This document shows positions 1-64,000 of a stretch of 64,000 nucleotides of DNA, in pieces. The stretch is taken from contig JAGAMO010000001.1 in the NCBI GenBank assembly GCA_017624675.1, forward strand, positions 1 through 64,000, written 5' to 3'. The notes under the pieces are model-generated. The model saw only the letters and a program-made list of their open reading frames with translations. It had not been told where the DNA came from and did not search any database. Source of the stretch: Clostridia bacterium. GTDB taxonomy: Bacteria; Bacillota; Clostridia; Oscillospirales; Acutalibacteraceae. The first letter of the stretch is position 1. Each line of letters starts with the position of its first letter. The translations under genes were made by a program, and so were the position numbers.

Positions 1-866
1 CTTTCATCGTGTCCGCCACCGAGACCTGCGCCTCTTTGACGGCCAACAGCATCAATTTCATCAATAAATACAATAGCGGGGGCTTCTTTTTTAGCTTCGT
101 TAAATAGGTCGCGCACACGGGATGCACCGACACCTACAAACATTTCAACAAAGTCAGAACCCGAAATTGAGAAGAAAGGAACACCTGCTTCGCCTGCAAC
201 AGCACGGGCAAGAAGTGTTTTACCTGTTCCTGGGGGACCCACAAGCAGTACGCCCTTGGGGATTTTTGCGCCAAGCTCATTGAATTTTTGAGGAGCTTTT
301 AAGAAATCAACAATTTCTGCCATTTCTTCCTTTTCCTCGTCAGCACCTGCAACATCGGCAAAGGTGGTCTTTTTCTTGGAGTCAAGGCGTCTTGCCTTTG
401 ATTTGCCAAAGCCCATTGTTTTGTCGGCACTCATAGCGCCGTTCATTTTTCTCATCAAAATAACAAGTAAAACAACGGTAGCACCTACCATTAAAAGAGT
501 CGGTAAAAGACTTGTTATCCAAGAGGTTTCACCGCCACGAATAAGGTTATATTCAATATCCTTATCAGTACCCTTGTTTTTCTCTTTGATTTCCCAAATA
601 TCCTCATTAACGTCTTCAATAAATAGACCTGAGTTTGGAACTGTGTAACGGTGCATTTTACCGTCATCACGGGTTTTGTAAGTAAGTTCACCGCTGTAAA
701 GGTTAAGCTCTAACTCTGAAATTTCGTTTGCCTTAACCATTTCAACAATTTGTGAGTATTTGAGTTCGGCGGCGTCCTTTGTAAAATAGGAAACCGTAAG
801 TATTGTCAATATAAATACAATAGGTATTGCAATATACAAAAGGACATTTTTTAGGTTTTTCTTCAA
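1..866 (-). CDS. ftsH: ATP-dependent zinc metalloprotease FtsH (partial, 3' end outside window)
   Basis: Membrane-anchored AAA+ protease that extracts and degrades membrane and short-lived cytosolic proteins. About 288 N-terminal residues are inside the window. Visible in order: a first membrane helix (about residues 5-23), an extracytoplasmic segment, a second helix (about 118-138), then the AAA module with Walker A GPPGTGKT (about 209-216) and Walker B VFIDEIDA. The SRH arginines and the HEXXH zinc site lie beyond the left edge. The start is TTG at 866, which overlaps the hpt stop (TTGA), with AAGGAG about 8 nt upstream inside the end of hpt, so translation is probably coupled to hpt. The order tilS-hpt-ftsH is the usual Firmicutes arrangement. 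Confidence 0.95.
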
Positions 867-1429
867 GATTTTGCTCCTTCCTCAGTGTCGGCATAAATTG
901 CGGGGTTTAATATAGCGACAAAGGGTAAATTTCTGTAGTCTTCGTTATAATCAAGGCCGTAGCCAATAACAAACTCGTTTGATATAGTTTTACCAACATA
1001 TTTAGCATTAATCGGGGTTTTTCTTCTTTCGGGTTTATCAAGTAAGGTGCAAATGCTCACCGATGCAGGATTTCTTTCAAGCAAAAGTTTTTCAACATAA
1101 GAAAGTGTTGTGCCTGATTCAAGAATATCTTCGATAATTATAACATCAAGACCCTCAATATCGGTATCCAAATCCTTTTTAATGTTAATAAAACCGCTGG
1201 TTTCGGTACCAACATAAGATGAAACCTGCAAAAAATCCAAAATAATATCACAGTCAATTTCGCGTATTAAATCAGCTGTGAAGGGAAGAGAACCTTTCAA
1301 AACGCTCACAACGCAGAGTTTCTTGCCCTTGTAATCCTCGGAAATTTGTTTACCTAAGCGTTTACAAATTTCTGCAATTTCCTCTTTGTCAACAAGTATT
1401 TTTTCAATTGGATTAATTTTAGACTTCAT
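863..1429 (-). CDS. hpt: hypoxanthine phosphoribosyltransferase
   Basis: Purine salvage enzyme that converts hypoxanthine or guanine plus PRPP to IMP or GMP in the cytosol. It has 188 residues, normal for the family. The PRPP-binding loop reads [14 protein letters not shown] (residues 96-109), a slight variant of the usual EDIIDTGxT, with the two acidic residues kept. The N-terminal [11 protein letters not shown] segment matches the family's first loop. The start lies 11 bp inside the end of tilS and the stop overlaps the ftsH start, so this is the middle gene of a tightly coupled operon. The function is secure; preference between hypoxanthine and guanine is not visible. Confidence 0.95.
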
Positions 1430-2711
1430 TTTCTTTTACCTCAATTAAATAAATCTGTTTAGTGGTGTTTTTAACAGAGCATCTTTCGGCAACGCCGATG
1501 CCATGTATCCAAACAACACCTTTATTGTCGGCAATTACAGGTAGCGTCTCCCTTAAACTTAAGGGAATTTCGCATTCGTTGTAAAGCTTGGTAAGAGGTT
1601 TTGTGCAGCCTCGGTTTGCAAGGCGGATAGTGTCACCCGCTTTTCTTGAACGAACTACTAAATTGCCTATAATTTTATCACAATCCAAAGAATTGTTTAA
1701 AAACAAATTGTTAACTTTTTCCTGTTTTTCGCTGATTTTCACATTATAAAGAGGAAATTCAGTGTCATCTTCTTTAGAAATCACCTTTAAAATGCCTTTA
1801 GTAACAACACAGTATTTGTCTTTTGGAATACTTGTCTTTCCGTTTTGCAAACAAATGTCAAAAATGCTGTCAATATGGCAGTTTTCAAGAGAAATTGTAC
1901 TGTCAATAGCTTTAATAAACCCAACAATAATGCTTTTAGCTAATGCAGGACTAAGAATTTTAAAGTTTTTGACCGAAAGAGAGTCGCCTTTTGAAAAATC
2001 GGCAATATATTTCTCGGCTTCATTTTTTATAAAAGTCGACGCTTCGGCTAAAGATTTAGAGGTCTTTAATGCCGATATTTCGGCTTTGGGGTTAATTTCT
2101 TTTAAAACAGGCACAATTTTATGACGAATTTTATTTCTTGTGTAATCGTCGGTTAAATTTGTGCTGTCGGTTACAAATTTCAAGCTATTGTTTTTACAAT
2201 AATTTTCAATATCCTCTCTTGTTGCACCAATTATTGGTCGGACAATGTAATCCCTCTTAACGGGTATTCCGCAAAGTCCGTCAAGGGCAGTGCCTCTTGC
2301 AAGGTTTAAAAGCACAGTTTCAAGGTTGTCACTTGCAGTGTGTGCTGTAGCAATAACACCCTCATTGACACGCTCAAAAAGGTCATACCTTACCTTTCTT
2401 GCGGCAGTTTCAAGGCTTAAATTATTGCTCTTTGCAAACTGTGGCACATCAACACTTTCACAAATTAGAGGGATATTCAAACTGCCGGAAAAATCTTTAG
2501 CAAAGTTTTCGTCTCTCAAAGCCTCGTCGCTACGAATTTGGTGGTTTAAGTGAACGGCTTTGAGTGTAATGCCGAGAGTGTCCTTTAACTGATTTAAAGC
2601 ATAAAGCAATGCAACCGAATCGGCACCACCCGATAAAGCAACTGTTACAACATCGCCCTTTTTAAAGAGAGAATATGAAGAGACGGTATCTAAAATAATT
2701 TTTTCTATCAT
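1419..2711 (-). CDS. tilS: tRNA(Ile)-lysidine synthase
   Basis: Attaches lysine to C34 of the CAU-anticodon tRNA-Ile so that it reads AUA, using ATP; an essential tRNA modification. The 430-residue protein opens with the N-type ATP-pyrophosphatase P-loop SGGADS (residues 27-32), followed by the catalytic domain. A C-terminal substrate-recognition domain includes the segment NRGCTKPLTKLYNECEIP and ends near GVAERCSVKN. It overlaps dnaB upstream by 4 bp and hpt downstream by 11 bp. Length and motifs are typical of full-length TilS. Confidence 0.95.
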   Translation of the reverse strand: MIEKIILDTVSSYSLFKKGDVVTVALSGGADSVALLYALNQLKDTLGITLKAVHLNHQIRSDEALRDENFAKDFSGSLNIPLICESVDVPQFAKSNNLSLETAARKVRYDLFERVNEGVIATAHTASDNLETVLLNLARGTALDGLCGIPVKRDYIVRPIIGATREDIENYCKNNSLKFVTDSTNLTDDYTRNKIRHKIVPVLKEINPKAEISALKTSKSLAEASTFIKNEAEKYIADFSKGDSLSVKNFKILSPALAKSIIVGFIKAIDSTISLENCHIDSIFDICLQNGKTSIPKDKYCVVTKGILKVISKEDDTEFPLYNVKISEKQEKVNNLFLNNSLDCDKIIGNLVVRSRKAGDTIRLANRGCTKPLTKLYNECEIPLSLRETLPVIADNKGVVWIHGIGVAERCSVKNTTKQIYLIEVKENEV

Positions 2712-4078
2712 CTGAAGGTATCCAAAGAGGTAAAGCGTGTGTACTGACCATCGAAGAATAAGTCAACCGAGCCTAGACCACCATGGCGGTTTTTAGCAAT
2801 AATACATTCTGACTTATTGGGGTCAGACCTATCTTCATCCTCTGCCTTTTCATTGTCGTAATAAGTGTCGCGGTAAAGGAATAAAACTATATCTGCGTCC
2901 TGCTCGATAGAACCTGAATCTCTAAGGTCGGAAAGTGCGGGTTTGTGTGATTTGCCCTTAGTTTCGGTGCCACGGGACAACTGGGCACAGGCGATAACCG
3001 GCACCTTTAAGTCTTTAGCCATTATTTTAAGGTTACGGGTGATTTCCGATACCTCTTGAACGCGGTTATCGATATTACGAGATGATTTCATAAGACCTAG
3101 GTAGTCTACAACCACCAAGTCAACCTTAGGCATTCTTCTAATTTTTGCCTTCATTTCGGGAACGGTTATGTTAGAGGTTTCATCAAAATAAATATTGGCT
3201 TTGGAGAGATTATCGCCAGCCATAGCCAATCTTGTCCACTCGTCATCCTCAAGTTCGCCGTTACGGAGCTTTTCGCTAGGAATTCCTGCTTCACTTGAAA
3301 GCATACGCTGCGCCAACTGGTCGCGAGACATTTCAAGGGAGAAAAAGCAAACAGTTTTGCCTGAGTTTATCGCAACATTTCGCACAATGTTAAGAGCAAA
3401 GGCGGTTTTACCCATACCGGGACGGGCACCCAAAATAATAAGGTCCGACTTGTAGAGACCGCCGATTACCTTGTCAAGTGAGCCAATGCCTGTGGGTACA
3501 CCGATATAATCGGCGCGGGTTTCGGGGTTACTCATTTTATTAAGGCGGTCATAGGTTTCGTTTTCAATAACCGATTTGATGTGGGTAAGTCCGCTAACCT
3601 CTCTGCCTTGGCGGATTGCGTAAATACTTTGCTCAGCGTTATCAATAAGTTTGCCCGAGTCGGTCTCGCCGTCATTGATATCCCTAATAATACCTTGGGC
3701 GGCGTTCATAAGTGAACGGGCATAGTAACGTTCTTTAATAATTTCAATATGACTTTGAACGTTAGCCGATGAGGGGACGGTTTGAACCAACTGTGTTAGA
3801 TATGCTTTTCCGCCTGCTTCGTCATAAACACCGTCACGCTTAAGTCTTTCTAAGAGAGATACAAAGTCAATAGTTTGGCTAAGCTCATACATAGTAGCCA
3901 TGGCGGTGTAGATTTCTTTGTGTTGAGGCAGATAGAAATAGTCAGCAGACATACTTACTGCAACTTCACTAAGACACTTAGGGTCAATTAAAATTGCACC
4001 CAAAACCGCTTGTTCGGCTTCGATAGAATAGGGTAAACGCCCTGTATCTAAATTGTAAATTAATTTTTCGTCACTCAT
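2708..4078 (-). CDS. dnaB: replicative DNA helicase DnaB (DnaC of Bacillus)
   Basis: Hexameric 5'-3' helicase that unwinds DNA at the replication fork and recruits primase. It has 456 residues. The N-terminal primase-interacting domain begins with the family hallmark PYSIEAEQAVLGAIL (residues 16-30). The RecA-like C-terminal domain carries Walker A GARPGMGKT (217-225), Walker B VVDYLGLM, and the conserved AQLSRG and SGSIEQDADIV motifs. It lies 21 bp downstream of rplI and overlaps tilS by 4 bp. No intein or insertion is present. Confidence 0.97.
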   Translation of the reverse strand: MSDEKLIYNLDTGRLPYSIEAEQAVLGAILIDPKCLSEVAVSMSADYFYLPQHKEIYTAMATMYELSQTIDFVSLLERLKRDGVYDEAGGKAYLTQLVQTVPSSANVQSHIEIIKERYYARSLMNAAQGIIRDINDGETDSGKLIDNAEQSIYAIRQGREVSGLTHIKSVIENETYDRLNKMSNPETRADYIGVPTGIGSLDKVIGGLYKSDLIILGARPGMGKTAFALNIVRNVAINSGKTVCFFSLEMSRDQLAQRMLSSEAGIPSEKLRNGELEDDEWTRLAMAGDNLSKANIYFDETSNITVPEMKAKIRRMPKVDLVVVDYLGLMKSSRNIDNRVQEVSEITRNLKIMAKDLKVPVIACAQLSRGTETKGKSHKPALSDLRDSGSIEQDADIVLFLYRDTYYDNEKAEDEDRSDPNKSECIIAKNRHGGLGSVDLFFDGQYTRFTSLDTFR

Positions 4079-4099
4079 TTTAAAATCTCCGAGTTAAAA

Positions 4100-4543
4100 T
4101 TAAATTCCTGTTACAACAACATTTACCTTTGCGGTAATTCCTTGATAAAGTTTAATTTCTGCTGTGTATTCGCCGAAGTTTTTAATATCCGCAACCTGCA
4201 TTTTCTTGCGATCTATTTTAATTTTAAGACTGTTTTCAATCTCTTGCGCTATCTCTTTAGAGGTAACAGAGCCAAACAACTTGCCGTTTGAACCAGCCTT
4301 TGCTTTTATGGTAACGGTTTTGCCTTCCAGTGCTTTAGCAGTGGCATTGGCAGCGTTAATTTCCTCTTGTTTGTGGTGTGCTTTTGATGCCTCGCGGTTT
4401 TTAAGGTCGTTTAAAGCGGTGCTGTCAGCCTCTACCGCTAACTTTTTGGGGAATAAAAAGTTTCTTGCATATCCGTCCGAAACGTTACAAAGCTCACCCT
4501 TTTTGCCGTGGCCTTTAACGTCTGCTAATAATATAACCTTCAT
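4100..4543 (-). CDS. rplI: 50S ribosomal protein L9
   Basis: Large-subunit ribosomal protein at the base of the L1 stalk. It has 147 residues, the usual length. The signature [21 protein letters not shown] is present, followed by [13 protein letters not shown]. The long connecting helix (about 40-75) and the C-terminal domain ([14 protein letters not shown]) are both intact. It lies 12 bp downstream of rnj and 21 bp upstream of dnaB. In Bacillus the gene before rplI is gdpP; here that position is held by an RNase J gene. Confidence 0.97.
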
Positions 4544-4555
4544 AATTTTTTCTCC

Positions 4556-6385
4556 TTAAATATTAACTTCCATAATAATCGGTAAAACCATAGGACTGCG
4601 TTTTGTTCTTTGGAAAAGGAAACGGGAAATGCCGTCTTTTAGTTTTGTTTTAACTGTGTTCCAGTCGCGCACATTGTAGATATAGCAACGCTCTAAAATG
4701 TCCGCCGCCTGTTCGTTTATATCTCTTATGAGTTCTTCGGATTCTTTTACATAGATGAATCCTCTTGTAACGACATCGGGACCCGAAATAATCTCGCGTG
4801 TTCTTCTGTCAACAGCCATAGCAATGATAATTATACCGTCATCAGATAAAAGTTTGCGGTCGCGAAGAACAATGCTTCCAACATCGCCAACGCCGAGTCC
4901 GTCAACCAAAACCCTACCCGCGTGAACAGTTTCGGTGGATTTGGCTGCCTTTTTAGTAAGCTCAATGACATCGCCGTTTTGGGAAATCACAATGTTTTTA
5001 GGGTCAATACCAACCTGTTCGGCAAGATGAGAATGGCGCATAAGATGTTTTTGCTCACCGTGAACGGGAATGAAGAATCGGGGTTTTACAATGCTCATCA
5101 TAAGCTTTAACTCTTCTTGACAAGCATGACCCGAAACGTGAACGTCATACATTTTTTCATAAACAACATTTGCGCCGCGCTTCATAAGCTCGTTTATAAC
5201 TTTGCTAACAAGCTTTTCGTTTCCGGGAATCGGGGTTGCCGAGATTATAATCATATCACCAGGGATAATTTCTATCTGACGGTGGTCGGAGAATGCAATT
5301 CGGTGCAAAGCCGACATTGTTTCGCCCTGACTTCCTGTTGTTACAAGAACAATTTTTTCAGGCGGATACTGGTTAATATCAGATACATCAATAAGAATGT
5401 TTTCGGGCACATTAAGGTAACCGAGTTCAGATGCTACAGCCACAACATTACTCATACTTCTGCCCGAAACAGCAACCTTGCGGTTGCACTTAAATGCTTC
5501 GTTTATAATCTGCTGAATTCTGTGAATGTTGGAAGAGAATGTAGCGATTATGATTCGGTGACCCTCGGCTTGATTAAAGAAATGCGAAAGAGAGTCGCCA
5601 ACTAAACTTTCGGATGAAGTAAAACCTGGTCTTTCGGCGTTTGTTGAATCGGCAAGCAATGCCAAAACACCCTTTTTGCCGTATTCACCAAAACGGGCAA
5701 GGTCTATTACATTTCCGTCAATGGGAGTTGTGTCAATTTTAAAGTCGCCTGTGTGAATAACTGTACCGGCAGGGGAGTTAATCGCAAATGCAACTGCATC
5801 GGGAATAGAGTGGTTAACATTAATAAACTCAACTGTGAATTTGCCTAAAGTAACGGTGTCGCCAGCTTTAACAATGTTGAGTTTAGCGTCGCCTAAAAGA
5901 CGATGCTCTTTAAGTTTTCCCTCTATAAGTCCAATAGTCAAACGGGTAGCGTAAATAGGGAGATTAAATTCTTTTAAAAGATAGGGAATAGCACCGATAT
6001 GGTCTTCGTGACCGTGGGTTACAACTAAACCTTTGATTTTATCCTTGTTTTCTAAAATATAGGTAAAATCGGGAATAACAATATCAATACCGGGCATTTC
6101 CTCGTCGGGGAAAGACATACCGCAGTCAACTAAAAACATATCACCGTCATATTCATAAAGGGTTATGTTTTTGCCAATTTCTCCAAGACCGCCCAAGGGA
6201 ATAATCTTAACGGGCAGTTTTGGGGTTTGGGGCTTTTTATAGGTTCTTTTATCAGACTGTTTTTTAGTACTGTGATTTTTAGAAGCCTGAGTCTTGCGGT
6301 TGGCGGTATTTTTATCTGTCTTTTTATAAGTCCTTTTGCTGACATCCTTTTTTTTGGAGTCAGTAGGGTTTTTCGCTTGATACAT
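4556..6385 (-). CDS. rnj: ribonuclease J with a basic N-terminal extension
   Basis: Metallo-beta-lactamase/beta-CASP ribonuclease with 5'-3' exonuclease and endonuclease activity in mRNA decay and rRNA maturation. It has 609 residues. Residues 1-58 are a Lys/Thr/Ser-rich low-complexity tail that includes repeated KRTYKK. The catalytic domain starts at VKIIPLGGLGEIGKN; zinc ligands include HGHEDH (124-129). Later motifs are HTGDFK, ADSTN, the beta-CASP SGRSM and the PVHGEQ-H motif. The C-terminal domain has typical RNase J length. It is the first gene of the minus-strand housekeeping run. Only one RNase J is in the window, so J1 versus J2 cannot be assigned. Confidence 0.93.
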   Translation of the reverse strand: MYQAKNPTDSKKKDVSKRTYKKTDKNTANRKTQASKNHSTKKQSDKRTYKKPQTPKLPVKIIPLGGLGEIGKNITLYEYDGDMFLVDCGMSFPDEEMPGIDIVIPDFTYILENKDKIKGLVVTHGHEDHIGAIPYLLKEFNLPIYATRLTIGLIEGKLKEHRLLGDAKLNIVKAGDTVTLGKFTVEFINVNHSIPDAVAFAINSPAGTVIHTGDFKIDTTPIDGNVIDLARFGEYGKKGVLALLADSTNAERPGFTSSESLVGDSLSHFFNQAEGHRIIIATFSSNIHRIQQIINEAFKCNRKVAVSGRSMSNVVAVASELGYLNVPENILIDVSDINQYPPEKIVLVTTGSQGETMSALHRIAFSDHRQIEIIPGDMIIISATPIPGNEKLVSKVINELMKRGANVVYEKMYDVHVSGHACQEELKLMMSIVKPRFFIPVHGEQKHLMRHSHLAEQVGIDPKNIVISQNGDVIELTKKAAKSTETVHAGRVLVDGLGVGDVGSIVLRDRKLLSDDGIIIIAMAVDRRTREIISGPDVVTRGFIYVKESEELIRDINEQAADILERCYIYNVRDWNTVKTKLKDGISRFLFQRTKRSPMVLPIIMEVNI

Positions 6386-6446
6386 TAAAAATATCCTCCA
6401 AAAATATTATTTTAATACATACTCAAGGTATGTTATGTTCGAGAAG

Positions 6447-6475
6447 GTATAATATTCCTTATACTGTATAGTCAA
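6447..6475 (-). promoter_or_regulatory. candidate sigma-A promoter upstream of rnj (proximal)
   Basis: Read on the minus strand: TTGACT, a 17-nt spacer, then TTATAC (a 16-nt reading gives TATTAT/ATTATA variants). It could act in tandem with the distal promoter. The -10 element is weaker than in most promoters of this window. Confidence 0.4.
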
Positions 6476-6484
6476 TCATTATAT

Positions 6485-6513
6485 ATATTACATTTTTTAA
6501 AGTATAAAGTCAA
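6485..6513 (-). promoter_or_regulatory. candidate sigma-A promoter upstream of rnj (distal)
   Basis: Read on the minus strand: TTGACT, a 17-nt spacer, then TAATAT. It lies about 100 bp upstream of the rnj start, in the 218-bp gap between divergent genes. Confidence 0.5.
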
Positions 6514-6576
6514 GGGTATTAAGGCAAATATTTACATATATTATTCACACTTTTTTGTTTTTTAAGCCCCGTTTTC

Positions 6577-6605
6577 TTGACAAGGTAAAATAAAATTCAT
6601 ATAAT
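6577..6605 (+). promoter_or_regulatory. sigma-A promoter of the small gene at 6622
   Basis: TTGACA, 17-nt spacer, TATAAT: a full consensus match. Transcription should begin near 6611-6613, only about 10 nt before the chosen start codon, so the leader is very short. The in-frame ATG at 6604 lies inside the -10 box and cannot be translated from this promoter. Confidence 0.75.
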
Positions 6606-6621
6606 GCAAAAGGTGAGAAAA

Positions 6622-6948
6622 ATGTTTGGATTTAAAAAGAAAAACAAAAATCCTAATGCCGATGTTTTAAAGCAGATGGACGGCAGGGAGATTATATATG
6701 TAACTCAGCGTATTAGGAATGAAGACGGCGCTTTGAAAGAGGTAATCCTAGGCAAAGAGGGTAGAATTGTCATTTTAGATGATGAAATCCGTGTTATGTG
6801 CGGTGCTACCGATGTTTTTCGTTGCCCTATAGAAAACGCCACTTATTATATGCTTTTAAGCGGTGACGGTATAACCGTTTCGGGTGTTAATTCTCTTAAT
6901 GATACACAAATGGATATCATTGTTTTTTATAAGTATCACAGAAAATAG
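6622..6948 (+). CDS. small conserved-looking hypothetical protein (108 aa)
   Basis: Not recognised. The product is 108 residues: a basic N-terminus (MFGFKKKNKNP), then a compact alternating strand pattern (GREIIYVTQRIRN, VILGKEGRIVILDDEIRVMCG, ATDVFRCPI, ATYYMLLSGDGITVSG) that suggests a small all-beta fold without membrane segments. The start at 6622 is preferred over the in-frame ATG at 6604 because AGGTGAG (6611-6617) is correctly spaced for 6622 and 6604 lies in the -10 box. It is monocistronic and followed within 10 bp by the tRNA promoter. Codon use resembles its neighbours, so it is probably a real gene. Confidence 0.75.
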   Translation: MFGFKKKNKNPNADVLKQMDGREIIYVTQRIRNEDGALKEVILGKEGRIVILDDEIRVMCGATDVFRCPIENATYYMLLSGDGITVSGVNSLNDTQMDIIVFYKYHRK

Positions 6949-6954
6949 CAAACC

Positions 6955-6982
6955 TTGACATTTGGGGCGTTTGTGCTATAAT
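6955..6982 (+). promoter_or_regulatory. promoter of the tRNA-Leu locus
   Basis: TTGACA, 16-nt spacer, TATAAT, 7 bp after the stop of the preceding small gene. It points through the duplicated leader toward the tRNA, so the duplicated segment should be part of the precursor transcript. Confidence 0.75.
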
Positions 6983-7010
6983 ATTCCAAGGATAAATTCC
7001 TAAAATAAGT

Positions 7011-7082
7011 CACCGCAAGAGTCACGCGATACGCGGCTGCCAAAAGAAAATTTAATATTTGCACCTGTGGCGGAACTGGCAG
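7011..7082 (+). repeat. direct repeat copy A: tRNA leader plus first 22 nt of tRNA-Leu
   Basis: This segment matches 7175-7247 almost base for base (small differences in the A-rich stretch). It contains the leader hairpin core CCGC...GCGG and, at 7061-7082, the exact first 22 nt of the downstream tRNA-Leu (GCACCTGTGGCGGAACTGGC...). The match stops abruptly at 7083. The tRNA piece lacks the anticodon and T arms and cannot be a working tRNA. Confidence 0.85.
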
Positions 7083-7174
7083 TTTTGAAACGAGCGCCTC
7101 CTGTGGAGGATACAGCGAGAATTCAAAAGGCGCAGCGGTCGACAGGTGAGATACGGCAGTATCGAATCGTCGGG
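7083..7174 (+). other. 92-nt structured insert between the two tRNA-leader copies
   Basis: Unrecognised sequence with clear pairing: outer stem TTTTGAA (7083-7089)/TTCAAAA (7122-7128) enclosing the hairpin CCTCC-TGT-GGAGG (7097-7109). Further on, GATACGGCAGTATC forms a second hairpin. CAGGTG (7143-7148) can pair with CACCTG of the upstream tRNA fragment, closing an 89-nt tRNA-sized fold. It is G+C-richer than its surroundings. The function is unknown. Confidence 0.6.
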
Positions 7175-7247
7175 CACCGCAAGAGTCACGCGATACGCGG
7201 CTGCCAAAGAAAAAACTAAATATTTGCACCTGTGGCGGAACTGGCAG
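7175..7247 (+). repeat. direct repeat copy B: leader plus 5' part of the intact tRNA-Leu
   Basis: Second copy of the leader at 7011-7082; here it runs on into the complete tRNA. In this copy the leader hairpin is longer, because GGCA precedes CCGC and pairs with TGCC after GCGG. Confidence 0.85.
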
Positions 7248-7312
7248 ACGCGTATGGTTCAGGTCCATATTTTCGAAAGGAAGTGCAGGTTCGATTCCTG
7301 TCAGGTGCACCA
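7226..7312 (+). tRNA. tRNA-Leu, anticodon CAG, CCA encoded
   Basis: An 87-nt class II tRNA. The acceptor stem GCACCTG/CAGGTGC is perfect. The D arm lies in GGCGGAACTGGCAGACGC. The anticodon stem TATGG/CCATA closes a loop TTCAGGT whose triplet is CAG, which decodes CUG leucine codons. The long variable arm (TTTTCGAAAGGAAGT) is typical of leucine tRNAs. The T arm is GCAGG-TTCGATT-CCTGT, and the 3' end A-CCA is encoded. A terminator follows directly. Confidence 0.97.
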
Positions 7313-7320
7313 AAAACTAA

Positions 7321-7364
7321 ACCCGAATCTTTTACGTTTTGTAAAAGGTTCGGGTTATTTATTT
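7321..7364. terminator. terminator shared by tRNA-Leu (+) and the ABC exporter operon (-)
   Basis: The inverted repeat ACCCGAATCTTTTAC ... GTAAAAGGTTCGGGT (7321-7355) is followed by a T-rich tail on the plus strand and preceded by an A-rich stretch that serves the minus strand. The minus-strand stop codon lies at 7363-7365, so the hairpin sits immediately after both convergent units. Confidence 0.8.
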
Positions 7365-9168
7365 AAGAGAATTGTGAATTGTAAAGTGTGCTGTAAAAAC
7401 CGCCTAATTTTATTAGTTCATCGTGGGTACCTTGCTCGGTAACATCTCCATCCCTTACAACTAAAATGGTATCGGCGTTTTGAATTGTCGACAAGCGGTG
7501 GGCAATTACAAAACAAGTTCTGCCCTTCATAAGCTCGTTCATTGCCTCTTGAATTTGCATTTCAGTTCTTGAGTCAACGTTAGAGGTAGCCTCGTCCAGA
7601 ATAAGCATTGGAGCGTCCGAAAGCATTGCTCGGGCTATTGTTATAAGCTGTCGCTGACCCTTGGAAATATTAACACCATCATCGGAAATTACTGTATCGT
7701 ATCCATCGGGCAAACTTTCAATAAAGGAGTGAATTTTAGCCGCTTTTGCCGCCTTATAAACCTGTTCTGCGGTGGCGTTTTCAGAGCCGTATACAATGTT
7801 TTCGTAAATTGTTCCGTGGAAAAGCCAAGTGTCTTGTAGTACCATTGTGTAGGCTCGGCGTAAATTTTCTCGCGTGATTTTAAGGGCGGGAATAGAGTCC
7901 ATTAAAATCTCGCCTTTATCAGGGTCATAGAAACGCATAAGCAAATTTATTATGGTGGTTTTACCCGCACCCGTTGGACCTACTATGGCAATGGTTTGCC
8001 CCGATTTTACATTGATTGTAACATCGTTTATAACAGTTTTTTCGGGGACATAACCAAATGTGATATGGTTAAAATCAACATTTCCCTGAGGCTCGTTAAA
8101 CTCAACTGTATCGGGCAAATCAAGGGGCTCGGGTTCTTCGTCAAGCACTCTGAATACTCTTTCTGCCGCCGAAATTGCCGATTGGAATTCGTGCAAAATG
8201 TTTGAAAATTCGTTTATGGGTCCTGCAAACTTGCGGGAGTACTGAACGAATTGAGCCACACCGCCAAGGGAGATAAAGAACAAGGAACCCGCCTTTACAG
8301 CACCGCTTTGGGAATACATATAAAGAATACCGCCAAAGACCGCCACCAAGGAAATGGAAATGTTGTTTATAAGGTTAATGGTGGGATATAACAGTGCGGC
8401 GTTATAATCGGCGCTGTAACAAGCGTCCATAGCATCATTGTTGTGCTTGTTAAAGCGACCACAAATAACCTCTTGTCTGCCATAAGCCTGAATACTTCTA
8501 GCACCCGAAAGCATTTCCTCGGCATATCCGTTTAATTCGCCGTATTTCTTAGACCTTGCACGGAATAAAGGTCGCACTTTTTGTGACCTATAGCGCGTAA
8601 AAATCAATGAAACAGGGACAGTGAAAAGGAAAATGAGTATCATTGGTTTTGAAATTCGCCACATAAAAATGAGCGAGCCGAAAACGGTATAAATACTTGT
8701 CATAACCTGAACGAGGTCGTGGGATAGTGTGCTGTTTATGGTATCAACATCATAAGACAAATGGCTTATAATATCGCCTGTTGCATGGGTGTCAAAATAC
8801 CCTACGGGCAGAGTGTTCAGTTTTTCGAAAAGTTCCTTTCGCATTCTGTAGATAATGCGTTGGCTTAAGTGAATCATAATCACAGCCAAGAAATAGGAAA
8901 GAAGCGCTGATAATCCGTAACAGATTATCATTGTGATAACGTTTTTCCAAACCTCTGGAAAATTTACGCCGCCCACCGCTTCAATAGCGTCTAATGCCGC
9001 TCCCGAATACCTTGGACCTAAGAGGGAAAGCTGATTTGAAAGCAGTGTAAAAACCAAAGCGGGGATAAAGAGAGTCCATTGCTTTAAAACATAACCACCA
9101 AGCCTTAATACAATGCCACGTCTTTCAGCAGACCTTTCCTTTGAAGTGCTTTCATTTTTCTTAATCAA
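7363..9168 (-). CDS. heterodimeric ABC exporter subunit, catalytic Walker B type
   Basis: Fused membrane and ATPase subunit (601 aa) of a type IV ABC exporter, probably multidrug or peptide efflux. Six membrane helices span roughly residues 30-320. The ATPase has Walker A GPTGAGKT (397-404), a Q-loop in MVLQDTW, and Walker B LILDE with the catalytic glutamate (522-526). The signature is non-canonical, ISKGQ (501-505) in place of LSGGQ. It overlaps the partner gene upstream by 8 bp. In heterodimeric exporters of the LmrCD/BmrCD/TM287-288 type this is the subunit whose signature helps form the non-hydrolytic site. The substrate cannot be inferred. Confidence 0.9.
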   Translation of the reverse strand: MIKKNESTSKERSAERRGIVLRLGGYVLKQWTLFIPALVFTLLSNQLSLLGPRYSGAALDAIEAVGGVNFPEVWKNVITMIICYGLSALLSYFLAVIMIHLSQRIIYRMRKELFEKLNTLPVGYFDTHATGDIISHLSYDVDTINSTLSHDLVQVMTSIYTVFGSLIFMWRISKPMILIFLFTVPVSLIFTRYRSQKVRPLFRARSKKYGELNGYAEEMLSGARSIQAYGRQEVICGRFNKHNNDAMDACYSADYNAALLYPTINLINNISISLVAVFGGILYMYSQSGAVKAGSLFFISLGGVAQFVQYSRKFAGPINEFSNILHEFQSAISAAERVFRVLDEEPEPLDLPDTVEFNEPQGNVDFNHITFGYVPEKTVINDVTINVKSGQTIAIVGPTGAGKTTIINLLMRFYDPDKGEILMDSIPALKITRENLRRAYTMVLQDTWLFHGTIYENIVYGSENATAEQVYKAAKAAKIHSFIESLPDGYDTVISDDGVNISKGQRQLITIARAMLSDAPMLILDEATSNVDSRTEMQIQEAMNELMKGRTCFVIAHRLSTIQNADTILVVRDGDVTEQGTHDELIKLGGFYSTLYNSQFS

Positions 9169-10876
9169 CTAAAACACCTCCCATCTGAGAGTCGCTGATT
9201 TCTTTGTATGGAGCACAGTTTTCTAGTAATTCTTCGTGTGTGCCGTAGCCTATAACCTCGCCTTTTTCAAGAACAAGGATTTTTTCACAGTTTTTAACCG
9301 AGCTGATACGCTGTGCCACAGTGATAACGGTCGAGTTTGACATTTGTTCGTTTAGTGCGTGGCGAAGTGAAGCATCAGTTTTATAGTCAAGTGCAGAAGA
9401 CGAGTCGTCAAGTATTAAAATTTCGGGTGAACCCGCAATAGCACGGGCAATAAGTATTCGCTGACGCTGACCACCTGATACATTAGTGCCCTTTGAGGAA
9501 AGCATATGTTTATATCCATCTTCAAAGGATGTTATAAAGTCGTGGGCTTGGGCGATTTTTGCCGCACGGACAATATCATCATCGGAAATATCTCTGCCAA
9601 AGCGGATATTTTCTTCAATAGTGTCGGCACTGATAAAATCGTTTTGCAATACAGTTCCAAACATTGAGGTAAGCTCATCTCTTGTATAGGTATTAAGAGG
9701 TCTGCCGTTTATTCTAATTTCGCCCGAGTCTACATCGTAAAAGCGAAGCAAGAGTTTAACAAAGGTGGATTTTCCGCTTCCTGTGGCACCGATAATACCA
9801 AGAGTTCCGCCTCGTTTTACCGATAAACTAAGGCCTTTTAACTGATTTTTTTTGCCAAGATATGAAAAGCTTACATTGTCAAAAACAATATGCGAATCTT
9901 CTATGGTTTCCTCACTTTTGGCTACATAAAAACTGTCAGGGTGGTTGATTATCTCAAAAATTCTGCGGGCAGATGCGGCGCATTTTGTATACATAACAAA
10001 CATACGGGAAAGGGACATCATCGCCATTGAAATAAGGGTAAAATACTGCATAAATGCAATAACTGTTGCCGCTGAGGATTTGCCACGAGCCACCTGATAA
10101 GCCGCCACAGCTACAACGCCCGCAATGCCCAAATTCATAAGCAAGGTCATAACAGGGTTTGCAATACTCATTATCACACCTGCGTGGCGTTCTTTTTTAG
10201 AAAGTTCAAGGTTAACCTTGTCATAACGGCGGTTTTCGTATTCGTTTTTCGAAAGTGCCTTAATAACACGAATGCCCTGTGTGTCCTCACGAACAACACG
10301 CACCATATTGTCAACCGATTTCTGAACGCCAATGTAAAGGGGCACACCCTTGCGTGAAACCGAGTAAACGGTAACAAAAATAATCGGCAAGGTGGCTATC
10401 ATAACGAGCGCCAAAGCGCTATCCATAACAAGCGTAATAGCAACACCGCCGAGAAGTAGTATTGGTGCTCTGACTCCCATTCGCTGTATCATATTAACAA
10501 AGTTGTGAACATTGTATGTGTCGGTAGTAATGCGCGATTCGAGAGAGGGGATTGTAAATTTATCGGTGTCACGAGCAGAAAGATATAGTGTTTTAGAGAA
10601 AAGGTCGCCTCTAAGTGCTCTTGAAAAGTCGGTTGACACGCGTGATGCCATTCGGTTTGCAATAATATTGCCAAAACAAGCTATAAAGGCAAATGCTACC
10701 ATTATAATTCCGTAAGTTACAACTTTACTGATTTTGAGAGTTACAATAACATTTTCGAGTATATGCGTAAGAAGAAAAGGTAAAACAAGTTCTGCTAAGG
10801 TGCCTATTGTTTTGTAAAATAAACCTAATGCCATACGGCGTTTAAAGGGTTTTAGGTATGCTATAATATGTTTCAT
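9161..10876 (-). CDS. heterodimeric ABC exporter subunit, degenerate Walker B type
   Basis: Partner half-transporter of 571 aa. An N-terminal membrane domain (about residues 10-300) is followed by an ATPase with Walker A GATGSGKS (363-370), canonical signature VSGGQ (466-470) and Walker B LILDD (487-491), in which the catalytic glutamate is replaced by aspartate. Its own nucleotide site should be weak or inactive, while its intact signature completes the partner's active site. It starts 2 bp after the MarR gene stop and overlaps the second subunit by 8 bp, so the three genes form one operon. It is likely controlled by the MarR protein. Confidence 0.9.
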   Translation of the reverse strand: MKHIIAYLKPFKRRMALGLFYKTIGTLAELVLPFLLTHILENVIVTLKISKVVTYGIIMVAFAFIACFGNIIANRMASRVSTDFSRALRGDLFSKTLYLSARDTDKFTIPSLESRITTDTYNVHNFVNMIQRMGVRAPILLLGGVAITLVMDSALALVMIATLPIIFVTVYSVSRKGVPLYIGVQKSVDNMVRVVREDTQGIRVIKALSKNEYENRRYDKVNLELSKKERHAGVIMSIANPVMTLLMNLGIAGVVAVAAYQVARGKSSAATVIAFMQYFTLISMAMMSLSRMFVMYTKCAASARRIFEIINHPDSFYVAKSEETIEDSHIVFDNVSFSYLGKKNQLKGLSLSVKRGGTLGIIGATGSGKSTFVKLLLRFYDVDSGEIRINGRPLNTYTRDELTSMFGTVLQNDFISADTIEENIRFGRDISDDDIVRAAKIAQAHDFITSFEDGYKHMLSSKGTNVSGGQRQRILIARAIAGSPEILILDDSSSALDYKTDASLRHALNEQMSNSTVITVAQRISSVKNCEKILVLEKGEVIGYGTHEELLENCAPYKEISDSQMGGVLVD

Positions 10877-10878
10877 TT

Positions 10879-11316
10879 TTATTCATTCTCCTGATTAGCG
10901 GCAATGCTTTTTGCCTTTTCTTCCATTCGGGAAATTACTGAGAAAAATATATCTAACTCGTCTTTAGGGATATCGGAAGAAATTAAACTGTTAAATTCCT
11001 TGGTTATTAAGCGAACTTGGGGTAAAATTTCAAGCATTTTTTCGGTGTGGAAAACTAAAATACTGCGTTTATCCTCGCTGTTAGCCTCACGTCGCACATA
11101 ACCCTTTCCCTCAAGGTGGGTAAGTGTTCTCGTAACCGTGCTTTTATTAAGGCAAATTTCCCGTGCCAGTTCTTCCTGCGAACTACCAGGGTGATTGCAA
11201 ATTGCCAACACAAATGTGTGGTGGGCTGCACATATTCCGTCGGCATTGAGTTTAGCAGTGCGAAAAACCGATTGGGAGCGGCTTATATTATTAAGCGTCT
11301 TCATAAATTTTGGCAT
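10879..11316 (-). CDS. MarR-family transcriptional regulator
   Basis: Dimeric winged-helix repressor of 145 aa. The core reads SQEELAREICLNKSTVTRTLTHLEGKGYVRRE followed by the wing NSEDKRSILVF, the standard MarR layout. It is the first gene of the operon with the two ABC exporter subunits. Two inverted repeats containing GTTGC/GCAAC lie just downstream of the -10 box of its promoter, where a repressor would block transcription. It is therefore inferred to autoregulate and to control export in response to an unidentified ligand. Confidence 0.92.
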   Translation of the reverse strand: MPKFMKTLNNISRSQSVFRTAKLNADGICAAHHTFVLAICNHPGSSQEELAREICLNKSTVTRTLTHLEGKGYVRREANSEDKRSILVFHTEKMLEILPQVRLITKEFNSLISSDIPKDELDIFFSVISRMEEKAKSIAANQENE

Positions 11317-11334
11317 TAAATCATCTCCATAGAT

Positions 11335-11367
11335 AACAGTTGCAATAACAACTGTTGCATATGCAAC
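11335..11367. promoter_or_regulatory. candidate MarR operator (two overlapping palindromes)
   Basis: AACAGTTG-CAATAA-CAACTGTT (11335-11356) and GTTGCATATGCAAC (11354-11367) are both perfect inverted repeats. They share the GTTGC/GCAAC half-site and cover the expected transcription start of the marR operon. Confidence 0.65.
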
Positions 11368-11368
11368 T

Positions 11369-11397
11369 ATTATAAAATGATTTTATAAATAAGTCAA
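11369..11397 (-). promoter_or_regulatory. sigma-A promoter of the marR-ABC operon
   Basis: On the minus strand: TTGACT, a 17-nt spacer, then TATAAT. The palindromic operator begins 2 nt downstream of the -10 box. The spacer itself contains the dyad TTATAAAAT-G-ATTTTATAA (11370-11388), which may only reflect A+T richness. Confidence 0.75.
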
Positions 11398-11403
11398 TAA
11401 GTG

Positions 11404-11432
11404 TAATATGTTTTTTTACTTTTTCATACAAT
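11404..11432 (+). promoter_or_regulatory. sigma-E-like promoter of spoIIID
   Basis: TAATATG at 11404-11410, a 14-nt spacer, then CATACAAT at 11425-11432. This fits the mother-cell sigma-E consensus (kmATATT, 14-15 nt, CATACAmT), and spoIIID belongs to the sigma-E regulon in Bacillus. No sigma-A pair is evident in the same gap. Confidence 0.65.
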
Positions 11433-11459
11433 TAATTAAGTATTTTAGGGGTTGATTGT

Positions 11460-11729
11460 ATGAGGGCATTGGCGGACGACCGCGCGGTGATATTAGGACA
11501 GTACATATTGGATACAGGCGCCACAGTCAGGGCTACAGCTAAAGTCTTTTCAGTTAGTAAATCTACGGTGCATAAGGATGTTACCGAAAAATTAAGGTAT
11601 ATAAATCCCAACCTTTATAAACAGGTAAAGGAAGTTCTTGAAGTAAATAAGCAAGAAAGACATATTCGAGGAGGTATGGCAACAAAACGCAAATATATAG
11701 AAAAATACAAGAAAAATGTTGACAATTGA
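11460..11729 (+). CDS. spoIIID: sporulation transcriptional regulator SpoIIID
   Basis: Small DNA-binding protein (89 aa) that modulates mother-cell gene expression during sporulation. The helix-turn-helix reads LDTGATVRATAKVFSVSKSTVHKDVTEKL, closely matching the family, and the C-terminal basic tail (HIRGGMATKRKYIEKYKK) supplies extra DNA contacts. AGGGG lies upstream of the ATG at 11460. The upstream sequence has a sigma-E-type promoter. The end of the gene contains the -35 box of the following T-box transcript. Its presence marks the organism as a spore former or recent descendant of one. Confidence 0.95.
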   Translation: MRALADDRAVILGQYILDTGATVRATAKVFSVSKSTVHKDVTEKLRYINPNLYKQVKEVLEVNKQERHIRGGMATKRKYIEKYKKNVDN

Positions 11730-11747
11730 AAATAGCAGTGATATAAT
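11719..11747 (+). promoter_or_regulatory. sigma-A promoter of the T-box transcript
   Basis: TTGACA, 17-nt spacer, TATAAT: a consensus promoter. The -35 box overlaps the last codons of spoIIID. The transcription start is expected near 11754, at the 5' end of the T-box leader. Confidence 0.8.
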
Positions 11748-11753
11748 ACCTTT

Positions 11754-12016
11754 AAATTTTAAAGGCTTTGACGAAGACGGTCGAGGGCAGTGTTTTAAGA
11801 GAGTCGGTGTTTGGTGCGAACCGATAGCAAATTCCTCAAAAACCCATCACTTCCGAGCCGGAGGGCTGAACATTATTTTATTAGGTCTTCCCGTGATTGC
11901 TGCGTAAAGGCATAAGGGTTGTTGGACCCTGAGAGGCAGTTTTACTGCAATTTGAGTGGTACCGCGGATGTAAATTCACATTCGTCTCAAAGAAATTTGA
12001 GACGAATGTTTTTTTA
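11754..12016 (+). promoter_or_regulatory. T-box leader (tRNA-sensing riboswitch) with terminator
   Basis: Stem I runs from about 11765 to 11860: GAAG (11773-11776)/CTTC (11850-11853), GAGG (11783-11786)/CCTC (11834-11837), and distal TCGGT/ACCGA with GAGAG and GGTG-type loop sequence. The conserved T-box TGGTACCGCG is at 11957-11966. The terminator stem ACATTCGTCTCAAA/TTTGAGACGAATGT (11978-12009) is followed by seven T. The triplet just before the purine next to the CTTC helix is ATC (11846-11848), which would specify isoleucine. TTC triplets (Phe) occur at 11832 and 11851 but fit the layout less well. It should let the operon be read when the cognate tRNA is uncharged. Confidence 0.93.
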
Positions 12017-12042
12017 TTTTATACTTTTAAGGAGGAATAATT

Positions 12043-14310
12043 ATGGACACAAATAATTCTTTATTGGGACTTTCGGAAGTGGCTGCACGAATTAAGGAGC
12101 TACGTGATATTATGGGTTGGTCTATTATTGAAATGGCTAAAAAGACCGATGTTAGCGAAGAAACCTATATATCATACGAAAGCGGTAAAGTTGATATTCC
12201 TTTTAGCTTTATGCATAAATGTGCTTTGGTTTTCGGTGTTGAGTTAACCGAACTTTTAGAGGGTAAAACCGCTAATCTATCAAGCTACACTGTAACCCGT
12301 AAAGGTCAAGGTCAAGGCACCGCTAAGGAAGATGGCATTGATATTGCTAACCTTGCTCCTAAATTTAAGGATAAATTAGCAGAGCCCTATTGGGTTAAAT
12401 ACGAATACTCGGCATCTCAGCAGAATAAACCTATAAAACTTGCAACCCATTCGGGTCAGGAGTTTGACTTGGTGCTTAGCGGAAGACTTAAGGTACAAAT
12501 AGGTAACCATACCGAAATTCTTGACGAGGGCGACAGCATTTATTATAATTCTTCAACCCCTCACGGTATGATTGCGGTTGACGGTAAGGATTGTGTTTTC
12601 TGTGCGGTTGTAATGTCGGGCGAGGAAACCGAAGAGCCTGTTGTTCGCAAAAGTGTAATGTTGGCTAAAAAGTCCGAGAAATTAATCTGCGAAAAGTTTG
12701 TTGAAACCGTTGAGGATGAAAACGGAGCATTACAGGATATTAAATTCAAGAATACCGATACCTTTAATTTTGGTTTTGATATTGTAGACGAAATTGCTGA
12801 CAAATATCCCGATAAACTTGCAATGCTTCATTTGGATGTAAACCGCAACGAGCGTCGTTTTACATTTAAGGATATTAAGCGTAAGTCTAATCAGGTTGCA
12901 AACTACTTTAAGTCCCTTGGAATTAAAAAAGGCGACAAGGTAATGCTTGTGCTTAAACGTCATTATCAGTTCTGGTTCTGTATGGTAGCACTTCATAAGT
13001 TAGGTGCTGTGGCAATTCCCGCAACAAATCAGCTTAAAGAACACGATTTTGAATACCGCTATAACTCTGCGGGTGTATCTGCTATTGTTTGTACCGCTGA
13101 TGGTGACACTGCCGAAATTGCAAAAGCTGCGGCAGAAAAATGCCCACAGGTTAAAAATCTAATAATGGTTGGCGGTTGCCGTGAAGGATGGCACGATTTT
13201 GATAAGGAGTATCCGCTTTTTACAAGAAAATTTGTAAGAACCGAGGATACCTCCGCAGGGGACGAAACTGCTCTTATGTTCTTTACTTCGGGTACAACGG
13301 GTAATCCCAAAATGGCAGCACATAAGCATACTTATGCTTTAGGTCATTTTGTTACCGCTAAATATTGGCACTGCTGTGAGCGTGACGGACTTCACCTTAC
13401 AATTTCAGACACAGGTTGGGGTAAATCCCTTTGGGGTAAGCTTTACGGTCAATGGCTTTGCGAGGGCGCTGTTTTCGTTTACGATTTTGACCGTTTTGAT
13501 GAAAACGATATTTTGCCGATGTTTGCAAAATATAACATAACCACATTCTGTGCGCCCCCAACAATGCTTCGTATGTTAATTAGAGGCGACCTTAAAAAGT
13601 TTGACCTTTCTTCAATTCATCATATGACAACTGCGGGCGAGGCACTGAATCCTGAGGTATTTAAGCAGTTTAAAGATGCTACAGGGCTTGAGATAATGGA
13701 GGGATTCGGTCAGACCGAAACCACACTTGCTATTGCTAATCTTTACGGTACAACTCCCAAGATTGGTGCTATGGGTAAGGCTTCTCCTCAATTTGATATT
13801 GACATTGTTGACCCTGACGGCAAACCTGTTGCTGCGGGTGAGGTCGGTGAAATTGTAATTCATACCGATAAAGAAATTCCTTGTGGTCTCTTTAAAGAAT
13901 ATTATCTTGATGAAGCAAAGACCAAAGACGCTTGGTATGACGGTATGTATCACACAGGCGATACCGCATGGCGTGATGAGGATGGATACTTCTGGTATGT
14001 GGGCCGTGTAGATGATGTAATCAAGTCTTCGGGTTACCGTATTGGACCTTTTGAAATTGAAAGCGTTATTATGGAGCTTCCTTATGTGCTTGAATGCGGT
14101 GTTTCGGCTGTGCCCGATGAAATTCGTGGTCAGGTTGTAAAGGCAAGTATTGTGCTAACAAAGGGTACTGAGCCTACCGAGGAACTCAAGAAAGAAATCC
14201 AAAATTATGTAAAATCTCATACTGCACCGTACAAATATCCAAGAGTTATTGTCTTCCGCGATGAATTACCGAAAACAATAAGCGGAAAAATCCAAAGAAA
14301 TAAGCTTTAA
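12043..14310 (+). CDS. HTH-cupin-AMP-binding fusion (acyl-CoA synthetase)
   Basis: A 755-residue three-part protein. Residues 14-72 form an XRE-type helix-turn-helix (RIKELRDIMGWSIIEMAKKTDVSEETYISYESGK). Residues 115-192 form a cupin (HSGQEFDLVLSGRLKVQIG ... GDSIYYNSSTPHG). Residues 240-755 are an ANL-superfamily ligase with the AMP-binding loop TSGTTGNPK (415-423), the hinge GYRIGPFEIES and a C-terminal catalytic lysine in PKTISGK (K749). Such enzymes activate a carboxylic acid to an acyl-CoA via acyl-AMP. The regulator-like front end suggests DNA binding or ligand sensing by the enzyme, as an inference. AAGGAGG precedes the ATG. It is the first gene behind the T-box. The substrate is unknown; iorAB and a second CoA ligase nearby point to aryl- or branched-chain acids. 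Confidence 0.85.
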   Translation: MDTNNSLLGLSEVAARIKELRDIMGWSIIEMAKKTDVSEETYISYESGKVDIPFSFMHKCALVFGVELTELLEGKTANLSSYTVTRKGQGQGTAKEDGIDIANLAPKFKDKLAEPYWVKYEYSASQQNKPIKLATHSGQEFDLVLSGRLKVQIGNHTEILDEGDSIYYNSSTPHGMIAVDGKDCVFCAVVMSGEETEEPVVRKSVMLAKKSEKLICEKFVETVEDENGALQDIKFKNTDTFNFGFDIVDEIADKYPDKLAMLHLDVNRNERRFTFKDIKRKSNQVANYFKSLGIKKGDKVMLVLKRHYQFWFCMVALHKLGAVAIPATNQLKEHDFEYRYNSAGVSAIVCTADGDTAEIAKAAAEKCPQVKNLIMVGGCREGWHDFDKEYPLFTRKFVRTEDTSAGDETALMFFTSGTTGNPKMAAHKHTYALGHFVTAKYWHCCERDGLHLTISDTGWGKSLWGKLYGQWLCEGAVFVYDFDRFDENDILPMFAKYNITTFCAPPTMLRMLIRGDLKKFDLSSIHHMTTAGEALNPEVFKQFKDATGLEIMEGFGQTETTLAIANLYGTTPKIGAMGKASPQFDIDIVDPDGKPVAAGEVGEIVIHTDKEIPCGLFKEYYLDEAKTKDAWYDGMYHTGDTAWRDEDGYFWYVGRVDDVIKSSGYRIGPFEIESVIMELPYVLECGVSAVPDEIRGQVVKASIVLTKGTEPTEELKKEIQNYVKSHTAPYKYPRVIVFRDELPKTISGKIQRNKL

Positions 14311-14324
14311 TTTATCTTGTTTTA

Positions 14325-14353
14325 TTGATTTTTATATGTTTTTGTAGTATAAT
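14325..14353 (+). promoter_or_regulatory. candidate internal promoter upstream of iorA
   Basis: TTGATT, 17-nt spacer, TATAAT in the 73-bp gap after the acyl-CoA synthetase. If active, it lets iorAB and downstream genes be made without passing the T-box. No terminator is visible in the gap. Confidence 0.55.
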
Positions 14354-14383
14354 TGATTGATTAAAAAACCTGAGGTGTAGAAA

Positions 14384-16120
14384 ATGAAGAAATTAATGCT
14401 TGGAAACGAGGCGTTGGCAAGAGGCCTTTATGAGGGCGGTTGCAGTTTTGTTTCAAGTTATCCAGGTACCCCCAGTACCGAAATTACTGAATTCGCCGCT
14501 AAATACGAGGATATTTATGCCGAGTGGGCTCCTAATGAAAAGGTTGCAATGGAGTCGGCTTTTGGTGCTTGTCTTTCGGGTAAGCGTAGCTTTTGCGGTA
14601 TGAAGCATGTAGGTCTCAATGTTGCGGCAGACCCGTTGTTTACCATAAGCTATACAGGTGTTAATGCGGGTATGGTTATTGCCGTTGCTGACGACCCTGC
14701 AATGCACAGTTCTCAAAACGAGCAAGATTCCCGTCATTACGCAAAAGCTTCTAAAATGCCTATGCTTGAGCCCTCTGACTCAATGGAAGCACTTGAAATG
14801 ACAAAACTTGCCTTTGAACTTTCCGAAAAGTTTGATACACCTTTTCTTTTGAAAATGTGCACCCGTATTGCTCACTCTCAAAGTGTTGTTGAAACAGGCG
14901 AAAGGGTAGAGGTTAGTAAAACTTACGAGAAAAATCCTCAAAAGTACATAATGATGCCCGGTAACGCTAAACTTCGTCATCCTATTGTTGAAGAAAGAAC
15001 AAGAGCACTCGTTGAATATGCAGAAACTGCCACTATCAACCGCGTTGAAAAGGGTGAGGACAGTTCTATCGGCTTTATCACATCTTCGACCTCTTATCAG
15101 TATTTAAAAGAGGTTTTCGGAGATAAATATCCCGTTTTAAAATTGGGTATGATTTACCCGATGCCCGAAAAACTTTTAAAAGACTTCGCAAATTCTGTAG
15201 ACCGCTTGGTTGTTGTTGAAGAGCTTGACGGTTTTATTGAGGACCACTGCAATAACTTGGGGCTAAATGTTGAGGGTAAAGAAATTTTCTCTTTGATTGA
15301 TGAACTCAGCCAAAACAAGGTTGCAGAGAAATTCGGGTTTGAAACTCTTTGCGGTGCCAAACTTGAGGATAATATCCCAAACCGTCCTCCCGTTATGTGT
15401 GCTGGTTGCCCTCACAGAGGTCTTTTCTATACTCTTGCCAAGAATAAGTTAACCGTTATGGGTGATATTGGTTGCTACACCTTAGGTGCGGTACCGCCCC
15501 TTGCCGCTATTGATACCACCATTTGTATGGGTGCTTCAATTTCGGGACTTCACGGCTTTAACAAGGCAAATGGGGGAGAGAGCGATTCAAAAACTGTTGC
15601 CGTTATCGGCGATTCGACCTTTATGCATTCGGGTATGACAGGTCTTGTAAATATCGCTTATAACTCTTCAAATTCTACCGTTATTATCCTTGATAACTCT
15701 ATTACAGGTATGACAGGACATCAGCAAAACCCCACCACAGGCTTTAATTTAAAGGGTGACCCTGCTTCTAAAATTGACCTTGAGGCTTTGTGTAAGGCAG
15801 TTGGAATTGCGAGAGTTCGTGTTGTTGACCCATATAATTTGGCAGAGTGCGACAAGGTTATAAAAGAAGAATTAGCTGTTAGTGAACCTTCGGTTATAAT
15901 TTCTCGCCGCCCTTGTGCACTACTTAAATATGTTAAATACAGCAAACCCTTGGTGGTTGACCCCGATAAATGCAAAAGCTGTAAAATGTGTATGAAAATC
16001 GGCTGTCCTGCAATTAGTATGAAAAATGGAAAAGCAGTTGTTGATAATACACTTTGCACAGGTTGCGGAGTTTGCGGTCAGCTTTGTAAATTTGACGCAT
16101 TAAAGGCAGAGGAGGACTAA
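14384..16120 (+). CDS. iorA: indolepyruvate:ferredoxin oxidoreductase, alpha subunit
   Basis: Catalytic subunit (578 aa) of the oxygen-sensitive enzyme that interconverts aryl-2-oxoacids plus CoA with aryl-acetyl-CoA, CO2 and reduced ferredoxin. The N-terminal pyrimidine-binding region starts MLGNEALARGLYEGGCSFVSSYPGTPSTEI. The thiamine-diphosphate domain contains MGDIGCYTLG and the GDSTFMHSG-N motif. The last 54 residues form a two-cluster ferredoxin domain, CKSCKMCMKIGCP and CTGCGVCGQLCK, with two CxxCxxC-x3-C-type sets. It is 3 bp upstream of iorB. Indolepyruvate-type specificity is assigned from the two-subunit layout; the true 2-oxoacid may differ. Confidence 0.93.
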   Translation: MKKLMLGNEALARGLYEGGCSFVSSYPGTPSTEITEFAAKYEDIYAEWAPNEKVAMESAFGACLSGKRSFCGMKHVGLNVAADPLFTISYTGVNAGMVIAVADDPAMHSSQNEQDSRHYAKASKMPMLEPSDSMEALEMTKLAFELSEKFDTPFLLKMCTRIAHSQSVVETGERVEVSKTYEKNPQKYIMMPGNAKLRHPIVEERTRALVEYAETATINRVEKGEDSSIGFITSSTSYQYLKEVFGDKYPVLKLGMIYPMPEKLLKDFANSVDRLVVVEELDGFIEDHCNNLGLNVEGKEIFSLIDELSQNKVAEKFGFETLCGAKLEDNIPNRPPVMCAGCPHRGLFYTLAKNKLTVMGDIGCYTLGAVPPLAAIDTTICMGASISGLHGFNKANGGESDSKTVAVIGDSTFMHSGMTGLVNIAYNSSNSTVIILDNSITGMTGHQQNPTTGFNLKGDPASKIDLEALCKAVGIARVRVVDPYNLAECDKVIKEELAVSEPSVIISRRPCALLKYVKYSKPLVVDPDKCKSCKMCMKIGCPAISMKNGKAVVDNTLCTGCGVCGQLCKFDALKAEED

Positions 16121-16123
16121 ACG

Positions 16124-16696
16124 ATGAAAACTAAAAATGTTATGATTGTCGGTGTTGGCGGTCAGGGAAGTCTTTTAGCCTCTAAGCTTTTGGGTAAACT
16201 TTTGCTTACAAAGGGTTATGATATTAAGGTTTCCGAAGTTCACGGTATGAGCCAAAGAGGCGGCAGCGTTGTTACTTATGTTCGTTTTGGAGATAAGGTT
16301 TACTCTCCTGTTATTGATAAAGGCGAAGCAGATTTTATCATTTCTTTTGAAATGTTAGAGGCTGCCCGTTATACCGAATACTTGAAGCCCGACGGAAAGA
16401 TTATTACAAACACCCAACAAATAAATCCAATGCCCGTAATCACAGGTGCGGCAGAATATCCCGAAAATTTGGCTGAGAAAATCAAGGCAAAGGGAATTGA
16501 CCTTATTGCTTTTGATGCTTTAAAATTAGCTGAAGAAGCGGGTTCTTCAAAGGCAGTTAATATTGTTCTTATGGGTATGCTTTCCAAGTTCTTCGATTTT
16601 ACCGAAGAAGAGTGGCAAAACGCTATTGAGACAAGCGTTCCGCCTAAGTTCTTGGAACTTAACAAAAAAGCCTTTAAACTTGGTGCAAACGCATAA
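16124..16696 (+). CDS. iorB: indolepyruvate:ferredoxin oxidoreductase, beta subunit
   Basis: Small gamma-domain-type subunit (190 aa) that completes IorA. It opens with the glycine-rich loop MIVGVGGQGSLLASKLLGKLL and carries the family's SEVHGMSQRGGSVVTYVRFG motif. Length and motifs are typical. It begins 3 bp after iorA and ends 13 bp before the phenylacetate-CoA-ligase-type gene, so the three are co-transcribed. Confidence 0.93.
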   Translation: MKTKNVMIVGVGGQGSLLASKLLGKLLLTKGYDIKVSEVHGMSQRGGSVVTYVRFGDKVYSPVIDKGEADFIISFEMLEAARYTEYLKPDGKIITNTQQINPMPVITGAAEYPENLAEKIKAKGIDLIAFDALKLAEEAGSSKAVNIVLMGMLSKFFDFTEEEWQNAIETSVPPKFLELNKKAFKLGANA

Positions 16697-16709
16697 AGGA
16701 GTTTTGAAA

Positions 16710-18008
16710 ATGAGTAATTATTATCAGCCTGAAGTCGAAACTGCCTCTTATGAGGAAATTCGTGCTTTACAGGACGAAAGACTTGTAAAACAGGTTAAGC
16801 ACGTTTGGGAAAATGTGCCATATTACCGTAAAAAAATGGAAGCCAAGGGTGTTACTCCCGAAGATATTAAGGGTGTTGATGATTTACATAAATTACCCTT
16901 TATAACAAAGGATGATTTGCGTGAAGCTTACCCTTACGGCCTTTTGGGTGCTGATTTAAGCAAATGTGTCAGAATTCAGTCTACGTCAGGCACAACAGGT
17001 AAAAGAGTAGTTGCTTTCTATACAAAAGAAGACGTTGATTTGTGGGAAGACTGTTGCGCAAGAGCCCTTGTGGCTGTTGGTGCTACCAATGAAGATGTTT
17101 GTCAGGTAGCATACGGTTACGGCTTGTTTACAGGCGGCGCAGGACTTCACGGCGGTTCTCACAAGGTTGGCTCTTTGACACTTCCTATGTCATCGGGCAA
17201 TACTGACAGACAACTTCAGTTTATGACCGACTTAGGCTCAACAATTTTATGTTGCACACCTTCCTATGCGGCATATTTGTCCGAGTCTATTCATGAGCGT
17301 GGTCTTAGAGACCAAATAAAGCTAAAGGCGGGTATTTTCGGCGCCGAGGCTTGGAGTGAAAATATGCGCCGTGATATTGAAAACGGTTTAGGAATTAAGG
17401 CTTACGATATTTACGGCTTGACCGAAATTTCGGGTCCCGGTGTTGCCTTTGAGTGCGAAGAGCAAACAGGTATGCATATTAATGAAGACCACTTTATTCC
17501 CGAAATTATCAACCCCGATACCGAGGAGGTTCTTCCTATCGGCTCTAAGGGTGAACTTGTTTTCACTTGCATTACCAAAGAAGCTTTTCCACTTCTTCGT
17601 TACCGCACTCGTGATATTTGCGTTTTATCCCGTGAAAAATGCTCTTGCGGCAGAACACTTATTAAAATGAGTAAGCCAATGGGCAGAAGCGATGATATGC
17701 TTATTGTTAAGGGCGTTAATGTATTCCCATCTCAAATTGAAACAGTTTTGTTAGAACAGGGATATCCACCAAACTATCAGATAATTGTTGACAGAGTAAA
17801 TAATTCTGACACCTTAGAGGTTTTAGTTGAAATGACCCCTGAACTGTTCTCGGATAACTTGGGTGATATAACAACTATGGAAAAAGAACTTGTTTCGGCG
17901 CTTAAAACAATGCTTGGCATTTACGCAAAGGTTAAGCTTGTTGCTCCTAAAACCATTGCCCGCAGTGAGGGTAAGGCTGTTAGAATTATTGATAAAAGAA
18001 AGATTTAG
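16710..18008 (+). CDS. paaK: phenylacetate-CoA ligase family protein
   Basis: ANL-superfamily ligase (432 aa) of the PaaK type, forming aryl-acetyl-CoA from aryl-acetate, ATP and CoA, or running the reverse direction to harvest ATP when paired with IOR. The AMP-binding loop is STSGTTGK (91-98). Other family motifs are YGLTEISGPG and, in the C-terminal domain, GRSDDMLIVKGVNVFPSQIE. The longer frame from 16563 lies inside iorB. The ATG at 16710 has AAAGGAG 8 nt upstream and gives the family-standard N-terminus. iorAB-paaK is a recurring anaerobic arrangement. Substrate range is not resolved. Confidence 0.9.
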   Translation: MSNYYQPEVETASYEEIRALQDERLVKQVKHVWENVPYYRKKMEAKGVTPEDIKGVDDLHKLPFITKDDLREAYPYGLLGADLSKCVRIQSTSGTTGKRVVAFYTKEDVDLWEDCCARALVAVGATNEDVCQVAYGYGLFTGGAGLHGGSHKVGSLTLPMSSGNTDRQLQFMTDLGSTILCCTPSYAAYLSESIHERGLRDQIKLKAGIFGAEAWSENMRRDIENGLGIKAYDIYGLTEISGPGVAFECEEQTGMHINEDHFIPEIINPDTEEVLPIGSKGELVFTCITKEAFPLLRYRTRDICVLSREKCSCGRTLIKMSKPMGRSDDMLIVKGVNVFPSQIETVLLEQGYPPNYQIIVDRVNNSDTLEVLVEMTPELFSDNLGDITTMEKELVSALKTMLGIYAKVKLVAPKTIARSEGKAVRIIDKRKI

Positions 18009-18019
18009 AGGTGTGAGAA

Positions 18020-18451
18020 ATGGCAGTTAATCAAATTTCGGTTTTTCTTGAAAACCGCAACGGTCAGTTGGCAGAAATCACAGGTCTTTTGGCAGAAAAT
18101 AAAATCAATTTAAGAGCGATTTCCATCGCTGAAACCGCTGATTACGGTGTATTGCGTATTATTGCTGACGATTCTGAAAAAGCAAAAAATGCCTTACTTC
18201 AAAATGGCAATATCATCAAGGTTAACCCCGTAACTGTTGTTGCAGTGCCAGATAAACCCGCAGGTCTTTCAGAACTTTTAAATATGCTTGCAAAAAGTGA
18301 TGTTTCTATTGAGTATATGTATTCTCTCTTTACTCATCAAAACGATAAAGCATATATGGTTTTCCGTGTTACCGATTACGATAATTTCATAAAGCTTTTA
18401 AGCAAACATGGTTTAACACCTATACACTCAGCTGAGTTGGGACTTAAATAA
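18020..18451 (+). CDS. tandem ACT-domain protein
   Basis: A 143-residue protein made of two ACT modules (about 1-70 and 71-143). The first begins VNQISVFLENRNGQLAEITGLLAENKINLRAIS and the second VVAVPDKPAGLSELLNMLAKSDVSIEYMYS. ACT modules bind amino acids and usually regulate an enzyme or transcription. Stand-alone double-ACT proteins often sit beside paaK/ior genes. It starts 11 bp after paaK, and its stop shares one base with the luxS start. It probably senses the amino acid related to the operon's substrate; which one is unknown. Confidence 0.88.
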   Translation: MAVNQISVFLENRNGQLAEITGLLAENKINLRAISIAETADYGVLRIIADDSEKAKNALLQNGNIIKVNPVTVVAVPDKPAGLSELLNMLAKSDVSIEYMYSLFTHQNDKAYMVFRVTDYDNFIKLLSKHGLTPIHSAELGLK

Positions 18452-18936
18452 TGGAAAAAATAGCAAGTTTTACTATCGACCATTTAAAGCTCAGTTCAGG
18501 CATATATGTTTCGAGGGTAGACGAGCGTGACGGAGTAAAGATTACAACCTTCGACCTCAGAATTACAATGCCTAACCGAGAGCCTGTAATCGATACACCG
18601 GCGCTTCACACAATAGAACATTTGGGTGCGACCTTTTTGCGAAATTCCAATAAAAAAGATGATATAGTCTATTTTGGACCGATGGGTTGCAGAACAGGTT
18701 GCTATCTTTTGGTGTTTGGCGAAAAATCGAGCGAGGATATATATCCTTTGATTTTGGAATTGTGTGATTTTATAATGGAATTTGAGGGTGAAATCCCAGG
18801 GGCTAAACCCGAGGAATGTGGGAATTTCAGTGAACAAAATCTTATGATGGCTAAATATTATATGGCTGAATACAAAAAAAGACTGATTGAAAATAAGTCT
18901 TTTGAATATAATGACTGTAGTTTGTCGAAACGCTGA
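18451..18936 (+). CDS. luxS: S-ribosylhomocysteine lyase LuxS
   Basis: Cleaves S-ribosylhomocysteine to homocysteine and DPD, the precursor of autoinducer-2, as part of the activated methyl cycle. The 161-residue protein has the metal site HTIEH (53-57) plus C123 in ECGNFSEQN, and the catalytic cysteine C84 in GCRTGC. All key residues are present. Its ATG overlaps the ACT gene stop by one base. The last codons (SKR-stop) lie inside the first hairpin of the palindrome array, so the C-terminus may have been reshaped by that element. No pfs or other methyl-cycle gene is adjacent. Confidence 0.95.
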   Translation: MEKIASFTIDHLKLSSGIYVSRVDERDGVKITTFDLRITMPNREPVIDTPALHTIEHLGATFLRNSNKKDDIVYFGPMGCRTGCYLLVFGEKSSEDIYPLILELCDFIMEFEGEIPGAKPEECGNFSEQNLMMAKYYMAEYKKRLIENKSFEYNDCSLSKR

Positions 18937-19090
18937 AAAGCGCTTCGACAAGCCACTTTTCAAGTGGCTTTGGCAAAATTAAATTTTAAATTTAATTTTG
19001 CACAACACTCATTGCAATGGATATGGACAAATTTCAAGAGAAATTTGTTACAAAATCAAAGATTTTGTGTCGAAACAAGAATGTTTCGAC
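18923..19090. repeat. array of seven palindromic units with terminal inverted repeats
   Basis: Consecutive units: (1) TGTCGAA-A-CGC loop GCG-C-TTCGACA, 18923-18950; (2) AGCCACTT-TTC-AAGTGGCT, 18951-18969; (3) GCAAAATTAAATT-TTA-AATTTAATTTTGC, 18973-19001; (4) the short palindrome CATTGCAATG, about 19010-19019; (5) ACAAATTTC-AAGA-GAAATTTGT, 19027-19048; (6) ACAAAATC-AAA-GATTTTGT, 19050-19068; (7) GTCGAAAC-AAGAAT-GTTTCGAC, 19069-19090. The left arm of unit 1 and the right arm of unit 7 are also complementary (GTCGAAAC/GTTTCGAC), so the block has 8-bp terminal inverted repeats. No T-run follows any hairpin. Confidence 0.85.
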
Positions 19091-19129
19091 TAATCATAAA
19101 CATTATAACAAAATTTAAGGAGAATTTGT

Positions 19130-20401
19130 ATGATTGGCGCAATAGCGGTTTTTGTAGTAGCATATATTTTAATGCTTACCTTTGCCAAATATAGACCTTA
19201 TATTGCACTTGGCGGAGCTTTGATTTTTATTGTCACTGGGATGTTATCTTTTAGCAATATTTTTGGCGCAATTGATTTTAATGTGTTATTAATGATTGCA
19301 GGAACAATGGGTATAGTAGCACTCTTTATTGAGAGTAAAATGCCCGAGCTTCTTGCCGATTTAATAATGGAAAAGGTACCCAATGTTATGTGGGCGGCAG
19401 TTGCAATGTCACTTTTTGCGGGTGTTATTTCGGCTTTTGTTGATAATGTTGCAACAGTGCTTATGGTGGCTCCCGTTGCTCTTGAAATTTGCAAAAAGCT
19501 CAAAACTAACCCCGTTCCTTTTATTATAGCTATTGCGGTTTCCTCTAACTTACAGGGTGCAGCAACCTTGGTTGGAGATACAACCGCTATAATGTTAGGT
19601 TCCGCCCTTGATATGAGCTTTATGGACTTCTTCTGGTATAAAGGAAGACCCAGTATATTCTTTGCAGTTGAGCTTGGCGCGGTTCTTTCGGCTTTAATTT
19701 TAGCTTGGCTTTTCAGAAAAGAAAAATCTCCAATTCCAAAGGTAGGGGAGCGCACGGTTGTTACCGATTATGTTCCGTCATATTTGTTGCTTGGTGCAAT
19801 TATATTGTTGATATTAGCTTCATTTATTCCTAACAAACCAAGCATTACAAACGGACTTATATGTTGTGCTTTGTTGGTAGTAGGTCTGATTTATAACTTC
19901 CTTAAAAATAAAACCTTATCTTCGGTAATTTCTCCTTTAAAGGAAATTGATTTTGAGACGATCGGGCTCCTTATAGGTCTTTTCCTTATGATTGGCGGCA
20001 TTTCAGAACAAGGTGTAATCAAGGCTGTGGCAAATCTTCTTGCAAAAGCAGGTGGAGGAAATATATTCTTCCTATATACGGTAATTGTTTGGGCATCTGT
20101 TGGTATTTCTGCATTTATCGATAATATTCCTTATGTTGCAACTATGATGCCTGTTATTGCAGGATTAGCGACCGCACTTAATGTTGACCCAACGGTTCTT
20201 TATTTTGGTCTTCTTTCAGGTGCTACACTTGGTGGCAACTGTACCCCTGTTGGTGCGTCGGCTAATATTACCGGTATTGCTATTCTTCGCAGAGAGGGTT
20301 ATACCGTTAAAAATTCAGATTTCTTTAAAATAGGTATTCCGTTTACATTGGCGGCTATTGTACCTGCTTATATCTATTTGTGGATAATGTATGGAATTTA
20401 A
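19130..20401 (+). CDS. SLC13/ArsB/NhaD-like ion transporter permease
   Basis: Integral membrane protein of 423 residues with about eleven hydrophobic segments and two related halves. Each half holds a conserved loop: FVDNVATVLMVAPVALEI and FIDNIPYVATMMPVIAGL, with matching re-entrant motifs SNLQGAATLVGD and GGNCTPVGASANI. This duplicated layout is typical of the ion-transporter superfamily (ArsB, NhaD, DASS/SLC13). The ion or organic anion transported cannot be told. AAGGAG precedes the ATG. It stands alone between the palindrome array and a strong terminator. Confidence 0.85.
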   Translation: MIGAIAVFVVAYILMLTFAKYRPYIALGGALIFIVTGMLSFSNIFGAIDFNVLLMIAGTMGIVALFIESKMPELLADLIMEKVPNVMWAAVAMSLFAGVISAFVDNVATVLMVAPVALEICKKLKTNPVPFIIAIAVSSNLQGAATLVGDTTAIMLGSALDMSFMDFFWYKGRPSIFFAVELGAVLSALILAWLFRKEKSPIPKVGERTVVTDYVPSYLLLGAIILLILASFIPNKPSITNGLICCALLVVGLIYNFLKNKTLSSVISPLKEIDFETIGLLIGLFLMIGGISEQGVIKAVANLLAKAGGGNIFFLYTVIVWASVGISAFIDNIPYVATMMPVIAGLATALNVDPTVLYFGLLSGATLGGNCTPVGASANITGIAILRREGYTVKNSDFFKIGIPFTLAAIVPAYIYLWIMYGI

Positions 20402-20411
20402 TAAAAATTTT

Positions 20412-20441
20412 AGGAACAGCTTCGGCTGTTCCTATTTTTTT
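20412..20441 (+). terminator. rho-independent terminator after the SLC13-like permease
   Basis: AGGAACAGC-TTCG-GCTGTTCCT followed by ATTTTTTT. A 9-bp stem with a stable TTCG tetraloop. Confidence 0.92.
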
Positions 20442-20502
20442 AGTAGCCTTTTTTCTCAGTTTGTGATACAATTATAATATCTATAAAGAGGAAGTGAAAA
20501 GT

Positions 20503-23500
20503 GTGCTTCAGTTTATTTTCGGCCGTCCGTCTTCGGGAAAAACATATACAGTTTTAGAGCAAATTAAAGCCCTTACACAAAAGGGTGAAAACTCTGTGCT
20601 TATAGTGCCTGAGCAGTTTACATTTGAAAACGAAAAAGCGATTATAGAAACTATTGGTGACGAGGCATCTTTATATGTAAATGTTACAAGCTTTACCCGT
20701 CTTTATGATGAAATAGGAAGAAATATCGGCGGTATTGCGGGTACATTTTTAAGCGATAGCGATAAAATCGTATTTATGAAAAAAACCTTAAATTTGATAG
20801 CCGATGAGTTACAACTTTGGGGTAAATATAAGTCATCTATAAATTTTGCTAAAACTTTATTGGATACAATAGGCGAATTTAAAATTAACGCCGTAACACC
20901 CGACGATTTAAGAAAGACTGCTGAAAATCTTTCTTCTCACACTTTAAAACTAAAACTCTTAGATTTAGCACTGATTTATGAAAACTATAACCTTAATCTA
21001 GGCGAGAAATTTATAGACCCTGCCGATACCTTGACAAGGGTATATGAGTCTTTGAAAAACTATCCCTATTTTAAGGATAAAACAGTATTTCTTGACTCTT
21101 TCAAGGGTTTCACAGGTCAGCAATATAAGATTATTGAAAGAATAATTTCGAGCGCTAAGGATGTATATATAAGTCTTACAAATGACCCCGAAATCAAAGG
21201 GGAGTATTGCGTTTATGCGAACATTAGAAAGGCAATAAGCAATATTGAAAGCATTGCAAAAAGCCGTAATGTTAAGATTGCAGACCACATTGTTTTAACG
21301 GAAAGCCACTATAAAAGCGAGGCTTTGGCATGTGTGGAAAGAGTTTTGGCGGGTGCTAAAACCGATATACAAAATGCTGAAAATGTATCAATTATAAAGG
21401 CTCCCACAATTTATGACGAGGCTTTGTTTGTTGCATCCAAAATTAGAAAATTGGTAAGAGAAGAGAATTACAGATACCGCGATTTTGTTATAATTGCAAG
21501 GGATGCTGACAAATACCGTTCTGCGGTGCAAACTGCGTGTAAAAAGAATAATGTAAACTGTTTTTATGACAGTAAAATTCCGCTTTCAGCCTTTCCTTTG
21601 GCTGTGGCAACCCAGAATGCTTTTGAGGCAGTTAACCTTTCAACCGAAGGGATTTTAAATTTCCACAAAACAGGCCTTGGCACCTTAAATTCCGAGCAAA
21701 TTTCCAAGCTCGAAAACTATACCTTTATTTGGGGTATAAAGGGAAAAATGTGGGAAAAAGAGTGGGATATGGACCCAAGAGGTCTCACAACCGACGATGA
21801 CAAAAACGGCAAAACGGCTTTTGAACTTGAGGAAATTAACCGTCTTCGTGAGTCTGCTCTTTTGCCAATTCTTGAATTTAAAAATAACTTAGGCAATAAC
21901 GCAAAATCCTACACCAAGGCAATAATGAAACTCTTTGAGGACTGCGATATTGCCTCCAAACTCAATCAAATATGCAATAAATACAAAGGTATGGACAATA
22001 CCTTTTATGCTGATGCAATAAAATCGGCTTTTGACGAGTATATAAAGATTTTAGACAGTCAGGTTTTGTGCTTTGGCGACACATCTATCACTAAAAAAGA
22101 ATTTTGCGATGCACTGAATTTGGCGGTTTCATTAACCTCGGTCGGTGTTATTCCGCAAACCTTAGACGAGGTAATTTTCGGCTCTGCTGACAGAATAAGA
22201 CCCTCTCGTCCTAAAATTGCTTTTATTTTGGGAGCAAATCAAGGCGAATTTCCAAAGACTATCGGCAACAGTGGTTTGTTTGTTTTGCCTGAGCGTAAGA
22301 AGTTAATCGAGCAGGGAATTAACATTTCTGATAATTCGCTTGATGCCTCGATAGATGAAAACTACCTTGTTTACTGTAATGTTTGCTGTGCATTGGACAA
22401 GCTTTATATTACATATAGCGAAAATTCACTAACGGGCGAGAAAAAGGAACCTGCAACATTTGTTTCAAAACTTTCAGAAGAAATGAATATTGAGGTTGCA
22501 GAGGCTGATAAAAACACAGTGCCCGAAACCTTGAACACTGCCTTTAGTGATTATTGCCGTTCCTTGAAAGCAGACCTTCAAAGAGCAATTTCAATTAAAA
22601 GTGTTTTGGAAAACACCGAAATCGGCAAAAACATTTCTGTTGTGGGCGAGGGTAAGGTTAAAAAAGAGGAGTCTTTATCTGAAGAAACCGCACGAAAACT
22701 TTACGGTAAGGATATCTATATGTCTGCCACAAGGCTTGACACCTTTAACCGCTGTCATTTTTCATATTTCTGCCGTTACGGTCTTAAAGCAGAAAATTTG
22801 AAAACTGCTGATTTCAATGTGCTACAAAGGGGTACTATTGTCCATTATTGTCTTGAAAAAATAATTTCTGAGTATAAAAAAGGTATTGCTGATTTAGAAT
22901 ATAGTTTCTTAGACGAGCTTTGTGACCGCTATATTGATGAGTATTTGAGCCTTGTAGGCGGTTTTGATAGTATTAAGGACTCTAAAACAGATTTTCTTGT
23001 AAGCCGAATTTCACGCTCTTTGAAAGAGGTTGTGCGAAATATCAGCGACGAGATGAAGCAGTGCGATTTCACACCCACTCATTGCGAACTTAAAATCGGT
23101 AGAAATGGCGAAATTCCTTATGTTAAATTTCCCTTTGATAGTGGCGAAATTTTGCTGAATGGTAGTATCGACCGAGTTGATGAATATAACGGATATGTCA
23201 GAATAATTGACTATAAAACAGGTAGCAAATCCTTTAAACTGCCCGATATATTGTTTGGTCTTAATATGCAAATGCTTTTGTATCTTTACGCCGTTGTAAA
23301 GGGTAAGGGTCTCAAAGCGGCAGGTATTCTCTATAAACCCTCTAAGCGTGATATCAGCGGCAAGGGACTCGCTATGAACGGACTTGTTCCCGCCGATGAA
23401 GAGATTATAAGGGCTATGGAAAAAGAGGGTAAGGGCGAGTTTGTTCCGAAACTTACCATTAAAAAGGACGGTACTGTTAGTAAGGTTTCCGAAAGCTTTA

Positions 23501-23742
23501 TTGATGCCGAGGACTTTGACCTTATTTTCAAACATTTAGAGAAGGTAATGACTGACACGGGAAATTTAATTTCAAAGGGTGATATCTCGGTTTCTCCTGT
23601 TAACGGAAGAGAAAACGACGCTTGTAAATACTGTGAGTATGCGTCGGTCTGCGGTATTGAGGACAGTGAAATTAAATGTGTTGAAAGTCTTAAAAATTCT
23701 GCTGTTATAGATGCAATAAAGGAGAATTTGAATGTCGATTAA
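20503..23742 (+). CDS. addB: ATP-dependent nuclease/helicase subunit AddB
   Basis: Subunit B (1079 aa) of AddAB, the Firmicutes RecBCD counterpart that resects double-strand breaks. The Walker-A-like GRPSSGKT is at 6-13. The C-terminal nuclease domain holds DYKTG and the four-cysteine iron-sulfur set: one Cys in FNRCHFSYFCRYG and the terminal CKYCEYASVC. The start is taken as GTG at 20503, because GAGGAAG is 8 nt upstream; the GTG at 20494 would sit on the ribosome site itself. TATAAT at 20473 suggests a nearby promoter. It overlaps addA by 11 bp. Confidence 0.93.
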   Translation: MLQFIFGRPSSGKTYTVLEQIKALTQKGENSVLIVPEQFTFENEKAIIETIGDEASLYVNVTSFTRLYDEIGRNIGGIAGTFLSDSDKIVFMKKTLNLIADELQLWGKYKSSINFAKTLLDTIGEFKINAVTPDDLRKTAENLSSHTLKLKLLDLALIYENYNLNLGEKFIDPADTLTRVYESLKNYPYFKDKTVFLDSFKGFTGQQYKIIERIISSAKDVYISLTNDPEIKGEYCVYANIRKAISNIESIAKSRNVKIADHIVLTESHYKSEALACVERVLAGAKTDIQNAENVSIIKAPTIYDEALFVASKIRKLVREENYRYRDFVIIARDADKYRSAVQTACKKNNVNCFYDSKIPLSAFPLAVATQNAFEAVNLSTEGILNFHKTGLGTLNSEQISKLENYTFIWGIKGKMWEKEWDMDPRGLTTDDDKNGKTAFELEEINRLRESALLPILEFKNNLGNNAKSYTKAIMKLFEDCDIASKLNQICNKYKGMDNTFYADAIKSAFDEYIKILDSQVLCFGDTSITKKEFCDALNLAVSLTSVGVIPQTLDEVIFGSADRIRPSRPKIAFILGANQGEFPKTIGNSGLFVLPERKKLIEQGINISDNSLDASIDENYLVYCNVCCALDKLYITYSENSLTGEKKEPATFVSKLSEEMNIEVAEADKNTVPETLNTAFSDYCRSLKADLQRAISIKSVLENTEIGKNISVVGEGKVKKEESLSEETARKLYGKDIYMSATRLDTFNRCHFSYFCRYGLKAENLKTADFNVLQRGTIVHYCLEKIISEYKKGIADLEYSFLDELCDRYIDEYLSLVGGFDSIKDSKTDFLVSRISRSLKEVVRNISDEMKQCDFTPTHCELKIGRNGEIPYVKFPFDSGEILLNGSIDRVDEYNGYVRIIDYKTGSKSFKLPDILFGLNMQMLLYLYAVVKGKGLKAAGILYKPSKRDISGKGLAMNGLVPADEEIIRAMEKEGKGEFVPKLTIKKDGTVSKVSESFIDAEDFDLIFKHLEKVMTDTGNLISKGDISVSPVNGRENDACKYCEYASVCGIEDSEIKCVESLKNSAVIDAIKENLNVD

Positions 23743-26700
23743 ATTAACCCACAGTCAGCAAATGGCTGTTGAAAAACAAGGCAATATATTGGTTGCGGCT
23801 GCTGCGGGTTCGGGAAAAACAGCGGTTTTGGTTGAGCGTGTAATTAAAAAGTTATGCTCAAAAATAAACCCTGTCAGTGCAGACAAACTGCTTATTGTTA
23901 CCTTTACAAATGCTGCTGCAGCAGAAATGCGTTCAAGAATTGAAAAAAGACTTGATGAAGAATGCCGAAACAATCCAGAGGATTTGGGACTATTACTTCA
24001 AAAACACCTTTTGACCTCTGCAAAAATCTGTACAATTGACTCTTTTTGCATTGATTTTGTGCGTGAAAATTTTGAAAAACTTGGTATTTCTCCCGATTTC
24101 ACAATTAGTGAAAATAATGCATTAAAGCCTATTAACGAGCGAGTTTTAGGGGAAATTTTAAATGAATATTTTGAGTCGGGCGATGAAACCTTTAAAGAAC
24201 TTCTTGACATTGTCGGTGCCGAGTTTGACGAGAGAAATTTCTCCGATTTAGTGCTGAATTTATATGAATACAGCCGTCAACTGCCTTTTCCTGAAAAGTG
24301 GTTTGAAACGCTATATTCTTACTATGGCGATAATTTCGCTAAGACTAATCCTTGGCATGTTTTTGCTTTAAAAAGAACACAAAACTTAGTAAAGGAATAT
24401 AGAGTTTCTTTATCAAAAGCGGTTGATTTACTGTCTGCTGATTTAAAAATGGCAGATAAATTTATGCCTGCTTTTTTGATTGCGTCAGAGCAATTAGAAA
24501 AATTAGACGCAGTCTCTTCTACAGATGATTGGGACGGCGTTTATAATGCTCTAAACTCCTTTAATTTAGGTTCTTTGCCGTCGGTTAAAGGTTCTAATGA
24601 TATATCCGAAATTAAGGCTGCAAAAGATATTTACGACCAAATTAAGAAACTGCCCGAGTCTTTGAAAAAATTCTTCTATGCCGATTCTCAGTTTATTCAA
24701 AAACAGTTTGAAAAATTATATACTCCAATGAAACTATTGGTAGAGATATTAAATGAGTTTTCAAATCGTGTTTTTGAGGCTTATGTAGAGGAAAATACTT
24801 TTACATTCCATAACACCGAAGCCTTGGCGTTAAAACTTCTTTGCACCGAGAAAGATGGCAAAGTAGAAGTAAGCGAACAGGGAAAAGAGTTTTTGGAGTT
24901 GTTTGATGAGGTTTGTGTTGACGAATATCAAGACACAAATGACCTTCAAAATATGCTTTTTTATGTTCTTTCGAATAAAGACAGCAAGCTATTTGCCGTT
25001 GGCGATGTAAAGCAAAGCATTTACGGTTTCAGAGGTGCTAACCCTGAGTATTTCTTGAATAAGAAAAACGCTTTTACCGATGCCGAAATCGCAAAAGACG
25101 ACGAACCAAAGAAAATAATTTTAGGCAACAATTTCCGCTCACGACCTGAGGTTTGCGAGTTTATTAATTACTTCTTTTCACAGTTTATGACTGTCGATAC
25201 AGGCAAAATCAATTATGATAAGGAAGAGATGCTTATTCCTTCGGGCAAATTCCCCGAAAGCAGTTATCCTGCGGTTAGTGTTAATATCATAGACGCTTTG
25301 CCTAAGACCGATAAAAAAAGAGCCGAGGCAAAACAAATTGCCCGTTTTATAAAGGAAACAATGGCTAGGGGAGATGTTATTCGTAAAGACGAGGAGACAC
25401 TAAGACCCGCAAAATATTCCGATTTTACAATTCTTTTGCGTTCAATGAAGGGTAACGCTTCTGTTTTGGCAGAGGAACTTAAAAACCAAGGTATACCTGT
25501 TAATTTTTCCACCGAGGGTTTTTGTGAATACACCGAAATTTCGGTTATGTTATCTTTGCTTAGGGTTATTGATAACCCTTCCCGTGATGTTGATTTGCTG
25601 ACGGTTATGATGTCTCCGATATTCGGTTTTACTGCCGAGGATATGGCAAATTTAAGAATTGGTTGCAAAGATGGGTCACTCTATTCTTGTGTTATAACCG
25701 CTTCTCAAAACGGTGATATTAAATGCTCAAATTTCCTTAAAAAAATAGAAAATTTCCGTTTATATGCAGTTACTAATACTTTATCAAGCCTTTTGGAAAT
25801 TTTAATTGAGGAAACAGGATTTTTTGATATTGTTTCGGCTTTCAGCGATGGTGCAAGGCGCAAGAATAACCTGCTTCTTTTGATTGAATATGCGGTTTCT
25901 TATGAGAAGTTTTACAAGGGCTCAATTTCGGCTTTTGCTGAGTATATGTATAAACAAGACGAAAAGGGAATTAAGTCGGCAGTGTCTCTAAGCGGAGAGG
26001 ATACTGTGAAAATTATGAGTATTCACGCCTCAAAGGGTCTGCAGTTTCCGGTTTGTATCATTGCAGGAATGGCATCGGCTTTTAATAGCAGTGAGGTGCG
26101 TCAGTCTGCGGTTTATACAACAAAGTCGGGTATTGGCTTTAAGTATTACGATGAGTTTGATAAAGTACAGTATACAACCGTTTCCCGCGAGGCAATACTC
26201 GAACAGTTGAGACTTGAACGCTTGGAGGAAGAATTGCGCCTTTTATATGTTGCAATGACAAGAACGCAAGATATTTTGCATTTTACTGCAGTTTCCTCTA
26301 ACACCGAGAAAAAGATTGAGTCTGTTAAAGGTCAGTTGATTGGAACAGAGGGAAAGGTTACCGCTTCTTTAGTTGCCAACACCAAGACTTATTTTGAGTG
26401 GTTGTTAGTTTCGTTATTGCTTCATCCCGATGCAAAAAATCTTAGAGGCGCAGGGTCTTCTATTATCTGTCAAGATACTGAAAGCCGAGTTAAAGTTGAA
26501 CTGACATTAGATGAAGAAATAATCGAAACTGTAGCTGAAAACAAAAATATTGAATACAATGAGGATAGAGAATTTTCTCAAAACTTGGCTAATAATATTT
26601 CTTACAAATATCCGTTTGAGGATTTGTTCTCGGTGCAGTCAAAGGCTTCTGTTTCGGTTCTTGCCAACAAGGCGGAAAGTGAAAAATACAACTTTACTCA

Positions 26701-27235
26701 GAGACCTCAGTTTATGAATAAGGATAAAATGAGTGCGGCAAACCGCGGTACTGCAATGCACAAGGTTATGCAGTTTTTCGATTTTGCCAAATGGGAAACA
26801 CCCGAAAGTGAACTTGAACGTCTTGTGGAGTGGGAGTTTATAAGTGAGGAAGAAGCCGAGATTATAAACCTTAATGCACTTAAAGAATTCTTTGCGAGTG
26901 ATGTTTTTAAAAGGATTTTAAAGGCTCAGTCGGTACATAGGGAGATGAGGTTTTTAACCGAGCTTCCCGCTTTAATTGCTGATAAAACCCTTGACCCTAA
27001 ATTTGAAAATGAGAAAATCATAGTTCAGGGTGCTGTGGATATTTGCTTTGTAGAGGACGGCGAGGTTGTAATATTAGACTTTAAAACCGATCGCACTGAT
27101 GATTTAGAACAGCTATCTTCGGCTTATGGTGAGCAGTTAAATCTTTACTCGAGAGCCTGTGAAAAAATATTTAAAAAGGCAGTTAAAGAAAAGATTATAT
27201 ACTCTTTCCATCACTCAGATTATATTAAACTTTAA
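23732..27235 (+). CDS. addA: ATP-dependent helicase/nuclease subunit AddA
   Basis: UvrD-type superfamily 1 helicase fused to a RecB-type nuclease (1167 aa). It pairs with AddB to process DNA ends for RecA. Walker A is AAAGSGKT (23-30). Later helicase motifs include VDEYQDTN, VGDVKQSIYGFRGA, SIHASKGLQFPV and YVAMTR. The nuclease active site GAVDICF ... VVILDFKTD is near residue 1120. It overlaps addB by 11 bp, and no other gene belongs to this operon. Confidence 0.95.
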   Translation: MSIKLTHSQQMAVEKQGNILVAAAAGSGKTAVLVERVIKKLCSKINPVSADKLLIVTFTNAAAAEMRSRIEKRLDEECRNNPEDLGLLLQKHLLTSAKICTIDSFCIDFVRENFEKLGISPDFTISENNALKPINERVLGEILNEYFESGDETFKELLDIVGAEFDERNFSDLVLNLYEYSRQLPFPEKWFETLYSYYGDNFAKTNPWHVFALKRTQNLVKEYRVSLSKAVDLLSADLKMADKFMPAFLIASEQLEKLDAVSSTDDWDGVYNALNSFNLGSLPSVKGSNDISEIKAAKDIYDQIKKLPESLKKFFYADSQFIQKQFEKLYTPMKLLVEILNEFSNRVFEAYVEENTFTFHNTEALALKLLCTEKDGKVEVSEQGKEFLELFDEVCVDEYQDTNDLQNMLFYVLSNKDSKLFAVGDVKQSIYGFRGANPEYFLNKKNAFTDAEIAKDDEPKKIILGNNFRSRPEVCEFINYFFSQFMTVDTGKINYDKEEMLIPSGKFPESSYPAVSVNIIDALPKTDKKRAEAKQIARFIKETMARGDVIRKDEETLRPAKYSDFTILLRSMKGNASVLAEELKNQGIPVNFSTEGFCEYTEISVMLSLLRVIDNPSRDVDLLTVMMSPIFGFTAEDMANLRIGCKDGSLYSCVITASQNGDIKCSNFLKKIENFRLYAVTNTLSSLLEILIEETGFFDIVSAFSDGARRKNNLLLLIEYAVSYEKFYKGSISAFAEYMYKQDEKGIKSAVSLSGEDTVKIMSIHASKGLQFPVCIIAGMASAFNSSEVRQSAVYTTKSGIGFKYYDEFDKVQYTTVSREAILEQLRLERLEEELRLLYVAMTRTQDILHFTAVSSNTEKKIESVKGQLIGTEGKVTASLVANTKTYFEWLLVSLLLHPDAKNLRGAGSSIICQDTESRVKVELTLDEEIIETVAENKNIEYNEDREFSQNLANNISYKYPFEDLFSVQSKASVSVLANKAESEKYNFTQRPQFMNKDKMSAANRGTAMHKVMQFFDFAKWETPESELERLVEWEFISEEEAEIINLNALKEFFASDVFKRILKAQSVHREMRFLTELPALIADKTLDPKFENEKIIVQGAVDICFVEDGEVVILDFKTDRTDDLEQLSSAYGEQLNLYSRACEKIFKKAVKEKIIYSFHHSDYIKL

Positions 27236-27257
27236 TTCTTAAGAGTTCCGCAAAAAG

Positions 27258-27286
27258 TTGACTTTTAATGAGTTTTAGAGTATAAT
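27258..27286 (+). promoter_or_regulatory. sigma-A promoter of the degV gene
   Basis: TTGACT, 17-nt spacer, TATAAT in the 87-bp gap after addA. Confidence 0.7.
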
Positions 27287-27322
27287 AGATATAAGTCTTT
27301 TATTCTATAAAGGTTGTGACTT

Positions 27323-28189
27323 ATGAGTAATTACGTAATTATTACCGATTCTGCATGTGATTTAAAACCCGAACTTTTAAAGGATTGGGGAGTAGAATTT
27401 TTAAATTTAAATTACCATTTTGACGGGGAGAATATTGAGTATTCAAATGAGGGTACAGATATTAAGGCTTTCTATCAAAGAATCAGAAACGGCGAGATTG
27501 CAAAGACATCTGCAATCAATCCTGAAACCTTTGCAAGCTTTTTTGATGATGTTTTATCTCGCGGTAAAGATATACTTTACATAGGCTTTTCTTCGGGTCT
27601 TAGCACCACATTTAATTCTTCAAGAATTGCTTGTGAGGAATTGGCTGAAAAATATCCTGACAGAAAGATTCTTTGTGTAGACTCTCTTTGTGCTTCTGCA
27701 GGTCAGGGACTTTTAGTGTATTTAGCATCCAAAAAGAAGGAAGAAGGCCTTTCTTTAGAAGAATTGGCAAAGTATGTTGAGGATATAAGACTTTCGATTT
27801 GCCATTGGTTTACTGTTGAAGATTTGGTGTATCTCAAACGCGGCGGTCGTGTTAGCCCTGCTGTGGCTTTTGTGGGCGGTGTTTTGGGTATTAAACCTAT
27901 TTTACATGTTGATAATGAAGGTAAGCTTGTCAGCGTTTCCAAGGTTAGAGGAAGAAAAGCGTCTTTACAGGCTTTAGTTGATAAGTTTGGCGAATTGTGC
28001 TTAGAAAATGGTGATAAAACTGTATTCATAAGCCACGCTGATGCTGAAGATGATGCTAATTTTATTGCAGCTCAATTTACTGAAAGGTACTCGGCAGATG
28101 TTAAGGTTATCACTGATATAGGCCCTGTTATCGGTGCGCATTCGGGACCCGGAACAATGGCGGTATTTTTCTTAGGTGTTGAAAGATAG
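27323..28189 (+). CDS. DegV family fatty-acid-binding protein
   Basis: DegV/FakB-type protein (288 aa) that binds a single fatty acid and presents it to the kinase FakA. The N-terminal motif IITDSACDL, the SGLSTTFNSSRIA loop and the RGGRVSPAVAFVGGVLGIKPIL segment are the family's conserved regions; GPVIGAHSGPGTMAVFF closes the C-terminal domain. No fakA is in the window. It is followed 24 bp later by a phospholipid-synthesis gene, consistent with lipid metabolism. The ligand is not predictable. Confidence 0.9.
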   Translation: MSNYVIITDSACDLKPELLKDWGVEFLNLNYHFDGENIEYSNEGTDIKAFYQRIRNGEIAKTSAINPETFASFFDDVLSRGKDILYIGFSSGLSTTFNSSRIACEELAEKYPDRKILCVDSLCASAGQGLLVYLASKKKEEGLSLEELAKYVEDIRLSICHWFTVEDLVYLKRGGRVSPAVAFVGGVLGIKPILHVDNEGKLVSVSKVRGRKASLQALVDKFGELCLENGDKTVFISHADAEDDANFIAAQFTERYSADVKVITDIGPVIGAHSGPGTMAVFFLGVER

Positions 28190-28213
28190 TTTTTTGATAA
28201 GAAGGGTTAAAAA

Positions 28214-28720
28214 GTGCATTCTAAATTAAAAAATGTTCCGAATTTTATTACTTCTTTGCGTATTGTCGGTACATTTGCGTTGTTGTTCACAACTCCGTTT
28301 GACAGATGGTTTTTTGCAATTTACATATTAACAGGTCTGACCGATGTGTTTGACGGATTTATTGCAAGAAAACTTAATATAACAAGTGATTTCGGTGCTA
28401 AGCTTGATAGTATTGCCGACCTTTTGTTTTATTCGGTTATGCTTATAGTTTTAATGCCTGTGCTCTGGGAAAAGTTGACCCTTTCGCTTTGGATTGGCGT
28501 TGGCGTTGTTTTAAGCTTCAGACTTGCCGCATATATAACCCACGCAATAAAGAAAGGCGAGTTTGCTTCAAGTCACTCTTTGTTTAATAAAATCACAGGT
28601 TTTTTGGTTTTCACAATTCCGTTTGTTATGATTATTCCTTATACAGTGCCTGTTTGTTGGGTTATTTGTTTAATAAGCGGTTTCGCGTCACTGAAAGAAT
28701 TTATCGAATATTTGCATTAA
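28214..28720 (+). CDS. CDP-alcohol phosphatidyltransferase family protein
   Basis: Membrane enzyme (168 aa) that transfers a phosphatidyl group from CDP-diacylglycerol to an alcohol. The diagnostic motif is complete: D44, D47-G48, A51-R52, G61, D65 and D69. Several hydrophobic helices follow. The start is GTG at 28214 with GAAGGG upstream. It resembles phosphatidylglycerophosphate synthase (PgsA) but is a little short, so the acceptor alcohol is left open. A terminator shared with malQ lies at the stop. Confidence 0.85.
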   Translation: MHSKLKNVPNFITSLRIVGTFALLFTTPFDRWFFAIYILTGLTDVFDGFIARKLNITSDFGAKLDSIADLLFYSVMLIVLMPVLWEKLTLSLWIGVGVVLSFRLAAYITHAIKKGEFASSHSLFNKITGFLVFTIPFVMIIPYTVPVCWVICLISGFASLKEFIEYLH

Positions 28721-28748
28721 AAAAGCTCCTTTATAAAGGAGCTTTTTT
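28719..28748. terminator. bidirectional terminator between the phosphatidyltransferase and malQ
   Basis: AAAAGCTCCTTT-AT-AAAGGAGCTTTTTT. A near-symmetrical hairpin with A and T flanks that serves both convergent genes; the malQ stop codon lies inside it. Confidence 0.88.
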
Positions 28749-30233
28749 GTTTTGTACTTTTGGTAATCGACAGGATATTTCGGTGTTTTTATATATAATT
28801 TCTGCTAACCAATCGTTAATACATTCGCCTTTGATTCGCCACTGCCAGTTTTCGCCCAAGGTTGAGGGTGTATTGATACGAGCTTTTGAGTCAAGACCCA
28901 TTAAATCGGGCATCATTAAAATACAGGTGTTGGCTACCGACATTAATGCCGAGCGTATCATAGCCCAGTTAAAATCACTGTCATTATTGCAATTTAAATA
29001 GCGTTTTGCCAATAAAACCTCGTTTTCATCTGCTGAGTTTAGCCAACCGATAATTGTGTCATTATCATGTGTACCTGTATAAACTACGCAGTTTTTGTTA
29101 AAGTTGTGGGGGAGATATTCGCTTTTTAAAGATGGGTCAAAAGCAAACTGCAGTACCTTCATTCCGGGGAAACCGGTGGCTTTAAGCATTTTTAAAACCG
29201 CGGGGGTAAGGAAACCTAAATCCTCAGCAATTATAGGTAAATCCTTGCCGAATTCCTCTTTGAAAGCATTAAAGAGTTTTGTGTTAGGTCCTTTTTTCCA
29301 TTTTCCTTTTTTGGCGTTAGTATCTCCAAAGGGAATTGTGTAATAAGATTCAAAGCCTCTGAAATGGTCGATTCTTACGATATCGTATTTATCCAAGGCA
29401 CTGCCTAGATATCTTTTCCACCACGAAAAACCCTCTTTTTCCATAAGCGACCAATTATAAATGGGATTACCCCACAATTGTCCTTCCTCAGAAAAAGCAT
29501 CAGGTGGGCATCCTGCAACAACGGTGGGAGTTAAGTTTTTATCAAGCAAAAACTGTTTGGGGTCAGACCAAACATCAGCCGAGTCAAGTGCCACATAAAT
29601 CGGAATGTCTCCAATAATTGAAATGCCTTTTGAATTGGCATATTCTTTGAGTTCTTTCCACTGTTTTGCAAATTCATATTGAATAAAATTATAAAACTCA
29701 ATATCTTCGGCGTACTTGATTTTTGAATTTTCAATAGCATCTGCTTCTCTAAAACGCAAAGGTTTGTCCCATTCTTGCCAAGACTTATCTTCGTTTGCGT
29801 TTTTAAGTGCCATAAAGAGGGAATAGTTATCTAGCCAAAAGGAATTTTTCTCTACAAAACTTATGTAATCATTATTGGGCTTGAAATTTTCGAAAGCCAA
29901 ACGCAATAGTGATAATCGGTTTTCATAGAGCTTACCATAATCAATTTTTTCAAAATTGTCGCCAAAATCAAAACTGTCAGCAGTGGTTTTGTCTATTAGT
30001 TTTTCTTCGATTAAGGTTTCAATATCAATGAAATAGGGGTTTCCTGCAAAAGAAGAAAAAGACTGATAGGGCGAATCACCGTAATTTGTGGGATTAAGAG
30101 GTAAAATCTGCCAATAGCTTTGTCCAGCTTTTTCTAAAAAATCGACAAATCGTTTAGCTTCTAAACCCAATGTTCCAATACCGTATTTAGATGGCAAGGA
30201 AAAAATTGGCATTAAAATTCCGCAATTTCTCAT
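28731..30233 (-). CDS. malQ: 4-alpha-glucanotransferase (amylomaltase)
   Basis: GH77 enzyme (500 aa) that transfers glucan chains between maltooligosaccharides, in cytosolic glycogen/maltodextrin metabolism. Catalytic residues are visible at the expected spacing: nucleophile D289 in VRIDHFRG, acid/base E337 in IIAEDLG and D390 in GTHDND. The N-terminal YGDSPYQSFSSFAGNPYFID segment is the usual substrate-loop region. It is monocistronic and has no bacterial maltose genes nearby. Confidence 0.95.
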   Translation of the reverse strand: MRNCGILMPIFSLPSKYGIGTLGLEAKRFVDFLEKAGQSYWQILPLNPTNYGDSPYQSFSSFAGNPYFIDIETLIEEKLIDKTTADSFDFGDNFEKIDYGKLYENRLSLLRLAFENFKPNNDYISFVEKNSFWLDNYSLFMALKNANEDKSWQEWDKPLRFREADAIENSKIKYAEDIEFYNFIQYEFAKQWKELKEYANSKGISIIGDIPIYVALDSADVWSDPKQFLLDKNLTPTVVAGCPPDAFSEEGQLWGNPIYNWSLMEKEGFSWWKRYLGSALDKYDIVRIDHFRGFESYYTIPFGDTNAKKGKWKKGPNTKLFNAFKEEFGKDLPIIAEDLGFLTPAVLKMLKATGFPGMKVLQFAFDPSLKSEYLPHNFNKNCVVYTGTHDNDTIIGWLNSADENEVLLAKRYLNCNNDSDFNWAMIRSALMSVANTCILMMPDLMGLDSKARINTPSTLGENWQWRIKGECINDWLAEIIYKNTEISCRLPKVQNKKAPL

Positions 30234-30298
30234 AATTACTCCTTAAGATGTTGTTGCATATAAAATGAAAGTGTGTTAAAATATTTATATAATTATAT

Positions 30299-30331
30299 CA
30301 TATTTTGTAATTTTTTCAATTACAAAATATG
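30299..30331. repeat. 14-bp hairpin in the malQ/HAD divergent gap
   Basis: CATATTTTGTAATT-TTTTC-AATTACAAAATATG is a perfect 14-bp inverted repeat 20 bp upstream of the HAD-gene start codon. Its style (A+T-rich perfect arms, short loop) resembles the units of the array at 18923-19090. Confidence 0.75.
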
Positions 30332-30350
30332 AAAATTAGCGGGAGATTTT

Positions 30351-31148
30351 ATGGAAAAAACAGTATTAAAAAACATAAAACTATTTTTATTTGATATGGA
30401 TGGGACTTTGTATCTTGGAAATCAGTTATATGATTTTACAAAGGAATTGTTGGAACTTATTAAAGCCCAAGGTAAGCAATATTTGTTTATGACAAATAAC
30501 TCTTCAAAAAGTGTGGAGGATTATGTTATTAAACTTGAAAAATTGGGCATAGAAGCAACAAAAGAGGATTTTATTACTTCTTCTCAAGCGACCGCAATGT
30601 ATTTAAAAGAAACCTGCCCAAATGAAAAATTATATGTTTGCGGAACAAGGTCTTTTATAAAGGAATTAGAACTTAACGGATTTACCGTTACCCAAAATCT
30701 TGATGAGGTTGACTGTATTGTTATGGGTAACGATACCGAGTTGACTTTTAAGAAGTTAGATGATGTTTCTAAACTTTTATGCACCAGAGAATTAAGATAC
30801 ATTGCCACTAATCCGGACTATGTTTGTCCCACTGAATATGGCAGTGTGCCTGATTGCGGAAGTGTTTGCGATATGATTTTTAACGCAACGGGAAGACGCC
30901 CTAAATTTATTGGAAAACCTGAACCTGCAATGCCTCAAATTGCTATGAAAATGACCGGCAATATAAAAGAGGAAACAGCTGTTGTGGGTGATAGAATTTA
31001 CACCGATGTAAAAAGCGGTTTAAATGCAGGTTGTGTTTCGGTTTTGGTTATGAGTGGCGAAACAACCTATGAAATTTTAGAAAACTCGCAAGATAAACCA
31101 GATTTGGTTTTAGAAAGCGGAAAAGAAATTATTGATTATATTAAATAA
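30351..31148 (+). CDS. HAD-IIA family phosphatase (NagD-like)
   Basis: Haloacid-dehalogenase-type phosphatase (265 aa). Motif I is FLFDMDGTLYLG with the nucleophile D15 and D17. Motif II lies in MTNNSS, and motif III/IV is GKP ... VVGDRIYTDVKSGLNAG. The C2a cap between motifs places it in the NagD/PNPase/phosphoglycolate group, which hydrolyse small sugar or nucleoside phosphates. The exact substrate is unknown. The start is just downstream of a 14-bp hairpin. Confidence 0.88.
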   Translation: MEKTVLKNIKLFLFDMDGTLYLGNQLYDFTKELLELIKAQGKQYLFMTNNSSKSVEDYVIKLEKLGIEATKEDFITSSQATAMYLKETCPNEKLYVCGTRSFIKELELNGFTVTQNLDEVDCIVMGNDTELTFKKLDDVSKLLCTRELRYIATNPDYVCPTEYGSVPDCGSVCDMIFNATGRRPKFIGKPEPAMPQIAMKMTGNIKEETAVVGDRIYTDVKSGLNAGCVSVLVMSGETTYEILENSQDKPDLVLESGKEIIDYIK

Positions 31149-31179
31149 AAAACAGCCGACCTGAAGTCGGCTGTTTTTA
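31147..31179. terminator. bidirectional terminator between the HAD phosphatase and potCD
   Basis: AACAGCCGAC-CTGAA-GTCGGCTGTT flanked by A and T runs, placed between convergent genes. Confidence 0.9.
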
Positions 31180-33093
31180 ATTGAGTTTAACATCTATCCA
31201 AAGGTTTTCGTAATAACTTCTAACTTCTGGGTCAAGGTCGTGATAATATTGAGTGTTCTCTTTAACTTCGTCACTGGGGTAGAGAATGGGGTCGTTTTTG
31301 TAGGTGTAGTTGTCACTATTTATAACGCCTGTATGTGGCGAAGCATAGCAGATATATTCTGCGTTTGCAAGGGCTACCTCGGTTTCCAAAAGGAAGTTGA
31401 TATATAGCATAGCTGCATCGTAATTTTGAGCGGTTTTAGGAATGCAAACCGAGTCAACAAATATATTTGTTCCTTCCTTAGGATAAACAAACTTCAAATT
31501 CTTGTTTGATTGCTTCATAATGTGGTAATCGCCCGCATAATAGGGGGTGAGTGCCGCATTTGCAGATTCCATCTTATTGAAAACTTCATCCATAACACGC
31601 GCTTGTAAAACAGAATTTTGTTGTTTAAGCTTTTCTGCCGCTCTGTTCCAGTCATTTTTATTAAGACTGTTAACATCAATTCCTAAAGCAAACTGAGCAA
31701 TAGCGAAGGCATCACGGGAGTTGTTAAAGGTCAAAATTTCGCCTTTATAACGGTTGTCAAATAAAGCTTCCCAACTGTCGGGCGCTTCTTCAACCATTTT
31801 TTCGTTATAAATTAAACCTACCATACCAACATTGTAGGGCACAGTATATTTGTTTTCAGGGTCGAAATAGAGGTTTTTATATTCGTCAGCAATATAGTGG
31901 TAATTCGTAAGCTTTGAATAATCGAGAGGCAAGAGCAGTTCTTCTCTTATCATACGTTGAATCATATAATCAGAGGGGATTATGATGTCATAAGCAGAAG
32001 AACCCGCCTTGATTTTAGCATACATCTCTTCGTTGCTCTCAAAGTTAGTATAGTTGATTTTAATGCCCGTTAACTTTTCAAAAGTGGAGTTGACATCAAT
32101 TGTGGCGTCGCTTCCATCGGCGATATATTCGCCCCAGTTATAAACATTAAGCGTGGTACCCGCCAAATCACGGTTAAAAACAGCCTCGGTTTTTAAGGTG
32201 GTGTTTTTAAGGTTGCGGCTGATAATCGAAACCGCAGTCATACTGCCCGCAATAGCAACACAAACTAAAATGGACAAAGCTTTCATAAGCTTTGGCTTGA
32301 ACTTAGATTTTTTGTTTTCGCTTTGAGAAAGGTTTACTAAAACAAGTAATACCAAAACGGTTAGAAAAATGATTGTAGACAGAGCATACATTGTGGGTTT
32401 AACCGTCTTTTTGGTCATTGAATAAATGCGGATGGGCAATGTCTGGAAAGAGGGACCTGATGTAAAGTAACTTATAACAAAATCGTCAAGCGATAATGTA
32501 AAGGACATAATAAAGCCTGTGAAAATACCCGAGTAAATAGAGGGGAAGACAACCTTCATAAACGCCTTTACAGGTGTGCAACCCAAATCCTCGGCGGCTT
32601 CCGATAAATGCACATCGGTCTGCTTGAGTTTTGGTAAAACGTTAAGTATAACATAAGGCAGATTAAAGGTTATATGGGCACAAAGAATAGTTCCAAAACC
32701 CAAAGCCTCTTTTTTGCCGATAATACTTGCCATAAAGACAAACAAAAGCATTAAAGAAACACCGGTAACAATTTCGGGTGTCATCATAGGAATATTTGTA
32801 ACGGTTGTAAGGGCGGTTTTCATAGCGCCTTTTTTCATTTTGAAAATTCCAACTGCCGCAACAGTTCCCAAAACAGTGGCAATTAATGCCGATAGAATAG
32901 CTAAAATAAGAGTGTTTTGCAAAGCGGTTATAGATTCGGCATCATATAACAACTGCTCGTACCATTTAAGAGAAAAACCCTCGAAAACAGAGGTGCTTTT
33001 CGAACTGTTAAAGGAAAAAACAGTCATAACTAAAAGGGGGGCATATAAGAAAAAAAGCATCAATACAATGAAGAATTTACGGAGTATTTTCAT
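31177..33093 (-). CDS. potCD: spermidine/putrescine transporter: PotC permease fused to PotD binding protein
   Basis: A single 638-residue frame carries two proteins. Residues 1-257 are a PotC-type permease with six membrane helices and the EAA loop EAAEDLGCTPVKAFMKVVFP (165-184). A basic linker and an extra hydrophobic helix (about 270-291) follow. Residues 310-638 are a PotD-type polyamine-binding protein, starting TTLNVYNWGEYIADGSD. The helix would tether the binding domain outside the membrane next to its channel. There is no separate potD and no lipobox. It is the last gene of potA-potB-potCD, overlapping potB by 4 bp. Confidence 0.92.
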   Translation of the reverse strand: MKILRKFFIVLMLFFLYAPLLVMTVFSFNSSKSTSVFEGFSLKWYEQLLYDAESITALQNTLILAILSALIATVLGTVAAVGIFKMKKGAMKTALTTVTNIPMMTPEIVTGVSLMLLFVFMASIIGKKEALGFGTILCAHITFNLPYVILNVLPKLKQTDVHLSEAAEDLGCTPVKAFMKVVFPSIYSGIFTGFIMSFTLSLDDFVISYFTSGPSFQTLPIRIYSMTKKTVKPTMYALSTIIFLTVLVLLVLVNLSQSENKKSKFKPKLMKALSILVCVAIAGSMTAVSIISRNLKNTTLKTEAVFNRDLAGTTLNVYNWGEYIADGSDATIDVNSTFEKLTGIKINYTNFESNEEMYAKIKAGSSAYDIIIPSDYMIQRMIREELLLPLDYSKLTNYHYIADEYKNLYFDPENKYTVPYNVGMVGLIYNEKMVEEAPDSWEALFDNRYKGEILTFNNSRDAFAIAQFALGIDVNSLNKNDWNRAAEKLKQQNSVLQARVMDEVFNKMESANAALTPYYAGDYHIMKQSNKNLKFVYPKEGTNIFVDSVCIPKTAQNYDAAMLYINFLLETEVALANAEYICYASPHTGVINSDNYTYKNDPILYPSDEVKENTQYYHDLDPEVRSYYENLWIDVKLN

Positions 33094-33908
33094 ATCATAA
33101 TACCCCCTTTGTCATTGTCACCGAATTTGTTCATAACAGCGATACTTATTATTATGAATATCATAAGTACTAAGGACATTGAAGCACCCAAAGGATAGTT
33201 TGGTATCTTAAATTGGGTTTCAATTATATCACCCGCTAAAAGAATCATACCGTTACCAAGCTTTTGGGAAATATAGAAGGTGCTGATAGAGGGAACAAAA
33301 ACCATTGTAATGCCCGATAAAACACCGGGAAGACTGAGAGGCAAAACAACTCTCTTGATTTTAGAAAAAGAGTTTGAACCTAAGTCGGCAGCAGCCTCAA
33401 GGTATGATTTATCAATTTTGGAAATTGTAGTGTAGATGGGCAAAATCATATATGGTATAAAGTCGTACACCATACCTAAAATTACGGCACCTGGGGTACC
33501 CATAAATTTAACACTGTCAAAACCGAGCATATTTAGTATGCGGTTTAAAACACCGTTGTTGTCTAAAATAACGGTCCAGGAATAGGTCTTAATAAGTAAA
33601 TTCATCCACATAGGAAGCATAACCAAAAGCACCATCATCTTTTGAGAATTCGGCGAAATTTTAGTCAAAAAATATGCAAATGGATAGGAAAGTATTAAAC
33701 AAATAAAGGTTGCAACAAGTGCATAAATAATTGAGGTTATAAAAACGTCTTTATAAAGTCCCAATTCATAAATGTTGTCAAGCGTAAATCCGCCCTTACC
33801 GTCAGAAAAAGTGTAGTAAAGAACGATAAAGAGGGGAACGATTATGAAAATAGAAGACCACACAAGGCAAGGGACATTTAACAAACGCTTACCAAACGTT
33901 GTGTTCAT
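33090..33908 (-). CDS. potB: spermidine/putrescine transporter permease PotB
   Basis: Membrane permease (272 aa) forming the channel with the PotC half. Six hydrophobic segments are visible, and the cytoplasmic EAA loop reads [25 protein letters not shown]. It overlaps potA and potCD by 4 bp each, so the stoichiometry is translationally coupled. Polyamine specificity is inferred from the PotA/PotD-type partners. Confidence 0.93.
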
Positions 33909-35029
33909 TCTGCGTTTTCCTCCGCCATTTCGTTCATTTCATACATTTCTTCACTAAAGGTAGAATAGTCGCCGTAAAGACCTGAATATTCGGACTTTTT
34001 CATAATGTGAATAGCGTCAGGCTCAATGTAGAGGCCAACCTTATCGTCAACAAAATGCTCGTCGGTGGTTTGAATCATCCATTTAAAACCGCCAATATCA
34101 ACGATAATTTCATAGTGAACGCCCAAGAATGCCACAGAGGTTACAACACCGACCAGCTGACCTTGACCTACGGGCACAATGTCAACATCTTCAGGTCGCA
34201 CAACAACATCGACCAATTCGTTCTTTTCAAAGCCTTTGTCAAGACAGTCAAAACGGCTGCCCGAAAACTCAACATAAAAGTCTTTAAGCATTTTGCCGTC
34301 AACAATGTTTGATTCGCCGATAAAGTCAGCAACAAAGGCGTTTTCAGGCTCGTTGTAAATGTCCTGTGGGGTGCCGATTTGCTGAATTTTACCGTTATCC
34401 ATAACAATAACTCTGTCAGACATAGTCAAGGCTTCCTCTTGGTCATGAGTAACGAAAATAAAGGTAATGCCAAGTTGCTGTTGAATGTTTTTGAGTTCTT
34501 TTTGCATATCTTTGCGAAGCTTTAAGTCGAGAGCGGCTAAAGGTTCATCCAAAAGCAAAACCTTGGGATGATTTGCAATGGCACGGGCAATTGCAACACG
34601 CTGTTGCTGACCGCCTGAAAGGGTAGAAATAGAACGCTTTTCAAGACCTGTAAGGTTTACAAGCTTAAGCATTTCCTCAACCTTTTGACTGATTTCCTTT
34701 TCCTTAAGCTTCTTAACTCTAAGGCCAAAAGCAATGTTTTCATAAACATTAAGATGGGGGAAAAGGGCATAGCGCTGAAAAATGGTGTTAACCTGTCTCT
34801 TATAGGCTGGAACATCATTTATTTTTTTATTTTCAAATATAATCTCGCCTTCGTCGGGCTCTAAGAAGCCTGCAATGAGCCTGAGTGTGGTGGTTTTACC
34901 ACAGCCTGAAGGACCTAAAAAGGTTATAAATTCCTTATCCTTTATATCAAGATTAATAGAGTCAAGAATCTTTTCTCCGTCAAAACTGACCGAGATATTC
35001 TTGAGCTCTACAATGTTTTCTTTATTCAT
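33905..35029 (-). CDS. potA: spermidine/putrescine transporter ATP-binding protein PotA
   Basis: ATPase (374 aa) that energises polyamine import. Walker A is GPSGCGKT (39-46), the signature is [10 protein letters not shown], and Walker B is [13 protein letters not shown]-terminal TOBE-type regulatory domain follows ([12 protein letters not shown]). The start at 35029 is chosen because AAGGGG is 9-10 nt upstream; the longer start at 35047 would place translation on that site and lacks its own. It is the first gene of the pot operon. Confidence 0.93.
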
Positions 35030-35091
35030 TAAAAACAACCCCTTCATACTAAGAAATCTAAGTTATTTTAATATATAAACAACCAGTATAA

Positions 35092-35120
35092 ACTATAAAG
35101 CAAAACCGACAAAAAGTCAA
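35092..35120 (-). promoter_or_regulatory. sigma-A promoter of the pot operon
   Basis: On the minus strand: TTGACT, a 17-nt spacer, then TATAGT, about 60 bp upstream of potA. Confidence 0.65.
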
Positions 35121-35198
35121 GAATTTTAAAGGCTTCTAAGACAAAATTCGAGAATTTTTTCACTTGGATTTTTTTAACAAAAATTTCACAAAAAAATG

Positions 35199-35227
35199 TT
35201 GCCGAAAACGCCGTTATATGATATAAT
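35199..35227 (+). promoter_or_regulatory. candidate promoter of ruvCAB
   Basis: TTGCCG, 17-nt spacer, TATAAT. It lies downstream of the longest-frame ATG (35196), which supports the GTG at 35277 as the ruvC start. Confidence 0.55.
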
Positions 35228-35276
35228 TTATAAAATTATATTTATATTGGGAAATTATGCTTTGGTGGTGATTTTT

Positions 35277-35786
35277 GTGAGGATTTTGGGCATTGACCCA
35301 GGCTATGCAATCGTGGGTTATTCTATAGTTGATACCAACGGTTTTAAGTTCTCGGTTGCGGGTTACGGCGCCATCACAACATCTGCCGATATGCCGTTTG
35401 AAAACAGGCTCAAAGCAATCTTCAATGATATGATCACAATTATAGACAAATACAAACCCGACGAGCTTTCAATTGAGCGTTTATATTTCAATTCAAACAC
35501 CACAACCGCCATTGACGTGGCACAGGCAAGAGGTGTAATTATCTTGGCTTGTATATCAAAGGGAGTAAGGATTAATGAGTACACTCCTTTGCAGGTTAAA
35601 CAAGCAGTAACGGGTTATGGAAAAGCAGAAAAGCGACAGGTTATGGAAATGGTTAAAAATCTGCTAGGTCTTAAAGCAGTGCCTAAGCCTGACGATACTG
35701 CCGATGCCTTGGCTTTGGCGGTTTGCCACGGTCATTATTCGGCTTCAAGCGTTTCAAAACTTTACAGAGAGGAGAAAAATTCGTGA
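35277..35786 (+). CDS. ruvC: crossover junction endodeoxyribonuclease RuvC
   Basis: Dimeric Holliday-junction resolvase (169 aa). The four catalytic carboxylates are present at standard spacing: D7 in GIDPGY, E67 in SIERLYF, and D140 and D143 in KPDDTADALA. The GTG at 35277 gives the family N-terminus MRILGIDPG and has GGTGGTGA upstream; the longer frame adds 27 unrelated residues and begins upstream of the promoter. It overlaps ruvA by 4 bp (GTGA). Confidence 0.95.
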   Translation: MRILGIDPGYAIVGYSIVDTNGFKFSVAGYGAITTSADMPFENRLKAIFNDMITIIDKYKPDELSIERLYFNSNTTTAIDVAQARGVIILACISKGVRINEYTPLQVKQAVTGYGKAEKRQVMEMVKNLLGLKAVPKPDDTADALALAVCHGHYSASSVSKLYREEKNS

Positions 35787-36382
35787 TAGCAACACTAAGA
35801 GGAAATTTATTATACTCAGATTTAACTTCTTTAATTGTTGAGTGTGGCGGTGTAGGTTTTAAATGCACCACAACTTCTGCTACTTTAGGAACTCTTCCAA
35901 ACATTGGCGATGAGATATTTTTGTATACCTATTTGGCTGTTCGTGAGGACGCTATGGATTTGTTCGGTTTCTCAACCGTTGAGGAAATGGAAGCCTTTAA
36001 AATGATAATTTCGGTAAACGGTGTAGGTCCTAAAATCGGCATTGCATTGCTCTGTGAATTTACTCCTAATCAACTTTATTTGTATATCGGCTCTAACGAT
36101 GCTAAAGCGCTGACCTCTGCAAACGGCGTTGGCATTAAATTGGCACAAAGAATTGTTTTGGAATTAAAGGACAAGGTTGAAAAGATTGGTTACATTTCAT
36201 CTGCCGACCTAAAGCCTAAAGCCAAACCGCAAAAATCCACAAGCGATGAAGCGGTTGCCGCATTAATGTCTTTGGGATATACAAAGGGCGAGGCTTCACT
36301 GGCAGTTGGCAAAATTGAAGAAGATTTACCGACCGATGCTTTGATTAAACAAGCACTTAAATTACTTGCAAGGGGGTTATAA
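35783..36382 (+). CDS. ruvA: Holliday junction branch migration protein RuvA
   Basis: Tetrameric junction-binding protein (199 aa) that loads RuvB. It begins MIATLRGNLLYSDLTSLIVECGGVGF. Helix-hairpin-helix motifs appear as ISVNGVGPKIGIAL and LTSANGVGIKLAQRIVLELKDK. The C-terminal RuvB-contacting domain is AVAALMSLGYTKGEASLAV. The GTG at 35783 is preceded by GAGGAG and overlaps the ruvC stop; the longer upstream frame is internal to ruvC. Confidence 0.95.
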   Translation: MIATLRGNLLYSDLTSLIVECGGVGFKCTTTSATLGTLPNIGDEIFLYTYLAVREDAMDLFGFSTVEEMEAFKMIISVNGVGPKIGIALLCEFTPNQLYLYIGSNDAKALTSANGVGIKLAQRIVLELKDKVEKIGYISSADLKPKAKPQKSTSDEAVAALMSLGYTKGEASLAVGKIEEDLPTDALIKQALKLLARGL

Positions 36383-36385
36383 AGA

Positions 36386-37429
36386 GTGATAGAGCAAGAA
36401 ATGGATTTTGAAAACAGAATAGTTTCTCCCGATTATAACTTCACTGAGGATGAGGCTGAACTAAGCCTTAGACCCCGCACACTTAACGAATACATCGGTC
36501 AGGACAAGGCAAAGGATAATTTGCGAATTTATATCACTGCCGCAAAGCAGAGAAAAGAAACCCTTGACCACTGTCTTTTATACGGACCTCCCGGACTTGG
36601 TAAAACCACCCTTTCGGGCATTATTGCAAGAGAGCTTGGTGTTAATTTGCGTGTAACCTCGGGTCCCGCTATTGAAAAACAAGGCGATTTGGTTGCAATT
36701 TTAACCTCTCTTGAGGAGGGGGATGTTCTCTTTATTGATGAAATCCATCGCCTGTCCCGTAATGTTGAGGAAATTTTATATCCCGCAATGGAGGATTTTT
36801 CCTTAGATATTATTATCGGCAAGGGACCCAGCGCCCGTTCTATTCGAATTGATGTTCCAAGGTTTACCCTTGTTGGCGCTACAACCCGTTCGGGTCAATT
36901 GACAGCACCTTTAAGAGACCGTTTTGGTGTTCTTTTAAGACTTGAGTTATACACCCCCGAACAGTTATCTGAAATTGTTATCCGTTCGGCAGGAATTTTA
37001 GGAATTGAAATTGATAAAGAGGGTGCACTCGAAATTGCATCCCGTTCAAGGGGAACACCAAGAATTGCAAACCGCCTCTTAAAGCGTGTAAGAGACATCG
37101 CACAGGTTGAGTTTGACGGTGTTATAACCGAAAAAACCGCAAGAGCGGCTTTAGAGCGTTTTGAAATTGACGAACTGGGTCTTGACGATTTCGACCGCAA
37201 AATGCTTGAAATTATTATTAAAAACTACTGTGGCGGTCCTGTTGGTCTTGATACCTTGGCGGCGGCAATGGGTGAGGAAGCAGTTACCATTGAGGATGTA
37301 TACGAGCCTTATTTAATGCAAATTGGATTTTTATCCCGTACCGCAAGAGGCAGATGTGTGACAAAACTCGCTTACGACCATTTAGGGATACCATTTGTTT
37401 GTGAAACACCACAACAATCTATGTTTTAA
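36386..37429 (+). CDS. ruvB: Holliday junction branch migration helicase RuvB
   Basis: AAA+ motor (347 aa) driving branch migration with RuvA. Walker A is GPPGLGKT (67-74), Walker B is [10 protein letters not shown], and the sensor/arginine-finger region is [18 protein letters not shown]. The winged-helix C-terminus ends YDHLGIPF. The start is GTG at 36386, with AGGGGG at the end of ruvA. Confidence 0.97.
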
Positions 37430-37438
37430 GGAAATTTT

Positions 37439-38311
37439 ATGAGAAGTGTAGAAAACTTTAAGGATTATGAATTAATTGATGCTGATAACGGCGAAAGACT
37501 TGAGCGTTGGGGAGATATAATTTTGGTAAGACCCGACCCTCAGGTTATTTGGTCGGGCAAACGAAAAGACCCTCGTTGGTTTAATCCCCACGCTATTTAT
37601 CACCGTTCACAGTCGGGCGGCGGTTATTGGGAAAGATGCAAAAGCGTTCCCGATGTTTGGAGTATTGATTTTGAGGATTTAACCTTCAGATTAAAGCCCA
37701 TGGGCTTTAAGCATACGGGACTTTTTCCCGAACAGGCTGTTAACTGGCAGTTGGCAAAAAGACTTATCGAGAAGGCAAACCGACCAATTTCGGTGCTTAA
37801 TTTGTTTGCATACACAGGTGGCGCCACCGTTGCTTGTTTAAGTGCAGGTGCAAAGGTTACACATGTTGACGCATCAAAGGGAATGGTGCAGTGGGCAAAG
37901 GAAAATGCTGCTGTTTCGGGTCTTAAAGACGCTAATGTGCGTTGGCTTGTTGATGACTGCCTTAAATTTGTAAAGCGTGAAATACGCCGTGGAAACACCT
38001 ATGATGCTATAATTATGGACCCGCCCTCTTATGGCAGAGGTCCAAATGGCGAGGTTTGGAAATTAGAACAGCAACTAACCGAGCTTTTGACCGAAACAGG
38101 TAAGCTTTTGAGTGATAATGCTTTGTTCTTCTTCCTAAACTCTTACACAGGCGGACTTTCGCCCACGATTTTGAATTATATGGTTAAAACCTATGTTGTT
38201 AAAAACCGCAAAGGCGAGGTTACAACCGATGAAATCGGTCTTCCTATAACTGAAAAGGGAATTAGTCTTCCTTGCGGAAATACCACTATTTGGACAGAGG
38301 ATAATGGATAA
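37439..38311 (+). CDS. class I SAM-dependent methyltransferase (RlmI/RlmK-like)
   Basis: A 290-residue enzyme with a Rossmann-type SAM domain: motif I LNLFAYTGGATVACLSAGAKVTHVD and the catalytic-region motif IMDPPSYGRG. This layout is typical of the 23S rRNA cytosine/guanine methyltransferases related to RlmI and RlmK, but the N-terminal PUA domain of RlmI is absent, and the conserved cysteine of m5C enzymes is not evident. The target is therefore open. It lies 9 bp after ruvB and overlaps ecfA1 by 8 bp. Confidence 0.85.
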   Translation: MRSVENFKDYELIDADNGERLERWGDIILVRPDPQVIWSGKRKDPRWFNPHAIYHRSQSGGGYWERCKSVPDVWSIDFEDLTFRLKPMGFKHTGLFPEQAVNWQLAKRLIEKANRPISVLNLFAYTGGATVACLSAGAKVTHVDASKGMVQWAKENAAVSGLKDANVRWLVDDCLKFVKREIRRGNTYDAIIMDPPSYGRGPNGEVWKLEQQLTELLTETGKLLSDNALFFFLNSYTGGLSPTILNYMVKTYVVKNRKGEVTTDEIGLPITEKGISLPCGNTTIWTEDNG

Positions 38312-39149
38312 TATTATTGAAATTAAAAATGTGAGCTTTGAATATACGGATGAGCAAACAGTTCACACAGCAGTTAAGAATATAAATCTTAATATCAAAC
38401 GAGGCAGTTTCACTGTTATTTTGGGTCATAACGGCTCGGGTAAATCCACCCTTGCTAAAATGATGAACGGTCTTAATAAACCCACCTTTGGCGATGTTTT
38501 TGTTGACGGCATTAATACCAGAGACGAGGAAACCGAGATTGAGGTTAAACGCCGTGTTGGTATGGTTTTCCAAAATCCCGATAATCAGCTTGTGGCATCT
38601 ATCGTTGAGGAAGATGTTGCTTTTGGCCCCGAAAACTTAGGACTTGAGCCTGAGGTTATAAGACAAAGGGTAGACAAGGCATTAAAGGCTGTGGGTATGG
38701 CAGAATTTGCAAATTCCACACCACACAGACTATCGGGCGGTCAAAAACAGAGAATTGCCATTGCGGGCATTATTGCAATGGAGCCTGAGTGTTTGGTTTT
38801 GGACGAGCCTACCGCAATGCTTGACCCCAAGGGCAGACGGGAAATAATTAACACTCTTGAAAGACTGAATAAAGAAAAGTCAATTACCGTTGTTTTGATT
38901 ACCCACTATATGGAAGAGGCTGAAAATGCCGACCGTGTGCTTGTGATGAATGATGGCGAAATAATAGAAGACGGAAAACCCAGTGAGGTTTTCCAAAATG
39001 TTAAATTACTCAAGTCGGTTGGACTTGATGTACCCCAAACAACCGAGCTTTTGTATGCTTTAAAGCAGAAAGGTTTTTCGGTTGATACAAGCAAGATTTC
39101 TATTAAGGATACTGCTAAGGAAATAGCAAAGTCTTTTTTTAAGGAGTAA
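38304..39149 (+). CDS. ecfA1: energy-coupling factor transporter ATPase EcfA1
   Basis: First ATPase (281 aa) of the shared ECF module that powers vitamin-specific S components such as RibU. Walker A is GHNGSGKS (41-48), the Q-loop is in VFQNPDNQ, the signature is RLSGGQKQR, and Walker B is LVLDEPTAMLDP. The C-terminal ECF-specific dimerisation segment is present. It is translationally coupled to the preceding methyltransferase gene by an 8-bp overlap and followed directly by ecfA2. Confidence 0.95.
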   Translation: MDNIIEIKNVSFEYTDEQTVHTAVKNINLNIKRGSFTVILGHNGSGKSTLAKMMNGLNKPTFGDVFVDGINTRDEETEIEVKRRVGMVFQNPDNQLVASIVEEDVAFGPENLGLEPEVIRQRVDKALKAVGMAEFANSTPHRLSGGQKQRIAIAGIIAMEPECLVLDEPTAMLDPKGRREIINTLERLNKEKSITVVLITHYMEEAENADRVLVMNDGEIIEDGKPSEVFQNVKLLKSVGLDVPQTTELLYALKQKGFSVDTSKISIKDTAKEIAKSFFKE

Positions 39150-39153
39150 AGTT

Positions 39154-40017
39154 TTGGCAATATTAGAGGTTAAAAATCTAACCCATACCTATTCGGGCAA
39201 TTCGCCTTTTGTGAATGATGCTGTAAGTGATGTATCGTTTGCCATTGAAAAGGGCGAAATTGTTGGAATCATAGGTCACACGGGTTCGGGTAAATCTACA
39301 CTGGTTCAACACCTTAACGGTCTTTTAAAGCCGACTGAGGGCGAGGTTTTGTTCGAAAATGAGGACATTTGGGCTAACCCTAAGGAAATCAGAAAAATTC
39401 GTTCCAAGGTTGGTCTTGTTTTTCAATACCCCGAATATCAGTTATTTGAAGAAACTGTTATTAAAGACATTGCTTTCGGACCTAAAAATATGGGTCTTGA
39501 GGGCGATGAGTTAGATAAAACTGTTAAAGAAATTTGTGAAATAGTGGGTGTTAAACACGAATTTTTCGAAAAATCGCCCTTTGATTTGTCGGGCGGTGAA
39601 AAACGCCGTGTTGCCATTGCGGGTGTAATGGCAATGAAGCCTGAGGTAATTGTCTTTGACGAGCCTACCGCCGGTCTTGACCCTAAGGGTAGAGAAGATG
39701 TTATGAAAATTATCCGTAACTACCGCAAGGCAACAGGTGCTACTGTTATCATAATTTCACACAGTATGGAGGATATGGCAAATCTTGCCGATAAAATCCT
39801 CGTTATGAATAAGGGTAAGATTTATAAGTTTGACACTGTAGCAAATGTTTTCTCAAACAGTGAGGAATTAAGAAATATCGGACTTAATGTTCCTATTGTT
39901 ACACGAGTTTTTGAGGAATTGTCCGATTTAGGTATAAATTTACCCGAGAGAGCACTTACAATTGACAGTGCTGTGGAAATTTTATCGGCTTTAAAGGCGG
40001 AGGTGGAAAATGCTTAA
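39154..40017 (+). CDS. ecfA2: energy-coupling factor transporter ATPase EcfA2
   Basis: Second ATPase (287 aa) of the ECF module. Walker A is GHTGSGKS (41-48), the Q-loop VFQYPEYQ, the signature DLSGGEKRR and Walker B IVFDEPTAGLDP. The start codon is TTG at 39154 with AAGGAG upstream. It overlaps ecfT by 8 bp. Confidence 0.95.
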   Translation: MAILEVKNLTHTYSGNSPFVNDAVSDVSFAIEKGEIVGIIGHTGSGKSTLVQHLNGLLKPTEGEVLFENEDIWANPKEIRKIRSKVGLVFQYPEYQLFEETVIKDIAFGPKNMGLEGDELDKTVKEICEIVGVKHEFFEKSPFDLSGGEKRRVAIAGVMAMKPEVIVFDEPTAGLDPKGREDVMKIIRNYRKATGATVIIISHSMEDMANLADKILVMNKGKIYKFDTVANVFSNSEELRNIGLNVPIVTRVFEELSDLGINLPERALTIDSAVEILSALKAEVENA

Positions 40018-40819
40018 GGATATTACATTCGGTCAGTATTACGAAGCCTCTTCACCCGTTCACAAGTGCGACCCGAGAGTGAAAATAATTTTAATGCTTT
40101 GTTTTATTGTCTTTATTTTCGTTTCTCAAAACGCTTTTGCTTTAGCACTTTCTACAGTGGCAGTATTCTTTGTGCTGTTACTTTCACGGGTGCCAATGAA
40201 GCTGTTTTTAAAGAACTTAAAGGCTATTTGGTTTGTTCTTTTCTTTACTGCAGTAATTAACTTATTTTACAGCAATTCGGGTACTGTCTTGCTCCATTTT
40301 TGGAAAATAGAGATAACCACTGGCGGTATTTACAGGTCAATATTTATGGCGTTGCGTATTGTATTGCTTATTTTCATCAGTTCCGTTTTGACCTATACTA
40401 CCACGCCAAACAGTTTGACCGAGGCTATTGAAAGACTGCTTTCACCCCTAAAATATATCGGTCTTAAAAATGCAGTTCACACATTTGCTATGATGATGAC
40501 AATAGCGTTAAGGTTTATCCCAACCTTAATTGAAGAAGCAGAGAAGATTATGAACGCCCAAAAGGCAAGGGGAGCCGACCTTGAAAACGGCAGTTTAGTA
40601 GAAAGAGTAAAGGCTTTAATTCCGATACTTATACCTTTGCTCATTTCATCGGTTAGACGTGCCTATGAATTGGCAGAGGCAATGGAATGCCGCTGTTATA
40701 ACGGCGGTGAGGGCAAAACCCGAATGAAGCAACTTAGAATGTCGACTGTAGACCTTTATGCTATCATTTTCATTGTGGTTTTTGCCGCTCTGGTTATTAC
40801 ATTAAACATTATTTTTTAA
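40010..40819 (+). CDS. ecfT: energy-coupling factor transporter transmembrane protein EcfT
   Basis: Membrane scaffold (269 aa) linking EcfA1/A2 to exchangeable S components. The N-terminus SPVHKCDPRVKI and the two coupling-helix ARG-type motifs (MNAQKARGADLENG and AMECRCYNG, the second altered from ARxY/G to ECRCYNG) are visible, with about six hydrophobic segments. It overlaps ecfA2 by 8 bp and precedes truA by 8 bp. In most Firmicutes this trio follows rplQ; here it follows ruvB. Confidence 0.93.
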   Translation: MLKDITFGQYYEASSPVHKCDPRVKIILMLCFIVFIFVSQNAFALALSTVAVFFVLLLSRVPMKLFLKNLKAIWFVLFFTAVINLFYSNSGTVLLHFWKIEITTGGIYRSIFMALRIVLLIFISSVLTYTTTPNSLTEAIERLLSPLKYIGLKNAVHTFAMMMTIALRFIPTLIEEAEKIMNAQKARGADLENGSLVERVKALIPILIPLLISSVRRAYELAEAMECRCYNGGEGKTRMKQLRMSTVDLYAIIFIVVFAALVITLNIIF

Positions 40820-40827
40820 GGTATAAT

Positions 40828-41562
40828 ATGAAAAGAATTATGCTTACCGTTTCTTATAACGGAACAAATTATCACGGATGGCAGATACAAAATAACGGCA
40901 TTACCGTGCAGGAAACCTTGCAAACTGCAATTTCAAAGGTTTTGGGCAAAGATATTGCAGTTCACGGTTGCAGCCGCACCGACGCGGGAGTACATGCTAA
41001 AATGTTTTGCTGTCATCTTGACTGTGATGATAATATACCCTTTGATGCCTTTTTAAGAGGGGTAAACTCTCTTTTGCCAAATGATATTGCAATTTTAAAT
41101 TGCGAAAATGTTGAGAGTGATTTTCACGCCCGTTTTAATGCCATGGGTAAAACTTATGTATATAAAATCTTAAATAGCAATAAAAAAGACCCCTTTATTG
41201 CGCCTTTTGTGTGGCAGATTGAAAGACCTTTAAACATAGATAAAATGAACGAGTTTTGCAAAAATCTAATCGGCACCCACGATTTTTACGGTTTTTCTTC
41301 TTCGGGCAGAACGGTTGAAGATACTGTAAGAACTGTGAGTGAGTGTGTTGTCACAAAAGAAAATGATATTATAAGCCTTAAAATCAGCGGAGACGGATTT
41401 TTATACAATATGGTAAGGATAATTGTAGGCACCGCGGTTGATGTTTCTGACGGCCGTTTAGAGCCTGATTGCGCATTGTCTGTTTTCGAAACCAAATTGC
41501 GTGAAAATGCGGGTGTTACCGCACCACCTCAAGGCTTATTTTTAGAAAAGGTTTATTATTAA
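40828..41562 (+). CDS. truA: tRNA pseudouridine synthase A
   Basis: Forms pseudouridine at positions 38-40 of the tRNA anticodon stem (244 aa). The catalytic aspartate is D52 in GCSRTDAGVHA. Family motifs YNGTNYHGWQIQ and DGFLYNMVRIIVGT are intact. It directly follows ecfT, which preserves the common ecfA-ecfA-ecfT-truA order. Confidence 0.95.
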   Translation: MKRIMLTVSYNGTNYHGWQIQNNGITVQETLQTAISKVLGKDIAVHGCSRTDAGVHAKMFCCHLDCDDNIPFDAFLRGVNSLLPNDIAILNCENVESDFHARFNAMGKTYVYKILNSNKKDPFIAPFVWQIERPLNIDKMNEFCKNLIGTHDFYGFSSSGRTVEDTVRTVSECVVTKENDIISLKISGDGFLYNMVRIIVGTAVDVSDGRLEPDCALSVFETKLRENAGVTAPPQGLFLEKVYY

Positions 41563-41574
41563 GAGAGGATTAGT

Positions 41575-42852
41575 ATGGCAAGATATAAAAAGAAAAAACA
41601 CAATAAAATACTTAATCCTCCCAAAAAGAGGGTTAAGCCTCCTGTAAAACAGAAAAAAACCGAAGATATAGTAATGACAAAGGCACCCTCGAAAAACGCT
41701 AAACCTGAGCCTCAAAAACCAATGCGTGTAGTTGCTGGCAAAAAAGGTGAAAGAGATAGAAAATTTAAAGTTTTGGGCGCTGTGGCGCTGATTCTAGTAG
41801 TTGCCGTATTACTTTTAGAGGTGATTTTTCCTGCAGGGATTATACAAACCCTTTCAAATACCGTGGCTACTATAGGTGCGGGAAATTATCCTATTGCGGT
41901 TTCAGGTAGTGAAACCTTGAATGTAGTTCCCTTTAATAACTACTTTTTCCTTTTAACCGATACTCATATATCTGCGTATTCCACAGGCGGAAAAATTTTA
42001 TTTAGCCTTTCACATGGCTATGAAAAGCCTGTTTTAGCTGTCTCTAATGGCAAGGTTTTGCTTTATAATCAAGGGGGAGAAAATGCCTCGATTTATGATT
42101 TAAAAGGACTCAAACACACCATAAAAACTAAAAACGAAATTATTTGCGCAGACATTTCCGATTCGGGATACTATGCCATTACCACATATTCTGACAGTTA
42201 CGCTGCCGCTGTGTCGGTATATAACAAGAGGAATAAAGTAGTTTATGAATGGTACTCTGCTGAAGATGTTATAAACAATGTTGCGGTTTCTTCAACGGGT
42301 AAAAAGATTGCCGTTTCTACTTTTAATTCGGAATCGGGTACATTTGACTCAAAGGTTAATGTTATAAACTTTAAAACCGCAACGCCCGAATTTACCCAAA
42401 AATTCGAAAATCAGATTATTTACGGCTTAAAATCGAGTAATAATTCAACATTTTGTATAATAAAATCTAACGGAATTGACTATGTTAAATGGAATAACCA
42501 TAAAACACAAAGCTTTTCCGATGATTACAACATTTATTATTTACGTATGAATAAAGGTGTTAATGTTGGTGTATTCAGCCGAGAGAGTGATAAGACCGAT
42601 AATAAAATTGTTATTTTCACAAAGCGCGGCAAAGTTAAGGGCACTGTGAAATATAACGGTATTATCAATGATATTCAGGTTAAAGGCAGTAATATTTATT
42701 GTATAAGCGATACTGAAGTTACAGTTCTCGATTTCAAGGGTAATATTAAACACACAGCAAACTATGGTTTTGGCGGCAACGGTATTTCTGTTATTTCTGC
42801 CAATGTTGTAGCGGTTGTGACTGATAGTGAGATTAAGAGAGTTAAGTTATAG
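41575..42852 (+). CDS. membrane-anchored beta-propeller-like protein (DUF5711-like)
   Basis: A 425-residue protein. Residues 1-60 are very basic (RYKKKKHNKILNPPKKRVKPP), followed by one membrane helix (about 62-85, VLGAVALILVVAVLLLEVIF). The rest is extracytoplasmic and contains repeated blade-like segments with alternating strands (ISAYSTGGKILFSLSHGYEKP, VSVYNKRNKVVYEWYSAED, IVIFTKRGKVKGTVKYN, VTVLDFKGNIKHTANYG). This resembles the DUF5711 family of Clostridia. The function is unknown. It lies between truA and a CvpA-like gene, each within 16 bp. Confidence 0.75.
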   Translation: MARYKKKKHNKILNPPKKRVKPPVKQKKTEDIVMTKAPSKNAKPEPQKPMRVVAGKKGERDRKFKVLGAVALILVVAVLLLEVIFPAGIIQTLSNTVATIGAGNYPIAVSGSETLNVVPFNNYFFLLTDTHISAYSTGGKILFSLSHGYEKPVLAVSNGKVLLYNQGGENASIYDLKGLKHTIKTKNEIICADISDSGYYAITTYSDSYAAAVSVYNKRNKVVYEWYSAEDVINNVAVSSTGKKIAVSTFNSESGTFDSKVNVINFKTATPEFTQKFENQIIYGLKSSNNSTFCIIKSNGIDYVKWNNHKTQSFSDDYNIYYLRMNKGVNVGVFSRESDKTDNKIVIFTKRGKVKGTVKYNGIINDIQVKGSNIYCISDTEVTVLDFKGNIKHTANYGFGGNGISVISANVVAVVTDSEIKRVKL

Positions 42853-42867
42853 AAAGGATATGTTTAT

Positions 42868-43554
42868 ATGTGGATAGTGCTTGATTTAATTGTAGTTGCG
42901 ATAATTGCTTTTTTTGCATTGATTTCTGCAAAAAAAGGCTTTGTAAGAACTCTTGTTGAGGTTGTTGGTTTTATTGCAGTTATACTTTTAGCAAATAATG
43001 TAAGTCCTATGCTTTCTGAAACTACATACAATAAATTCATCGAACCTACAGTTGTTGAAAAGGTAACCGAGTCACTAGGAGAACTTGATGTTTTACAAAT
43101 GTCTCAAGTTGAGATCAATCAAGAGTCTATACCTTCGTTTGTTTATAAAATTTTAGGCGAGGATTTCAGCTTGGAAAATTTCCAAGCAACTATAAATGAA
43201 AATTTAGGTAACGGCATAGAAAATGCTATGAGTGAAGCCTCTCAGACAGTTATAAAACCTGTTATAACCGAGATTTTAAATGTAATATTTGTCATACTTA
43301 TAGTTACTGTTTTATCAGTAGCGGTAAAATTCCTCGCTAAATTTTTGAATAAACTCTTTTCATTTAGTTTTGTTGGTAAAGCAAATAAAGTATTGGGTGC
43401 CGTTTTGGGAACTGTCAAAGGTATTGCAATAGCAGTGATTTTCTGTTCTGTTGTGGCATTAATTGTTCCTTTAACTGAAAACGGATTATTGATTTTCACT
43501 GAGTCAGCGATTAATTCAACAATTCTTTTTAAATTACTTACACTTTCTATTTGA
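42868..43554 (+). CDS. CvpA family membrane protein
   Basis: A 228-residue protein with four main hydrophobic segments. The N-terminus, WIVLDLIVVAIIAFFALISAKKGFVRTLVEVVGFIAVILLA, matches the CvpA pattern (D-hydrophobic-GxxxGF). A soluble loop separates it from the C-terminal helices with FSFVGKANKVLGAVLGTVKG. CvpA proteins are linked to envelope homeostasis and colicin V production, with no defined biochemical activity. It is the middle gene between the DUF5711-like and ClpE-like genes. Confidence 0.82.
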   Translation: MWIVLDLIVVAIIAFFALISAKKGFVRTLVEVVGFIAVILLANNVSPMLSETTYNKFIEPTVVEKVTESLGELDVLQMSQVEINQESIPSFVYKILGEDFSLENFQATINENLGNGIENAMSEASQTVIKPVITEILNVIFVILIVTVLSVAVKFLAKFLNKLFSFSFVGKANKVLGAVLGTVKGIAIAVIFCSVVALIVPLTENGLLIFTESAINSTILFKLLTLSI

Positions 43555-43578
43555 CATTCCAAGGAGTTTTAAAAAATA

Positions 43579-45867
43579 ATGATGAAGCTTTGTTCCAAAT
43601 GCAAAAAAAGACCGGCAGTTGTTTTTATGTCGGACATGTCAAATCCTAATGCTGAGCCTAACGGCCTTTGCCTTGTTTGTGCTAAAGAGTTAGGGATAAA
43701 ACCGGTTGACGATATGCTTAAAAGAATGAATATATCCGACGAGGATATCGAGCAAATGAGCGATCAGTTTATGGATTTAATGTCTTTTGACGATATTGAC
43801 GATGCAGAACTAAACGATGAAACCTTTGATTTGGGTACTGCACCTGCAATGCCTTTATTTAATAAAATTTTTGGCAGTCTTACAGGCTCCGAGCCTAAAG
43901 AAACAAATGAGAAAACCGAAAACGGTAAGGGCAAGGAAAAATCCAAAAAGAAAAAACGCAGATTTTTAGAGCAGTATTCCATAAACCTTACCGAAAAGGC
44001 TCGCAAAGGTCAAATTGATATAATTATCGGCAGAGATAAAGAGCTTTACCGTACAATACAAATTTTATCTCGCAGAAGCAAGAATAATCCTTGTTTAATT
44101 GGTGAACCGGGTGTTGGTAAAACCGCTATTGCCGAGGGTTTGGCTTTGCAAATTGCAAACGGAACTGTCCCCGCAAGACTTCTTGACAAGGAAATTTATC
44201 TTTTGGATTTAACGGGTCTTGTTGCAGGAACTCAGTTCAGAGGTCAATTTGAGAGCCGTGTTAAAGGTCTTGTGGACGAAATTAAAGAGGCCGGTAATAT
44301 TATTCTATTTATTGACGAAATTCACAATCTTGTCGGTGCGGGTGATTCGGCAGAGGGAAGTATGAACGCCGCAAATATTTTAAAACCTGCGCTATCGAGA
44401 GGTGAAATTCAGGTTATTGGTGCCACAACCTTTAAAGAATATAGAAAATATATTGAAAAGGATGCCGCTTTAGAGCGCCGTTTCCAACCTGTTATTATCG
44501 AGGAGCCCTCACTTGCTGAGGCTGAAAATATCCTTTTGGGTGTTAAAAGTTATTACGAGACATACCATAGCGTTACAATACCTGATAGTATTGTGAAAAA
44601 ATGCGTAATTTTGTCCGAAAGATATGTAACCGATAGATATTTACCCGATAAGGCAATAGACCTTTTGGATGAGGCTTGTGCTTGCGCCAGTCTTGAAAAC
44701 AAGGATATTGATAATCTCTATTTGGTTAATAAGAAGGTTGCGGATTACTCAATTCAGCTTGAAAATCTTGAGGCAGAGGTTGAAAACCCTGATTATGAAA
44801 AACAGGCGCTTGTAAAGGCTGACCTTGAAAAGTATAAAAAGGAATCGGAAGAACTTTGTCTTAAAGTTTCAAATATGACTGTTACTGATATGGATGTCGC
44901 AAAGGTAATTGAATTGTGGACAGGTATTCCCGCAACCAAAATTCAAGAAAGTGACCTTGTGAAATTATCAGGGTTAGAGGATGAACTCAACAAAAAAATT
45001 ATCGGTCAAGAAGAGGCTACCCGACTTGTAGCCGAGGCTGTTAAGCGTTCAAGGGTTAAAACCTCTAACGCTCACAGACCCGCTTCTTTCATATTCGTAG
45101 GCCCCACAGGTGTTGGCAAAACACAACTTGTAAAGGTTTTGTCTGAGCAGTTGTTTGACACTCCCGAGACTTTAATCAGACTTGATATGTCCGAATTTAT
45201 GGAGAAACACGCTGTATCCCGTTTAATCGGCGCACCTCCAGGATATGTTGGTTATGATGAGGCAGGTCAGCTTACCGAAAAGGTACGCCGCAAACCCTAC
45301 AGCGTTATTTTGTTTGATGAAATTGAAAAAGCTCACCCCGATGTTTTAAATATTTTACTTCAAATTCTTGATGACGGCAGAATTACCGACGCTCAGGGAA
45401 GAACAGTAAACTTTGAAAACACTGTTATTGTTATGACCTCTAATGCAGGTAGTGACAAGAGTGATAATCTTTTGGGCTTTGGCAAAACTGTTGCTGACGC
45501 TTCAAAGGAAAAGGCAATGAAAGCACTCGAAAGCTTTTTGCGTCCCGAGTTTATCGGCAGAGTTGATGAAATTGTTGTATTCTCGCCATTGAGTAGGGAT
45601 ACGCTTGTTAAGATTTCTGCTTTAATGCTTGATGAATTGGCAGAGGGTCTCAAAGAGAAACTTATAACTCTCAAATACGATGATAAAATTTGTGAGTATT
45701 TAGCAAAGAAATGTGAAAATGGCAAAAGGGGAGCCAGAGAGCTTCGCAACGCTATCAGACGAGAAATTGAAACGCAAATCGTTAATATTATAATTGAAAA
45801 TGACGAGGGAAGTATCAATGAAATCTCCCTTACAGCTGACGAAAAAGTGAAAATCTCCTACAAATAA
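43579..45867 (+). CDS. clpE: ClpE-like AAA+ chaperone with N-terminal zinc finger
   Basis: HSP100 unfoldase (762 aa) that feeds proteins to ClpP. Residues 5-34 form a four-cysteine zinc finger (CSKC ... CLVC), as in ClpE, in place of the ClpC N-domain. A low-complexity Lys/Glu linker follows (about 105-130). AAA-1 has Walker A GEPGVGKT (175-182), a central coiled coil covers about 395-440, and AAA-2 has VGPTGVGKT and the DEIEKAHPDV Walker B. A ClpP-docking loop is likely but was not pinned down. AAGGAG lies 13 nt before the first of two adjacent ATGs. Confidence 0.9.
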   Translation: MMKLCSKCKKRPAVVFMSDMSNPNAEPNGLCLVCAKELGIKPVDDMLKRMNISDEDIEQMSDQFMDLMSFDDIDDAELNDETFDLGTAPAMPLFNKIFGSLTGSEPKETNEKTENGKGKEKSKKKKRRFLEQYSINLTEKARKGQIDIIIGRDKELYRTIQILSRRSKNNPCLIGEPGVGKTAIAEGLALQIANGTVPARLLDKEIYLLDLTGLVAGTQFRGQFESRVKGLVDEIKEAGNIILFIDEIHNLVGAGDSAEGSMNAANILKPALSRGEIQVIGATTFKEYRKYIEKDAALERRFQPVIIEEPSLAEAENILLGVKSYYETYHSVTIPDSIVKKCVILSERYVTDRYLPDKAIDLLDEACACASLENKDIDNLYLVNKKVADYSIQLENLEAEVENPDYEKQALVKADLEKYKKESEELCLKVSNMTVTDMDVAKVIELWTGIPATKIQESDLVKLSGLEDELNKKIIGQEEATRLVAEAVKRSRVKTSNAHRPASFIFVGPTGVGKTQLVKVLSEQLFDTPETLIRLDMSEFMEKHAVSRLIGAPPGYVGYDEAGQLTEKVRRKPYSVILFDEIEKAHPDVLNILLQILDDGRITDAQGRTVNFENTVIVMTSNAGSDKSDNLLGFGKTVADASKEKAMKALESFLRPEFIGRVDEIVVFSPLSRDTLVKISALMLDELAEGLKEKLITLKYDDKICEYLAKKCENGKRGARELRNAIRREIETQIVNIIIENDEGSINEISLTADEKVKISYK

Positions 45868-45870
45868 GAA

Positions 45871-45896
45871 AAACCCACCGAAAGGTGGGTTTTTTG
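45871..45896 (+). terminator. rho-independent terminator after clpE
   Basis: AAACCCACC-GAAA-GGTGGGTTTTTT, immediately after the stop codon. It ends the ecf-truA-cvpA-clpE run. Confidence 0.93.
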
Positions 45897-45929
45897 TGTT
45901 TTTTTGGGTAAAATTTAATAGGTGATTTT

Positions 45930-46520
45930 ATGAGAAAAAAGGCAAAAAGTTTCTTAAAGTTGGGTGTATTTTTAGTTTGCTTTGGATTGGTGATTTTTAC
46001 TTGCGGATATTTTTATTTAGACAACAGATTTCAAAAAACAACAGTGAATGATTCTGTAGAGTCGGTACCGTATTATACGCAAATACCAGATAACAAAACT
46101 ATATTGCTTAGCGTTTGCCAAGATGAAATTCTTTTAAACTTAAATTTTTCCGAAGAAATTATCAATATGATTTTTTTGGAGAGTGATGCCGAAAACTATG
46201 GGCATTCAGTGGATTTCAAAATCAGTTTCGACTATGAAATGGTCGGCTATCTTGTAGATGTTGCAGGGGGAATTGAATTTGAAAATCTTCGCTATACGGG
46301 AGTTCAAATTACCGAAATGTTAGAGTATAGTGAACAAAATATTGCTTTTAAAAAGACTGTGACTCAAAATATAATAAAGGGTATTGCAAATAACGGTTTT
46401 ACTAAAGAAAATTTGCTGTATATAATAGAAAACAGCGAAACCAATTTGGGTTTCGCTGAATGTTTCTACTGGGTAGATTTTATTCCAAAACTTTGCCGTT
46501 TTGCGCGTTTTGTTAACTAA
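45930..46520 (+). CDS. membrane-anchored protein, possible degenerate LCP domain
   Basis: A 196-residue protein. A basic N-terminus and one membrane helix (about 10-30, LGVFLVCFGLVIFTCGYFYL) are followed by an extracellular domain. The segment YLVDVAGGIEFENLRYTGVQITEMLEYSEQ ... TQNIIKGIANNG lines up with the LytR-CpsA-Psr pattern (LVDxLGGV..., LxGxQALxYxR, RQQxVLxAI). The arginines and aspartates that bind the lipid pyrophosphate in active LCP proteins are absent, and the domain is short. It is probably a non-catalytic relative. Its stop overlaps the convergent lipoprotein gene's stop by 4 bp. Confidence 0.6.
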   Translation: MRKKAKSFLKLGVFLVCFGLVIFTCGYFYLDNRFQKTTVNDSVESVPYYTQIPDNKTILLSVCQDEILLNLNFSEEIINMIFLESDAENYGHSVDFKISFDYEMVGYLVDVAGGIEFENLRYTGVQITEMLEYSEQNIAFKKTVTQNIIKGIANNGFTKENLLYIIENSETNLGFAECFYWVDFIPKLCRFARFVN

Positions 46521-47995
46521 TCTTCAGTTTTCACAACAAAAGCAAAATCAATAAATCCGTTATCCTCGGTTAAAGGGAGTTCTAAAATATTTTGGCTGTA
46601 GCAAAGGGTTGTGTCTTGGAAGAATAGGGGAATAATGTTTTTGGATTTGGTTATATTTTCCTGTGCTAAACTGAGGTTTGTTTCAAGGGTACCGTAGTTT
46701 GATAAGTATTCTGTATTGTTTTGGCTAGGTGCTTTAACGGGGAAAACGGCTACCCAAAGTGTTTGACTTTTAAGTTGAGGCAATAATATTTGGGCGTCGT
46801 TTACAGCTTCAATATTCACAAAAGCCGAGAGGTTGCTTTGCCAGTGTCCAACAATGTCGGTAACAATCGGCTTTACATAGCCGTTATCGTAGTATGTCAG
46901 CTTAATATCAGAGGGGAATTTTGAGCCTTCAAGCTTTTTGACCTCTTGAGAATATAGCGCTTTGCCTTGCTCTAAATCATATGAATTTACAACGACATCA
47001 TCTATAACAGCGTTACAAATTTTTGGGTAAATTGAGGTTGCGCTGACATATCCGTCTTTTAAATTTTCGCTAAAAACATTGCTTCCAACAAGGCTGAAAA
47101 GAGCGGTACGCATTTCGAGAGTAAACTCGCTGCTCATAGTCATAACCCAACAAATATTTTGAATATCTGCGGTTTTGAGTCCTGCTGTTTCCATTTCACT
47201 GCTTTGAGCGCTGTCGATAAAAGCTATGTCGATATTGTTTTCTTTTAGCTTTTCGGTTACAGGTTTATCGTTATTGCAAGTAATGAAAACAGCAGCGTTT
47301 TTCGCAACGTGAGTTCCGTTATATTCCTCGTTTTTATATAGACGAATACCAAAGCTTTCTTTGTTCCATTTAGTCAAACGATAACTGCCGCAGGAGATTA
47401 TATAATCCTTAAAAAGACCGTATTTCCCTGCACTTTCTTTGAAAAAGTTTTCATTGCAGGGCTGAGCTACCGAGGTTGTTAGATTATATAAAAAGTCACT
47501 GTCTTCATATTCAAGGGTTATTTTAACTGTACTGTCATTCGGGGCAGAAACACCCAAGTTTTCGGGGGAAAGAGCACCTGAGTTTATCTCTTTTGCATTT
47601 TTGATACAAAAGAGTCTTGAAGCAAACGGAGCCATTGTTTTAGGGTCAAGAGCACGGCGAAGTCCAAAGACAAAATCTTTAGCAGTTAACTCGTCGCCAT
47701 TGTTCCAAAACATATCTTCTCTAAGAGTAAAAGTATATGTAAGACCGTTTTTAGAGTATTCAGTACAAGCACCGTTTGAAACTTTGCCCGTTTCGTCTAT
47801 ACGCATAAGACCTTCATAAATATTTCGGACAATAAGAAGCTCTGCGTCACTACTTGCGGTTTGAGGGTCAAGTGTAACGGGAGTTTCGGGAAGTTCAAAA
47901 TAAATATATGCGTCTTCAGTTTTGTCTTTACAACCTGCAAGTGTAAGGAGTGAAAATACAACTAAAATTGCACTTAAAATTCTATATTTAAACAT
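46517..47995 (-). CDS. oligopeptide-type ABC transporter substrate-binding lipoprotein
   Basis: Family 5 solute-binding protein (492 aa). The lipobox LLTLAGC gives a lipid-anchored N-terminus at about C22. The conserved region TLDPQTASSDAELLIVRNIYEGLMRID and the later YTFTLREDMFWNNGDELTAKDFVFGLRRALDP are hallmarks of OppA/DppA-type proteins. No permease or ATPase gene is adjacent, so it is an orphan that may serve a distant system. A promoter with TTGAAT/TATAAT lies about 30 bp upstream. Confidence 0.88.
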   Translation of the reverse strand: MFKYRILSAILVVFSLLTLAGCKDKTEDAYIYFELPETPVTLDPQTASSDAELLIVRNIYEGLMRIDETGKVSNGACTEYSKNGLTYTFTLREDMFWNNGDELTAKDFVFGLRRALDPKTMAPFASRLFCIKNAKEINSGALSPENLGVSAPNDSTVKITLEYEDSDFLYNLTTSVAQPCNENFFKESAGKYGLFKDYIISCGSYRLTKWNKESFGIRLYKNEEYNGTHVAKNAAVFITCNNDKPVTEKLKENNIDIAFIDSAQSSEMETAGLKTADIQNICWVMTMSSEFTLEMRTALFSLVGSNVFSENLKDGYVSATSIYPKICNAVIDDVVVNSYDLEQGKALYSQEVKKLEGSKFPSDIKLTYYDNGYVKPIVTDIVGHWQSNLSAFVNIEAVNDAQILLPQLKSQTLWVAVFPVKAPSQNNTEYLSNYGTLETNLSLAQENITKSKNIIPLFFQDTTLCYSQNILELPLTEDNGFIDFAFVVKTED

Positions 47996-48025
47996 AAATT
48001 TACATCCTTCTAAATAGATAATTTA

Positions 48026-48054
48026 ATTATATACTTTTGGGAGCTAAAATTCAA
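48026..48054 (-). promoter_or_regulatory. promoter of the orphan binding-protein gene
   Basis: On the minus strand: TTGAAT, a 17-nt spacer, then TATAAT. Confidence 0.65.
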
Positions 48055-48150
48055 CTTAATACTTGTATTTTTGCTGTTTTTTTTGTAAAATAGATATGTA
48101 ATTAACAATTATTCTGCTTTTTCGTAAAATAGAGTGGGCAGGGTGATTGT

Positions 48151-48837
48151 ATGAGATTAAGAAAACGAAAACGGAATTTCAAACGCGCATTAATATCAGT
48201 GTTTCTTATAATAACGTTAGCGGTTATGGTTGTGACCTATTATTTAATGCAACCCGTAATTTTAAGATATGCTGTAAGTGCGGCTGAGACCATAATGCTT
48301 AACTGTGCAAACAAAGCGATTGTAAACGTCTTCGAAAATGAAATGATTTCTTATAAGGATATTGTAAATCTCAGTGAAAACGCTGACGGTTATGTCACAA
48401 GCCTTGAAATTGATGTTATGCAGATAAACGGTCTTAAAAGCAAGATTTCAAACGAAATGGCAAGGCTTATTGAAAAGCATGAGCGCTATGATGTGGCTAT
48501 ACCGATTGGCTCTTTTTTTGGAAATACATATACTAACGGTTTTGGACCTGATATAAAACTTAAAATGCAGATTACAACCACATGTTTCGTTGATTTCAGC
48601 CACGAATTTAAGAGTGCGGGTATTAATCAGGTATTACATATTGTTAATGTGGACATAGATATTAAGGGAAGCTTTGTAATAATCGGTTATAATCGAGGTA
48701 TTAGTGCTTCCACCACTGCCATAGCGGCACAAACAGTAATTGTAGGCAAATCTCCCGATGCCTTTACAAATGTTTTGGAGAGTCAAACGGATAACACGGG
48801 AGGACTTATTAACGACTATGGAGCAATTGCAGAATAG
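48151..48837 (+). CDS. yunB: sporulation protein YunB
   Basis: A 228-residue membrane-anchored protein of the YunB family, a sigma-E-regulated sporulation protein in Bacillus. A basic N-terminus (RLRKRKRNFKRAL) precedes a single membrane helix (about 14-34). The soluble part contains the family segments AVSAAETIMLNCANKAIVNVF, ISYKDIVNLSENADGYVTSLEIDVMQIN and VAIPIGSFFGNTYTNGFGP. The biochemical role is unknown. It is followed 10 bp later by ligA. Confidence 0.88.
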   Translation: MRLRKRKRNFKRALISVFLIITLAVMVVTYYLMQPVILRYAVSAAETIMLNCANKAIVNVFENEMISYKDIVNLSENADGYVTSLEIDVMQINGLKSKISNEMARLIEKHERYDVAIPIGSFFGNTYTNGFGPDIKLKMQITTTCFVDFSHEFKSAGINQVLHIVNVDIDIKGSFVIIGYNRGISASTTAIAAQTVIVGKSPDAFTNVLESQTDNTGGLINDYGAIAE

Positions 48838-48847
48838 GAGAAAAAGA

Positions 48848-50818
48848 ATGGATTTTAACACCGCAAAATCTAGAATTGAGGAATTAAGTAAAGAACTTAA
48901 ATACCACAATAGAAAATATTATATTGACGATGCTCCCGAAATTGAGGATTTTGAGTATGACAGAATGCTCAGAGAGCTTGAGGATTTGGAGAAAGAGTAT
49001 CCAGAGCTCCTTAAAGCGGATTCTCCCACTCAAAATGTCGGCGGTGCGGCAAACAGACTCTTCAATGCGGTGACTCATACTGTAAAAATGGAAAGTCTTC
49101 AAGATGTTTTTGATTTTGAAGAACTCAAAGCCTTTGGCGAAAAAATTAACCTTGATAGAACTGCGTTTTCGGTTGAGCCGAAAATTGACGGATTATCGGT
49201 GAGCCTTGAATATAAAGACGGTTTGTTTTTCAGAGGCTCAACCCGTGGTGACGGTGTGACGGGTGAAGATGTAACTGCCAATTTGTTGCAGATTAAAAGT
49301 ATACCAAAGGCTATAAAATTTGACGGCGAGTTAGAGGTTCGAGGCGAGGTTTATATGCCTAAAGAAAGCTTTTTAAAGCTTTTAAAACGCCAAGAAATAA
49401 TGGGGGAGGCACTTGCTAAAAATCCCCGCAATGCAGCGGCTGGGTCGCTGAGACAAAAGAACTCTAAAATCACAGCCGAGAGAGAACTTAGCATATTTGT
49501 TTTCAATATTCAAAGAATTGTGGGAAAAGAGTTCACATCACATATTGAAACCCTTGATTTCTTAAAGGAACTAGGCTTCAATACTCTTCCTTTTTATACA
49601 AAATGCAGTGATATTAGCGGCGTTATTAAGGAAATTGAACGCATTGGCAACAGCCGTGGCAACTTAGAATTTGATATTGACGGCGCTGTTGTTAAGGTGG
49701 ATAATTTAGCGTATCGTGATGACCTTGGAAGTACTTCTAAATTCCCGAAATGGGCAGTGGCTTATAAATATCCACCCGAGGAAAAGGAAACTGTTTTAAA
49801 GGAAATTGAAATTAATGTTGGCAGAACAGGCGCTTTGACACCAACTGCTATATTTGACACAATTACCCTTGCTGGAACCTCGGTTTCCCGTGCCACACTT
49901 CATAACGAGGATTTTATAACTTCAAAGGGAATAGGTATAGGAGACACAATTGTTGTCCGCAAAGCGGGGGATATTATCCCCGAGGTGTTATCTGTATCTA
50001 AACACGCTGAAAACTCGGCGCCATATAAAATGCCAACTGTTTGTCCCTCTTGCGGCTCGGCGGTTTTCAAGGAGGAAGGTGAGGCAGTTATTCGTTGCAC
50101 CAACGCCGAATGTCCCGCCCAACTACTTCGTCATCTTATTCATTTCACATCCCGTGATGCAATGGATATTGAGGGACTTGGTCCCGCAGTTTTGGAACAA
50201 CTTTTAGATTCGGGTTTGATTTCTAACATTGTAGACCTTTATTCACTAGATTTTTTTGAGGTTGAAAAGCTTGAAAGAATTGGCGAAAAGTCTGCTGAAA
50301 ATCTTAAAACAGCTATTGAAAACTCAAAAAATCAAGACTTATCGAAACTGATTTTTGCCTTTGGTATTCGCCATATCGGCGCTAAAGCGGCATCTTTAAT
50401 GGCGGAGCATTTTGGAAATATGGATGCTATTTTAGTTGCTTCTTTAGAGGATTTTGAGGCTATTGAGGGCTTTGGCGGTATAATGGCAAAATCAGCTATT
50501 GAGTTTTTTGCACTCCATGACACAAAAGAAATGGTTGAAGCACTTAAAAATAAAGGTCTTAATATGAAATCCTTAAAAGAGATTACCGACACTCGTTTTA
50601 AAGGACTAACCTTTGTGCTTACAGGCACCTTGCCAACCTTGAAAAGAAGCGAGGCAGGGGAGATTATTGAGAATTTTGGCGGGAAAACCTCTTCATCGGT
50701 TTCAAAGAAAACCGACTATGTTCTAGCGGGTGAGGATGCAGGAAGCAAACTCACAAAGGCTCAGTCTTTAGGAATTAAGATAATCTCGGAAGAAGAATTT
50801 TTCCAAATGACCAAATAG
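48848..50818 (+). CDS. ligA: NAD-dependent DNA ligase LigA
   Basis: Replicative DNA ligase (656 aa). The adenylated lysine is K112 in EPKIDGLSVSL. An OB fold follows, then a four-cysteine zinc finger (CPSCGSAVFKEEG ... RCTNAECPAQ), helix-hairpin-helix repeats and a C-terminal BRCT domain (about 585-656). The start is ATG at 48848 with AGGAG upstream; the longer frame from 48758 overlaps yunB. All domains are intact. Confidence 0.96.
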   Translation: MDFNTAKSRIEELSKELKYHNRKYYIDDAPEIEDFEYDRMLRELEDLEKEYPELLKADSPTQNVGGAANRLFNAVTHTVKMESLQDVFDFEELKAFGEKINLDRTAFSVEPKIDGLSVSLEYKDGLFFRGSTRGDGVTGEDVTANLLQIKSIPKAIKFDGELEVRGEVYMPKESFLKLLKRQEIMGEALAKNPRNAAAGSLRQKNSKITAERELSIFVFNIQRIVGKEFTSHIETLDFLKELGFNTLPFYTKCSDISGVIKEIERIGNSRGNLEFDIDGAVVKVDNLAYRDDLGSTSKFPKWAVAYKYPPEEKETVLKEIEINVGRTGALTPTAIFDTITLAGTSVSRATLHNEDFITSKGIGIGDTIVVRKAGDIIPEVLSVSKHAENSAPYKMPTVCPSCGSAVFKEEGEAVIRCTNAECPAQLLRHLIHFTSRDAMDIEGLGPAVLEQLLDSGLISNIVDLYSLDFFEVEKLERIGEKSAENLKTAIENSKNQDLSKLIFAFGIRHIGAKAASLMAEHFGNMDAILVASLEDFEAIEGFGGIMAKSAIEFFALHDTKEMVEALKNKGLNMKSLKEITDTRFKGLTFVLTGTLPTLKRSEAGEIIENFGGKTSSSVSKKTDYVLAGEDAGSKLTKAQSLGIKIISEEEFFQMTK

Positions 50819-50856
50819 ACCTTGACTTTTAAAGTTTTAAGTTTTAAAATATTAAT

Positions 50857-50969
50857 ATCTTCGGGGCGAGGTGTAATTCCTCACCGGCGGTTAAAGCCCG
50901 CGAGCAGATTAAAGTCTGTTGATTTGGTGAAATTCCAAAGCCGACGGTATAGTCCGGATGAAAGAAGAT
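50857..50969 (+). promoter_or_regulatory. FMN riboswitch
   Basis: The closing stem ATCTTC (50857-50862)/GAAGAT (50964-50969) encloses the conserved RFN core: GGGGCGAGGTGTAATTCCTCACCGGCGG, the AGCCCGCGAGC segment, and the 3' core CCGACGGTATAGTCCGGATGAAAG. It binds flavin mononucleotide. A terminator hairpin follows at 50993, so high FMN should stop transcription before ribU. Confidence 0.97.
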
Positions 50970-50992
50970 AAAGCATTAATTTTATTGCAATT

Positions 50993-51025
50993 TCCCCCGA
51001 TTTTTATCGGGGGATTTTTATTTTT
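50993..51025 (+). terminator. FMN-riboswitch terminator
   Basis: TCCCCCGAT-TTTT-ATCGGGGGA followed by TTTTTATTTTT. This is the expression platform of the riboswitch upstream of ribU. Confidence 0.9.
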
Positions 51026-51037
51026 GGAGGTTTAAAA

Positions 51038-51703
51038 ATGCAGAAAAATAATGTTAAAAAAATCAGTGTTACTGCACTATTTTGTGCTATTGCCTTTTTA
51101 ATGACCTTTGTTTTCAGGTTTAAGGTGGGTTTTTTAACCTTTGATTTAAAGGATGCGGTTATTTCTGTAATATCACTTTTGTACGGTCCTATTTACGGCG
51201 TGGCATCAGCTGGTGTGGTTGCTGTTTTGGAACTTCTGTCTGTTAGTGATACAGGTCTTTATGGACTTATTATGAACTTTATTTCAAGTGCTACATTTGC
51301 TATCGCTTGTGGCAGTGTTTATAAGTTTAAAAGAAGCTTTTCTGGCGCAATTATTGCAGTTGTGGTTTCTGTCATAAGCGTTACAGCTATTATGATGGTC
51401 GCTAATATTTTTATAACACCGTATTATATGGGTGTTGAGACCGCAGAGATTATAGCGCTGATTCCCACAATGCTTTTCCCATTTAACCTTTGTAAGTCAA
51501 TAGTAAACGCGGCTTCATTGCTCATAATCTATAAACCCATAACAAACGCATTAAAGAAAACGGGTCTTGTTGTTGCTAATAAAACCAACTACAAATTTTC
51601 CAAAAAATCAGTTATTTTGTTTGTGGTTTCGTTGGCTGTTTTGGCACTTGCTGTTTGCTTTATAATCTTCAAAATGGGTGGAAGTTTCAGTTTTCTTAAA
51701 TAA
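51038..51703 (+). CDS. ribU: riboflavin transporter RibU (ECF S component)
   Basis: Substrate-capture membrane protein (221 aa) for riboflavin uptake with the EcfA1-EcfA2-EcfT module (genes 11 kb upstream). Six hydrophobic segments are present. The early motif FRFKVGFLTFDLKDAVISVISLLYGPIYGV is the conserved RibU substrate-loop region. The FMN riboswitch directly upstream fixes the assignment. GGAGG precedes the ATG. Confidence 0.95.
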   Translation: MQKNNVKKISVTALFCAIAFLMTFVFRFKVGFLTFDLKDAVISVISLLYGPIYGVASAGVVAVLELLSVSDTGLYGLIMNFISSATFAIACGSVYKFKRSFSGAIIAVVVSVISVTAIMMVANIFITPYYMGVETAEIIALIPTMLFPFNLCKSIVNAASLLIIYKPITNALKKTGLVVANKTNYKFSKKSVILFVVSLAVLALAVCFIIFKMGGSFSFLK

Positions 51704-51715
51704 GGAATAATTAGT

Positions 51716-51744
51716 TTGACAAAATTCCCTTAAAAAGGTATAAT
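51716..51744 (+). promoter_or_regulatory. sigma-A promoter of glnN
   Basis: TTGACA, 17-nt spacer, TATAAT: a full consensus, 28 bp upstream of the start codon. Confidence 0.8.
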
Positions 51745-51771
51745 AATTTTATATAGTTTAGGAGGGTTACC

Positions 51772-53859
51772 ATGGATAAGGTTATTGAGATTTTCGGCAG
51801 TAACGTGTTTGGCGATGCTGTTATGAAAGAACGCTTACCCGAGGATACATATAATATTCTTAAATCCACCATTAAAGAGGGTAAGGGCATAGATAGTAGT
51901 ATTGCCGATACTGTAGCAAATGCTATGAAAGAGTGGGCTATTGAAAAGGGCGCCACTCACTATACCCATTGGTTCCAACCCTTAACAGGCATCACTGCTG
52001 AAAAGCACGATAGTTTTATTTCTCCCACAGAAGATGGCGGAATTTTAATGGAGTTTTCGGGCAAAGAACTTATTAAAGGTGAGCCTGACGCTTCTTCTTT
52101 TCCATCGGGCGGTTTAAGAGCTACCTTTGAGGCTCGTGGCTATACCGCTTGGGACCCCAGTTCTTACGCTTTTATTAAGGACGAAACCCTTTGTATTCCT
52201 ACTGCATTTTGCTCTTACACAGGTGAGGCTTTAGACCAAAAAACCCCCTTGCTTCGCAGTATGGAGGCTATAAATAAACAAGCGCTTAGAATTATTAAAC
52301 TCTTTGGTCACGATGATGTTAAGCGTGTTAATGTGACGGTAGGTCCCGAGCAAGAGTATTTCCTTGTGGACAAGACCCTTTATGATAAACGCCCCGACCT
52401 TATTTATTGCGGCAGAACCTTAATTGGTTCAATGCCACCTAAAGGTCAGGAGATGGACGACCATTATTTCGGCGTTTTAAAACCCCGTGTTGCAGCATTT
52501 ATGCGTGAGCTTGACGCTGAGCTTTGGAAATTGGGTGTTCTTGCCAAGACCGAGCATAACGAGGCTGCACCCGCACAGCACGAATTGGCACCTGTTTTCA
52601 CAACAATTAATATTGCCGCCGACCATAACCAACTTACAATGGAAATGATGAAAAAGACCGCTTTAAAGCACGGACTTGTTTGTCTTCTCCACGAAAAGCC
52701 TTATGACGGTGTTAACGGTAGCGGTAAGCACAATAACTGGTCGCTTTCTACCGATACAGGAATTAACTTCTTAAAACCAGGTAAAAAGCCTGAAGAAAAC
52801 CTTTTGTTCTTGCTAACATTGGTAGCTGTTATCCGTGCGGTTGATTTGCATCAGGACTTACTTAGAATTTCGGTTGCAACTGCAGGTAATGACCATCGCT
52901 TAGGCGCAAATGAGGCTCCTCCTGCAATTATTTCTATCTTCCTTGGCGAGGATTTGGAAAGCATTTTAGAGGATATCGCTTGTGGCACACATCACGATAA
53001 TATCAAGGGCGCCAAAATGAATATTGGCGCAGAGATTATTCCTGCCTTTAAAAAGGATAATACCGACCGTAATCGTACTTCGCCTTTTGCATTTACAGGC
53101 AATAAGTTTGAGTTCAGAGGTTTAGGCTCTGCTGCTTCTATTTCGGATACCAATGTTATGCTTAACACTATGGTTGCCGATGTTTTCTCTGAGTTTGCGG
53201 ACAGACTTGAAAATGCCGCTTCTTTTGAAGACGAGGTAAACTGCATTGTTAAGGAAGTTATGGATACTCACCGCAGAATTATCTTTAACGGCGACGGTTA
53301 TTCAAAAGAGTGGGAAAAGGAAGCCGAAAAGAGAGGACTCTTAAATCTTAAGAGCACTGTTGACGCTTTACCGTTGCTTAAGAACGAAGAAAACATTAAG
53401 ATGTTCGAAAAGCACGGTGTTTTCTCTCGCACTGAAATTAACTCAAGAGTTGACATTATCTTAGAAAACTATACCAAGATAATTCATATTGAGGCGCTGA
53501 CCCTTATTGATATGATGAATAAAGAGATTGTGCCTGTAATTTCTTCTTATACTGACAAGCTTTGCGCAACACTTCTTAACAAGAATAAGATTGGTGGCAT
53601 TAACAGTGAGGTTGAGAGAGAATTGATTTACCGTCTCTCTGCCGCTGAAAAAGAAATATTCACCCTCACCAATGAGCTTAAAATGGCTACTGCGGCATCT
53701 GAGAAAATTAACGATGTTTACGAAAAGGCTGTTTTCTATCACGATAAGGTTTTAAAACTTATGGAGGATATTAGAAAATATGCCGACAGCGCCGAGTGTG
53801 TTGTTCCTGCAAGTATTTGGCCATATCCAAGTTACGGTGAATTGTTATTCAACATATAA
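51772..53859 (+). CDS. glnN: glutamine synthetase type III
   Basis: ATP-dependent synthesis of glutamine from glutamate and ammonia. The 695 residues fit the large type III (GSIII) class rather than the 450-residue type I. Class motifs include [15 protein letters not shown], the [12 protein letters not shown] substrate segment, [21 protein letters not shown] and [17 protein letters not shown]. The C-terminal helical region is present. It is monocistronic with a strong promoter and terminator. Confidence 0.96.
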
Positions 53860-53863
53860 AACT

Positions 53864-53890
53864 AAAAGCACCCTTAAAGGGTGCTTTTTT
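53864..53890. terminator. terminator shared by glnN (+) and rnpB (-)
   Basis: AAAAGCACCC-TTAAA-GGGTGCTTTT followed by T. The A-rich left flank gives the complementary T tail for the convergent RNase P RNA. Confidence 0.9.
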
Positions 53891-53892
53891 TA

Positions 53893-54222
53893 TAGAGTCG
53901 GTCGGTAAGCCGAGTTCTGTCGCGGACGGTTATCTATCTAGGTGAAGGATTGCTCCAACACTCAAGCCGCTTTTCGTGGCACATCGGGCAAATGTATAGC
54001 CACACTTAGCGTTGCTCCGAATAGGGTTTACAGTATCACTACGTTCCCGTGTGATAGGTGAGCTCTTACCTCGCCTTTCCACCCTTACCTTGAAAACAAG
54101 GCGGTATATCTCTGTTGCACTTTCCCTAAGGTCACCCTCGGCGGCGGTTAGCCGCTATTCTGCCCTGTGGGGCTCGGACTTTCCTCAAGACACAAGGTCT
54201 CGCAACCGTCTAACCGACTCTT
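53893..54222 (-). ncRNA. rnpB: RNase P RNA, class A
   Basis: Catalytic RNA of RNase P, which matures tRNA 5' ends. Read on the minus strand it starts GAGTCGGTTAGACGG and ends CTTACCGACCGACTCT, the two ends pairing. Conserved blocks are visible: GAGGAAAGTCCGAGC near the 5' end, AGGGTGGAAAGGCG, GGTAAGAGCTCACC, GTAAACCC, and near the 3' end AGAACTCGGCTTAC. The order fits the ancestral class A fold. Open reading frames over this segment are artefacts. A consensus promoter lies directly upstream. Confidence 0.95.
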
Positions 54223-54227
54223 AAGGT

Positions 54228-54256
54228 ATCATATCATAAAAACATCTATGTGTCAA
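54228..54256 (-). promoter_or_regulatory. sigma-A promoter of rnpB
   Basis: On the minus strand: TTGACA, a 17-nt spacer, then TATGAT, placing the start 6-7 nt upstream of or at the RNA 5' end. Confidence 0.8.
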
Positions 54257-54308
54257 AAGATAATTTAAAGAATAAACTATAATAAATAGTAGAAAATAGG
54301 TGTTTTTT

Positions 54309-55364
54309 ATGGAAAGTTTGAAAAAATATTTTTTAGCCTCTAATTCTTGTGAGGGATTTGTTTCATATTTTGATACATCTTATAACCCAAATGACGGATG
54401 GAAAGCCTATATTATAAAGGGCGGTCCCGGTACGGGTAAATCGACCTTTATGAAAAGAATTGCAAAGGCATGTTTTGATAGGGGATATAAGCCTCATATT
54501 TGCCCTTGCAGCAGCGACCCCGATTCGCTTGACTTGGTAGTTATCCCCGAAACAAAAACTGTTATAATGGACGGTACTTCACCTCATACTATTGACCCTA
54601 AATATGCGGGTGCGGTTGAGAATATTTTGAATTTCGGCGAATTTTGGGATAACGACAAACTAAGGGAAAGACAAAGCGAAATAATTGCTGTTACAAATAA
54701 CAACAAGGTGCTTCATAAAACAGCTTCGATTTATCTTTTAACTGCAGGTAATTTATTCAAAGACAACTTTTTAAGGCAGCAAAAAGCAACAAATGAAACA
54801 AAAATTAAAGATTACGCCTTGAAGATTTGCAGAAGAAACATTAAAGGAAAGGGCAAAAAGCCAGAGGAAAAGGTAAGGTTTCTAAGCGCTGTTTCGCCTA
54901 AGGGTGTTGTATCTTACCCCGAAACAATTTTAAAATATACAAATACTCCCGTAGTAATCAAAGATATTTACGGTGCGGTGAGCAATGAAATTTTACAGGA
55001 AATAAGGCTTTTCGCACTTAATAAGGGTTATAGAGTTTTAAGCTTTAAAAATCCTTTCTTGCCGCAGTATTTAGAGCATATTGTTATCCCCGAACTAAAC
55101 TTTGCAGTTGTTACCGAAAACAACTTTATATATTTTAATTGCGACTCTCGACGAGTGCATTTTGAACGCTTTTTAGATAAGGATAAGCTTAATATTAAAC
55201 GGATAAAATACAACAAAAAAGCCGCAAATGAACTTTTAAATTCGGCGGTTGACACACTGAAACTGGCAAAGAAAGTTCACGACGACTTAGAAAAATTTTA
55301 TATTGATGCTATTGACTATAAAAAACTTGATAACTTTACAAAGGACTTTATACAGAAGATATAA
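54309..55364 (+). CDS. duplicated P-loop NTPase-like protein (PRK06851-like)
   Basis: A 351-residue protein not tied to a known pathway. Residues 33-95 contain an intact P-loop, GGPGTGKS (38-45), in AYIIKGGPGTGKSTFMKRIA, followed by DRGY and DLVVIPETKTVIMDG. Residues 213-275 repeat the same scheme (TPVVIKDIYGAVSNEILQEIR, NKGY, EHIVIPELNFAVVTE), but the P-loop residues are lost. It is thus an internal duplication with one active-looking and one dead nucleotide site. This matches the layout of the clostridial PRK06851 group. ATG at 54309 is preferred over GTG at 54300 because TAGGTG is spaced for the ATG. It is monocistronic. Confidence 0.78.
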   Translation: MESLKKYFLASNSCEGFVSYFDTSYNPNDGWKAYIIKGGPGTGKSTFMKRIAKACFDRGYKPHICPCSSDPDSLDLVVIPETKTVIMDGTSPHTIDPKYAGAVENILNFGEFWDNDKLRERQSEIIAVTNNNKVLHKTASIYLLTAGNLFKDNFLRQQKATNETKIKDYALKICRRNIKGKGKKPEEKVRFLSAVSPKGVVSYPETILKYTNTPVVIKDIYGAVSNEILQEIRLFALNKGYRVLSFKNPFLPQYLEHIVIPELNFAVVTENNFIYFNCDSRRVHFERFLDKDKLNIKRIKYNKKAANELLNSAVDTLKLAKKVHDDLEKFYIDAIDYKKLDNFTKDFIQKI

Positions 55365-55365
55365 A

Positions 55366-55394
55366 AAAACAGCTCAGGAAACTGAGCTGTTTTG
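55366..55394. terminator. bidirectional terminator between the P-loop protein and mrp
   Basis: AAAACAGCTCAG-GAAA-CTGAGCTGTTTT, lying between convergent genes. Confidence 0.9.
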
Positions 55395-55397
55395 ATT

Positions 55398-56231
55398 TTA
55401 GTTATTAATGATTTCTTCTACTGCTTTATCAAGATAATTGGTCTCAATCAATTCAAAAGAGCCATTGTCAACCATTTGGGTCAAGGAGACATCAATAGGC
55501 ATCTTGCCAAGCAATTTAACGCCTAATTCTTCGGCAACAGTTTCACTGCCACTGCCGAAAATTGTGAACTCTTTTCCACAGTCGGGGCAAACAACATAAC
55601 TCATATTTTCAACAATACCTAAAACGGGGATATCCATCATTTTAGCCATATTATAAGCCTTTTTAACAATCATTGAAACAAGGTCTTGTGGAGAGGTTAC
55701 GATAACCGCGCCGTCAAGAGGAATGCTCTGGAATACTGTAAGGGGAACATCGCCTGTTCCGGGAGGACAGTCAATTAAAAGATAATCAAGGTCGCCCCAA
55801 ACAACATCGTGCCAGAACTGTTTAACAGCACCTGCAATAACGGGACCGCGCCAAACAACGGGGGATTCTTTATCGGGCAAAAGAAGATTTATAGACATAA
55901 TCTTAATTCCGTTTTTGGTCTCAGCGGGTAAAATGCCGATTTCGTTTTGCAAAACGTGACCGTTTAAACCAAAAGTTTTAGGAATAGAGGGACCTGTGAT
56001 ATCGGCATCTAGAATACCAACCTTATAGCCTTTTTTGGAAAGAGCAACCGCAAGCATAGACGTAACCATTGATTTACCAACGCCGCCCTTACCGCTTACA
56101 ATACCGATAACGTGCTTAATGTTATTGTATTCGCCGGTTGGCTCAATAAGACTTTGAGGGTCTTTTCCTTTACAGTTTGAAGAACAGGAACTGCAGTTAC
56201 CTGAACAGCCCTGAGTGTTTTTTTCTGACAT
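55398..56231 (-). CDS. mrp: Mrp/NBP35 family P-loop ATPase (Fe-S cluster carrier)
   Basis: Iron-sulfur carrier ATPase (277 aa) of the Mrp/ApbC/NBP35 family, thought to deliver clusters to apoproteins. The N-terminus is cysteine-rich (CSGNCSSCSSNC, residues 9-20). The deviant Walker A is GKGGVGKS (47-54), and the C-terminal cluster site is CPDCGKEF. The ATG at 56231 is chosen because the AGGTGA upstream is its ribosome site; the GTG start at 56240 falls inside that site. It is the last gene of the minus-strand run from crp. Confidence 0.92.
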   Translation of the reverse strand: MSEKNTQGCSGNCSSCSSNCKGKDPQSLIEPTGEYNNIKHVIGIVSGKGGVGKSMVTSMLAVALSKKGYKVGILDADITGPSIPKTFGLNGHVLQNEIGILPAETKNGIKIMSINLLLPDKESPVVWRGPVIAGAVKQFWHDVVWGDLDYLLIDCPPGTGDVPLTVFQSIPLDGAVIVTSPQDLVSMIVKKAYNMAKMMDIPVLGIVENMSYVVCPDCGKEFTIFGSGSETVAEELGVKLLGKMPIDVSLTQMVDNGSFELIETNYLDKAVEEIINN

Positions 56232-56276
56232 AATTTTCACCTGACTTTGAATTTCATAACAAATATTATACTACTT

Positions 56277-56726
56277 TTAAATTAAACTTTCAAGTAGTGC
56301 TTTGCAACCTTTTTCAATATCCGAAAAGGTAACATCAAAATTGCCGTAATACCAAGGGTCAGCAACATCCTTGTTCTTTAAAAGGGGTCTAATTTTATTA
56401 TTTGCATCATTTGGGAAAATTCGTTTAATATTTCGTAAATTATTTGAATCCATGCAAATAAACATATCATATTTGTCGTAATCTGTTGATTTTAGTTGCA
56501 CCGCCCGTTTTTCAGTAACAGGGATATTGTTTCTCTTAAGCTCAGCCAAGGCGGGTGGATAGATGGGGTTGCCAATACCACAATAAATTTCTTCACTACT
56601 TGTGGCCGAAGATTTAATTAGAAAATCGTCCTCAAGTCCCTTGTCTGCAACCAATTTTTTCATTATAAATTCTGCCATAGGACTTCGGCAAATATTCCCG
56701 TGGCACACGAACATAATTCTTGTCAT
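56277..56726 (-). CDS. low-molecular-weight protein-tyrosine-phosphatase
   Basis: Cytosolic phosphatase (149 aa) with the P-loop CHGNICRS (8-15) directly after the start and the general acid in the C-terminal DPWYYGNF motif. In Firmicutes such enzymes may act on phosphotyrosine or phosphoarginine proteins. The active-site CxxxxxR followed by Ser does not settle which. It overlaps sfsA by 4 bp and lies 45 bp before mrp. Confidence 0.92.
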   Translation of the reverse strand: MTRIMFVCHGNICRSPMAEFIMKKLVADKGLEDDFLIKSSATSSEEIYCGIGNPIYPPALAELKRNNIPVTEKRAVQLKSTDYDKYDMFICMDSNNLRNIKRIFPNDANNKIRPLLKNKDVADPWYYGNFDVTFSDIEKGCKALLESLI

Positions 56727-57403
56727 AATTTTATTGGAACTTCCTTGTCAATATTAATACTGTTGGGTGTTACGGTGCAGTCGTATGCCAATATATTAAC
56801 ACCTAATTTTTTTGCTTTTCGCAAAGTATCACCAAATTTTTTGTGGGTATTATTGTTTGGTTTGAAAATTTTGGGTCCTTTCATTTGAATAACAAACAAT
56901 ATGTAAGCCTCAAAACCTTCATTAATACAACTAATCAGTTCTTCTATGTGTTTAACTCCTCGCTTGGTTGGTGCGTCGGGGAATAAGGCAGTGCCATCTT
57001 GCTCTAAAGTGCATCCTTTAACCTCTAAGAAAATTTTTCGTTTGCCGTCCTCAATAAAAAAATCAAATCTAGAATTTTTATATTTAACTTCTCGGCGGAT
57101 TTTGGCATCTTTAGAAAAAATATCTCCAAGTTTCAACCACTCTTCGGCAACATGGTTTGGAATTTGAGAGTCCATATTAATAAGCAAAGTTTCTTTATAA
57201 ACAGCAATTAAATCATATTGAGTTTTTCGCAAGGGATTATTACTTTTTTCGAGAAAAACTGTGGTATTTGGCACTAAAAGTTCACGGCATCTGCCTGTGT
57301 TTTTTACGTGCACAGTTTCGGTTTTGCCGTTAATTTCAACATTTGCAATAAATCGGTTTGGTCGGGACAAAAATTTCCCCTCAACTATATTGTTATATCT
57401 CAT
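56723..57403 (-). CDS. sfsA: SfsA family protein
   Basis: SfsA (226 aa), named for sugar fermentation stimulation and predicted to bind nucleic acid or act as a nuclease. The N-terminal OB-like region is GKFLSRPNRFIANVEINGKTETVHVKNTGRCRELL. The nuclease-like core is SRFDFFIEDGKRKIFLEVKGCTLEQDG, followed by FPDAPTKRGVKHIEEL. All conserved segments are intact. The molecular role is still uncertain. It overlaps genes on both sides by 4 bp. Confidence 0.93.
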   Translation of the reverse strand: MRYNNIVEGKFLSRPNRFIANVEINGKTETVHVKNTGRCRELLVPNTTVFLEKSNNPLRKTQYDLIAVYKETLLINMDSQIPNHVAEEWLKLGDIFSKDAKIRREVKYKNSRFDFFIEDGKRKIFLEVKGCTLEQDGTALFPDAPTKRGVKHIEELISCINEGFEAYILFVIQMKGPKIFKPNNNTHKKFGDTLRKAKKLGVNILAYDCTVTPNSINIDKEVPIKL

Positions 57404-57963
57404 ACAAGTTCCTCAAACGTACAGTTTAAAAGCTCGGCTTCGGCTTTAGAGTGGGTAACAAGAATTAGCGGTTTTTCGCCCAAAACTTCGTTTATCAGGT
57501 TTGCCGCTGTATCAATATTCTCTTGGTCCAAGCCTGTGAATGGCTCATCTAAAACGAGATAGTCAAACTGGTTGGATAGTGCCCTTACAAGAGCAACACG
57601 GCGGCTCATACCACCCGAAAGGTCGCTTGGCATCTTGTTTGCATAATCCTTTAAACCGAGTCTTTCAAGATATAAAAGAGCAGTTTCTTCATCTGCGCCG
57701 AAAAGGGTTATGTTTTCTAAAACCGACTTAAAGGGAATAAGTCTGTCCTCTTGAAAAACAACGGCGGGTTTTAAATTTTCCGCTTTTTGAATTTCGCCTT
57801 TTAGAGGTGTTTCCAAGCCCAAAATCAGTCTTAAAATTGTTGTTTTTCCGCTTCCGCTTTCACCAAAAAGGCAGATGCGGTCCTTTTTGCTTATTTGGAG
57901 TGAGAAATCCTTTAAAACCTCGGTTTTTTCGTAGGAAAAACCGATATTATTTAATTTTATCAT
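57400..57963 (-). CDS. ABC transporter ATP-binding protein (NitT/TauT type, short)
   Basis: ATPase (187 aa) of the importer with the next two genes. Walker A is GESGSGKT (34-41), the signature is DLSGGMSRR and Walker B is LVLDEPFTGLD, followed by the switch histidine in LVTHSKAEAE. It lacks about 50-70 C-terminal residues seen in SsuB/TauB-type proteins but keeps all catalytic motifs. The start overlaps the permease gene by 17 bp. Confidence 0.88.
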   Translation of the reverse strand: MIKLNNIGFSYEKTEVLKDFSLQISKKDRICLFGESGSGKTTILRLILGLETPLKGEIQKAENLKPAVVFQEDRLIPFKSVLENITLFGADEETALLYLERLGLKDYANKMPSDLSGGMSRRVALVRALSNQFDYLVLDEPFTGLDQENIDTAANLINEVLGEKPLILVTHSKAEAELLNCTFEELV

Positions 57964-58708
57964 ATAGGTTTCCCCTCCAGAAAAACTTGATTATATTTTC
58001 TAAAAGTAGACTTAAGATTATAATGGTCAAAACTACCGCAAAAACTTTTGCGTACTCAAGGTTGCTTTTTGCGTTTGAAAGCAAAGCACCGATACTGCCT
58101 GTGGGGTTGCAAATAACCTCGGCGGCAACACCCGATTTCCAAGCAAAACCAAGACCCGTTATAACTGATTCACGGAAAAAGGGCATAATTGTTGGAATTT
58201 TAATGTTTTTAACAATTTCGGTTTTGGTCATACCCATTACACCCGCCATTTCAACAAGGCGGTTATCAACCGATAAAAGTCCCGTTTCAACCTGCAACCA
58301 AATGATTGGGAAAACCATCAAAAATGATATGAAAGAGGGGATTACATCGGAGGGTATCCAAAGCCAAGCCAAAATGATAAAGGCGGCAACGGGTACCGAG
58401 CGTATAAGCCTTGAAATGGGTTCGGCAATGGTTTTAAAAATATTACTGTTGCCCGAAAGCATACCGAAAATAAGTCCTAAAACAACCGCAAATATAAAAC
58501 CGCTTAAAATATGCAAAAGAGAACTTGCAACCGCTTCCCAAAAAGAGGGTAGTTTAACACAATTTATAAACTCCTTTAAGGTGTCAAGAGGCAGTGGAAT
58601 TTTGAAAAGAAGTTTTGAATTTGCTAGGCTTCCCAAAATATGCCAAAGCAGAATCCATAATAAAATGGACCCTGCTTTAAGCGAGATTTTTTTCAAATTA
58701 TTTTTCAT
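57947..58708 (-). CDS. ABC transporter permease (NitT/TauT type)
   Basis: Membrane permease (253 aa) with about six hydrophobic segments and the EAA-type loop EMAGVMGMTKTEIVKNIKIPTIMPFF. This matches SsuC/TauC/ThiX-type permeases. The start is taken at ATG 58708, 11 bp inside the end of the binding-protein gene, which gives the expected basic N-terminus; the longer frame adds 18 residues that only read the other gene out of frame. A weak ribosome site (GACGG) suggests coupled translation. Confidence 0.87.
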   Translation of the reverse strand: MKNNLKKISLKAGSILLWILLWHILGSLANSKLLFKIPLPLDTLKEFINCVKLPSFWEAVASSLLHILSGFIFAVVLGLIFGMLSGNSNIFKTIAEPISRLIRSVPVAAFIILAWLWIPSDVIPSFISFLMVFPIIWLQVETGLLSVDNRLVEMAGVMGMTKTEIVKNIKIPTIMPFFRESVITGLGFAWKSGVAAEVICNPTGSIGALLSNAKSNLEYAKVFAVVLTIIILSLLLENIIKFFWRGNLYDKIK

Positions 58709-59693
58709 AATAGAAACCGTCTGCAGGTAATTTTCCGCCAACTGCGGTTTTATCTGCATCAAATAAAACTTGAAGATATCCCGAAAGCTTTGTCTTCATT
58801 TCACTGCCCGAAACAAAGGTTAAATTGCAGTTGGGGATAGCCTTTTTAGCAATGGGAGCCTTAGGAATAATGCCGTAGGTCTCGCAAAGAGTAGCAGTTG
58901 TATCAATATCGTTATTAGCGGCTTCAATAGAGGCTTTGTATTCCTCTAAGAACTTATCAACAGTTTCTTTGTTGTCTTTCAAAAACTCATTTCTTACAAC
59001 AACACAACCCATCATAAGAGCTGATTTGTTATCAACCTTTTCCCATTCTTTGGTTAAATCAATGGCGATTTTTGCACCTTCGTTTTGAATTGTAAGGGTG
59101 GTTGCAACGGGTTGGGGAGAGATGATTATAGCACTGGGGTCGGTAGCCCAAACGCTGAGAAGCTCGGTTCCTTCAGCTTTAAACTCTAATGTAACATCGT
59201 CCTTAATTCCGTTTTTCTCAAGTAAGTAGTTGATGATATACTCGGGGTTGGAGCCTTGACCTGTTGTGTAAACCTTTTTGCCTTTCAAATCTTCAAGGCT
59301 TGTAATTTCAATTCCTTTAGGTGTTACAACATTAAGAACTCCGAGTGTGTTAACCGCTAAAACGGTAATGTTGCCTTCGGTCTTGTTGTAAAGCTTTGCG
59401 GCAAGGTTTGTTGCAATGGCGGCAATGTCAGCCTCTTTGTTGGAGATTTTAGCAACAATTTCATCGGGCTGTGCCACAACTGTAACATTATAGTCACCCT
59501 CGGTTTTGTCCTTGTCAGCCTTATCTTTAAGGTTGGCGGCACCAATGCCTGTGGGTCCCGAAAGAACATAAACATTGGCTTTTACAAGTTCGGGTGTCTC
59601 AGAGGCAACCGAGCTGTTATTATCGGTTTGACCGCAAGCGGTAAGACCGAGTGTAAGCATTAATGTGAGTAGTAAAGCTAGAATTTTTTTCAT
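58698..59693 (-). CDS. ABC transporter substrate-binding lipoprotein (NitT/TauT type)
   Basis: Extracellular binding lipoprotein (331 aa). The signal ends in the lipobox LGLTAC (about residue 20), followed by a Ser/Asn-rich linker. The mature part has the two-lobe pattern of the NMT1/TauA/SsuA families (DEIVAKISNKEADIAAIATNLAAKLYN and the DPSAIIISPQPVATT hinge). The ligand is not recognisable; sulfonates, nitrate, pyrimidine precursors or others are possible. It starts 2 bp after the Crp/Fnr gene, whose protein probably controls it. Confidence 0.87.
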   Translation of the reverse strand: MKKILALLLTLMLTLGLTACGQTDNNSSVASETPELVKANVYVLSGPTGIGAANLKDKADKDKTEGDYNVTVVAQPDEIVAKISNKEADIAAIATNLAAKLYNKTEGNITVLAVNTLGVLNVVTPKGIEITSLEDLKGKKVYTTGQGSNPEYIINYLLEKNGIKDDVTLEFKAEGTELLSVWATDPSAIIISPQPVATTLTIQNEGAKIAIDLTKEWEKVDNKSALMMGCVVVRNEFLKDNKETVDKFLEEYKASIEAANNDIDTTATLCETYGIIPKAPIAKKAIPNCNLTFVSGSEMKTKLSGYLQVLFDADKTAVGGKLPADGFYYEK

Positions 59694-59694
59694 T

Positions 59695-60309
59695 TTAAAT
59701 CACCTTTATAATATTTTTTTCCCGTTTGATTTTACCTTTTTGCTCAAGTGCATCAAAACCGCGGTAAAGTGTGGCGCGGCTAAGCCCCAGCATCTTTGCA
59801 AGAAGTGTGAAACTAACGGGTATTTTAACAATTTTACTGTCGGGCATATTGTCTATCAAATATTTATAAACAACATCTTCCGCACTGGTGCAGGAAATCA
59901 TACGAAGCTTCCTATTTAAAAACCTTATTTTATCCGAAAGGAAATTTATATAGTTGATAGAAGTTTTGGGATATTTTTCGAATATTTTTTTGAGAGTTTG
60001 CTCATTTATAAACATAACCTCGGTATCGGTGTTGGCAACAATGTGGCTGACATAGGTGTCACCGTTACCAAAAACCGCCGCCGCACCGAAAACACTGCCC
60101 TTTGGAAAGGCTTTCATAAAAAATCCGTCGTCATTGTCGGTCACAGCAGATGCTTTGCCTTTGATTATATATCCCAAGGCTTTCTCAAATTTGTCGGCTG
60201 AATAAATCGTATCGCCTTTGTTAAAATGAACGGGGGAGTCAAGAAACGAAATGATTTCTTTAATTTCTTTTTCCTTGAGACCCTTAAATAAAAATAGGTC
60301 GCTAATCAT
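59695..60309 (-). CDS. Crp/Fnr family transcriptional regulator
   Basis: A 204-residue regulator. A cyclic-nucleotide-type beta-roll domain (residues about 15-120) leads to a dimer helix and a C-terminal winged helix (VSFTLLAKMLGLSRATLYRGFDALEQKGKI). The Arg/Ser cAMP contacts of CRP and the clustered cysteines of FNR are missing, so the signal is unknown. The ATG at 60309 has TGGAG 7 nt upstream; the longer frame has none. It heads the operon with the ABC importer. A dyad on its promoter start suggests autoregulation. Confidence 0.9.
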   Translation of the reverse strand: MISDLFLFKGLKEKEIKEIISFLDSPVHFNKGDTIYSADKFEKALGYIIKGKASAVTDNDDGFFMKAFPKGSVFGAAAVFGNGDTYVSHIVANTDTEVMFINEQTLKKIFEKYPKTSINYINFLSDKIRFLNRKLRMISCTSAEDVVYKYLIDNMPDSKIVKIPVSFTLLAKMLGLSRATLYRGFDALEQKGKIKREKNIIKVI

Positions 60310-60325
60310 AGTAAACTCCAAAAAC

Positions 60326-60341
60326 TGTCTCAAATGATACA
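60326..60341. promoter_or_regulatory. candidate operator of the Crp/Fnr-type regulator
   Basis: TGTCTCAAATGATACA is an imperfect dyad (TGTnTCAnnTGAnACA), the same overall form as Crp/Fnr-family sites. It lies 4 nt downstream of the -10 box, over the expected transcription start. Confidence 0.55.
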
Positions 60342-60344
60342 AAT

Positions 60345-60373
60345 ATTATAACCTATATTATGTTTTTTGTCAA
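60345..60373 (-). promoter_or_regulatory. sigma-A promoter of the crp-ABC operon
   Basis: On the minus strand: TTGACA, a 17-nt spacer, then TATAAT: full consensus. The -35 box is 5 bp from the terminator hairpin of the previous gene. Confidence 0.82.
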
Positions 60374-60377
60374 ATAA

Positions 60378-60402
60378 AAAATCAGCACTTTCGTGCTGAT
60401 TT
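60378..60402 (-). terminator. terminator after the membrane-protein gene at 60408
   Basis: On the minus strand: AAATCAGCAC-GAAA-GTGCTGATTTTTT. It separates the folD unit from the crp operon. Confidence 0.88.
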
Positions 60403-60407
60403 CGAGG

Positions 60408-61073
60408 TTATTTTTTATTTTTTTTAAATAAATCTTTAATTATTGTAAAGAGAATAATTAAAAATGCTGTTGCAAAAAGTGAAAAACCGATAATTACGGC
60501 AGTTTTAAGTCCATAAGGTATTTCTTTTAAGGTTATATTGTCCGATGCTTTCGATTTTACCGAAAATGTTGATTTAATATAATCTGTGCTTGTATCAACA
60601 TCGGTGTAGAAACTTAGAGTATAGAGCTTTTTGTCCTCAACGGTGAAAAACTGAGTTAAAATATACTCTTCGGTTTTTAAATCAATGCGGACATATTTTT
60701 GTTCGCCGTGCATAACAATTTTACCCTTAATATTTTCAAAACCTGTTATATCGGGCAATAGACTTCTAATGCTACTGTCAGACAAATTTGAAAGGTTAGA
60801 TACGGCTTTTGAAAAGTCATTTTCTAAGGCTGTTAATTGAATTTGTCTTGTGTTGTCCTCGTCAGTTGCCAAATATAAAATCCCTTGTGTTTCTATTTTT
60901 TTCTTCAAATCATCAAGGTCAGTGTTTAAAGCATCAGCAACCTCTTGCGGCTCTGCTGAATAAACCAAAAACTCACTGCTTGGGGTTATCTGGTCTATAC
61001 TTAGTGCATGAGCGTTTAGGGTTAGGAAGGATAGAATAATAAATGTTAATAAAAAATATCTGATTTTTTTCAT
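60408..61073 (-). CDS. secreted/membrane-anchored hypothetical protein
   Basis: A 221-residue protein not assigned to a family. Residues 1-24 look like a cleavable signal peptide (IRYFLLTFIILSFLTLNAHA). The extracytoplasmic part (25-185) is mixed alpha/beta with no cysteines. One C-terminal membrane helix (about 190-212, TAVIIGFSLFATAFLIILFTII) is followed by a lysine-rich cytoplasmic tail (KDLFKKNKK). This gives a type I membrane protein. It starts 2 bp after folD and is probably co-transcribed with it. A role at the cell envelope is the only reasonable inference. Confidence 0.8.
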   Translation of the reverse strand: MKKIRYFLLTFIILSFLTLNAHALSIDQITPSSEFLVYSAEPQEVADALNTDLDDLKKKIETQGILYLATDEDNTRQIQLTALENDFSKAVSNLSNLSDSSIRSLLPDITGFENIKGKIVMHGEQKYVRIDLKTEEYILTQFFTVEDKKLYTLSFYTDVDTSTDYIKSTFSVKSKASDNITLKEIPYGLKTAVIIGFSLFATAFLIILFTIIKDLFKKNKK

Positions 61074-61074
61074 G

Positions 61075-61926
61075 TTAAATTAATCCATTATGTTTTTTAG
61101 CGGCGGTTAATGTATTTTGCATAAGCATTGCAATAGTCATGGGTCCAACCCCGCCGGGAACGGGAGTGATGGCAGAGGATTTCTCTTTGACATTTTCAAA
61201 ATCAACATCGCCGCAAAGCTTACCGTCAAGACGGTTAATACCAACATCAATAACAACTGCGCCGTCTTTAACCATATCTGCTGTTACAAAGTTTGGTTTG
61301 CCTACAGCGGCTACTAAAATGTCAGCATTTCTGCAGATTTCTGCCAAGTTTTTAGTTCTAGAATGGCAGATGGTAACAGTTCCGTTTTTGTGGAGAAGAA
61401 GCATATTCATCGGCTTTCCAACAATGTTAGAACGACCGATTACAACGCAATTTTTACCCTCTACCTCAATGCCCTCGTATTTAAGCATTTCCATAACACC
61501 TGCAGGGGTGCAAGGCAAAAAGTAGTAGTCGCCAATCATAATTTTGCCCACATTTACGGGATGAAAAGCGTCAACATCCTTTTCGGGGTCAATGGAGTTT
61601 ATAATCAACTTCTCATCAAGGTGTTTTGGCAGAGGTAACTGACACAAAATACCGTTAATTTCGGGGTCGGCGTTTAATTTGGTAATTAAATTTAATAATT
61701 CATCTTCGGTTGTGCTTTCGGGCAAAGCGTATTCGCGAGAGAGAATTCCTAAAGCCTCACAAGCCTTTTTCTTGTTTGAAACATAAACCTTAGATGCGGG
61801 GTCTTCGCCGACAATAATTACTGCAAGACCCACTGTTATCCCTTTTGTTTTTAATTCGGCAACCTCGTTTTTTACTCTTTCTTTAACTGCGGCAGAAATT
61901 ACTTTTCCGTCTATTAGCTTATACAT
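61075..61926 (-). CDS. folD: bifunctional methylenetetrahydrofolate dehydrogenase/cyclohydrolase FolD
   Basis: Interconverts 5,10-methylene- and 10-formyl-tetrahydrofolate with NADP reduction, in one-carbon metabolism (283 aa). The catalytic Tyr48/Lys52 pair lies in VYVSNKKKACEALG. Signature regions QLPLPKHLDE and VIGRSNIVGKPM and the C-terminal TPVPGGVGPMT are complete. It overlaps lgt upstream by 8 bp. Confidence 0.96.
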   Translation of the reverse strand: MYKLIDGKVISAAVKERVKNEVAELKTKGITVGLAVIIVGEDPASKVYVSNKKKACEALGILSREYALPESTTEDELLNLITKLNADPEINGILCQLPLPKHLDEKLIINSIDPEKDVDAFHPVNVGKIMIGDYYFLPCTPAGVMEMLKYEGIEVEGKNCVVIGRSNIVGKPMNMLLLHKNGTVTICHSRTKNLAEICRNADILVAAVGKPNFVTADMVKDGAVVIDVGINRLDGKLCGDVDFENVKEKSSAITPVPGGVGPMTIAMLMQNTLTAAKKHNGLI

Positions 61927-62791
61927 TTTCTATATTCTCCTCTTGATTTTCTTTGAATAGGGAATTGTATTCACCTTTATTTGTTTTCTTTTGATTTCTG
62001 TAGAAAACGAAAAGCAGAATGGCGCTTGTTATACAAATTGTGAAAGATAAAAGAGATGATATCCTAATGCGCCCCCACATTAAACTGTCTGTTCTAATAA
62101 GCTCTAAAAATCCTCTTTCAAAACCGTACCAAACGCCGTAGGAAAGCAAAATCTGACCGCTGAATTTGCGATTTTTGCTTATCTTATGTAGAACAAACAC
62201 GCCTAAAAGACACCAGATTGATTCATATAAGAAGCAGGGGTGAACAAGACCCTCGGAGCCCATATAACTGATTGTTCTAGCGCTCTCCATACCCCACCAA
62301 CTGCTGCCAGTAAATGTACCGAAGGCTTCCTGGTTAACAAAGTTACCCCAACGGCCGATACCTTGTCCAATAAGAAAACCAATGGCGGTAATATCTAAAA
62401 CATCTAAAATTTTCAGTTTAAAGAGTTTGCAGAATAAACTGCCAAAACCTAAAGCACCGATAACTGCGCCGTAGATTGCAAGACCTGAAAATCCTGACGA
62501 GGTAAAACCGAAAAAGTCTGAAAAACTCTCTAGCTTTTCACCATCGAAAATTAAGTAATAAGTTCTGGCACAGAGAATTGCAATAGGTGCGGTTATAATA
62601 ACCGCATCAAGCAGTTTATCAAGATTAATGTTAAACCTCTTTGCATTTTTGTAGGCATATAAAAGAGCCATTGCAAAACCAAAAGCAATTATAATACCAT
62701 ACCAATAAATATCCCAGTGACCTTTGCCCAACGGAATTGTAAAGGCAATAGGGTTAAGGGTCAATTTAATTCCAAAAATTGTAACAATCAT
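61919..62791 (-). CDS. lgt: prolipoprotein diacylglyceryl transferase
   Basis: Membrane enzyme (290 aa) that transfers diacylglycerol from phosphatidylglycerol to the lipobox cysteine of prolipoproteins. About seven hydrophobic segments are present. The signature GRWGNFVNQEAFG starts at residue 146, with the conserved arginine at 147. Several lipobox proteins encoded in this window would be its substrates. It lies 13 bp after the M16 peptidase gene and overlaps folD. Confidence 0.95.
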   Translation of the reverse strand: MIVTIFGIKLTLNPIAFTIPLGKGHWDIYWYGIIIAFGFAMALLYAYKNAKRFNINLDKLLDAVIITAPIAILCARTYYLIFDGEKLESFSDFFGFTSSGFSGLAIYGAVIGALGFGSLFCKLFKLKILDVLDITAIGFLIGQGIGRWGNFVNQEAFGTFTGSSWWGMESARTISYMGSEGLVHPCFLYESIWCLLGVFVLHKISKNRKFSGQILLSYGVWYGFERGFLELIRTDSLMWGRIRISSLLSFTICITSAILLFVFYRNQKKTNKGEYNSLFKENQEENIENV

Positions 62792-62804
62792 TATTTCACC
62801 TGCA

Positions 62805-64000
62805 TTATTTAGGGTTTATAACCGATAAAACTGTGTTTTCGGTATCAAAGCATTTAAGCTTTCGGCTAACATCTTCAAGAGTTATACTTCTTAAATATTT
62901 AAGCTCGTCAAAAAGTGATGTGTCGTTCATAGCGCAGTCGGTAAGACTCATTGCAATGCTTTCAACATTATTAAACATCCTAATTGCAGAGCCGTACATA
63001 CTGGCTCTGATGGCGGAAAACAGTTTTTTATCAATACCGTCGCGTTTTAAACGACCGATTTCGTTTTTAATCTCTTTTGCAACAGCCTTGGGGTCAGAAG
63101 ACTCGCCCTCAAAAATCAAGGCGGAATATCCATCGCCGCAGAAATGCTCACTTTCAAACTCGTCATTTATAAGCCCTTTGTTGATAAGTTCTTTGTAAAG
63201 GGGAGAGGCATCGCCTGAGATGATATTCAATAGCATAGCTATTATAATTTTTTCTTTTACGGTAAGGGGTGTTTCGTCAACTTCCTGTTTAAATCCAAAG
63301 CAGAACATGGGCTGAGCCACCTCTAAGGACTGCTCGGTATAATTAGTTACAACCTCATAAGGTTCCTTTGGCTTAATGCGCATAATTTCGTGAGGCTTAG
63401 ATGGTTTAATACCTCTTTCTATTTGTTCTAAGCAAGTGTCAGCATCAACGTTACCGGCAATACAAATAAACATATTAGAGGGGTTATAAAAGGTATTATA
63501 ACAGTCAAATAAAAGCTTGTAATCAATTTTGGCAATAGATTCAACTGTACCCGCAATGTCAATTCTAACGGGGTGGTTGTGGTACATTGCCATTAGCATA
63601 TTAAACATAACCCTCCAAGCGGGGCTATCGTCATACATACGAATTTCCTGACCGATTATTCCTTGCTCTTTTTTGACAGTTGCCTCGGTAAAATAGGGAG
63701 ACTGAACAAAGGAAAGGAGAATGTCTAAGTTCTCATAAAATCTGTCCGAGCAAGAGAAAAGGTAACAAGTTTTATCAAATGAGGTAAAGGCGTTAGCATA
63801 AGCACCTGTTTTTGCAAACTTTGTAAAAGCGTCGCCGTCCTCACTCTCAAAAAGCTTATGCTCTAAAAAGTGGGCGATACCCTCGGGCACGGCGGTTTCT
63901 TTGCCGTTTACATTAAATATAGTGTCAATAGAGCCGTATTTTGTACCAAAAAGGGCGTAGGCAGATTTATATTGAGGCTTCTCAAGTATAAAAATTTTAA
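62805..64000 (-). CDS. M16 family zinc peptidase, YmfH-like (partial, 5' end outside window)
   Basis: Insulinase-type protein; about 398 residues are in the window and the open frame continues past the right edge. Codons upstream of the internal GTG at 63890 read KIFILEKPQYKSAYALFGTK and then YGSIDTIFNVNGKETAVPEG, so the N-terminus is not at 63890. The zinc motif HFLEH is followed by the second-ligand region in EQGIIGQEIRMYDD. This fits the YmfH type, usually paired with a YmfF-like partner outside the window. The substrate is unknown. Confidence 0.9.
   Translation of the reverse strand, partial: KIFILEKPQYKSAYALFGTKYGSIDTIFNVNGKETAVPEGIAHFLEHKLFESEDGDAFTKFAKTGAYANAFTSFDKTCYLFSCSDRFYENLDILLSFVQSPYFTEATVKKEQGIIGQEIRMYDDSPAWRVMFNMLMAMYHNHPVRIDIAGTVESIAKIDYKLLFDCYNTFYNPSNMFICIAGNVDADTCLEQIERGIKPSKPHEIMRIKPKEPYEVVTNYTEQSLEVAQPMFCFGFKQEVDETPLTVKEKIIIAMLLNIISGDASPLYKELINKGLINDEFESEHFCGDGYSALIFEGESSDPKAVAKEIKNEIGRLKRDGIDKKLFSAIRASMYGSAIRMFNNVESIAMSLTDCAMNDTSLFDELKYLRSITLEDVSRKLKCFDTENTVLSVINPK

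Follow-up and report, generated by a model that had tools for sequence, protein, structure and literature searches.

The row of hairpins at the end of luxS in this Clostridia genome is very probably a copy of a non-autonomous, MITE-like mobile DNA element. It has the features by which such elements are recognized: it is short, non-coding, multi-copy and dispersed, with terminal inverted repeats and a target-site duplication. The element has an unusual two-unit fold and is undescribed as far as searches of the literature, Rfam, and viral, plasmid and phage sequences show; no title or abstract opening among the papers listed describes it, viral contigs searched with the exact pattern lack it, and BLASTN searches of plasmids and phages with the window copy returned no element. 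In the window – the whole stretch of 64,000 nucleotides that was analyzed – the repeated unit is ∼200 bp long and occupies 18908-19106. When the 14 copies in the same genome are aligned with 60 bp of flank they agree from ATAATG to CATTAT and diverge immediately beyond, so that these points mark the element edges, and the match of model R1 to the window copy (201.8 bits) spans exactly 18908-19106. Other R1 matches within the window are weak, and were read as chance after inspection of the two best. An earlier note on this DNA, made from the sequence alone, had described palindromic units after luxS bounded at 18923..19090; the units are present, but its limits are too narrow, as the hairpin block is the interior of the repeated unit and the ends continue outside.

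The whole mobile repeat copy (AT, element and AT; 18908..19106, plus strand) is bordered by two AT dinucleotides, 18908..18909 and 19105..19106, which the other copies indicate to be the target duplication. Between them, all on the plus strand, lie six hairpins and two closing stems, one formed by the left end with the first half of a central linker and the other by the right end with the second half. Unit A consists of the left end AATGACTGTAGT (18910..18921), hairpins H1 to H3, and the linker half at 19002..19013 that is complementary to the left end and closes the unit (covariation helix 1, with folding and the swap test described below). H1 (18922..18951; helix 2) has arms at 18922-18933/18940-18951 with one mismatch, H2 (18952..18968; helix 3) has arms at 18952-18958/18962-18968, and H3 (18973..19001; helix 4) has arms at 18973-18985/18989-19001. 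A dinucleotide at 19014..19015, GC in this copy and replaced by TG or GA in certain distant families, separates the two units. Unit B is closed by the linker half at 19016..19026, complementary to the right end (helix 5 and the swap test), and continues with H5 (19027..19048, arms 19027-19035/19040-19048; helix 6), H6 (19050..19068, arms 19050-19057/19061-19068; helix 7) and H7 (19069..19090, arms 19069-19077/19082-19090; helix 8, with 97.5% of its cells paired), ending with the right end itself (19094..19104), which is identified by the 14-copy alignment and by covariation. Together with an H7 arm, the right end repeats the left end imperfectly in inverted orientation; these terminal inverted repeats extend over ∼24 bp, with the consensus ATAATGATTGTAGTTTGTCGAAAC / GTTTCGACTAAYCATAACCATTAT. 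The 10-nt palindrome CATTGCAATG (19010-19019), which had been counted as a palindromic unit, is correct as sequence and is better read as the junction between the linker halves, one of which is complementary to the left end of the element and the other to the right.

BLAST searches find 14 near-full-length places in the host genome – the window copy and 13 others at 86-95% identity – plus two partial copies, and a 58-bp short version is also present (L191). Among relatives, 20 of 60 genomes match by BLAST, a count that includes the host genome and a genome (G037) with a 28-nt match only, while 17 of 60 match by the end pattern, with 0 control matches; relatives were found in 64 contig stretches. 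Of 295 genomes in the order, 12 are matched by a covariance model, again including the host; they represent nine genera and nine families by their labels, with the best eight or fewer places scored per genome and one of the matches (G198) weak. The earlier note had proposed BLASTN of the host and relatives, together with a covariance model, as a way of telling a mobile element from an RNA tied to luxS, and these return many copies at unrelated sites; its suggestion of a small palindromic mobile element is borne out by the 14 dispersed near-full-length copies, the AT duplication and an intergenic bias. For 32 of the 67 copies that have a genome-mate the nearest neighbor is in the same genome (mean 3.1 and maximum 9 in 200 shuffles), and the copies viewed in one genome, G240, are nearly identical, which on sequence grounds suggests recent movement. 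We note that draft contigs often end within the element, as in the short contigs L142, L145 and L282-L287, and the copy numbers are therefore probably underestimates. Two arrangements in the host genome are also of note: a pair of copies in opposite orientation ∼1.1 kb apart (L014; G000:C38:31683-31882 and 32963-33162), and a copy (L020; G000:C27:9532-9731) lying between two genes within an inverted repeat, CACCCCGAAACCGCAGAT...ATCTGTGAAAGAGGGGTG, that is perhaps a terminator.

The luxS reading frame (18451..18936, plus strand) enters the element, which holds its last eight codons and stop (NDCSLSKR*); as the earlier note had seen, the stop codon, TGA at 18934-18936, falls in the H1 loop. If the flanks are joined over one AT the gene end would read ...FEYNKI*, and in three of the seven relatives whose LuxS C-termini are shown the protein ends FEYK*, FEYK* or FEYI*, the others differing. 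The insertion thus struck the final luxS codons, replacing them with eight element-encoded residues, and the association of luxS with the element is accidental, reflecting one insertion and no conserved unit. Among 61 genomes of the genus, with the best six or fewer candidates per genome, no relative listed combines luxS and the downstream gene at a single locus, and the search revealed no empty allele for the luxS insertion; G077 alone has both genes, on different contigs. A luxS-specific RNA, including the stabilizer or processing unit of the luxS transcript that had been considered previously, was rejected because copies occur at unrelated genes and luxS and the downstream gene are not together in any relative listed.

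The insertion site is recognizable from 102 junction pairs, in which T is found at positions -1/-2 in 70/65% and A at +1/+2 in 81/75% around the AT, a TTATAA-like pattern; the set includes a few pairs from copies of unusual length, and the AT at the junction itself is partly imposed by the search. Comparison of occupied sites with putative empty sites, using queries built with the flanks joined over a single AT, gave five pairs that match across the junction. One (L086/L187) is the only fully clear empty site, with 87% identity over 254 nt and a gap-free junction; two (L122/L106 and L069/L150) have a gap-free junction with diverged flanks, and two (L148/L156 and L165/L181) are ambiguous. A nested insertion in L157 (3809-4009) has the H3 loop of another copy as its target, where one AT is kept and 56 of 58 alignment rows, several of whose loci repeat the same copy, cross without a gap. 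Insertion thus adds the element plus one AT, and AT as the target duplication is supported by the nested insertion and by three of the five empty sites, one of them clear and the other two weaker. The L086 site, ACA-AT-AGCC, argues against TA as the duplicated pair. A palindromic target preference of the IS30 kind, hinted at by the nested site, is unsupported, as 93 sites are not palindromic beyond the core. Insertions lie outside ORFs in 66 of 79 cases, as compared with 19% of random points. The DNA to the right of the L122 insertion, and L106 near 1050-1070, resembles an element end (ATAATGATTATA / ATAATGATTGTA), which in both species is perhaps a remnant of an older copy.

In the mechanism that we propose, a recombinase supplied in trans would recognize the ends and insert the element at an AT. 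A 2-bp AT duplication at a TTATAA core is compatible both with a serine recombinase and with a DDE enzyme whose cuts are staggered by 2 bp; we regard a DDE-type transposase as about an even prospect, a serine recombinase as clearly less probable, and an enzyme of some other type as less probable still. No transposase or autonomous copy with the ends of the element was found by end patterns, at IS30 and recombinase loci, or among the unpaired ends that were followed. IS30 transposases are present in 10 of 60 genomes, the host not among them, and an IS30-type MITE was rejected because the 10 IS30 loci lack the element ends within five mismatches. Model R1 gave 0 matches at 36 recombinase or IS30 loci, which extend no further than ∼1.5 kb past the gene. 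Those unpaired ends (L191-L210 and L281-L296; in G240, five of six left and five of seven exact or near right ends were fetched) belong to copies that are short, reduced to a single unit, truncated or degenerate, to one full copy (L295), or to contig ends, with ORFs listed for L281 and L288 only; left ends lacking a right end in the 64 named stretches are explained by stretch or contig ends, imperfect right ends and truncations. Because draft assemblies break at the element, an autonomous copy could be hidden.

The version of this explanation in which a serine recombinase moves the element by an AT crossover in a TTATAA core, in the manner of a site-specific integrative element, deserves consideration but is rather unlikely. 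TTATAA is a resolvase crossover core, and the AT edges, the TTATAA-like target, and the tandem copies with one common AT described below are all in its favor. Serine resolvases cut to leave 2-nt 3' overhangs, according to a passage of PMC9943657. However, the genes do not track the element: 12 of 14 genomes contain serine recombinases, whether or not they have elements, and no pattern is seen; G046, which is rich in copies, has one serine recombinase fragment only. None of the searched loci carries the element, and the same appearance would be produced by a DDE enzyme cutting with a 2-bp stagger.

The fold of the window copy is far beyond chance, with z scores against shuffles of -11.3 as DNA and -10.8 as RNA and not one of 200 shuffles doing as well in either case. 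Folded freely, as RNA and DNA alike, it forms two closed units. In an alignment of 62 copies less than 92% alike, 88.5% of 4998 cells are paired and 53 of 81 pairs have changed on both sides, values that are reached by none of 500 shuffles; sliding the partners by 1-3 columns reduces pairing to 36-48%. The right end and its linker half covary clearly, with 9.22 of 11 pairs formed as compared with 7.62 (maximum 8.17) when they are swapped between sequences (500 swaps, 60 rows). The left end and its linker half covary slightly (8.72 of 11 pairs; 8.46 when swapped, maximum 8.63; 60 rows), and of all parts of the structure the stem that closes unit A is the weakest, with 82.1% of cells paired. RNAalifold run on alignment A1 predicts 37 pairs, recovering unit B and a few H1 pairs and missing the rest of unit A. 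The comparative alignment shows that the predicted hairpins and end-linker pairings have been kept through compensatory changes, as two inverted three-hairpin units. The earlier note came close in proposing one closed multi-branched structure; both covariation and folding favor two closed units side by side.

A structured RNA – a regulator, stabilizer or processing unit whose fold is selected on one transcribed strand – would account for the strong compensatory change and the RNA folding score, and the window copy does lie in or beside the luxS transcript; we nonetheless consider this reading improbable. Mismatched cells on the plus strand of the element comprise 104 G-U and 139 A-C, and although two column pairs contribute 45 of the A-C cells, and without them the counts are about equal, G-U is not above A-C and there is thus no sign that one RNA strand is conserved. 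Neighboring genes show mixed orientations, being divergent in 21 cases, convergent in 9, and co-directional in the rest, where the element lies 16 times in one orientation and 18 in the other, without clear bias. Taken with the mismatch counts, this speaks against selection acting on a transcribed RNA; of the structured RNA suggested in the earlier note the conserved structure stands, with no indication of selection on a single transcribed strand. There is no tie to luxS, and a known Rfam RNA was rejected because the Rfam covariance models gave no match within the element up to an E value of 1; one sub-threshold match lies elsewhere in the locus.

Returning to the mobile DNA element, its two-unit layout persists in most of the distant genomes viewed, in which ends and linker are altered together; sequences were viewed from 10 of the 11 other model-matched genomes, all but G198. 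An example is presented by G186, in which AATGAATGTAG pairs with CTACATTCATT at 11 of 11 positions and CGATTATCGTT with AACGAAAATCG at 10 of 11. End-linker complementarity in distant copies beats all 300 letter shuffles in 19 of 22 cases, the weaker ones being G201 (2/300), the second copy in G057 (3/300) and G336 (26/300). In G167, unit A is cut down to one hairpin. Shorter copies with the same ends range from 35 to 135 bp, and single units flanked by AT are represented by unit A in L281 and L209 and by unit B in L288 and L246; many of these short versions and single units would fit deletion between the internal direct repeats GTCGAAAC, GTTTCGAC, AATGA and TCATT. Tandem copies with one common AT occur at G077:C12:10287-10602 (L250) and G057:C9:2249-2665 (L244). 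Unit B, when read from its right end, is similar to unit A – each starts with AATG and has a GTCGAAAC hairpin next – and the whole is thus an inverted pair of three-hairpin units, which may plausibly have originated by fusion of two abutting smaller AT-flanked units. Two further size variants were seen: a 238-252 bp version in G240 (L229, L237-L243) whose unit B is extended by a long additional arm, GGATTGGCTC...GAGCCAACC, and a 54-bp version (G000:C31:21009-21064; L022, L210) that is a near-perfect palindrome with ends ATTATG...CATAAT.

Folded or cruciform DNA may be needed for the insertion process, or be shaped by it. A bolder proposal, which we hold tentatively and think unlikely to be correct in full, is that these elements constitute a superfamily with the folded strand as substrate: the two cloverleaf units would splint both ends onto one central linker, bringing the AT-flanked ends side by side two bases apart, for movement by an enzyme that belongs to none of the known IS families and may be a serine recombinase with an AT crossover, and the structure would be conserved across several Clostridia families. 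The reading as a mobile element explains an odd row of hairpins as transposition, and model R1 finds the superfamily by its structure across several families within one order. Covariation between ends and linker is a precise and testable hint at a role of DNA folding in the movement of small elements. In practical terms the copies matter too, as they break draft assemblies and can alter gene ends, as in luxS here. The main interest lies in which enzyme moves the element and why the fold is kept.

REP/REPIN elements moved by a RAYT (Y1) transposase resemble the window element as inverted pairs of palindromic units that are intergenic and present in many copies. The window element, however, is longer, has terminal inverted repeats with an AT duplication, and lacks a constant GTRG tag, the position reading GTAG, GTTG, ATAG or ATCG; Y1_Tnp gave 0 matches in the host genome (96.7% complete), with the control matching in 5 of 14 genomes, and we regard this origin as very improbable. 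Terminators, or local hairpins grown by chance beside luxS, would account for a stable hairpin row between genes but can practically be dismissed, given 14 dispersed copies with common edges (in itself refuting), 0 of 200 shuffles folding as well, and hairpins in which, as the earlier note had remarked, no T-tails are seen.

Among known small elements, NEMIS/Correia, RUP and similar MITEs are alike in size, terminal inverted repeats and hairpins, but they duplicate TA; an IS630-type MITE of this kind was rejected, as the empty and nested sites give AT, not TA, and DDE_3 has 0 matches in the host genome. The bcr1 element is likewise a dispersed repeat with conserved stem-loops and mobile character, but it has a 5-bp target repeat and other ends. 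It is similar in size, 147-167 bp in a table of PMC2267715, but occurs in a different host group, the Bacillus cereus group. Prokaryotic MITEs in general are described in a review (PMC10969869) as short, AT-rich elements that combine terminal inverted repeats and short direct repeats, occupy AT-rich intergenic sites and fold into stem-loops, and the window element has these features in common with them. It differs in having no identified parental IS, in duplicating AT, and in a two-unit multi-hairpin architecture that is kept with compensatory change in several families of an order.
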